DNA of 28,652 nt from a virus, in IMG/VR virus record IMGVR_UViG_3300035701_009374, positions 1 through 28,652 of that record; one strand, given 5' to 3'. Below the pieces are notes generated by a model, which saw only the letters and a list, made by a program, of their open reading frames with translations, had not been told where the DNA came from and searched no databases. The position numbers and the translations under genes are program-made. Every line of letters starts with the position of its first letter. Position 1 is the stretch's first letter. Shown one piece after another: positions 1 through 28,652 of the stretch.

Positions 1-348
1 TTAAGAATCCTGGTGTTGGTCTATGAAGCCATACATCAGCTCTTGTTTCTTTTCAAAATCCCTCGCCATCAGAACTATAACCTTTGCCGATTCATCCAAA
101 GTTCCTTCTACGAACTCTTTTACTTTGAGATTCTTGAAGTATTCGAATCGTCCTGCTGCTCTAATTAGTGCTACCAAGCGATTGATGGTCGGATTCTCAG
201 AAATGAATAAAGCAAAATCCAAAATCAATGAGCGCGCCTGTGGAGTCCATTTTTCAAGTATCGCTGTCTCTGCATTGTGCGCGAACTGCTTTTCAATGAT
301 GCCCCAAGCCACGGCCTCAATAATTCTAGCTGTTTCATTAATTTTCAT
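1..348 (-). CDS. hypothetical protein, leftward, divergent from the transposase operon
   Basis: This 115-residue protein is not recognised. The ATG at 346-348 is chosen because a strong AGGAGG lies just upstream on the minus strand (358-363); a longer reading frame to 420 would pass through that ribosome site. The product looks soluble and mostly helical, with no signal peptide or membrane segment. In Mu-like phages the position divergent from the early operon usually holds the repressor, but no helix-turn-helix is visible here. It could be a phage accessory gene or the last host gene. Function unknown; the coding call is fairly good because of the ribosome site. Confidence 0.6.
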   Translation of the reverse strand: MKINETARIIEAVAWGIIEKQFAHNAETAILEKWTPQARSLILDFALFISENPTINRLVALIRAAGRFEYFKNLKVKEFVEGTLDESAKVIVLMARDFEKKQELMYGFIDQHQDS

Positions 349-357
349 ATTCTCTTT

Positions 358-410
358 CCTCCTTCGGGTCTTGGGATCTGTTGACACCTCCATTCTGAGC
401 CCGAAGGAGG
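358..410. promoter_or_regulatory. divergent control region with 11-bp inverted repeat
   Basis: CCTCCTTCGGG (358-368) and CCCGAAGGAGG (400-410) form a perfect 11-bp inverted repeat between the two divergent genes. On the minus strand a possible promoter reads TTGAAA (415-420), 17-nt spacer, CAGAAT (392-397). On the plus strand TTGACA (381-386) has no good -10 at the expected distance. The left arm also serves as the ribosome site of the leftward gene. The arrangement suits an operator controlling the early switch, but the binding protein is unknown. Confidence 0.4.
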
Positions 411-444
411 CTCTTTTCAAGCAACCATTTTGTGGAGGTCCCTC

Positions 445-708
445 ATGCTCATAGGACTACTTCAGCGTTTTCAGTATGTGCGCGATATCATGGGCGAGCT
501 CGCGGAGCGGAAACACGAAGCGGAAATCATGAGGACAGCGCTCGCCGAGCGCCGCCGAGAGACGGATCTATTTCAGAAAGTGATCGATACCATGGCATCC
601 ACTCGAGATGTCCTCGTTGAATATATCAGCGATCTCCGTGCGGAACGGGAGCAGCCTCGAGCTGAAATTGTGGAGTTCCAGACCCGGCTTTCTGAGGCGG
701 GAAAATGA
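445..708 (+). CDS. small charged helical protein, first gene of the early operon
   Basis: An 87-residue protein, very rich in Arg and Glu and predicted to be largely coiled coil. ATG 445 is preferred over the in-frame TTG at 430 because GGAGGT (434-439) sits 5 nt before it. The stop overlaps the transposase start in an ATGA junction, so translation is probably coupled. In Mu this place upstream of A holds ner, a helix-turn-helix regulator; no such motif is seen, so it is not called ner. Function unknown. Confidence 0.65.
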   Translation: MLIGLLQRFQYVRDIMGELAERKHEAEIMRTALAERRRETDLFQKVIDTMASTRDVLVEYISDLRAEREQPRAEIVEFQTRLSEAGK

Positions 709-2612
709 AGCTGGTTCGGGCATCGGTGATCGCCCAAGCCCTCGGCATCGCCCGTCAAAATGTCTGGAAGCGAGCGAAAGCCGAGCATTGGGTTTATCAG
801 GGAACATCACGCGGCCACCAGTATGACTTTGGCTCGCTCCCGATTGAGTTGCAGCTCAAGATCTCACAATTGATTCCGCCTGAGAGGCCGACATCCATGG
901 ACAAGTGGCCGCAGAGGCCCGCGCTGGATATGGATGTGGCTTTGAAGGCCGCCACGGAGCACGAGCGCGATGTCCTTTTCTGCCGCGCCGTGATGATCTC
1001 CGAGTACGAGATCTCGAACCTCAATGTGTCCGCGTTCCTTGCACATTACAACGAAGGGTGCATTCCCAATCTTGTCGAGGTCTTCGAAAAGATTGGGCGT
1101 GTATCTCAGGCGACATTCTATCGGTGGTTGAAAAACCAACGCCGCAATGGAACGGCCGCGATCATCCCGCAATATCAGCGCAGGAATGCAACGCGCACCG
1201 GCTCCGGGCTCACAATTATGGAAAAGGGGTTCCTGGAGTATTGGTATTGCAACCCGGAGAAGCCCTCAATTCATAGCTGTTGGCAAACGTTGATCCAACA
1301 ACCCGGATGCATCGTCACCTATGCCGCGGCCAAGGGATATTTGCAGTCTCTCCCCAGGGTCTATACCGACAGCTTCCGCCTTGGCACAAGCAAGTGGGAC
1401 AATAAATATCAACCGCACATCGATCGGGACCCCACGCTCTATGCCGCGATGCAGCAGGTGGTCTCGGATCACCACAACTTCGACTTCCTTGTTGAGAAGG
1501 ATGGCCGGCTTTTCCGCCCTTGGATAACGGTCATCCAGGATTATAGGAGCGGTAAAGTCCTCAGCTGGTGCCCATCGATTTACCCCTCGAGTATTTCGAT
1601 TGCCGTTGCCTTGTACCGCATGATTGTCGCCTACGGTGCGGGGGAAGCTTTCCATTGCGATAACGGCAAGGATTATCGAAGCCATATCTTCAACGGCCAG
1701 ACCAAGAAAATGAAGGTAATCGACCAGAAGGGAATCGAGCGCGAAGCCCTGCTTCGGCTGCGCGGAGCGATCGAGATTTGTGGGATGAAGACCATTTTCG
1801 CCCGTCCTTATAGCGGCCGTTCCAAGGGGCGCCTGGAACGTATGTTCCGCTTCTGGGCGGAGTATGTCTCCAAAAGGTCCGGGTCCTGGTTGGGATCGAA
1901 TACCGTCGAACGTCCCGAGGACGCTCAACTCTATTGGAGATCCATAAAAGGCAAGGCCAAACGTACGGAAGGGATCCTCACATGGGACGGCTATATGCAG
2001 ATCATGGAGGTGTGGCCTGTATGGGTAAACGCCAACTGGCGTGGCGAAGGCAAAGGGATGGAAGGGCAGACGCCGGATGAAGTATTCGAAGCGACCAGGC
2101 TTCCAATGAAGGAAATATCAAAGGATACCCTGGAGATGGCATTCAGCCGCGCGGAAGTACGCCGGGTCCGCGGCAATTGTATCGAGATAGAGAAGATCGG
2201 CTACTGGGCTCCCGAGCTCTATCAATACTCCGGCCAGGATCTTATTGTCCGCCGCGCACTGGGATGTACGGATTACGTGGTCGTCATGCAGCAGAGCGGG
2301 CAATTCATCTGCCGGGCGGTTGGCAGCTGGTTCCGGGAGACTGAGGAACTGGCTGTTGTGAACGAGCGGGTTGCCCTCGCCAAACGCGCCAACCTCCAGG
2401 TGCTCTCAACTATGGGCGTCGGCCGTATCGAGCCACCTATAGGTTCCCGGTCGCTCATTGAGATCGCTCTCCGGGATCAGTCTAAGATGATCCCTTCCTC
2501 ATCAAATGAAAAAATCCTGCCCGCTAATGAACCCGAAGAACTTGCGCCGCGCAAGTCACGGTTGATAAGCCCGCTTGATGTTGGGCTGAACCAAAACGAG
2601 GAGGAGGACTGA
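705..2612 (+). CDS. Mu A-like DDE transposase
   Basis: A 635-residue transposase of the phage Mu A family, which pairs the phage ends and carries out strand transfer during integration and replicative transposition. Residues 1-60 form a Mu-type DNA-binding winged helix (VIAQALGIARQNVWKRAK). The RNase H-like core follows, with the likely catalytic triad D255 (SDHHNFDF), D319 (FHCDNGKDY) and E378 (KGRLERMF); the spacings of 64 and 59 residues resemble MuA (67 and 56). A beta-barrel and a basic C-terminal tail follow; in MuA the tail contacts MuB. Length is close to MuA (663 aa). It starts in an ATGA overlap and is followed directly by the MuB-like gene. Confidence 0.95.
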   Translation: MKLVRASVIAQALGIARQNVWKRAKAEHWVYQGTSRGHQYDFGSLPIELQLKISQLIPPERPTSMDKWPQRPALDMDVALKAATEHERDVLFCRAVMISEYEISNLNVSAFLAHYNEGCIPNLVEVFEKIGRVSQATFYRWLKNQRRNGTAAIIPQYQRRNATRTGSGLTIMEKGFLEYWYCNPEKPSIHSCWQTLIQQPGCIVTYAAAKGYLQSLPRVYTDSFRLGTSKWDNKYQPHIDRDPTLYAAMQQVVSDHHNFDFLVEKDGRLFRPWITVIQDYRSGKVLSWCPSIYPSSISIAVALYRMIVAYGAGEAFHCDNGKDYRSHIFNGQTKKMKVIDQKGIEREALLRLRGAIEICGMKTIFARPYSGRSKGRLERMFRFWAEYVSKRSGSWLGSNTVERPEDAQLYWRSIKGKAKRTEGILTWDGYMQIMEVWPVWVNANWRGEGKGMEGQTPDEVFEATRLPMKEISKDTLEMAFSRAEVRRVRGNCIEIEKIGYWAPELYQYSGQDLIVRRALGCTDYVVVMQQSGQFICRAVGSWFRETEELAVVNERVALAKRANLQVLSTMGVGRIEPPIGSRSLIEIALRDQSKMIPSSSNEKILPANEPEELAPRKSRLISPLDVGLNQNEEED

Positions 2613-3503
2613 ATGGAGTTTCGAAAGGAGCTGGGGGAGTTTCTCAAGAAAACAGGGCTCAGTCAAAGGGCCGCTGGGGAAGGGGCCGGATACACCGGGA
2701 GCGTGGTCTCCCAGTATCTCGCCGGAATCTACGCCGGGAACACCGACGAGGTGGAGGGCGCGCTCCATACCTGGATGGCGCGGGAGCAGAAGCGGCGCGC
2801 ACGGAAGCGCATTCCCATCGCCCGGACGGATACGCTGACCAGGATCATCAATGCCGTGAACATCGCCCACGAGGAGATGGACATCGCGGTCATCGTGGGT
2901 GAGACCGGGACCGGGAAGACTACCGCGGTGAGGAAGTACGTGGAGGAGGATCCCCATGGCGCGGTGCTCATCGAAGTGGACAAGTCCATGACGGCCTTCG
3001 CCTTCATCCAGGAGCTCGCGGAGGCGATCCGCGTGGACCGGCGCGGGAATCTCGCAGACCTGACCAAGCGGGTATGCGCGGCGCTTCGGGATCGGGACCT
3101 GGTGGTGATCGTCGATGAGGCGGACTACCTCAATGACGGCGCCATGGAGCTCGCACGCCGGGTGGTGAATGACAAGGGGCAGAGCGGCCTGGTCCTTGTG
3201 GGGCTCCCGAGGTTGGTCTTTCGGTTGAAGAACCTCAAGAACGATCATCAGCAGCTCGCCAGCCGGGTGGGAGTACTCCTGGAAGTGGACGGACTGAAGA
3301 GATCGGACGCCAAGGCAATCATCGCGTCGGTCTGGCCGGAAATCGATAAGGAAGTTGCGGAAGGCTTCTTCAAAGCCGCGGGGGCAAGCGTCCGGCATCT
3401 GTGCAAGCTGGTCGACCGGGCCTGGCGCACGGTGCTGGCCAATGGATCGAGCCTTCCGGATCTGGAAACCGTCCAGGTGGCCGGGGCGCTCATCCTGAAA
3501 TAG
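2613..3503 (+). CDS. Mu B-like transposition target-selection ATPase
   Basis: A 296-residue AAA+ ATPase of the MuB type. In Mu, B forms ATP-dependent filaments on target DNA, delivers target to A, and gives target immunity. An N-terminal helix-turn-helix (LSQRAAGEGAGYTGSVVSQY, residues 16-35) precedes the ATPase core with Walker A GETGTGKT (96-103) and Walker B VVIVDEAD (164-171). The segment SRVG (217-220) could supply a sensor or arginine-finger residue. Length matches MuB (312 aa). The ATG follows the transposase stop without a gap, indicating coupled translation. Confidence 0.93.
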   Translation: MEFRKELGEFLKKTGLSQRAAGEGAGYTGSVVSQYLAGIYAGNTDEVEGALHTWMAREQKRRARKRIPIARTDTLTRIINAVNIAHEEMDIAVIVGETGTGKTTAVRKYVEEDPHGAVLIEVDKSMTAFAFIQELAEAIRVDRRGNLADLTKRVCAALRDRDLVVIVDEADYLNDGAMELARRVVNDKGQSGLVLVGLPRLVFRLKNLKNDHQQLASRVGVLLEVDGLKRSDAKAIIASVWPEIDKEVAEGFFKAAGASVRHLCKLVDRAWRTVLANGSSLPDLETVQVAGALILK

Positions 3504-3514
3504 CGGAGAGGATC

Positions 3515-4282
3515 ATGGGGAGCCTGGTACATCAATCAGAGACGAAAATCAAGCAGCTCTATCAGCAGATGGAAGGTATCAAAGATGAGATGCGGGGGCT
3601 TTATCGGAAGAGTGCCCCGATCATCTTTGAGATCGGGAAGCTTCTCGCGGAAGCGAAGAAAACCCTTGATCATGGGGACTTCATTCCATGGGTGGAGCAG
3701 AGCCTGCCCTTCGACATTCGAACCGCCCAGCAGTATATGAAGATATACAGGTTCTTTTCCAAATACGAATCCGTTTCGTATTTGGAAAAGCTCACGGTGA
3801 GCGATCTCTTCATCACCGCAGGGGTCAGGAAGTTGCTTCCGACCCCAGAAAAGCCCGGGGAACTCAAGGTTGCAGGTGGAGAGCCGCAGGAAGATGCCCC
3901 CGATCTCTTCTATAAAGGGAAGCCGCTGGCGGATGATCCGCCCCAGTATCACGCGGTGGATTTCATTGGCAGCAGGCTCTACATGCAGCGCCGGGGGGCG
4001 GGATGTCCCAAGCATATCGGCGATCTATACCTCGCCGTCCCCCCGGGTCTCCCCGAGGAAAACTTTCTGGAGCTCCAGAAGAATATCCGCATCGCTATGG
4101 AGATTTTCTACCGCCACATAGAAGAAGCGGAGGATGCGGGCCTGGTCCAGCCCCCACGCGGCGCGGTGAGCTTCAAACAGCAGATCAGGCGGGGGCGAAA
4201 GACACGGCAAAGAGACGTTATCGACGTAACGCCGCGTGAGGGCGGCGCGGGAAAGCCGGCAGCCGCCGGCAAGGAGGAGTGA
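3515..4282 (+). CDS. DUF3102-type phage early protein
   Basis: A 255-residue protein whose residues about 36-85 match the DUF3102 pattern (IGKLLAEAKKTLDHGDFIPW then a helix with RTAQQYMKIYRFF). That family is common on phages and plasmids and is thought to bind DNA or regulate, but its job is not established. The C-terminal half is charged and ends in a Lys/Arg/Ala-rich tail. ATG 3515 has GGAGAGG just upstream; an upstream start at 3401 would overlap mu B heavily and lacks support. The coding sequence contains a perfect 16-bp hairpin (3754-3790). Confidence 0.75.
   Translation: MGSLVHQSETKIKQLYQQMEGIKDEMRGLYRKSAPIIFEIGKLLAEAKKTLDHGDFIPWVEQSLPFDIRTAQQYMKIYRFFSKYESVSYLEKLTVSDLFITAGVRKLLPTPEKPGELKVAGGEPQEDAPDLFYKGKPLADDPPQYHAVDFIGSRLYMQRRGAGCPKHIGDLYLAVPPGLPEENFLELQKNIRIAMEIFYRHIEEAEDAGLVQPPRGAVSFKQQIRRGRKTRQRDVIDVTPREGGAGKPAAAGKEE
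3754..3790. repeat. perfect 16-bp inverted repeat inside the DUF3102 gene
   Basis: CTTTTCCAAATACGAA (3754-3769) is followed after 5 nt by its exact reverse complement (3775-3790). It encodes the FSKYESVSYLEK stretch after the family core. Sixteen perfect base pairs are not expected by chance in coding DNA and would form a stable mRNA hairpin. Confidence 0.9.
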
Positions 4283-4283
4283 G

Positions 4284-4535
4284 ATGGAAATGAAACTGAC
4301 CCAGGATGGCTTTGAAAAGATCGAGAAGAACATCGATCTGATTCTCGGCCACGTCACCGACGGGATCACGGATCCCCTAAAAACGAGGGATGCCTTAAGC
4401 GAGATTCGATGCGGGCTTTTCAATCTGAAGAACCTGCTTCGAACCGTGATCATTCTCGAGCCGGGCGCCCGCGAAAAGCTGCTGGATGGCATCGCCGCCC
4501 TTGAGGAAGGAGGCGGCTATGTCCAGCCGGTATAA
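4284..4535 (+). CDS. small hypothetical early protein
   Basis: An 83-residue soluble helical protein, not recognised. The ATG at 4284 has a strong AAGGAGG site (4271-4277) inside the end of the previous gene, whose stop is only one base away. Its 3' end overlaps the start of the Gam-like gene by 17 bases, typical of tightly packed early operons. The distribution of Leu and Ile over residues 1-70 suggests a helical bundle. No domain or catalytic motif is visible. Confidence 0.7.
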   Translation: MEMKLTQDGFEKIEKNIDLILGHVTDGITDPLKTRDALSEIRCGLFNLKNLLRTVIILEPGAREKLLDGIAALEEGGGYVQPV

Positions 4536-5031
4536 ACCCCAAGTGGGCAAGCTGGAGAGCCTCGAGGAAGTGAACCTCAAGCTCAAGGAAATAGGGCTCC
4601 TGGAGCGCGAGATCGAGCAGCTCGACGGAGATGCGCAGAAGGAGATCACGGAGATCAAGGCGAAGGCGGCAAGGAAGGGCGCGCCGCTCAGGGCTCGGAT
4701 CATCGAGGCCTCCGCGCAGATCTCCGCTTTCGCCCAGTACAACAAGGTGGAGATGTTCAAGGACAAGAAGAGCATAGAGCTCTCCTTCGGGATCTTCGGC
4801 TTCAGGAAAAGTACTGCCATCCGAGTGAAGAAGACCACCGTGGAGCTCCTGCGGAAGCTGAAGCTCGGTCGTTTCATTCGCGTGAAGGAAGAGCCGGACA
4901 AGGAAGCCCTGGCGGAGCTCGATGACGAGACCCTGGCGCAAGTGGATGCCGTGCGCAAGGTCAAGGACGAGTTCTTCTGCCAGGCGAACCGCGAGGAGGT
5001 GAACAAGGACCTCCTGGCGGCGGGAATGTGA
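4519..5031 (+). CDS. gam: Mu Gam-like host-nuclease inhibitor
   Basis: A 170-residue protein matching the Mu Gam family. Mu Gam is a homologue of eukaryotic Ku that binds double-stranded DNA ends and protects them from RecBCD-type exonucleases. A long N-terminal helix with heptad-like spacing (SLEEVNLKLKEIGLLEREIE) is followed by the core with KSIELSFGIFGFRKST and a charged C-terminal helix. Length is close to Mu Gam (174 aa). GGAGG lies just before ATG 4519. Its place downstream of transposase A and B is the usual one in Mu-like phages. Confidence 0.88.
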   Translation: MSSRYKPQVGKLESLEEVNLKLKEIGLLEREIEQLDGDAQKEITEIKAKAARKGAPLRARIIEASAQISAFAQYNKVEMFKDKKSIELSFGIFGFRKSTAIRVKKTTVELLRKLKLGRFIRVKEEPDKEALAELDDETLAQVDAVRKVKDEFFCQANREEVNKDLLAAGM

Positions 5032-5203
5032 ATCCTCAAAAACGGCGATGACCATGAGAACGGCGGGCAGTGGAGAGAAGGAAGTGGAGCCGGGCGCCAT
5101 GGAAGAACCCTGCTTGAGTGGGGATGGGGCACGTCCCGGGGGCCGCAGGTTCGCCCTAAAAACTCGAGAGAACAGCCGTGACAGCCGGGAGAGACCGGCA
5201 TAT

Positions 5204-5295
5204 GGGGCCGCCGCACGCGATTCATCAACGCGGGGGCGCGACGGCGAGAAGCACGACTTCTCAATGCCTGGGAGGTTCGAATCCTTCCGGCCCCA
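5204..5295 (+). ncRNA. tRNA-like element A (degenerate or unusual tRNA)
   Basis: GGGGCCG (5204-5210) pairs perfectly with CGGCCCC (5288-5294), giving a 7-bp acceptor. Just before the 3' strand is a classical T arm, GGAGG-TTCGAAT-CCTTC (5271-5287), containing the B-box consensus GGTTCGAATCC. The 60 bases between do not form a normal D arm and anticodon arm. Visible hairpins are CGCG/CGCG around TTCATCA (5216-5232) and GAGAA/TTCTC around a 7-nt loop (5246-5262). CCA is not encoded. It may be a decayed tRNA, a tRNA mimic or an unusual phage tRNA; the decoding identity is not assignable. Confidence 0.4.
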
Positions 5296-5299
5296 ACGT

Positions 5300-5362
5300 G
5301 GGAGGCCAGGTGGGTGGAGTGCTCATAAACTCTCCGCGCGGGTTCAATTCCCGCCCTTCCCC
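5300..5362 (+). ncRNA. tRNA-like element B, short, with CAT in the anticodon-like loop
   Basis: GGGAGG (5300-5305) pairs with CCTTCCC (5355-5361, one G-U pair). It is preceded by a perfect T arm GCGGG-TTCAATT-CCCGC (5338-5354). GGAGT/ACTCT (5316-5333) closes a loop ending CTCATAA, the canonical form of a CAU anticodon loop with one extra G. Only 9 bases separate acceptor and anticodon stem, and they resemble a D loop (AGGTGGGT), so the D stem seems deleted. Total length is 63 nt, too short for a standard tRNA. It lies 4 nt after element A. Confidence 0.4.
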
Positions 5363-5363
5363 G

Positions 5364-5424
5364 AAACCGCCCCGTCCATTCCGCGGTCCACCGCGGAGCG
5401 GAGTCCACTCCGCCGGGGCGGTTT
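5364..5424 (+). terminator. three-stem hairpin structure, possible terminator
   Basis: AAACCGCCCCG (5364-5374) pairs perfectly with CGGGGCGGTTT (5414-5424), 11 bp. Inside are two further perfect 6-bp hairpins, CCGCGG-TCCA-CCGCGG (5381-5396) and GCGGAG-TCCA-CTCCGC (5398-5413), with the same TCCA tetraloop. The outer stem ends in TTT followed by ATATATAG, so it could terminate transcription after the tRNA-like elements, but the U tract is short. It could instead be a structural RNA junction. Confidence 0.5.
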
Positions 5425-5571
5425 ATATATAGAAGAAAACATCGGCGTTGCCGGTGGGGAAATGCCCCACGGTGTTACGGCCCGGGGGAACGAAGCGCCG
5501 CCTGGAGGGTGGGAGGGCCAAGGCCGAAAGAGAAGCCGGCCGGTAGGGTTGCGCAGTAGGGCGCGGTGAGA

Positions 5572-5601
5572 GGGGCGGGAAACAGGGAAGAACTGGGGGG
5601 G
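5572..5601 (+). promoter_or_regulatory. G-quadruplex-type motif in the leader of the next gene
   Basis: GGGG (5572-5575), GGG (5577-5579), GGG (5585-5587) and a run of seven G (5595-5601) are separated by 1, 5 and 7 bases, fitting the G3+N1-7 pattern. A second tract set (GGAGGGTGGGAGGG, 5504-5517) lies upstream. The motif sits about 35 bases before the ATG at 5636, where it could affect translation or replication. This is a sequence pattern only. Confidence 0.4.
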
Positions 5602-5635
5602 CCGCCCCGGCGCGCTTCGGTCAGAGGAGGAAGGC

Positions 5636-5845
5636 ATGGTAGCAACCCGTAGCGAGATGCTCGAGGAGCTGCTCGGACTTGAATGCAGGTGCGGCAACAC
5701 GAAAAGGAGCGGCATGTCCTTCTGTCGGCGCTGCTTCCTTTTGCTCCCCCGCAAACTGAAGCATGACCTCTACAAGCTGATGGGAAACGGCTACGAGGGA
5801 GCCTATCGCGATTCAGTTGCTTGCCTGATCAAGGAAACCACATGA
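5636..5845 (+). CDS. small zinc-ribbon-type early protein
   Basis: A 69-residue protein. Four cysteines in the pattern CRCGNTKRSGMSFCRRC (residues about 17-33) suggest a zinc-binding knuckle pair, followed by a basic helical C-terminal half (LLPRKLKHDLYKL). The start has an excellent AGAGGAGGAAGGC leader. It overlaps the next gene through an ATGA junction. Small zinc-finger proteins of this sort are common in Mu-like early regions, where they are thought to bind DNA or protein, but no function is established. Confidence 0.75.
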   Translation: MVATRSEMLEELLGLECRCGNTKRSGMSFCRRCFLLLPRKLKHDLYKLMGNGYEGAYRDSVACLIKETT

Positions 5846-6024
5846 AAGAAAGAATCAATCGGGCGCCGCTGGGATCCCGGATACATGCGGTTCCCGCCGG
5901 CATCTCCGCAAGCCGCTGTAGTTTCTGCGGTCTCACCATCTATTGGGTGGTGACCAAGAATAAGAAGAACATGCCACTGGATGCGGACGGCCGGTATCAC
6001 CGCTGCGCGAAAAAGAGCCGGTGA
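5842..6024 (+). CDS. small zinc-finger-type early protein
   Basis: A 60-residue basic protein starting in an ATGA overlap with the preceding zinc-ribbon gene, so probably translated by reinitiation. CSFCGLTIYWV and a C-terminal HRCAKK give a C-x2-C...H-x2-C type zinc site. The intervening NMPLDADGRYH resembles a recurring small phage protein in which a zinc ribbon is followed by a Pro-Leu-Asp motif. Function unknown. It is close to the length limit for gene calling, but the motif and the coupling support it. Confidence 0.7.
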   Translation: MKERINRAPLGSRIHAVPAGISASRCSFCGLTIYWVVTKNKKNMPLDADGRYHRCAKKSR

Positions 6025-6038
6025 GGAGGATCGAGTTC

Positions 6039-6479
6039 ATGGCTCCCCGGACCTGGACCAGGATCATCCACGTGGCAAAAACGAAATGCGGGCTGGACGA
6101 TGAAGCCTACCGCGCGCTCCTGCAGGGGGCGGCGGGGGTGGAGTCCTCATCGGATATTTCGAGCCAGGAACAATTCGCCTCGGTGATGAGCTGCTTCAAG
6201 CGCCTTGGTTTTGTATCCAAGGGCCGGGTAGGTAGACGATGGCCATGTACCTGGTCCCAGCAGAAAAAGATCCTAGTCCTCTGGAAGCTGGCCGCCCGGC
6301 ATCCTACGGAACCGGCTCTCGAGGCGTTCGTGCGGAGGATCGTGAACATCGAGAGTATGGATTGGCTGAACAACCGCCTTGCGCAGCGCGTCATCATCGC
6401 CCTTTCTTCCCTGGCCCGCCAGGCGGGCTATGACCCGGAGACGGGAAGGAAGCTCCCCATCGTGGAGGCTGCCGGATGA
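6039..6479 (+). CDS. GemA/gp16-like regulatory protein (DUF1018)
   Basis: A 146-residue protein matching the Mu GemA/gp16 family (DUF1018), linked in Mu to modulation of host gene expression and replication. The family start WTRIIHVAKTKCGLDDEAYR followed by ALLQGAAGVESSSDIS is clear in residues 5-45, and the C-terminal part carries the conserved RIVNIESMDWLN segment. ATG 6039 is chosen with AGGAGGA at 6025-6032; the GTG at 6021 lies before that site. The end overlaps the next gene (ATGATG at the stop). Confidence 0.85.
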   Translation: MAPRTWTRIIHVAKTKCGLDDEAYRALLQGAAGVESSSDISSQEQFASVMSCFKRLGFVSKGRVGRRWPCTWSQQKKILVLWKLAARHPTEPALEAFVRRIVNIESMDWLNNRLAQRVIIALSSLARQAGYDPETGRKLPIVEAAG

Positions 6480-6853
6480 TGCTTCTCACGGTGAGAGAGG
6501 CGGCTGCGGCCCTCAACTGCTCGACGGCCCACATCTATTACCTGCTCGCCATGGGGAGGCTCGAGGGCATTCAAATCGGCCAGGCATGGAGGATCAATTG
6601 TCTTTCGGTGGAGGAGTATGCTCGATCAGAATACATTGAAGGACTTTATGGACACCCTGCCGCCCATCCTGGACATCGGGGATATCGCAAGGCTCTTGAG
6701 GGTGACGCGGCTCACGGTCATCCGGGAGATCTGGCGGGGGAGACTCGCCGCCTACAAGATGCAGGAGCAAAGCCGGCCATGGAACATCCTAAGAGAAGAT
6801 CTCATAGCGTATCTTCAGACCAACTCGAATTTGTGATGGATGGCATTGCATGA
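6476..6853 (+). CDS. excisionase-like helix-turn-helix protein, 3' part overlapped by another frame
   Basis: The first ~50 residues (LLTVREAAAALNCSTAHIYY then GRLEGIQIGQAWRI) are a clear MerR/excisionase-type helix-turn-helix (HTH_17), usually DNA-binding. GGAGG (6464-6468) precedes the ATG. After about residue 52 the translation becomes a Gly/His/Arg-rich shadow of the better frame that starts at 6618, although this frame stays open to 6853. The real product may be short, may be 125 aa with a non-conserved tail, or the two may be one gene broken by a one-base shift. Confidence 0.6.
   Translation: MMLLTVREAAAALNCSTAHIYYLLAMGRLEGIQIGQAWRINCLSVEEYARSEYIEGLYGHPAAHPGHRGYRKALEGDAAHGHPGDLAGETRRLQDAGAKPAMEHPKRRSHSVSSDQLEFVMDGIA
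6618..6836 (+). CDS. second excisionase-like helix-turn-helix protein, nested out of frame
   Basis: A 72-residue protein with its own excisionase-type helix-turn-helix: LDIGDIARLLRVTRLTVIRE followed by WRGRLAAYKM and RPWNILREDLIAYL. It lies wholly inside the open frame that begins at 6476, in the +1 frame. GGAGGAG at 6610-6616 is present but is rather close to the ATG. The two domains are probable paralogues. It may be an independent gene, or the second half of a two-domain protein separated by a frameshift. Confidence 0.65.
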   Translation: MLDQNTLKDFMDTLPPILDIGDIARLLRVTRLTVIREIWRGRLAAYKMQEQSRPWNILREDLIAYLQTNSNL

Positions 6854-7176
6854 TGGCACACGTTCCACAATGGGTGCGGGATACTTCCATGGAGGCCTAC
6901 CGGGAACTCAAGGAATCCGGGGGATTCGGGCAGCTCCAGGCCAGGGTGGCGTATCTTATCGCGACCAACCCGGACAGCACGGACCGCGAGCTCTCCGCGC
7001 TTTACGCCGAGCTGTGGCACGAGACGGATCCGAATGTGGTGCGGCCCCGCCGGCATGAGCTTTTCGAGCAGGGATGGGTGGAAGAATCCGGCCGTAGGAT
7101 CTGTCGGATCTCCGGGCGTGTGGCGATCACGTGGCGCCTGCGGATCAATACCGATCAGCACGAGCTGCTGTTTTAG
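6850..7176 (+). CDS. winged-helix-like phage protein
   Basis: A 108-residue protein; the start is ATGATG at 6850-6855, overlapping the stop of the frame ending at 6853. The segment ATNPDSTDRELSALY then NVVRPRRHELFEQGWVEESG, followed by RICRISGRVAITWRL, has the helix-helix-wing arrangement of a small winged helix and matches a protein type often seen in early regions of Mu-like and other phages. It probably binds nucleic acid, but the role is not known. There is no strong ribosome site, so translation is likely coupled. Confidence 0.65.
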   Translation: MMAHVPQWVRDTSMEAYRELKESGGFGQLQARVAYLIATNPDSTDRELSALYAELWHETDPNVVRPRRHELFEQGWVEESGRRICRISGRVAITWRLRINTDQHELLF

Positions 7177-7185
7177 GAGGAAGGG

Positions 7186-7497
7186 ATGGCGTGGGAATTG
7201 GTAGCGGAACAGGTCCGGGCGTTTGTCCCTCATATTTTATCGGTGATCGAGATCTTGATTCTCTGTGGGATCACGGCGATTGTGGCCCGCGCGATCGAGA
7301 ATCGGAAATGGAAAGAGAAGATCTATTACCATCTGCCGGATCTCGCGCGCCAGAAGATCGCCGGGGCGGAAGCGGAGCGGGATTATTGGATTGCGGAAGC
7401 GAAGCGGCTTGAATCGCAGAATGAGAAGCTCACGGTAGCCGTCCGGGGCGCCCGGGCATGCCTGAATCTATCCATTCATGTGGAGGCAGACCGATGA
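7186..7497 (+). CDS. small membrane-anchored coiled-coil protein
   Basis: A 103-residue protein with a hydrophobic helix near the N-terminus (residues about 12-34, FVPHILSVIEILILCGITAI) followed by a charged helical region with coiled-coil character (KRLESQNEKLTV). This suggests a single-pass inner-membrane protein with a cytoplasmic tail. AGGAGGAAGGG precedes the ATG. The stop overlaps the next start (ATGA). Not recognised; its place before the antirepressor unit suggests an early or middle function. Confidence 0.65.
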   Translation: MAWELVAEQVRAFVPHILSVIEILILCGITAIVARAIENRKWKEKIYYHLPDLARQKIAGAEAERDYWIAEAKRLESQNEKLTVAVRGARACLNLSIHVEADR

Positions 7498-7835
7498 ACA
7501 GATACGAACGCGGCGTGCTCCTGCCCCATGAGAAATCGCTTCTCGATATACAGCGCGACGCAGAGAAGCTCGCGGATGTCCGCCGGTGGATCGCCGGTAT
7601 CTCCGATGGAAGTGCGTGTATTCAGGAATGCACCCGGCAGTTCGCCTCCGATACGATTGCGTTCCTCGTGGGCTACATCGACAGGATGAACAGCTCCCCG
7701 GGGAGCTTGAAAAGGCTTGTGGAGGAGAACATCAATCTGCGCACCGAATGCAAGAGGCTGTGGAAGCTTGAAGCCGCATACAGACGTATGCGGCGGCAGC
7801 CGGAGCTTCCGGCGCGGCTGAACGCGCCGGCGTAA
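7494..7835 (+). CDS. hypothetical early protein with C-terminal coiled coil
   Basis: A 113-residue soluble protein starting in an ATGA overlap with the previous gene. The C-terminal third (LKRLVEENINLRTECKRLWK) is coiled coil. Several cysteines are scattered without an obvious metal-binding pattern. It is the last gene before a strong new promoter, so it probably ends the early operon. No function can be given. Confidence 0.65.
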   Translation: MNRYERGVLLPHEKSLLDIQRDAEKLADVRRWIAGISDGSACIQECTRQFASDTIAFLVGYIDRMNSSPGSLKRLVEENINLRTECKRLWKLEAAYRRMRRQPELPARLNAPA

Positions 7836-7841
7836 TTTCTC

Positions 7842-7870
7842 TTGACGGGACCCCGCCGCGGCGCTACTAT
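7842..7870 (+). promoter_or_regulatory. sigma70-type promoter for the C4-like RNA and antirepressor
   Basis: TTGACG (7842-7847), a 17-nt spacer and TACTAT (7865-7870) form a near-consensus promoter just after the preceding stop codon. Transcription would start near 7877. It is the best plus-strand promoter in the window. Confidence 0.75.
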
Positions 7871-7876
7871 GATGGC

Positions 7877-8010
7877 GTCACGATCTATAGCGGGTTGCCC
7901 GCGCCGTCACAAGCGGCATTTCTTGTTTTTGGGCAATAAACCCGAGAGTCCGCGTTCCGTGAGGGCGCGGCGGCCCCTATAGAGCCGTGACAACTCTCGG
8001 GCCTTTTTTT
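7877..8010 (+). ncRNA. C4-type antisense RNA candidate
   Basis: A leader of about 130 nt lies between a strong promoter and a T7 tract and has several stems. CCCGAGAG (7941-7948) pairs with CTCTCGGG (7994-8001) and encloses CCGCG/CGCGG and a GGC/GCC hairpin whose loop reads CCCTATAGA. CCTATAGAG in and beside this loop is the exact complement of CTCTATAGG (8026-8034), which runs into the AGGAGG ribosome site of the antirepressor gene. In phages P1 and P7 the c4 RNA is made from the ant promoter and blocks ant translation by this kind of pairing. The layout promoter-RNA-ant is the same, so a C4-type function is inferred. Confidence 0.6.
7941..8010 (+). terminator. intrinsic terminator closing the antisense RNA
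   Basis: The 8-bp stem CCCGAGAG/CTCTCGGG is followed by CC and seven T (8004-8010). The long branched loop is unusual for a simple terminator and suits a regulated attenuator ahead of the antirepressor. Confidence 0.6.
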
Positions 8011-8043
8011 GTCCCGGGGTCAAAACTCTATAGGAGGTGTCAG

Positions 8044-8784
8044 ATGGACACAGGTCAAGCAGAAGGGGTGCCGGTCGCGATCCGGCACATGGAAAATGGC
8101 GAATGGGTGGATGCGCGTGAGCTGCATGCCGCCCTCGGTGTAGGCCGCGAGTTCCCTACCTGGATAAAGGGACGTATCGAGGAATGTGGATTCCTTGAGG
8201 GGTTCGATTACCACCCCGCCAAATCGGGCGGATTTTCCGCCGGATCTGGCGGAAAATCCAGCCGCGGGCGCCCAAGAGATGTCTATCTTCTCACTCTCGA
8301 CATGGCCAAAGAGCTCTGCATGCTCGAAAAAAATGAGATGGGCCGGAAGATCAGGACCTATTTCATCAAAGCCGAGCAGGCCGCCAGGTCCTATGCGTCG
8401 GCGTTCTCCAGCATTTCTTTGGTCAATCTTCAACGCGCGGCGATCTGTAATGAGTTTTGCAACACCCCGCTTCGGGTCAACACAGTGGAGCATCTTCTCT
8501 ATTACGGATCTATGAAGCCGCCGCTGCGCAACACGGACATCGCCAAGCTCTTGGGAATATCGTCACCTTCGGTGTGCCATTACATGCAGGTAGTGCGCCC
8601 AATCATGGCGGCGACCAGGCCCGAGGAGATCGTCCAAATAATCCAGAGGAGACAGGAGGAAAGAGGGACCAAGATTGTTGAAAGAGCCCTTGGCCTGGGA
8701 CCTATTCTTTCCATGTTTGATAAGTTCTTGGAACCGAATCCCAACTTTCCGGCCTCCGGTAAGCCGAAAGGGGGCACTCCGTGA
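8044..8784 (+). CDS. AntA/AntB-type phage antirepressor
   Basis: A 246-residue protein. Residues 17-108 form an AntA/AntB antirepressor domain (NGEWVDARELHAALGVGREF, IKGRIEECGF, YLLTLDMAKELCMLEKNEMG). Such proteins inactivate phage repressors and promote lytic growth. The C-terminal region contains a likely helix-turn-helix (DIAKLLGISSPSVCHYM, about 165-181), so it may also bind DNA. ATG 8044 has AGGAGG at 8033-8038; a GTG at 7987 would lie inside the RNA leader. Translation is probably repressed by the upstream C4-type RNA. A 12-bp hairpin interrupts the domain at residues 63-72. Confidence 0.85.
   Translation: MDTGQAEGVPVAIRHMENGEWVDARELHAALGVGREFPTWIKGRIEECGFLEGFDYHPAKSGGFSAGSGGKSSRGRPRDVYLLTLDMAKELCMLEKNEMGRKIRTYFIKAEQAARSYASAFSSISLVNLQRAAICNEFCNTPLRVNTVEHLLYYGSMKPPLRNTDIAKLLGISSPSVCHYMQVVRPIMAATRPEEIVQIIQRRQEERGTKIVERALGLGPILSMFDKFLEPNPNFPASGKPKGGTP
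8230..8259. repeat. perfect 12-bp inverted repeat inside the antirepressor gene
   Basis: GGATTTTCCGCC (8230-8241), a 6-nt loop, then GGCGGAAAATCC (8248-8259). It encodes a Gly/Ser-rich loop in the middle of the AntA domain, just before the conserved RGRPRDVYLLTLDMAKE segment. Confidence 0.9.
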
Positions 8785-8954
8785 GCTCCACCGATAAGAT
8801 CGATCAGATGGAGCGGGCCGTGATGGAGATGGATGCGGTGGTGGATCTGATGGCCACCGCGGATATCCGGCAGCTCAAGAAGGAGACCCTGGGAAATATT
8901 TCCTGGCTCTTCGATGACCTGCTGGATGATTTTCGAAAGGGCTTTCACGATTGA
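8781..8954 (+). CDS. 57-aa acidic protein coupled to the antirepressor
   Basis: A GTG start at 8781 overlaps the antirepressor stop (GTGA), and the frame runs to TGA at 8952-8954, giving 57 residues. The product is acidic, Met-rich and helical (MERAVMEMDAVVDLM, ending FDDLLDDFRKGFHD). It is followed by a terminator, so it is the last gene of the unit. It is too short for family recognition; the coupling and lack of a gap support it. It could modulate the antirepressor, but this is a guess from position. Confidence 0.55.
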   Translation: MSSTDKIDQMERAVMEMDAVVDLMATADIRQLKKETLGNISWLFDDLLDDFRKGFHD

Positions 8955-9000
8955 AAAAGTGATCTGAAATATTCCCCAAAAGGAACGCGGATTATTCCTA

Positions 9001-9030
9001 AGCCCCGGGAGACCGGGGCTTTTTCTTTCT
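9001..9030 (+). terminator. intrinsic terminator after the antirepressor unit
   Basis: AGCCCCGG (9001-9008), GAGA loop, CCGGGGCT (9013-9020), then a T-rich run (TTTTTCTTTCTT). This is a strong rho-independent terminator separating the antirepressor unit from the lysis genes. Confidence 0.88.
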
Positions 9031-9037
9031 TCGCGTG

Positions 9038-9054
9038 CTGATCCGATTTAGAGC
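9038..9054 (+). promoter_or_regulatory. late-promoter element copy 1 (before lysis genes)
   Basis: CTGATCCGATTTAGAGC, identical to copies at 16352 and 21398. It lies after a terminator and 55 bases before the endolysin start. TACAGT (9074-9079), 19 nt further on, could be the -10. The element would then cover the -35 region, where activators of Mu-type late promoters bind. It has imperfect dyad symmetry around the central CG. Confidence 0.65.
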
Positions 9055-9108
9055 GCACCGTATCCCCCCGCTTTACAGTAGCAGCATATCGCCGAGGAGG
9101 CCGAAGGC

Positions 9109-9762
9109 ATGATTTTCTGTACCCGTCTCTGGAACGATAAGTCCTGTTACTACGTTCAGACCAACAATCCGACCGAGGAGCTTGGGCGGAAGCTTCGCGA
9201 GGAGCTGGCTGATGAGCTGGAAAAGATCGGTGTCGCAGAAGACATCATCAAGGCCGCGCACGTCCGATCTGCCCTGCAGAGCTGCGGTCCCGAGGCGGCC
9301 GTGGGGTGCCTGGCCGTACTCGGACATCCCACGAATGTCTATACGCCGGGGATCTATCAGCCTCAGCCCGGCGAGATCCTCATGGACTGGTTCCATGAGG
9401 AGAGGAACTATTCCGCCATGCGTCAAGCATTCCATGAGCAGGATCCGGCCAAGGTTGTCGGGAACCGCTGGCCGCAGTGGTACCCGCTTGCGGTCTCCCG
9501 GGTATTCGGAGTGCGTGCGGAGTTCAATCCCTCCATCACGCGCGGCCAGGTCATCCGGCATCTGAAATTAGCCGGGGCGGCGCAGGTATGCCTGATCGCC
9601 CCCGGACATTACATCGCGCTTGTCGCCTATAACGATGAGCGTGACGAGATCATCTTCAACGACCCCTGGCCCGATCGGTTTCCTGACGGGAATGGGTTCA
9701 ACCGCAGGATGAGCGCGGCGGAATGGTCGAACGTGAAGTCTTTCGCGGTGCTCTACTTCTGA
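9109..9762 (+). CDS. C39-like cysteine peptidase, probable endolysin
   Basis: A 217-residue protein with a papain-like C39-type catalytic pattern: C59 in LQSCGPEAAVGCL, H167 in APGHYIALVAY and N184/D185 in EIIFNDPWPD. Proteins of this kind occur as peptidoglycan endopeptidases. It is the first gene after the late element and directly precedes the holin, so it is the likely endolysin. No signal peptide is seen, in keeping with holin-dependent release. GAGGAGG precedes the ATG. A role in cleaving another protein cannot be excluded. Confidence 0.75.
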   Translation: MIFCTRLWNDKSCYYVQTNNPTEELGRKLREELADELEKIGVAEDIIKAAHVRSALQSCGPEAAVGCLAVLGHPTNVYTPGIYQPQPGEILMDWFHEERNYSAMRQAFHEQDPAKVVGNRWPQWYPLAVSRVFGVRAEFNPSITRGQVIRHLKLAGAAQVCLIAPGHYIALVAYNDERDEIIFNDPWPDRFPDGNGFNRRMSAAEWSNVKSFAVLYF

Positions 9763-9774
9763 GGGAGGTAGCGA

Positions 9775-10242
9775 ATGGGTGGACTTGTGAACTTCGATCT
9801 TGGAACGATTCTTTCCGGAGCCGGCCAGCTCGCCAAGGATATCCGCGTGGCGTTCACCGGGCAGGAGCCTATCGATGCCGCCAAGGCCGCGGAGATCGCG
9901 CAGAAAGCCCAGGAGCTTGAGCTTGAGCAGGAAAAAGCGCAGAACACGCTGCTCCTGGCCCAGGCGGATATCAACAAGATCGAGGCTGCAAGCTCAGATA
10001 AGTTCGTCAGCCGCTGGCGGCCGGCCCTCGGGTGGGTGGGAGTGATCTCCCTGGCGCTGATCTACTGGCCGCGGGCCATCGTCGGCCTGGTTCTTTGGGC
10101 GCGTTCCATCCTCCTGGGCGATCCACTTACGCCCCCGCCGGATCTCGGTCTTGGGGACTTGATCGGGCTTCTGGTCCCCATGATGGGGATTGGAGGAATG
10201 CGCACGTTCGAGAAGACACGGGGCGTCGTGGACAGGCATTAG
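9775..10242 (+). CDS. holin, 3TM (GTA-type) family
   Basis: A 155-residue protein. A charged helical region (residues 30-75) is followed by DKFVSRWRPALGWVGV and hydrophobic helices (about 86-110 and 122-140), matching the 3TM holin family found in gene-transfer agents and many phages. It would form holes in the inner membrane to release the endolysin encoded just upstream. GGGAGGT lies before the ATG, 12 bases after the endolysin stop. Confidence 0.82.
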   Translation: MGGLVNFDLGTILSGAGQLAKDIRVAFTGQEPIDAAKAAEIAQKAQELELEQEKAQNTLLLAQADINKIEAASSDKFVSRWRPALGWVGVISLALIYWPRAIVGLVLWARSILLGDPLTPPPDLGLGDLIGLLVPMMGIGGMRTFEKTRGVVDRH

Positions 10243-10245
10243 GTC

Positions 10246-10428
10246 ATGAGGAAAGCTTCTTTCCTGGGCCGGCTGATCGCCACGATATCCATGGGGCTTG
10301 TCCTCGGGTCCGACCGGGTCCCGTATACGAGCTGCACAATCCGGGGGACCCTGGGCGGTCGTGATGGCTTCAACTTCGACACCTACCGCGCGCATCTCCG
10401 TGCAAAAAAAAACGGCGTAAAAGGATGA
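10246..10428 (+). CDS. small secreted or membrane lysis-region protein
   Basis: A 60-residue basic protein with a signal-like N-terminus (MRKASFLGRLIATISMGLVL). No lipobox is clear, so it is not a certain spanin subunit. It sits between the holin and another membrane protein, which suggests an accessory lysis role. The ribosome site is weak, and the call rests mainly on position and the N-terminal pattern. Confidence 0.5.
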   Translation: MRKASFLGRLIATISMGLVLGSDRVPYTSCTIRGTLGGRDGFNFDTYRAHLRAKKNGVKG

Positions 10429-10437
10429 GATGAGAAG

Positions 10438-10818
10438 ATGGAAGATGTGATCAAGGCTCTGCTCGCATATGGATCGGCACCGGCAATCATTTTCTTGGCC
10501 TTCCTTGTGGGGCTTCTCATCAAGCAGCTCACAGAGAATGCAAAAAAAGATGAGGGGCGGGACGCGTCCCTTCGGGAGTTCGTAGCGACTCAAGTGAAGG
10601 ACCTGGAGAAACGGAGCGAAGACAGGCTGGCGGCGCAGCAGGAATCCGTTTACGATCTTGCACAGCGTCTCTCCTGCGTTGAGCGCGATTACCTGCCGCG
10701 GGACGAGCATTACCGCGATTTCTCCGGTTGGCGCGGTGAGATCCGCAGCCTGGGCAAGAAGATCGATGACTTCATCCTTATGTTCGCCGGAAAGTTCTTC
10801 AAGGGGGATGGCAAGTGA
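10438..10818 (+). CDS. membrane-anchored coiled-coil protein of the lysis cluster
   Basis: A 126-residue protein with an N-terminal transmembrane helix (APAIIFLAFLVGLLI, residues about 14-28) followed by a long charged coiled coil (LREFVATQVKDLEKRSEDRL) and a C-terminal helix. The topology resembles an inner-membrane spanin (Rz-like) or a phage membrane protein found beside holins; no outer-membrane partner is seen. The stop overlaps the next GTG start. Confidence 0.62.
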   Translation: MEDVIKALLAYGSAPAIIFLAFLVGLLIKQLTENAKKDEGRDASLREFVATQVKDLEKRSEDRLAAQQESVYDLAQRLSCVERDYLPRDEHYRDFSGWRGEIRSLGKKIDDFILMFAGKFFKGDGK

Positions 10819-11108
10819 GAGAAAATGCGGTTCGCGGGAAAATCCTCGAGTTTCTCAGCTACATCTATCCGGAGGGGGCTGATGAGAGGACCATCCTTTC
10901 TGTCTTCTATCAATATCACCGCTCCCGGGATATAGACAGAGCCCTGGAATACCTCAGTGGCAAGGGCTATGTGGGAAGGAAAGACATCCCTCACCCCTAT
11001 AAGCAGCAGGAGTTCGTAAAGCTCTATAAGATCACCTCTGCCGGGATTGATCTGATGGATGGCCTCACGGCGGATGCGGGGGTCGGCGCGGCCCCGGAGA
11101 AAGACTGA
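10815..11108 (+). CDS. winged-helix-type protein of the Mu-like packaging region
   Basis: A 97-residue protein starting at GTG 10815 in a GTGA overlap. ILEFLSYIYPEGADERTILS, then RDIDRALEYLSGKGYVGRK and KLYKITSAGIDLMDG, form a typical winged-helix fold. Small proteins of this type lie directly upstream of the small terminase in Mu-like phages, though their role is not defined. The stop overlaps the next ATG (TGATG). Confidence 0.75.
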   Translation: MRENAVRGKILEFLSYIYPEGADERTILSVFYQYHRSRDIDRALEYLSGKGYVGRKDIPHPYKQQEFVKLYKITSAGIDLMDGLTADAGVGAAPEKD

Positions 11109-11635
11109 TGGGCCGCAGATCGAAGATCGAGCTTCTGGGGCTAATAACGCGGATCACCCATCTCTATACCCAGGAACATAAGACCTATGTGGAGATAGAG
11201 AAGATCCTCCGGAGTGAAAAATACGATGTCTCCCGGGAGTCCATCCGCCGCGCGAATAAGGCCTCAAAGGAAGTTGCCCGGGAGTTCCAGGAATCCATTG
11301 CGGAGGCGAAGGTTCTCCTGGATACGGTGCGGGAGAACCCCAACACTGACGTCATTGAGGCGACTACTGCCCTCCTATCACGCCGCCTTTTCGAATACAT
11401 GAAAAGCGTGGAAGAAATCTCCTTCGAAGGCACCGGAGAGCTCGCCACGGCAATCAACCGCATCGCTCAATCGCAGACGCAGATCGCCAAGCTACGCCTC
11501 AACTATCAGAAAGGGTTCGAGACCGCGCGGGGCGTCATCCTCAAGGCGCTCTCCGATGAGCTGGACGCGCATCCAGACCTTCGGGACAAGCTTTCCGCGG
11601 TGATTGCATCTATCTCTCCGCCGGAAGAGAAATGA
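11108..11635 (+). CDS. small terminase-type protein, Mu gp27-like (DUF3486)
   Basis: A 175-residue protein of the DUF3486/Mu gp27 type, regarded as the small terminase subunit that recognises DNA for headful packaging. The family opening MGRRSKIELLG, the helix-turn-helix TYVEIEKILRSEKYDVSRES and the long helical C-terminal part (residues 55-150) are all visible. It is translationally coupled at both ends and directly precedes the large terminase. Confidence 0.85.
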   Translation: MGRRSKIELLGLITRITHLYTQEHKTYVEIEKILRSEKYDVSRESIRRANKASKEVAREFQESIAEAKVLLDTVRENPNTDVIEATTALLSRRLFEYMKSVEEISFEGTGELATAINRIAQSQTQIAKLRLNYQKGFETARGVILKALSDELDAHPDLRDKLSAVIASISPPEEK

Positions 11636-13191
11636 AGAAGACCATCCTGCAGGAGATCGTCGGGGACCCGGCGGCGGCTGAAGCATCCAAGGCCGGCCGT
11701 GAGCGCATCCAGAGGGCCAAGCGCGACTTCGGTTTTTTCTGCCAGACTTATCTTTCGGACTATTTCTTCACCCCTCCCGCGGAATATCAGAGGATCCTCC
11801 ATGAGGTAGCGGACACCAGGTCCCTCACCGCGCGTACCGCGGAAGCATTACGGGCGTTCGTCCTACCGAAATATCAGGATCTTCTCAAGCCTTCGAAGAG
11901 GTTGGATGGAGCATTGTTCGTGGAGCCCCGGGAGCATGGGAAGACCGTACGCTGGTGCTTTGCCTATACGCTCTGGCGCGTTCTCTCCGGCAAGACCCGC
12001 TATGCCCTGATCATCGGAGCCACGGGAACCGCGGCTTCCGAGAACCTCATCAACATACGCATCGAGCTTGAGGAGAATGAGAAGCTCATCGAAGACTTCG
12101 GCGATCAGAAAGGGGAACGCTGGTCGGATACCAGGATAGAGCTCGCCCTGGGAGCCTGCATCCAGTCCAAGGGCGCGGGCATGTCCATGCGCGGCACGCG
12201 CTTCCGCCAGTACCGACCCGACATCATCATCCTGGATGACCTCCTGAAGGACGACGCTGTCGAATCCCCAACGACCAGGGCCAAGATCCACCGCTGGCTG
12301 AAGCGCGTGGTGTTCAACCTCGGGAAGACCGCGTTCCTGGTGTGGGTCAATACGATCTTCCACTCGGACGATCCCGTCTCCCGAGTGCTCGCGGAGATCT
12401 CTGACGGCACTCTTCCCGACTGGGCCGCGGTCCGGCTTTCCTGTTGGCGGCCGAACGGGGATCCGCTATGGCCCGAGATGTGGTCCCGCGAGGACCTTGA
12501 AAAGAAGCGCATCCAGATCGGCAGCGACAACTTCTCTGCCGAGTATGAGAATGAGCCGCTTTCAGAAGAAGAGCGCATCATCAAACGTGACTGGATCGAA
12601 CTCAATTGGTACGGTCCCGCGGAGATGCCGGCCATCGAGACCATGCGCCGCTTTGCCGGGGTGGACCCCTCCTCCGGGAAGCATGACCAGCAGGCGGTTG
12701 TCACCGTGGGCGTCGACAAGAAGGGGATCCTCTGGGAGCTTGATTCCTGGGGCAAGACCTGTTCGGAGCTGGAGCTTGTGAGGCAGCTCATCGAGAAGCA
12801 CTTGAAGTGGAGGTACGAGCTTATCGGATGGGAGGAGACCAACTTCAGCGCGATCTATGCGAATTATGTCATCTCGCTTTGTGCCGAGCAGGGCGTCCAC
12901 CTCCCCATCAGGAAGATCAAAGCATCTACGCATGCCAACGCGAACGTGATACGAGTCCGGAGCTATTCCCCTCTGGTTGAGAACGGCACGCTCCGCATCC
13001 GGCAGAAGGGAGCCGCGGAACTGATCGATCAACTCGTGGGGTTTCCCAAATTCAAGTTCGACGATCTCTGCTCGGGGCTTTGGTATGCCATCCACGTGGC
13101 CGCGCGCGGTCCCGGTGCGCCGATGGTCATCCCCTTTGACCGCTACGGGATACTTTCCCTGGCCCGCAGAACCTTGAGAGGATATAAATGA
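11632..13191 (+). CDS. large terminase, Mu gp28-like
   Basis: A 519-residue DNA-packaging motor. The ATPase half has an atypical Walker A (EPREHGKT, residues 98-105) and a Walker B (PDIIILDDLL, 196-205). The nuclease half is RNase H-like, with D345 in RRFAGVDPSSGKHD, E401 in GWEETNF and a later acidic residue near KFDDLCSGLWY. It cuts and threads DNA into the prohead through the portal. It overlaps the genes on either side by ATGA junctions. Confidence 0.93.
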   Translation: MKKTILQEIVGDPAAAEASKAGRERIQRAKRDFGFFCQTYLSDYFFTPPAEYQRILHEVADTRSLTARTAEALRAFVLPKYQDLLKPSKRLDGALFVEPREHGKTVRWCFAYTLWRVLSGKTRYALIIGATGTAASENLINIRIELEENEKLIEDFGDQKGERWSDTRIELALGACIQSKGAGMSMRGTRFRQYRPDIIILDDLLKDDAVESPTTRAKIHRWLKRVVFNLGKTAFLVWVNTIFHSDDPVSRVLAEISDGTLPDWAAVRLSCWRPNGDPLWPEMWSREDLEKKRIQIGSDNFSAEYENEPLSEEERIIKRDWIELNWYGPAEMPAIETMRRFAGVDPSSGKHDQQAVVTVGVDKKGILWELDSWGKTCSELELVRQLIEKHLKWRYELIGWEETNFSAIYANYVISLCAEQGVHLPIRKIKASTHANANVIRVRSYSPLVENGTLRIRQKGAAELIDQLVGFPKFKFDDLCSGLWYAIHVAARGPGAPMVIPFDRYGILSLARRTLRGYK

Positions 13192-14444
13192 GCAAACAGC
13201 AGCCCAAAGTGGATCCCAAGCTCCTGGAGATGCGCGTCATCACGCCGCCGTCCTTCCTCCAGTTCCTATCGTACATGACAAACCCGGATGAAGTACTGCG
13301 TGATACCGGCGAGGCGATCTCCTTCTATCGGCAGATGAAGACCGATGCGCGTATCCGGAGTCTCCTCGCGGTGGCCAAGAGCGCGGTCCTGAATTACCCC
13401 GTCCAACTCGAACCGCGTTCCGCTTCCACAGCGGCCCTTTCAACAATGAAGGATGCCCTTGATTCGCTTCCTTTCTATGAGATTGAGAAGCGGCTTCTTT
13501 CAGGGCTCGAATATGGATATTCCGTGGTGGAACTCATCTGGAAGAACCTCAACGGATGGTGGATCCCTATCGATGCAGTTCTCAGGCGCCCGGAGCGGTT
13601 CGTATTCGATTCGGAAGGCAAGCTCTCATACCTTCGTCATGGCGAGCCGGTGAGCCTTGCCGATCAACCCTACAAATGGCTGATCTTCCGGCATGACAAG
13701 GATGCGGAGAATCCCTACGGCACGGCGTTGATGAAGAGCTGTTACTGGCCCTGGATGTTCAAGAAGGCAGGGGCAGAGTTCTGGTTGATGGCAACGGAGA
13801 AGTTCGCCGTGGCTTCTATCCTTGCGCTTTTCGAAAGCACGGAAGGGGAAGAGGTAACCAGGAAACGAGCCGAAGCGTTGTCCCAGATGATTTCTTCCAT
13901 GCGCTCCGGATCCGGGGCCGCGGTTGCGAACATCAAGGACGCCAAAGTGATCGAGGCCTCCGGGGACGTGGGCGCCTTCAAGACCCTGGTCGACTGGTGT
14001 GATACCCAATTCTCGTATGCGATCACCTACCAGAGCCTCATGACGCAAGAGGCACAGATGGGCACCCGGTCCACGGCTCAGGTACATGAGACGGCCTTCC
14101 TCGAGGCCAGCAAGGGCCGATGCAGGGACCTGGCTCCGGTGCTCCAACGCTATGTCGACTGGATCGTTGAGCTGAACTATGGGGAGGAAGAGCCTCGGCC
14201 CTCCGCAGTTTTCGATCTTGCGGATTATGCGGGCTGGCGGGAGGTCACCGATGCGATCGACCGCGGCGTGCCGGTGTCGCAATCCGCCCTCTATTCCCGC
14301 TACGGCTTGCCCAAGCCCGCGGATGGAAAGGATACCTTCCTCAAGCCCGCGGGAATCGCGGGACCTGCGGCCTTTGCCGATGACATAAAAAAAAAGCGCT
14401 GGGCCCCAAGGCCTTTACTGATCCGATACGCCAGGAAAAACTGA
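13188..14444 (+). CDS. portal protein, Mu gp29-like (DUF935)
   Basis: A 418-residue portal protein of the Mu gp29/DUF935 family, forming the dodecameric DNA gate at one capsid vertex. Family features are the opening DPKLLEMRVITPP, YRQMKTDARIRSLLAVAKSA, the LSGLEYGYSVVELIW block and the MGTRSTAQVHE region near residue 290. In this frame the C-terminus ends in a poor basic tail (KKKRWAPRPLLIRYARKN). The -1 frame entered at an A9 run (14387-14395) instead continues with a sensible helical sequence into the MuF gene. About 400 residues are therefore common to both products. Confidence 0.92.
   Translation: MSKQQPKVDPKLLEMRVITPPSFLQFLSYMTNPDEVLRDTGEAISFYRQMKTDARIRSLLAVAKSAVLNYPVQLEPRSASTAALSTMKDALDSLPFYEIEKRLLSGLEYGYSVVELIWKNLNGWWIPIDAVLRRPERFVFDSEGKLSYLRHGEPVSLADQPYKWLIFRHDKDAENPYGTALMKSCYWPWMFKKAGAEFWLMATEKFAVASILALFESTEGEEVTRKRAEALSQMISSMRSGSGAAVANIKDAKVIEASGDVGAFKTLVDWCDTQFSYAITYQSLMTQEAQMGTRSTAQVHETAFLEASKGRCRDLAPVLQRYVDWIVELNYGEEEPRPSAVFDLADYAGWREVTDAIDRGVPVSQSALYSRYGLPKPADGKDTFLKPAGIAGPAAFADDIKKKRWAPRPLLIRYARKN
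14390..14414 (+). other. putative -1 frameshift signal, dnaX-type A AAA AAG
   Basis: In the portal frame the codons read AAA AAA AAG, giving the heptamer A AAA AAG (14390-14396), the slippery sequence of E. coli dnaX. GGGCC-CCAA-GGCCT (14401-14414) can form a small hairpin 4 nt downstream. A -1 slip joins the portal to the frame that ends at 15886, giving an 899-residue product. The alternative is a homopolymer length error in the assembly. Confidence 0.6.
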
Positions 14445-14524
14445 AAGCAGACGAGCTCGACAACCTGGTTGATGGCTACCAGGGCGGAATTACTTCGAGG
14501 ATCGCGGCGGTCATCAACCGTTGG

Positions 14525-15886
14525 ATGAAGTCGGTGGCTCCGGAGGGGTCTGCCCCGGAGCACGATGCACTGCAAGCAGCATACCGGCCCGCGCCAGATC
14601 TAACGCTCACCGCGGATATCGAGCAGCTTCTCGCATCCTCCTATGCCCTTGGGATGGATCATGCGGTCACCCCGATCAAGGCGGCAGATGAAGTGCCGGC
14701 CATGGATTTCAAGGAAGCCGTGGCCGCCATCAAATCCCGGGTGCCTCTCACCAAGGCCGATTGGTCGGCTTTGGAACCAAAGCTCCGCTTTCGGGCCTTC
14801 ACGGTGGCGCGACTCTCGGAGCTGGATGCAATCGAGAAGGTCCGCCGATCGGTAATCTCCGTACTCGATGAGGGCAAGCCCTTCTCCGAGTTCTGGACGG
14901 AGGCGAATGCACTGCAGACGGCGGGCTTCTCCCCGGGCTCGCCCTGGTATTGGGAGACGGTGTTCCGCACCAATGTGCAGACCGCATACAACACCGGCCG
15001 GGCAGCCGAGTTCTCCCGGGTGCAGCCGGAATACTTGGAGTTCGTGGGGATCGAGGATGAACGGCAGACCTGGATCTGCGCCAAACGGTCGGGAGTCATT
15101 CGGCCCGCCTCGGATCCCTGGTGGCAGCAGAACTGGCCGCCGCTGCATTTCAATTGCCGTTCCACGGTCCGCGGTGTTTTCCAGGAGGAAGTGGATATCA
15201 TGCGGGAGCAGAACCCGGGCTGGGGCATCACTCCGGATTCCGCGCTTGACCCCCGGCAAGCACGCGTTCAACCGGGCTTCGGACAGAACCCCCTCTCCAC
15301 GGAAAGCTTCTGGAAGCTGACCCCGCAGATGCTCGAGCGCGCGGAAAGCTATGGGATAGCCGACGAGCTTCGCGCATTCGCCAAGGAGCTCGGGTTTGAA
15401 GATCCGATTCTCGGCTCAAGGCTTTACTCAAAGGTACCGGCCGGAGCGGAACCAGGTATTTATACGCGCGAGATCACTGATCCGTCGGGCGGCTACGTCG
15501 ACGTGGGCTCGTATCATAATAAGAAGGAGATGCCGCAGAATATCGCGATCGGAAAAGAATATGCACGCCGTGGCAAAAAGGTTGTTCTTCTCTCGGTAGA
15601 CAATGTTTCAAAAAGCGCGGATGCGCTCGTTGATGGAAAGCCCATTGAGTTTAAGACAGTAAAATCTCCATCCGCCATTGATGAGGCATTACGATCAGGC
15701 AAAAAGCAGGCTGACTGGGTTACTATCGATATCGGATTTGAAGGGAATCGTGGAGAATTGAAGAGGGCGATCAAGGATCGCGTCAACCGTTCCGCGAACC
15801 TTCGTGGTGTATCGCTATTGATTGGCGGTCGGCTTGTTGAGCTGTCCAGAGACATGATCCTTTTGGATGATTTCGGGGGGCTTTAA
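14525..15886 (+). CDS. MuF head-morphogenesis protein with C-terminal putative nuclease toxin
   Basis: From its first ATG this frame encodes 453 residues, but it is open and protein-like from 14387, with no start codon or ribosome site, so a portal fusion by -1 frameshift is likely. Residues 95-215 are the MuF domain (SP1 gp7/Mu gp30 type), with YWETVFRTNVQTAYNTGRA and WPPLHFNCRSTVR. Residues 300-453 form a separate domain with D370, E375 and K377 in ALVDGKPIEFKTV, and QADWVTIDI, resembling PD-(D/E)XK-type CdiA-CT nucleases. MuF proteins with toxin tails are known polymorphic toxins of temperate phages. No immunity gene is evident beside it. Confidence 0.85.
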   Translation: MKSVAPEGSAPEHDALQAAYRPAPDLTLTADIEQLLASSYALGMDHAVTPIKAADEVPAMDFKEAVAAIKSRVPLTKADWSALEPKLRFRAFTVARLSELDAIEKVRRSVISVLDEGKPFSEFWTEANALQTAGFSPGSPWYWETVFRTNVQTAYNTGRAAEFSRVQPEYLEFVGIEDERQTWICAKRSGVIRPASDPWWQQNWPPLHFNCRSTVRGVFQEEVDIMREQNPGWGITPDSALDPRQARVQPGFGQNPLSTESFWKLTPQMLERAESYGIADELRAFAKELGFEDPILGSRLYSKVPAGAEPGIYTREITDPSGGYVDVGSYHNKKEMPQNIAIGKEYARRGKKVVLLSVDNVSKSADALVDGKPIEFKTVKSPSAIDEALRSGKKQADWVTIDIGFEGNRGELKRAIKDRVNRSANLRGVSLLIGGRLVELSRDMILLDDFGGL

Positions 15887-15889
15887 AAT

Positions 15890-15967
15890 ACAAGAAGCGC
15901 CTTCATCGGGCGCTTCAGGTGGGGTTAGTGGTTATCAGGCCTTACGGCTTTTGTATCCCACAATCCA
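15890..15967 (-). ncRNA. candidate leftward small RNA
   Basis: A consensus leftward promoter (15974-16002) and a terminator (15894-15916) bracket only about 75 transcribed bases. The transcript would fold as GTGGG/CCCAC enclosing GCC-GTAA-GGC, then the terminator stem. It contains no gene longer than a few codons. It converges on the 3' end of the toxin gene. It may be a regulatory RNA or the remnant of an inserted element. Confidence 0.4.
15894..15916 (-). terminator. stem-loop after the toxin gene; terminator for leftward transcription
   Basis: GAAGCGCC (15894-15901), 7-nt loop, GGCGCTTC (15909-15916). On the plus strand no T tract follows (AGGTGG). On the minus strand the stem is followed by TTGTATTTT, a fair U-rich tail. 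It therefore terminates leftward transcripts better than the late operon whose stop lies 7 bases before it. Confidence 0.65.
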
Positions 15968-16351
15968 AGAAAAACTATACTTCAAGGGCATGGAATTGTC
16001 AATCCCTTGAAAATTCGAAGGCCATTCGAAGACCCCTGTTTCGGAGGGATTATTTTCGGGTCATTTCTGGAGCCTCTTTTGAGCGTAGAGGGCCGTGGTT
16101 GAATCGGGATTTGCCAATGGTCATTTTGTACTCCGAAAAAATTCGAAACAAATTTAATCACGGTCTTGCGCAAATGGTGGCAATCTACGGAGGGGGCACA
16201 GCCTCAAATTCCCCACGGATGGGGTTGAAACGGTCCTGGAACGCCATTTTCAGCCTTTTCCAGGTTTTCTCCCCAAATTTGAGAGTAAAAGAGCCCCCTG
16301 GAAGGTGGGTAGGGACCCTCCCCGCCGCCTCATCCGGAGCCTTTTGACAAT
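15917..16351. other. 435-base intergenic stretch, lower GC, no convincing gene
   Basis: This stretch is visibly richer in A+T than its neighbours. It holds the leftward promoter, the TTCAAGGG inverted repeat, TTCGAA at 16013-16018 with further TTCGAA sites nearby, and a TTCCAGG/CCTGGAA pair around 16257-16305. A GTG-started frame (15919-16347) is open but has no ribosome site and an implausible composition. It may be a moron locus, a decayed insertion or an untranslated regulatory block. Confidence 0.5.
15974..16002 (-). promoter_or_regulatory. consensus sigma70 promoter, leftward
   Basis: On the minus strand TTGACA (16002-15997), a 17-nt spacer and TATAGT (15979-15974) match the consensus closely. 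It points against the late genes. TTCAAGGG/CCCTTGAA (15981-15988/16004-16011) forms an inverted repeat across the promoter, a possible operator. Confidence 0.65.
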
Positions 16352-16368
16352 CTGATCCGATTTAGAGC
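16352..16368 (+). promoter_or_regulatory. late-promoter element copy 2 (before head genes)
   Basis: CTGATCCGATTTAGAGC, identical to copies 1 and 3. CAATAT (16388-16393), 19 nt downstream, is a possible -10; TTGACA (16344-16349) lies immediately upstream of the element. The first head gene begins 33 bases after it, so the leader would be very short. Confidence 0.62.
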
Positions 16369-16401
16369 AGCCCTTTGGAAATCCAGCCAATATCAGAGGC
16401 C

Positions 16402-17307
16402 ATGAAGACCGTGAAGCGTGAGCTGGCGCATGTCGGTATGTTCGGTGCCGACGGGACGACTATCACCAGGCAGCACCTGGTCGACTGTAAGGAAACGTTC
16501 GACGGAAAGTGCCCGGTTACCCTGGGACACCGCCTGGCGGACTGGATGCCGCGGTTCGGAAACGTAAAGACCGTGGAGCTCGCGAAAGGCGGTGACAGCC
16601 TTGTCGGCGATGTGGAGGAGCACGACCTTTTGGCCGAAGCGAAGGCGGCGGGTTTCTATGCCGACTGTTCGGTCCAGATCCAGCGTCGGGCGGTAGACGG
16701 CAAGCATTACCTCCATCACCTTGCATACCTTGGCGCCGTGCCTCCGAAGATCCGTGATCTTCAAGTGTTCGCCGATATCGGCGTGGTCTACTGCGGTGAT
16801 ACGGAAGGCGCCACGGAGTTCACGGAGAAAAAGCCTGATACGGTCCCGGCCGCTGGCGGCGGGCAACCGGCAACCACCGGAAGTCCTGTTGGACAACCGC
16901 CCGCGCCGGGTGTTCCGGCACAACCCGCGGCAGGAGCCGCGAATCAAAGCCACAAGGAGGAAGACGTGGAATTGAAACAGGAAAACGAGCAGCTGAAAAA
17001 GCAGCTCGCGGATTCCAATGCGGCGCGCGTGGCGACCGCGAAGGATGGTCTGAAGAAGGCCATGGAGGGCCGGATCCCCAAAGGGAAGCAGGGCCTGGTG
17101 CTCGCCCTTGCCGACACCCTCGACCCGGAGAGCTCCATCGAGCTTGCCGACGAGGAAGGCAAGAAGGAGAAAGTCTCCGGCCTGGAGATCCTCCGGCGTG
17201 TGCTGGAGGTGATCCCCCTGCAGGTGAAGGAAGGAAAGGCGGACCTCGGGGATCCCGAGAAGCCCGAAAAGCCCGTGGACATGACCAAGCTCATGTCTCA
17301 CGTATAA
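16402..17307 (+). CDS. Mu I-like prohead protease with C-terminal scaffold
   Basis: A 301-residue protein of the Mu gpI type, a head-maturation protease fused to scaffold. The N-terminal domain (about 1-145) contains CPVTLGHRLADWMPRFGNVK, typical of the family, and AYLGAVPPKI. A Pro/Gly/Ala-rich linker (about 150-190) leads to a coiled-coil scaffold (ELKQENEQLKKQL). ATG 16402 is preferred over TTG 16375 (nine residues longer); both have poor ribosome sites. As in Mu, an internal start inside the gene probably makes scaffold alone. Confidence 0.82.
   Translation: MKTVKRELAHVGMFGADGTTITRQHLVDCKETFDGKCPVTLGHRLADWMPRFGNVKTVELAKGGDSLVGDVEEHDLLAEAKAAGFYADCSVQIQRRAVDGKHYLHHLAYLGAVPPKIRDLQVFADIGVVYCGDTEGATEFTEKKPDTVPAAGGGQPATTGSPVGQPPAPGVPAQPAAGAANQSHKEEDVELKQENEQLKKQLADSNAARVATAKDGLKKAMEGRIPKGKQGLVLALADTLDPESSIELADEEGKKEKVSGLEILRRVLEVIPLQVKEGKADLGDPEKPEKPVDMTKLMSHV
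16966..17307 (+). CDS. nested scaffold protein from an internal start (Mu Z-like)
   Basis: An in-frame GTG at 16966 has a perfect AAGGAGG (16954-16960) five bases upstream, better than the site of the full-length gene. Translation from here gives a 113-residue protein with a coiled coil (VELKQENEQLKKQLADSN) and an acidic C-terminus. It equals the scaffold half of the protease, as with Mu gpZ inside gpI. It would guide capsid assembly and then be degraded. Confidence 0.65.
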   Translation: MELKQENEQLKKQLADSNAARVATAKDGLKKAMEGRIPKGKQGLVLALADTLDPESSIELADEEGKKEKVSGLEILRRVLEVIPLQVKEGKADLGDPEKPEKPVDMTKLMSHV

Positions 17308-17316
17308 GGAGGCGTC

Positions 17317-17904
17317 ATGGACGCAAAAATAGGGCATATCGCGGTCAATACCTCGAGTGTCATCAACCAGCTTCATCCCCCGATCGTTCAGGTGATGGAA
17401 GCTCTTGCCGACAACGGCACCCTTGCCGAAGGGCTCCTTGTGGCGAAGGACACCGACGGCATGTTGATCGCCCATGAGGCGGTGACCGGCGTGAACATGA
17501 CCGGGGACATCAACGGTACCAACAAGACCTATACCGCCACCCTGGCCCCGGCGCCAGTGCTGCGGGGAACGGTTGTTGTGGATAACAACAATACCTCCGC
17601 CCAGCAGCTCAAGGATGACGGCAACGGCAACATGGTCGGAGACGGAACGGGTCTCATCAATTATGAGACCGGTGAGATCTCCGTCACATTCACCACGGCG
17701 CCCGCATCAGGCAAGACCGTGAAGGTGGGCCACAAGACCAGGCCGCTTGGCGTGCTGGTCTCCGAGATCGATACCGCGGATGATGACGCGGCTCCCGTTA
17801 TCCGCCACGGATGCGTCGCATTGGCGGCGCTTCTCACCGGAGCGGATGCCCCGGATGACGAGGATATTGCCGCCCTGGCCGCCATCGGCATCTTCGCGCT
17901 GTAG
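17317..17904 (+). CDS. capsid decoration protein with inserted beta domain
   Basis: A 195-residue protein just before the major capsid gene, with the order expected for a lambda D-like head decoration protein. The start (GTLAEGLLVAKDTDGMLIAH) and end (GVLVSEIDTADDDAAPVIRH then GCVALAALL) fit that family. Between them (residues about 60-140) is a Thr/Val/Asn-rich beta domain ending in GLINYETGEISVTFTTAP, a module seen in several phage structural proteins. AAGGAGG precedes the ATG. Confidence 0.75.
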   Translation: MDAKIGHIAVNTSSVINQLHPPIVQVMEALADNGTLAEGLLVAKDTDGMLIAHEAVTGVNMTGDINGTNKTYTATLAPAPVLRGTVVVDNNNTSAQQLKDDGNGNMVGDGTGLINYETGEISVTFTTAPASGKTVKVGHKTRPLGVLVSEIDTADDDAAPVIRHGCVALAALLTGADAPDDEDIAALAAIGIFAL

Positions 17905-17922
17905 CGCGGAAAGGAGTAAATC

Positions 17923-18906
17923 GTGACCTTGGATCTTCGCAAGTTCTTCACCCGCGAGGCCATCGTGTCTTCGCTTGCTTCCCTGCCGGAGCTGCAGAGC
18001 CCCGTCATGGATCTCATGTATCCGCCTTCCGCGCGGATCGCACATCCCTTCCCCGTCATCGGCTACCAGGACCTGGGGCTTCCCCAGGGGAATATCCCGG
18101 TGGTAAGGCGCGGCGCGGCCTCCTACGCGCTCAGGCCGGCGGCTGGAGGCATCGATATCATCGAGCCTCAGCCGGTGAACCCCAGCATCTTCATCGATGC
18201 GGCCATGATGAACAACCTTGCCATGCTGCAGCCCGCGGGCCAACAGCAGCTCGTCAACAACAAGATCGACGTGCTGCGCCGCGCCTGCCGGATGACAGCG
18301 GAGGCCCTGGCGGCGCAGTCGGTGACCGGGAAGATCGAGTACCCGATGTCCACGGAGGGTCCGGGCTTCCTCGATTACACGGTGGACTGGGGAACGCCGG
18401 ATACCGTGACCATCGCCGACAAATGGGATGGCCAGAACATCACGATCGCCAAGATCATCGCCGGTATCGGACTCATCATGGGCAAGATGAAGAAGAACGG
18501 CTACGGCTCCCAGATTGAGTTCTGGGTCGGGCTGGATGTCTTCGCCGCTCTCATCGAGGAGATCGGAGGGCTGAATAACTCGGCTCTTGCTATCTTTGGG
18601 CCCGATTCGATCACCCTGGCCGGGGGATTGAAGTTCAGGCTCATGCCGGCGAGCTACACGGATCTTGCCACGGGCAGCGCCGTAAGCACGATCCCGGCCA
18701 AGTATGTGGTCGCCATCGATCTCGCGGCGGGCCACAAGCTCTTCTACGCGGCCCTGGACGACCTGGATGCCAATCTCCAGGCCCTGCCCTTCTTCGCCAA
18801 GCCGATCAAGACCGACGACCCCTCCGGCTATAAGATCATCGGGGCATCCAAACCCCTCCCGGTCCCCAACGTGCGGGCCATCGTCAAGGCATCAGTGCTG
18901 ACCTGA
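17923..18906 (+). CDS. major capsid protein, lambda E-like
   Basis: A 327-residue protein matching the phage major capsid E family (HK97 fold). Visible features are the opening LRKFFTREAIVSSLASLPEL, the E-loop region RRGAASYALRPAAGG, the helix RRACRMTAEALAAQSVTGKI and the C-terminal FAKPIKTDDPSGYKIIG. The start is GTG 17923 after AAAGGAG. It follows protease/scaffold and decoration genes as expected. Mu itself has a different-looking T protein at this place, so this head module may be of mixed origin. Confidence 0.88.
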   Translation: MTLDLRKFFTREAIVSSLASLPELQSPVMDLMYPPSARIAHPFPVIGYQDLGLPQGNIPVVRRGAASYALRPAAGGIDIIEPQPVNPSIFIDAAMMNNLAMLQPAGQQQLVNNKIDVLRRACRMTAEALAAQSVTGKIEYPMSTEGPGFLDYTVDWGTPDTVTIADKWDGQNITIAKIIAGIGLIMGKMKKNGYGSQIEFWVGLDVFAALIEEIGGLNNSALAIFGPDSITLAGGLKFRLMPASYTDLATGSAVSTIPAKYVVAIDLAAGHKLFYAALDDLDANLQALPFFAKPIKTDDPSGYKIIGASKPLPVPNVRAIVKASVLT

Positions 18907-18924
18907 GCGAAAAAGCGGGGAATC

Positions 18925-19389
18925 ATGGCGCCCAATACCGACTTCGATGATTTGGTTGAATCCCGAGAGCGTGAGACGGCTTCCACCGCCTCACGCTCAT
19001 CCTCATACCGGGTGACCGGCTCCGCGATCACCGCGGATGAGGTAAAGGCCCGTCTTGCGGAGGCCCTCTATACACAGCTCGAAGACGGCTCGGCTGCCAA
19101 CGTGATCCGCGCCTCCGAACGCGCCGTGATTCATGTGGGCGCCATCGCCGCGCGGCTCGGAAAGATCCTTAACCTTGACGATACCGTGGAACGTGAGATC
19201 GTCCTTAACTTCACGATCTATGAGCTCCACATGGCCCTGGGCCACGAGGAGGCCGGCAAAGAATACCGATTGAAGGCCAAGGATCTAATCATCGCAGCCT
19301 GGGGCGGGTATCCCGAAGCGGACAAGGAGACCGGCGCGTCGGTTCCGCTCGGGGCAGTCACTACCGAGAAAAGGAAACCCTACCCGTGA
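18925..19389 (+). CDS. gp36-like head-tail connector protein (DUF1320-type)
   Basis: A 154-residue mostly helical protein. The segment ITADEVKARLAEALYTQLED, then ERAVIHVGAIAARLGKILNL and EIVLNFTIYELHMALGHEEA, fits the Mu gp36/DUF1320 group, thought to form the adaptor ring under the portal. Its place after the major capsid gene agrees. It overlaps the next gene by a few bases. Confidence 0.72.
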   Translation: MAPNTDFDDLVESRERETASTASRSSSYRVTGSAITADEVKARLAEALYTQLEDGSAANVIRASERAVIHVGAIAARLGKILNLDDTVEREIVLNFTIYELHMALGHEEAGKEYRLKAKDLIIAAWGGYPEADKETGASVPLGAVTTEKRKPYP

Positions 19390-19949
19390 TGGTAGAGACA
19401 CTGGATGCACTGGGCCGCCGCATGAAGGATCCCTACCTGCTTTCAATCCTTGGCGCGATCGCGGCCTCACAAGTACAGAAGAATATCATCAAGGGCCCCT
19501 GGGCCCCGAATGCTCCGCTCACGCGGGAGGTGAAAGGGAGCAGCCTGCCCCTACGGGACCGCGGCCAGCTCCTGGCCTCGATCACATCCGGTACCGAGAA
19601 TGATAAGGCCGTGGTGGGCACCAACCACCCGGCAGCGCGGATCCTCCATTACGGCGGGACAATAGTTCCGAAAAACACTCAGTTTCTTGCGGTGCCCACC
19701 GGGGACGCTCGGGCGTTCATGAGGATATACGGCGCAACTCCCCGAGCGTGCATCGAGAACATGGAGGCCGCCGGCTATAGTTTCTTCTACGGCGGGCCGG
19801 TGCTTTGCGCCAGGCTCGGCAAGGGCCGGATCCACGCCCTCTTCATCATGAAGAAAAGCGTGACGATCCCCGCGCGGCCTTACATGACGCTTCCTCCGGA
19901 ATCGGTGAAGGTCTTGGAGCTCGCGGCGGCAAGAAGGATCTGGGGATGA
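19386..19949 (+). CDS. Mu gpG-like virion morphogenesis protein (Phage_tail_S type)
   Basis: A 187-residue protein of the phage virion morphogenesis family (Mu gpG/P2 gpS type), involved in head-tail joining. The pattern PLRDRGQLLASITSG, then AVVGTNHPAARILHYGGTIV and TIPARPYMTLPPES is characteristic. A GTG at 19386 and an ATG at 19389 are both possible starts; AGGA at 19372 fits the GTG slightly better. The stop overlaps the following ATG. Confidence 0.82.
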   Translation: MMVETLDALGRRMKDPYLLSILGAIAASQVQKNIIKGPWAPNAPLTREVKGSSLPLRDRGQLLASITSGTENDKAVVGTNHPAARILHYGGTIVPKNTQFLAVPTGDARAFMRIYGATPRACIENMEAAGYSFFYGGPVLCARLGKGRIHALFIMKKSVTIPARPYMTLPPESVKVLELAAARRIWG

Positions 19950-20392
19950 TGCCGGAAGAGGCGCCGGAGCTTTTCAGGGTTCAGATCGCCGAACGGACCG
20001 GGTTGAAAACCGTCATCCTGCCGGTGCCGCTTGAGGAAGCGGGGCCGGTGGTGAAGATCGCCGTACGGAAAGTGCTCAATCGCGTGGCAACCTATGGAGA
20101 CCGCAAGGGCCAGGCCACGGCGATCCGCATGGCGATATCGCTCGATGCGAAGGTGGAAAGCCTTACCGGGTTGAGGGCGGCGATAACAGCGTGCAATACG
20201 CTGTCACGCTACCTTGTACCCGGGCTGCGGCTCGAGCGCAAGAATGGTGATGGGGATCTGGAAGGGATTCCCGGTACGAGATTCGAAGTGCAGGTAAACG
20301 AGGATGATTCGATCCTCGAGGACCCGGAAGTGGGAAAGGTGGCCTGGGTGAGGGACCAATATATCATCACCCTGCAACTGCCTCCCGAATGA
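19946..20392 (+). CDS. putative tail-completion or minor structural protein
   Basis: A 148-residue soluble mixed alpha/beta protein that is not recognised by motif. It starts at ATG 19946, overlapping the end of the virion-morphogenesis gene, and lies where tail terminator or completion proteins are encoded. The end, KVAWVRDQYIITLQLPPE, is beta-rich and would fit a tail-terminator fold, but this is inferred from position. Confidence 0.65.
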   Translation: MMPEEAPELFRVQIAERTGLKTVILPVPLEEAGPVVKIAVRKVLNRVATYGDRKGQATAIRMAISLDAKVESLTGLRAAITACNTLSRYLVPGLRLERKNGDGDLEGIPGTRFEVQVNEDDSILEDPEVGKVAWVRDQYIITLQLPPE

Positions 20393-20411
20393 TCCAGTGA
20401 AAGGAGAATCC

Positions 20412-20624
20412 ATGGCGAACAAGAAGCTCTTGAATGCGCCCGACCTGGTCACCAGACAGTTTTACGGCAAGGTGGGCGGGAAAAAAGTCCTTGTCGCGAT
20501 CGAGCGCTCGAGCAAATCCCTCGGGCTGACCGAGCGGGAGGAAGTGACCCGCACCGCCGCGACGTCCGCCGGCCAGGCGGCACAGCCGGATGCCGGCAGG
20601 AAGAAAGGAGAAAAGAATGGATGA
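20412..20624 (+). CDS. small basic protein before the tail tube gene
   Basis: A 70-residue Lys/Arg-rich protein, with a beta-like core (QFYGKVGGKKVLVAIERSS) and a disordered Ala/Gln/Gly-rich tail. AAGGAG precedes ATG 20412. The gene end overlaps the tail tube start by 8 bases. The position matches that of small tail proteins in Mu-like phages such as gp38, but no family match is visible. Confidence 0.6.
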   Translation: MANKKLLNAPDLVTRQFYGKVGGKKVLVAIERSSKSLGLTEREEVTRTAATSAGQAAQPDAGRKKGEKNG

Positions 20625-21306
20625 TGGACTTCGTCTCATAGGCGACGATGCAACCCTTGAAACCGTCGCGTTCGGAACGGAAAAAGAAGGAGACGCCGAT
20701 AAGACATTTGATGAGCTCGCAGGAGGAGAGATCGCGTCCGGAGCGGGAGAAGGATTCTGGCTTATCACCGCAAAGGCTGCGACGGCAAGCATCTTCGGGG
20801 CCCTCGTGGTCGGAGATCTCTTCCCGGCCGAGGGCGACGAGGTACCTATCGTCGGGGATAAGGCGAAGTTCCTTACCTGCACGGCATTCGCTGACTGCTC
20901 GGGGTGGAGCGGCAATTTCTCCGCAAAGGAGGTGCAGACTTCGGTCTTGAGCGACAAGGCGGAGAAATACCGCAAAGGCAAGGCCGACTTTGACGGAGAG
21001 ATGAAGGGCGTCTTCACTCTCGGACAGACCGATGCCTCCGGCGGCCTCCTCAACCAGTTCCTCCGCATCGTTCACAAGTCCTCAACGGGGACCATCACGG
21101 TGAGCGAGATCAATTCCGCGCCCGTATTCATCCGGGGTGTGGTGCGGAATGCCCAGCTCAGTGGGGAAACCTTCGCCTTCATGTTCGCCCAGATCGAGCT
21201 TTTCGGGATCAAGCTCGGCGCCGATATGGGAAACAAACAGGAGTATTCCTCAAAGTTCCGTCTCACCGGCGTTGACCCCTGTTTCTATGAAAGAGTTCTT
21301 GTCTGA
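20617..21306 (+). CDS. major tail (tube) protein
   Basis: A 229-residue protein, beta-rich in the middle, followed by tail chaperone and tape measure genes, the usual position of the major tail protein of long non-contractile tails. Features are DNA-protein-like acidic character, a Gly/Ala-rich N-terminal half, and repeated beta segments (TFAFMFAQIELFGIKLGADM near residue 190). No sheath protein is encoded around it. ATG 20617 has AAAGGAG upstream, and a strong bidirectional terminator follows the gene. Confidence 0.78.
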   Translation: MDDGLRLIGDDATLETVAFGTEKEGDADKTFDELAGGEIASGAGEGFWLITAKAATASIFGALVVGDLFPAEGDEVPIVGDKAKFLTCTAFADCSGWSGNFSAKEVQTSVLSDKAEKYRKGKADFDGEMKGVFTLGQTDASGGLLNQFLRIVHKSSTGTITVSEINSAPVFIRGVVRNAQLSGETFAFMFAQIELFGIKLGADMGNKQEYSSKFRLTGVDPCFYERVLV

Positions 21307-21343
21307 AAAAGATCTAGCCTTAGTAAGCGTTTCGCGAAATTAC

Positions 21344-21384
21344 AAAGTGAAGGCCCCGGTGACTCCTCCCGGGGCCTTCACTTT
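21344..21384. terminator. bidirectional intrinsic terminator, 16-bp stem
   Basis: AAAGTGAAGGCCCCGG (21344-21359) and its exact complement (21369-21384) form a 16-bp stem with a 9-nt loop, flanked by A and T runs. It ends the head/tail-tube transcription unit and precedes late element copy 3. Confidence 0.9.
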
Positions 21385-21397
21385 TCTGAAAGAGAAG

Positions 21398-21414
21398 CTG
21401 ATCCGATTTAGAGC
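21398..21414 (+). promoter_or_regulatory. late-promoter element copy 3 (before tail genes)
   Basis: CTGATCCGATTTAGAGC, identical to copies 1 and 2. CATAAT (21432-21437) begins 17 nt downstream and is the clearest -10 of the three. The tail chaperone gene starts about 40 bases further on, after AGGAGGA. Confidence 0.68.
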
Positions 21415-21482
21415 ATTCAAGCCATCTTGTGCATAATCTGTCGGAAGGCGTATCTCAAGATCACCCACAGGAGGATACTATC

Positions 21483-21875
21483 ATGGAATTGGTACTGTCA
21501 TCGGAGCTGACCTATGTTCCCAAGTTCGGCGGGAACCGGAAAATGCCCGCGGCCGAGCAGATTGTGGCCATATACAGGGCGCCCACGATGTCGATGAAAA
21601 AGAGGCTTCTTCCCCGGCCCAATTTCACCTTCAACTATGACTCCGCAGGGAACGTGAAAGGCGGGGAGGTTTCCATCGGCCTGGATTCCAAGCCCCTTAT
21701 CGACGGCATGCTCATCAGGCTCACGAATGCCAGGTGGAAGGATGGGGATGAAGTCCATGAGATCACCGATGCAAAGAGCCTGTACGAAGCTCCCGTACAA
21801 TTCGATGAGCTTGTGGAAGAGCTCGCCGATCACTTCCGGGCCGAGCTGGACAAGAAATATAAAGAAAAAAACTGA
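21483..21875 (+). CDS. tail assembly chaperone G-like
   Basis: A 130-residue acidic protein between the tail tube and the tape measure, the position of the lambda G-type chaperone that coats the tape measure during tail assembly. It ends in a charged helix (FRAELDKKYKEKN) whose last codons contain a slippery A AAA AAC, so a fraction of ribosomes should continue in the -1 frame to 22195. AGGAGGATACTATC precedes ATG 21483. Confidence 0.82.
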   Translation: MELVLSSELTYVPKFGGNRKMPAAEQIVAIYRAPTMSMKKRLLPRPNFTFNYDSAGNVKGGEVSIGLDSKPLIDGMLIRLTNARWKDGDEVHEITDAKSLYEAPVQFDELVEELADHFRAELDKKYKEKN

Positions 21876-21908
21876 GGATCGCTTACCGGCTATTCCGTGA
21901 CGGTAAGC
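21866..21908 (+). other. programmed -1 frameshift signal A AAA AAC with downstream hairpin
   Basis: The frame reads GAA AAA AAC TGA, giving slippery A AAA AAC (21866-21872). Eight nt downstream GCTTACCG (21881-21888) pairs perfectly with CGGTAAGC (21901-21908) around a 12-nt loop. Heptamer, spacing and stem all fit a classical -1 signal. Confidence 0.88.
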
Positions 21909-22195
21909 ATAACCAGAGGATCCGCAAGGGACGCGAGCATGTCCTTATTCCGACCGGCATCAGGGATGATAATGGCAAGGCGATCTTCGTCGAGAATGCC
22001 CGGATCCATGATTACATCAATGATGAGTTCTGGCGCGCATTCGAGATCTACGCCATGACGGAAATCCTGGGGGTCCCTCCTTTCTCCGGTGGTTGGGCAG
22101 AGCAGCCGGAAGCCCTGATGCTTGCCATCGCTGCCTTGAAAAGCGAGGCGCGGGCCATGGAATCCGAGGCAATAAGGAATGCCGGTAAGAAATGA
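21872..22195 (+). CDS. T extension of the tail chaperone (G-T frameshift product)
   Basis: The -1 frame is open from the slippery site to TGA 22193-22195 and adds 107 residues, starting LRIAYRLFRDGKHNQRI and containing VPPFSGGWAEQPEALMLAIA. There is no start codon of its own with a ribosome site. The fused G-T protein would be 237 residues. In lambda, G-T links the chaperone to tube subunits. The stop overlaps the tape measure ATG (ATGA). Confidence 0.82.
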   Translation: MRIAYRLFRDGKHNQRIRKGREHVLIPTGIRDDNGKAIFVENARIHDYINDEFWRAFEIYAMTEILGVPPFSGGWAEQPEALMLAIAALKSEARAMESEAIRNAGKK

Positions 22196-25100
22196 CCACT
22201 GAAAAACTCCGCCTCGAGATCGAGGTTGCTGTAAAAGAAGCCCTTGTGAGTCTCAAGGCTATGTCTGCGGAATACAATCACCTGGCCGCGGAAGCCAAGC
22301 GCGCTGTCCCGACTACGTATGAGGTCAAGGCCGCCATGGCCGGCCTCGAGCATGACCTCAAGACCAGCGCCCAGGCCGCCAAGATCATGGGCGATGAGAT
22401 GGGAGGGCTCAAGGAACAACAGGCGCGCCTCAAGACCGGCATCACCGATCTTCTCAGCCGCGGGCTTACCCCAGAGTCCACGGAGATCCAGAAGCTCAAG
22501 TCCCAATATGATGAGACAACCGACGCCATCAAGCGCCACGGCGGCGGGGTGGATGATCTCAAATCAAAGCTTGCATCGCTTGTAGAAACCGCGGCATTGA
22601 TGGCCATGGCGAAGAAGGCTTTTGACTTCATCGGCGGATCGGTGACTCAATTCGCGGACGCGGAGGCCTCTGCGCAACGGCTTGACCTCGCGCTGCAGAT
22701 GCATGGGATGGAATCTTCCGGGCCTCGGCTCAAGGCGTACGCCTCCCAGCTTCAGGATATCGCCGGCATCGATGCGGACCTGGTTATACAGCTCGAAGCG
22801 GAGCTCGTGGCCCAGGGTAAGAGCCGGGAGGAAATCGAGAAGACCATCAAGGCCGCGGCCGGACTCGCCGCGGTTACCGGAGATGATCTTAATTCCGCCG
22901 TTGCGCAGCTCGACATGACCTATTCCGGCGTCGCCAGTCGGGGCTTAGCTCGGTATATCCCTGAGCTGAAGACCCTCACGGAAGAGCAGCTCAGGAACGG
23001 AGCTGCCATCGATATTATCGCCAATAAATATGGCGATTTTATAGGCAAGACGGGCTCAACCCAAATAGCTCTCTCGAGAATGAGGGCGGACCTGGGGGAT
23101 GCGCGGGAAACTTTCGGTTCACTTTTTGCTCCCGCGGTGAGCAGCGCGGCCACCATACTGTCCGGGTTTGCCAAGGCCGTGGCCAACGCAGGTGTAGTCG
23201 GGAAAGCAATGGCCACCATCATAACAAGCGTACTATTGGGTGCGCTTGCCGCCTTGCTTGCAAAATCCATTGTTCTTACTGTCGCCAAGCTCGGGCTCCT
23301 GGGAGCCCAGATGTCTGTCAACCTGGCTATGGCCGCCGCCAACCCTCTGATCTGGGCGGGGATTGCCGCGGTGACGGCCGCAATCATTGCCGTAGGGGTT
23401 TTTGTCGCCAAGAAACAGGCGGAGGCGAGGGCTATTCGGGATTCGGCAGCAGATTCAAATGCCGCGGCGGCCGCTTATGACCGGATGGCCTCCGCGGCCG
23501 ATCGCGCCGCTCTTGCGAAAGCAAGATTATCCCAAACCTCCCTCGAGAAAAAAATAGAAGATCTGAATGAAAGTTCAGTGAAAAACAGGATAGCAATGGG
23601 AAGTGATAAAGAAATCCAAGCTCAAATTGATAGATTGAAAGGGCAAAGGCTACTAATCGGGAATTTGAGCGATAGCGTAATAAGCAGATATGAGGATGAA
23701 CTCGACCGCAGGCATAAGGCGAGAGCCGATGCCGATGCCAAAGCCATTGAAGATAATTTTCAAAGAGAAATAGACGCCAGTAAAAAGGCGGGAGAGTTCC
23801 GTATAAGCTGGCAAGAGCAGTATCAGAAGTACTTGGCTGAAAATAGCGGCGATCCGTTCGCGGAGATTGAGCGCGAACGGTTGAAGGCCGTGCAGGATGC
23901 AGTGAACGCCATCGGCTGGGAGCAGACCACGCTTGCCCAGATTAATGCGGTCTATGCCGCCAAGCGGAAAACCATCCAGCTCGACCTGGACCGGAATGAG
24001 CGCGAGCAGCTTGCCAAGCTCACCGAATCAAAGCTCGACGATCTCGAGCTTGAGAAAGTGAAATCCATTGCGTTCTTCCGGGAAGGGAGCGCCGCGCGCC
24101 TCGCGATAGAAGCTGACTTCGACAAGCGCATGGCCGCAATACGTATCCAGGAAGCTTTTGATGCCGCCAACAAGGAAAGGGCTTTCTATGCCAAGCTCTC
24201 CGAATCCAAGCTCGATGATCTTGAGCTCGAGCGGGATCGCGAGCTCGCACTTTTCACGGGAACAGAAGAAGCGAAGGCGGCTATCGCAAGATATTACGCC
24301 CGGAAGATTGCAGACGCTCAGATCGAGGAGCAGAAACGCGTATTCCAGGAAGCCTTAAAACTTGCCGCTCAACAGAAGGATTGGGGCAAATACACAAGCC
24401 TCGAGTTCCAGAACCAGGCGCAAGGCACCGACGTCGGCAAGATGATGGGGTTTGCAGGCAGCCCCGCGATGGATCCCAGGAGCATGATCATTTCGGATCT
24501 TGCCCAGATGGCCCTCTCAATAAAGAACGTGAACGCGGTTTTGAATCCTTTTCAAACAATCTTTGAGGGAATGAAAAGGGTAATTGAACCGCTGCTCAAT
24601 AAGGATCTTCAGGGCATGGTCGATGCGCTCATGGAGATCGGGATCGCTCTGGGCGAAAGCGTTTCTCCCTTCCTTTCCATCCTCGGCATAATGTTCCAGA
24701 TCGCGGCGGGGATCCTCAAGGTAACCGTTATTCCCGTCATGCAGCTCTTGGGAGCTGCCATGATGTGGCTCAACAACAATGTGATCGTACCATTCGGCAA
24801 TGTCGTCATCGATATCATCAACGGCGTGATCTGGGCAATCAACCAGGCGCTGGGGTGGCTGGGAGTGAATATCGCGGAGCTCCAGCATCTTGCCGTGGTG
24901 CAACAACAAACCGTGGCCGACATGAGCGATCAAATAGCGGATGTGGATAAGGCCCTCGAAGTCCTCCGGCAGGTCTTCGAAGATAAGCGGAAAGCAATTG
25001 AGGATGCCTATGAAAAGAATATACAATCGTTGCGTAAGCTCCTTGGAATAGGCGCCATAAGTGAAAGCGCATACGACATAATGGCCGCCGCTTATAATCA

Positions 25101-25680
25101 GAAACGCGGTCAGGACCTGGCCGGTCTCCAGGCCGCAGAAGATGCCGCGGTCAAGGAATTGGAAGGAATCAAGAAGCAGCTCCAGGACGGGATTGTCATT
25201 CCGAATCTCCCTGTATTGCTCCGGGGTGTTATCGATGGTTTTATAAGCGCGGCTAATGCCATAATCGCAGGTACGACTACACCAACTACTCCAACTACTC
25301 CGACTACCCCGACTACCCCGACTACTCCGCAGCCCGAGCCCCAGCCAATCCCAGAAGTACCCCCTGTATCCTGGCCCCAGCCAACCACTCCAGGCGGACA
25401 AATACCCAGAAACATATACGCCGAAGGAGCAATTGAGATCCCTTATGATCAGCCTGCAATCGTCCACCAGGGTGAAACGATTATTCCCAGGTCTTTCGCC
25501 GAAGGCTTGCGTTCGGGAGAGATCGTGCTCGGCCAAGGCAGCAGTAGCTTGAATCAAACTACGATCCAGTTAACCGTCAATGGGAGCGTCCTAACAGAGG
25601 ATGATCTGCTCAATGTCTTCGCCAAGGGGATCGCGAAAATGAAACGACTGGGCAGGCTTCCGGCGGAGGCCCTCCGATGA
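22192..25680 (+). CDS. tail tape measure protein
   Basis: A 1162-residue protein that sets tail length and may assist DNA entry. It has a coiled-coil N-terminal part, two hydrophobic clusters (about residues 335-410 and 810-890), a tandem 59-residue repeat (from about 609 and 668, each starting ESKLDDLELE) and a Thr-Thr-Pro repeat tract (1029-1046). The C-terminus AIVHQGETIIPRSFAEGL is typical of tape measures. By the known ratio of about 0.15 nm per residue it predicts a tail near 170 nm. It starts by ATGA overlap with the chaperone extension. Confidence 0.93.
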   Translation: MTTEKLRLEIEVAVKEALVSLKAMSAEYNHLAAEAKRAVPTTYEVKAAMAGLEHDLKTSAQAAKIMGDEMGGLKEQQARLKTGITDLLSRGLTPESTEIQKLKSQYDETTDAIKRHGGGVDDLKSKLASLVETAALMAMAKKAFDFIGGSVTQFADAEASAQRLDLALQMHGMESSGPRLKAYASQLQDIAGIDADLVIQLEAELVAQGKSREEIEKTIKAAAGLAAVTGDDLNSAVAQLDMTYSGVASRGLARYIPELKTLTEEQLRNGAAIDIIANKYGDFIGKTGSTQIALSRMRADLGDARETFGSLFAPAVSSAATILSGFAKAVANAGVVGKAMATIITSVLLGALAALLAKSIVLTVAKLGLLGAQMSVNLAMAAANPLIWAGIAAVTAAIIAVGVFVAKKQAEARAIRDSAADSNAAAAAYDRMASAADRAALAKARLSQTSLEKKIEDLNESSVKNRIAMGSDKEIQAQIDRLKGQRLLIGNLSDSVISRYEDELDRRHKARADADAKAIEDNFQREIDASKKAGEFRISWQEQYQKYLAENSGDPFAEIERERLKAVQDAVNAIGWEQTTLAQINAVYAAKRKTIQLDLDRNEREQLAKLTESKLDDLELEKVKSIAFFREGSAARLAIEADFDKRMAAIRIQEAFDAANKERAFYAKLSESKLDDLELERDRELALFTGTEEAKAAIARYYARKIADAQIEEQKRVFQEALKLAAQQKDWGKYTSLEFQNQAQGTDVGKMMGFAGSPAMDPRSMIISDLAQMALSIKNVNAVLNPFQTIFEGMKRVIEPLLNKDLQGMVDALMEIGIALGESVSPFLSILGIMFQIAAGILKVTVIPVMQLLGAAMMWLNNNVIVPFGNVVIDIINGVIWAINQALGWLGVNIAELQHLAVVQQQTVADMSDQIADVDKALEVLRQVFEDKRKAIEDAYEKNIQSLRKLLGIGAISESAYDIMAAAYNQKRGQDLAGLQAAEDAAVKELEGIKKQLQDGIVIPNLPVLLRGVIDGFISAANAIIAGTTTPTTPTTPTTPTTPTTPQPEPQPIPEVPPVSWPQPTTPGGQIPRNIYAEGAIEIPYDQPAIVHQGETIIPRSFAEGLRSGEIVLGQGSSSLNQTTIQLTVNGSVLTEDDLLNVFAKGIAKMKRLGRLPAEALR
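25276..25329 (+). repeat. six 9-bp tandem repeats encoding Thr-Thr-Pro
   Basis: Six consecutive units of ACT-ACN-CCN encode TTP repeats in the tape measure, followed by a Pro/Gln-rich stretch. The units are nearly identical at DNA level, suggesting recent expansion by slippage. It probably acts as a flexible linker before the C-terminal domain. Confidence 0.9.
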
Positions 25681-28652
25681 GCTATACTTGCACGATTGAT
25701 TTTGGAGACGGTCAGGGACCTTGGGACATTTCCGTTCTCTTGAGGGCCTGCCCACGGAAAGAGCTCGCCTGCTCAGAAGATTATCATCATGCGGTCAGCT
25801 CCTGCAGTTTGACTTTTCTTTATAACTGGACGCTCATGGATCAAATCGCCGGTTCCAGGGGCGAAATAATCATTACAATACTCGATGGCGACGAACCGTA
25901 TTTTAAAGGCTTATTGTTCCCATCTGAAAAATTATCGAGCCAAGGCGCCTCTGTTTCAGGCGCCGCGAATGTAGGCGATATTGAGCTCGAGGTATTGGAT
26001 TTCACGTCCAGGCTGTCCCGCAAGATCGCCCCCGATGACGAGATCGCCTGGGAAAATCAGACCGTTTGTGATCCGATTAATACGGGCAATTCTTTGGTTC
26101 ACCGTTTGCTCGCTCTTTGCGGGATTACCGGTGACCAGATTTCAATAAATGAAGTAATCGATACTTCCCTTGCAGCATTCTCTGTGGATTCGGGGACGGT
26201 TGGAGAGGTTCTCGACATATTACTGCATGAATATGGATATGTGTATCGTTTCAACAGATCCGGCCAGCTCGTCATCATCCCCTATATCATAGATTCCCCC
26301 TCAGCTTCGGTTTCTTTTGACGAATCGAACATCATAGCCCCCCTGACTTCGGAAAGAATCGAATGGGAGTATGACGGCGCAGAAACGATCTGGTATGCCC
26401 TCAAATCGAAAGAACAGTGCCTGGTTTATATGGCGGATCTTCCCTTCGGAGAGGACAACCGACGCTCCGGTTGGCCTATCCAGCCGGGTTATCTTTGGCC
26501 GGAAGAAGCCAATGTTCAAGAGACCTGGTGGGAATATCAGGACATGGCGCTCGCCAACCGGCTCGATGGTCAACGCGTAGTCAAGGATGAGGATTTCACT
26601 CAACTGGTTCTGACGAAGAATCATACGATCTCGGAAAACTTCGAAACCGGGATCTCCCGCCATCTGACGGTGTTTCAGAATAAGCGGGCGCGCATTGAGT
26701 ATATATGTGACACCGAAGAATCAAAGCTGATCTATTATTGCGATATCCTCGCGGACGTGATCTATCGGGGAGCAAAGATCATCGCGAAAAAAACAACAAT
26801 AGAGAATCCTGAAAAAATAGAACCCTATGAATCGCGATTCATTCACAATGTGACGGCGGCCAAACGGTATTGCTGCGCCAGGGCGGCGCGTTCTTATTCA
26901 TCGGCCTGGCGTTTCATCTTTCAGAGTGAGGAAGAATATGAACCGGGCGCGATAGGGTCTCTTGTGGATCCGTATTCCGGTCTTGATACTACCGTGATTG
27001 TGACGGAAGTAGGATTCAATCCGGAAACGGGGATCTATTCATATAAAGGTTTAAGTATAACCGAAGTCAATTTCGACAATGTCATATCGCATACAACCCT
27101 TTCAGTCAATCCATTGAAGTATTATGAGGATCCCAGGATTCAAGTGCAGGCGGCGATAGGGACAACAGAGGACACTCTCGGATTAACTTGGGATCTCCCA
27201 TATTCTGACGGGGTAGTGGCAGCCTCTGTAAGCGATGGTGTATATCTCGACAGCGGCCTATGCTTCATGACAAGCGAAGAACTGTATTTCTATAAGTCGA
27301 CGAACTATGGCGCAGCCTGGGAGAAGAAGGCCGTCACATTCTCAACGGATCGGATTGCCTATCTTGGCGGCGGCGTACTAGTCGCCAGCAATTATACCCA
27401 TGATGAGATCTGGCGATCTACGGATCGTGGCGACACATGGGCCAAGACCCAAACCCTTGGGGATGGCGTGTTTTGCGTCACGGCCTTCGAAGATCTCGGA
27501 GGAGGACGAGCGCTTGCCGGGACCCAGAATACAGCGCCCGATCATGAGGCCGCTATCTGGCTGACGACGGATTATGGAGAGACTTGGGCCGAGGTTGATT
27601 CATTTACAAATGGCACCACGGATGAACAGTGGATTACGGAAATCAAACTTGTCGGGACGAATAAAATCATTGCCATCACCAATCGGGGTGCCATCCTCCG
27701 ATCCACTGACAACGGCGCAACTTGGACGGAAGTGGAAGATTACGATAACTCGTTATGTTCCATTGATTGCGACGCAACCGGAACTGTACTTATTGGAGGG
27801 TCGGGAGGTTACGCCTATCAGTCAACAGACTACGGTGCAGGATGGACGAGTCTTGGCCCTGTCACGACAGAATCGGCGATCTCGGCGATCGTATTCATTA
27901 GTGGCAGCACATGGTTCGGTGGAACAACGCCAAGCGGGAAGATACTTAAAACCGCCGACGACGGCGTGACATGGGAAGAGATTGATGATCTATCCCCTCC
28001 ACTGGCATCTGGAGATGAATGGGTACGGTGTTTTTGCTTGATAGGATCGGGCATTCTCCTCGCGGGTTTCACTCCACATGGATGCATTTTCCGCTCGACA
28101 GGCACCGGGATTGTTTATGGCTTGGGCGATGAGTTCGAACTTGAAGGGAACGTTCTGCGGATTGCGCCCGGGGGTGTAGTCGCGCAATCAAAAATCACCG
28201 GGCTCCCAACGGCTTTGGCATTAAGAGCCCTATCATCCGTGACTCTCACGGCCGGAAATGGGCTGACCGGCGGCGGCGACCTCTCGGCGAACCGCTCCTT
28301 CGCCGTGGCCGGGGATTTGGCGACCATGTACGCCTTAGAGCCAAACGAGGGATGGCTGCACGACGACGGGGAGGGCGTCTTGGCGTGGTCCACGCCGACC
28401 TACTCCGATGTTGGCGCGGCGGCCTCTGGTCATGATCATTCAGGCGTGTATCTGCCTATCGCGGGAAAGGCCGCGGACGCTGACCAGCTGGATGGTCACG
28501 GCAGCACCTATTATGCAGTGGCCGGGGCTGCCCCCACGGCACATGTCCTGGTATCGGCTTCCCACACGGCCTCAGGGCTCACCACGGGGCACTTCCTTAA
28601 GGCTACCGGGGCGACGACGTTCGGGTTCACGGCGCATGGGCTGACGTATTCC
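25677..28652 (+). CDS. tail hub-like, Asp-box propeller and tail-fibre fusion (3' end beyond window)
   Basis: An uninterrupted frame starting at ATG 25677 (ATGA overlap with the tape measure) runs 992 codons to the window end. Residues 1-470 resemble a tail hub or baseplate protein (VGEVLDILLHEYGYVYRF, FETGISRHLTVFQN). Residues about 500-800 carry six Asp-box/BNR motifs at 541, 581, 630, 676, 716 and 759 (for example RSTDRGDTWAK, RSTDNGATWTE), implying a beta-propeller. From about 855 tail-fibre motifs follow (GNGLTGGGDLSANRSFAVAG, then HDHSGVYLPIAGKA). It probably binds the host surface at the tail tip. Confidence 0.82.
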   Translation, partial: MSYTCTIDFGDGQGPWDISVLLRACPRKELACSEDYHHAVSSCSLTFLYNWTLMDQIAGSRGEIIITILDGDEPYFKGLLFPSEKLSSQGASVSGAANVGDIELEVLDFTSRLSRKIAPDDEIAWENQTVCDPINTGNSLVHRLLALCGITGDQISINEVIDTSLAAFSVDSGTVGEVLDILLHEYGYVYRFNRSGQLVIIPYIIDSPSASVSFDESNIIAPLTSERIEWEYDGAETIWYALKSKEQCLVYMADLPFGEDNRRSGWPIQPGYLWPEEANVQETWWEYQDMALANRLDGQRVVKDEDFTQLVLTKNHTISENFETGISRHLTVFQNKRARIEYICDTEESKLIYYCDILADVIYRGAKIIAKKTTIENPEKIEPYESRFIHNVTAAKRYCCARAARSYSSAWRFIFQSEEEYEPGAIGSLVDPYSGLDTTVIVTEVGFNPETGIYSYKGLSITEVNFDNVISHTTLSVNPLKYYEDPRIQVQAAIGTTEDTLGLTWDLPYSDGVVAASVSDGVYLDSGLCFMTSEELYFYKSTNYGAAWEKKAVTFSTDRIAYLGGGVLVASNYTHDEIWRSTDRGDTWAKTQTLGDGVFCVTAFEDLGGGRALAGTQNTAPDHEAAIWLTTDYGETWAEVDSFTNGTTDEQWITEIKLVGTNKIIAITNRGAILRSTDNGATWTEVEDYDNSLCSIDCDATGTVLIGGSGGYAYQSTDYGAGWTSLGPVTTESAISAIVFISGSTWFGGTTPSGKILKTADDGVTWEEIDDLSPPLASGDEWVRCFCLIGSGILLAGFTPHGCIFRSTGTGIVYGLGDEFELEGNVLRIAPGGVVAQSKITGLPTALALRALSSVTLTAGNGLTGGGDLSANRSFAVAGDLATMYALEPNEGWLHDDGEGVLAWSTPTYSDVGAAASGHDHSGVYLPIAGKAADADQLDGHGSTYYAVAGAAPTAHVLVSASHTASGLTTGHFLKATGATTFGFTAHGLTYS

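Follow-up and report, generated by a model that had tools for sequence, protein, structure and literature searches.

Does the leader of the antirepressor operon in this Mu-like phage encode a C4-type antisense RNA, as an original prediction held, and how would such an RNA act? The window, an IMG/VR virus record of 28,652 bases analysed over its whole length, carries Mu-type genes for a transposase (MuA), MuB ATPase, Gam, GemA, Gp27, Mu portal, MuF and capsid E. Judged by its genes the phage is Mu-like, and its host is probably a spirochaete, because relatives of the window terminase sit in Treponema, Spirochaeta and Gracilinema MAGs. The antirepressor operon is placed between the early and the lysis genes, and its leader is untranslated. 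The AntA domain (PF08346), the Mu gene set, a layout like that of phage P1 and coevolution across 16 leaders all support the prediction, and we regard a divergent C4/c4-2-type antisense RNA from the antirepressor operon leader as highly probable. The leader and operon features, with names after the a, b and C4 elements of phage P1, are as follows.

7842..7870, + strand: sigma-70-type promoter TTGACG-17-TACTAT (-35 at 7842-7847, -10 at 7865-7870), its end 6 bases 5' of the a1b1-like site
7877..7894, + strand: a1b1-like upstream target GTCACGATCTATAGCGGG, where the transcript is predicted to start; complement of the a'b' strand
7890..7930, + strand: small hairpin GCGGG-TTG-CCCGC (7890-7902) with GCCGTCACAAGCGGC and a T-rich tract after it, read from the sequence; its function is presumed
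7941..8010, + strand: C4-like RNA core, a three-way junction whose P1 helix, followed by CC and T7, makes an intrinsic terminator; assigned from covariation and a match to model R2 (below)
7941-7949 / 7993-8001, + strand: P1 helix, CCCGAGAGT / ACTCTCGGG, followed by CC and then T7 at 8004-8010
7951-7955 / 7965-7969, + strand: P2 helix, CGCGT / GCGCG, within the P1 helix
7956..7964, + strand: P2 loop TCCGTGAGG, strongly conserved as CCGYGAGG in relatives
7971-7974 / 7984-7987, + strand: P3 helix, CGGC / GCCG, within the P1 helix
7975..7992, + strand: antisense strand, made of the P3 loop b' (CCTATAGAG, 7976-7984) and the joining strand a' (TGACA, 7988-7992)
8019..8037, + strand: target a2 (GTCA, 8019-8022) and b2 (CTCTATAGG, 8026-8034), overlapping the Shine-Dalgarno AGGAGG at 8032-8037
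8044..8784, + strand: antirepressor, 246 aa, AntA domain at residues 22-97 (PF08346, E 6.5e-21; PHROG anti-repressor Ant, E 4.1e-35)
8781..8954, + strand: small ORF of 57 aa that starts with GTG and overlaps the 3' end of ant
9000..9021, + strand: intrinsic terminator at the operon end, from a terminator scan

Within the window, the P3 loop at 7976-7984 is the exact complement of b2 at 8026-8034, and the 9-mer occurs at only these two sites (0.04 expected). The TGAC at 7988-7991 pairs with GTCA at 8019-8022 and extends the duplex across a 3x3 internal loop, and the energy observed for the loop and its target was reached by none of 5000 shuffled targets. Three parts of the original prediction, namely the exact match of the loop to the antirepressor ribosome site, its TGAC extension and a branched leader closed by a terminator, are thus borne out. 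It had overlooked a third element: the predicted transcript begins with a further copy of the target (7877-7894), the equivalent of phage P1 a1/b1. The loop strand pairs more strongly with this 5' copy than with the copy at the ribosome site (-35.4 vs -27.8 kcal/mol; -23.4 and -20.8 kcal/mol when strand 7975-7992 is folded with short fixed stretches), and in the minimum-free-energy fold of the full leader the pairing with the a1b1-like site is present and the terminator helix is replaced. The core of the loop, CTATAG, is palindromic, and any two copies of it are able to pair. With this palindrome, and with a promoter match no better than chance, the window was insufficient by itself, and it was the relatives that decided the question.

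A comparative search of spirochaete genomes and viral contigs yielded 15 further distinct leaders, or 16 with the window. The pattern used in the first scan, a terminator-closed hairpin with an interior complementary to a downstream start site, gave one clear second case in a Treponema MAG (L027), where the loop is CAGTTAA and the target sites differ correspondingly. Patterns together with covariance models added members from viral contigs (L045, L048, L060/L063, L072, L073) and from spirochaete genomes (L064, L065, L075-L080, L082, L083). Model R2, built from eight relatives with the window excluded, scores the window at 57.6 bits (E 2.8e-13); it found no match at any meaningful score in the phage P1 and P4 loci. 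Pattern matches L046, L047, L049-L059, L061 and L062 were rejected as chance, and the counts leave aside the weak model matches L066-L069, L084 and L085. No close relatives of the window Ant protein or transposase were found among the viral contigs, no DNA similar to the window leader was found in annotated phages, and the leader was absent from the terminase relatives except L027. Spirochaete AntA genes chosen by PF08346 were likewise without such a leader, and therefore the RNA tracks the phage module, not AntA.

To compare native with foreign pairings, duplex energies were computed between the antisense strand of each member and the 5' site and ribosome site of every member (16 distinct loops). 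The native a'b':a1b1 duplex was the best in its row in all 16 cases and the native a'b':a2b2 duplex in 13 of 16; the a2b2 sites of three members were bound as well or better by the strand of another. Native energies averaged -18.7 kcal/mol for a1b1 and -16.4 for a2b2, and foreign energies -8.5 and -8.6. No random re-pairing in 200,000 was as good as the native set for either site, and when all 40,320 permutations of eight members were enumerated, the native arrangement was the single best for each site. The stretches were hand-picked at homologous positions, which may have inflated the absolute energies, but the contrast between native and foreign pairs should not arise in this way. In members whose loops are not palindromic (CAGTTAA, CGTAAGT, CTTGTTG and CTGTATG), both sites are still exactly complementary to the loop. 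In all sixteen loci the loop has changed in concert with both the 5' site and the copy at the ribosome site, which shows, at the level of comparative sequence, that the pairing is real. This three-way coevolution shows what c4-2-type RNAs pair with, and the sets of loops and targets vary between phages, as immunity groups would.

The helices also covary. In a seven-member MAFFT alignment, which was not fitted to any structure model, pairing in the P1 helix amounts to 98.6%, both partners have changed in 6 of its 10 base pairs, and none of 500 shuffles equalled this. Counted over its 18 distinct rows, the model alignment has 90.6% of cells paired and changes in both partners at 14 of 19 pairs (equalled by none of 500 shuffles; slid controls 34-48%), although this alignment was fitted to the structure and the seven-member alignment is the cleaner test of the P1 helix. 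A T-tract stands at the end of the P1 helix in every member. The best conserved stretch is the nearly invariant CCGYGAGG of the P2 loop, adjoining a P3 loop that varies freely; no conserved pairing partner for it was found in the leader, where the window has a five-base chance match only.

The original prediction had also called the promoter strong. A promoter is present at 7842-7870, but it is an ordinary 9/12 match, of which about 1.2 would be expected by chance in a regional scan, and it is weak by itself. A sigma-70-type site lies 2-12 bases 5' of the a1b1-like site in 16 of 16 members, with matches averaging 9.7/12 vs 6.9 in shuffles. Since every member has such a site just before the 5' site, the transcript is predicted to start with the a1b1-like site. 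Because the coevolution of a1b1 is no looser than that of a2b2 and the site lies at the promoter-adjacent 5' end everywhere, we conclude that it is under selection of its own. A leader ORF from the ATG at 7873 to the TAG at 7981 was rejected, as its start precedes the predicted transcript start. Between the 5' site and the RNA core, the hairpin and T-rich tract at 7890..7930 form a possible weak early terminator; a terminator scan reported a terminator-like match at 7903-7917, and relatives keep GCGG..CCGC..GCGGC-TTTTTT at this position. A GCGG..CCGC..GCGG motif with a T-tract also follows b1 directly in phage P1 (L013:370-415), as it does in the window family, and from this resemblance an early terminator common to both is possible.

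Downstream of the RNA, at least 10 of the 16 members have AntA or Bro-N/KilAC antirepressors. The target gene is of the AntA type in the window, L045, L060 and L073, and of the Bro-N type, once with KilAC, in L027, L072, L075, L076, L078 and L080; that of L079 resembles L076, and that of L048 encodes an HTH protein. With both AntA and Bro-N versions downstream, one RNA therefore governs two unrelated types of antirepressor. The target class is not absolute. At L064, L065 and L082 the RNA precedes short proteins in which no antirepressor domain, or any other known domain, was recognised, and near the L064 and L065 RNAs, the two sites checked, no Mu-like genes were recognised. These loci suggest a satellite or domesticated use of the RNA. 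No family was found for the small ORF at 8781..8954, and an ORF of similar size follows the antirepressor in L027, L045, L048 and L060. Such an ORF, of 57-68 aa, overlaps or closely trails the antirepressor in operons of the AntA, Bro-N and HTH kinds (window 8781-8954; L027:5098-5301; L045:4965-5171).

The original prediction had counted a missing match to the Rfam C4 model against itself, and the match is indeed missing: with RF01695 (gathering 45 bits) nothing was reported at E 10 in 7840-8060, whereas the phage P1 and P4 controls scored 68.8 and 74.9 bits. We trace this to divergence. The related c4-2 model (RF02944, gathering 41 bits), which belongs with C4 to Rfam clan CL00128, left the window unmatched as well, but five relatives exceed its gathering score (L077 55.8, L075 46.1, L079 44.9, L027 44.4 and L045 44.0 bits), L076 falls just short, and no c4-2 match was reported for L048, L060, L064, L065, L072, L073, L078, L080, L082 or L083. 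A c4-2 scan of 393 spirochaete genomes gave no matches, and its controls were likewise unmatched, for which reason it carries no weight as a sign of absence. Neither c4-a1b1 (RF03163; phage P1 control 51 bits), sought upstream of the core, nor isrK (RF01394; P4 control 60.8 bits) matched the window. A C4 match at 23274-23343 (13.8 bits) was dismissed as chance. Since some relatives score above the c4-2 gathering threshold, and the window is recovered by model R2, from which it had been left out, we classify the window RNA, on sequence grounds, as outside Rfam C4 in the strict sense and as a divergent c4-2/C4-type RNA. It has in common with c4-2 the helix that closes the structure, the pair of hairpins inside it, the joining strand and the U residues that follow, while the P2 loop differs, being CCGYGAGG in the window family and of the GAAA type in the c4-2 model. 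We found no description of c4-2 targets beyond the Rfam motif listing; the primary c4-2 paper may note similar ones.

In architecture the locus resembles the c4-ant operon of P1 and P7, as had been proposed: promoter, a1/b1, C4, a2/b2 and antirepressor operon follow one another in one transcript, and the phage P1 record annotates putative a1 and b1, then C4, a2 and b2, in an order identical to that of the window. The phage P1 core aligns as P2, P3 with b' in its loop, and an a' joining strand. The window has the same arrangement of three helices: the P3 loop carries b', the strand between P3 and P1 carries a', each of the two is complementary to the start of the gene, and b2 lies over the Shine-Dalgarno as in phage P1 (PMC5320573); it has also the second complementary site 5' of the RNA and an antirepressor operon as target. 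There are differences. In phage P1 the closing helix is without a U-tract and C4 is cut out by RNase P (PMC5320573), whereas in the window the closing helix is the predicted terminator itself, and phage P1 C4 targets icd, 5' of ant, whereas the window RNA would target ant directly. The CI RNA of P4 is credited with causing early termination of transcription by way of sites on either side of itself, seqA and seqC (PMC4825925), and it resembles the window RNA in being complementary to upstream and downstream sites in its own transcript. The P4 leader matches both Rfam C4 and isrK; it has no sequence match to the window, controls replication genes and not an antirepressor, and has a closing helix without a U-tract. 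The T-tract after the closing helix in every member is thus a clear difference between the window family and the P1 and P4 phages. With IsrK of Gifsy-1, a single antirepressor leader gives two RNAs, a short one that ends at a terminator and a long one made by read-through, and IsrK activates (PMC4825925). The window leader would share the two forms, but IsrK differs in activating and its family has no match in the window. These comparisons place an antisense RNA in the style of P1/P4 immunity in Mu-like phages and prophages of spirochaetes.

By analogy with phage P1 C4 (PMC5320573), silencing of ant translation in trans is very likely. A single promoter would start the RNA at the a1b1-like site, and most transcripts would stop at the P1-helix terminator, giving an RNA of about 130 nt that may be trimmed further. 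Its b' and a' would then pair with a2b2 over the Shine-Dalgarno of the read-through ant mRNA and block translation. The same antisense strand could also pair with a1b1 in cis, excluding the P1 terminator and hiding the antisense loop, since the a1b1:a'b' duplex uses the strand beside the 3' arm of P1 and spans the 5' arm and is incompatible with the terminator helix. A phage entering a cell free of the RNA would thus read through and make the antirepressor; in a lysogen, the resident RNA would occupy a1b1 and so let the terminator form again, with less transcription of ant and more of the RNA itself as the outcome.

Partition-function folds bear on this transcriptional step. When a1b1 was blocked, formation of the P1 helix rose from 0.00 to 0.64 in the window, from 0.07 or less to 0.67-0.98 in L060, L064, L072, L073, L080, L082 and L083, and from 0.55-0.68 to 0.96-0.97 in L027 and L065. 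The terminator was dominant with a1b1 free or blocked in L045, L075, L076, L077 and L078 (5 of 16), and in neither state in L079. These values describe equilibrium and are silent on co-transcriptional folding; as such they back attenuation in some leaders and not everywhere, and from folding we give an attenuation step an even chance or a little less. The fuller proposal is that the locus is a self-sustaining RNA immunity switch, in which the closing helix is the operon terminator and prophage RNA captures the incoming a1b1, forces termination and so makes more of itself. We put it forward tentatively, as a serious possibility. It suggests a combined translational and transcriptional switch and, if true, would constitute a bistable decision circuit whose specificity resides in a seven-base loop that, with its two targets, is exchangeable between phages. 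The RNA may have a role in immunity; a second immunity system beside a Mu-type repressor, as had been proposed, finds no counterpart in the gene set, in that no repressor gene was recognised within the 28.7 kb record.

A simpler account, in which the RNA silences translation only, a1b1 is a second target or decoy and the terminator merely forms the 3' end of the RNA, would explain the strong coevolution of a2b2 at the Shine-Dalgarno and is at ease with those five leaders predicted to form the terminator whatever the state of a1b1. It sits poorly with a coevolution of a1b1 equal to or stronger than that of a2b2, with the position of a1b1 at the 5' end just after a promoter in all members, and with a predicted fold that a1b1 flips in the window and seven others; we find it somewhat doubtful. 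Opposite in sign would be activation in the manner of Gifsy-1, whereby the short RNA would make an inactive read-through mRNA accessible and so turn the antirepressor on. IsrK, too, is an antirepressor leader cut short by termination, and it acts on the read-through mRNA of that leader (PMC4825925), and Rfam isrK does match the P4 leader, but the target here is the Shine-Dalgarno itself, where pairing should block the ribosome site, and with the window unmatched by isrK we judge activation very improbable.

The strong conservation of CCGYGAGG, for which no partner was found, invites the idea of an antitermination or processing element that binds a protein, for example at the P2 loop, with RNA pairing secondary. 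This leaves the covarying loop and targets unexplained and is improbable. Finally, an ordinary intrinsic terminator whose palindrome matches by chance could have been read from the window by itself, CTATAG being self-complementary and the promoter match being at chance level; members with non-palindromic loops nevertheless keep exact complements at both sites, and the helices covary. The comparative data refute this reading, to which we attach almost no weight. The preferred interpretation is the antisense RNA of the divergent C4/c4-2 type described above.

Several further observations were made at these loci. In L080 (G483:C153:3451-3518) a second RNA core lies in tandem with the first, some 300 bases 5' of it; it has no corresponding target at a ribosome site and is either a decayed duplicate or a second regulator. 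The L073 leader is preceded, about 140-180 bases 5', by a sequence like the 3' end of tmRNA, and a tmRNA fragment (65 bits) lies within phage record L060 (6264-6346, - strand). The MuF-like protein of the window (14525-15886) has a C-terminal CdiA_C domain (PF18451, E 5.5e-7), making a MuF head protein fused to a polymorphic toxin domain possible. An Rfam scan reported no Type II hammerhead ribozyme in the window; the scan found such ribozymes at 49.6-54.1 bits, well over gathering, in L045 (646-725, + strand), L048 (6805-6881, - strand) and L060 (8630-8705, - strand), where they lie near the Gam/GemA genes of these Mu-like phages.
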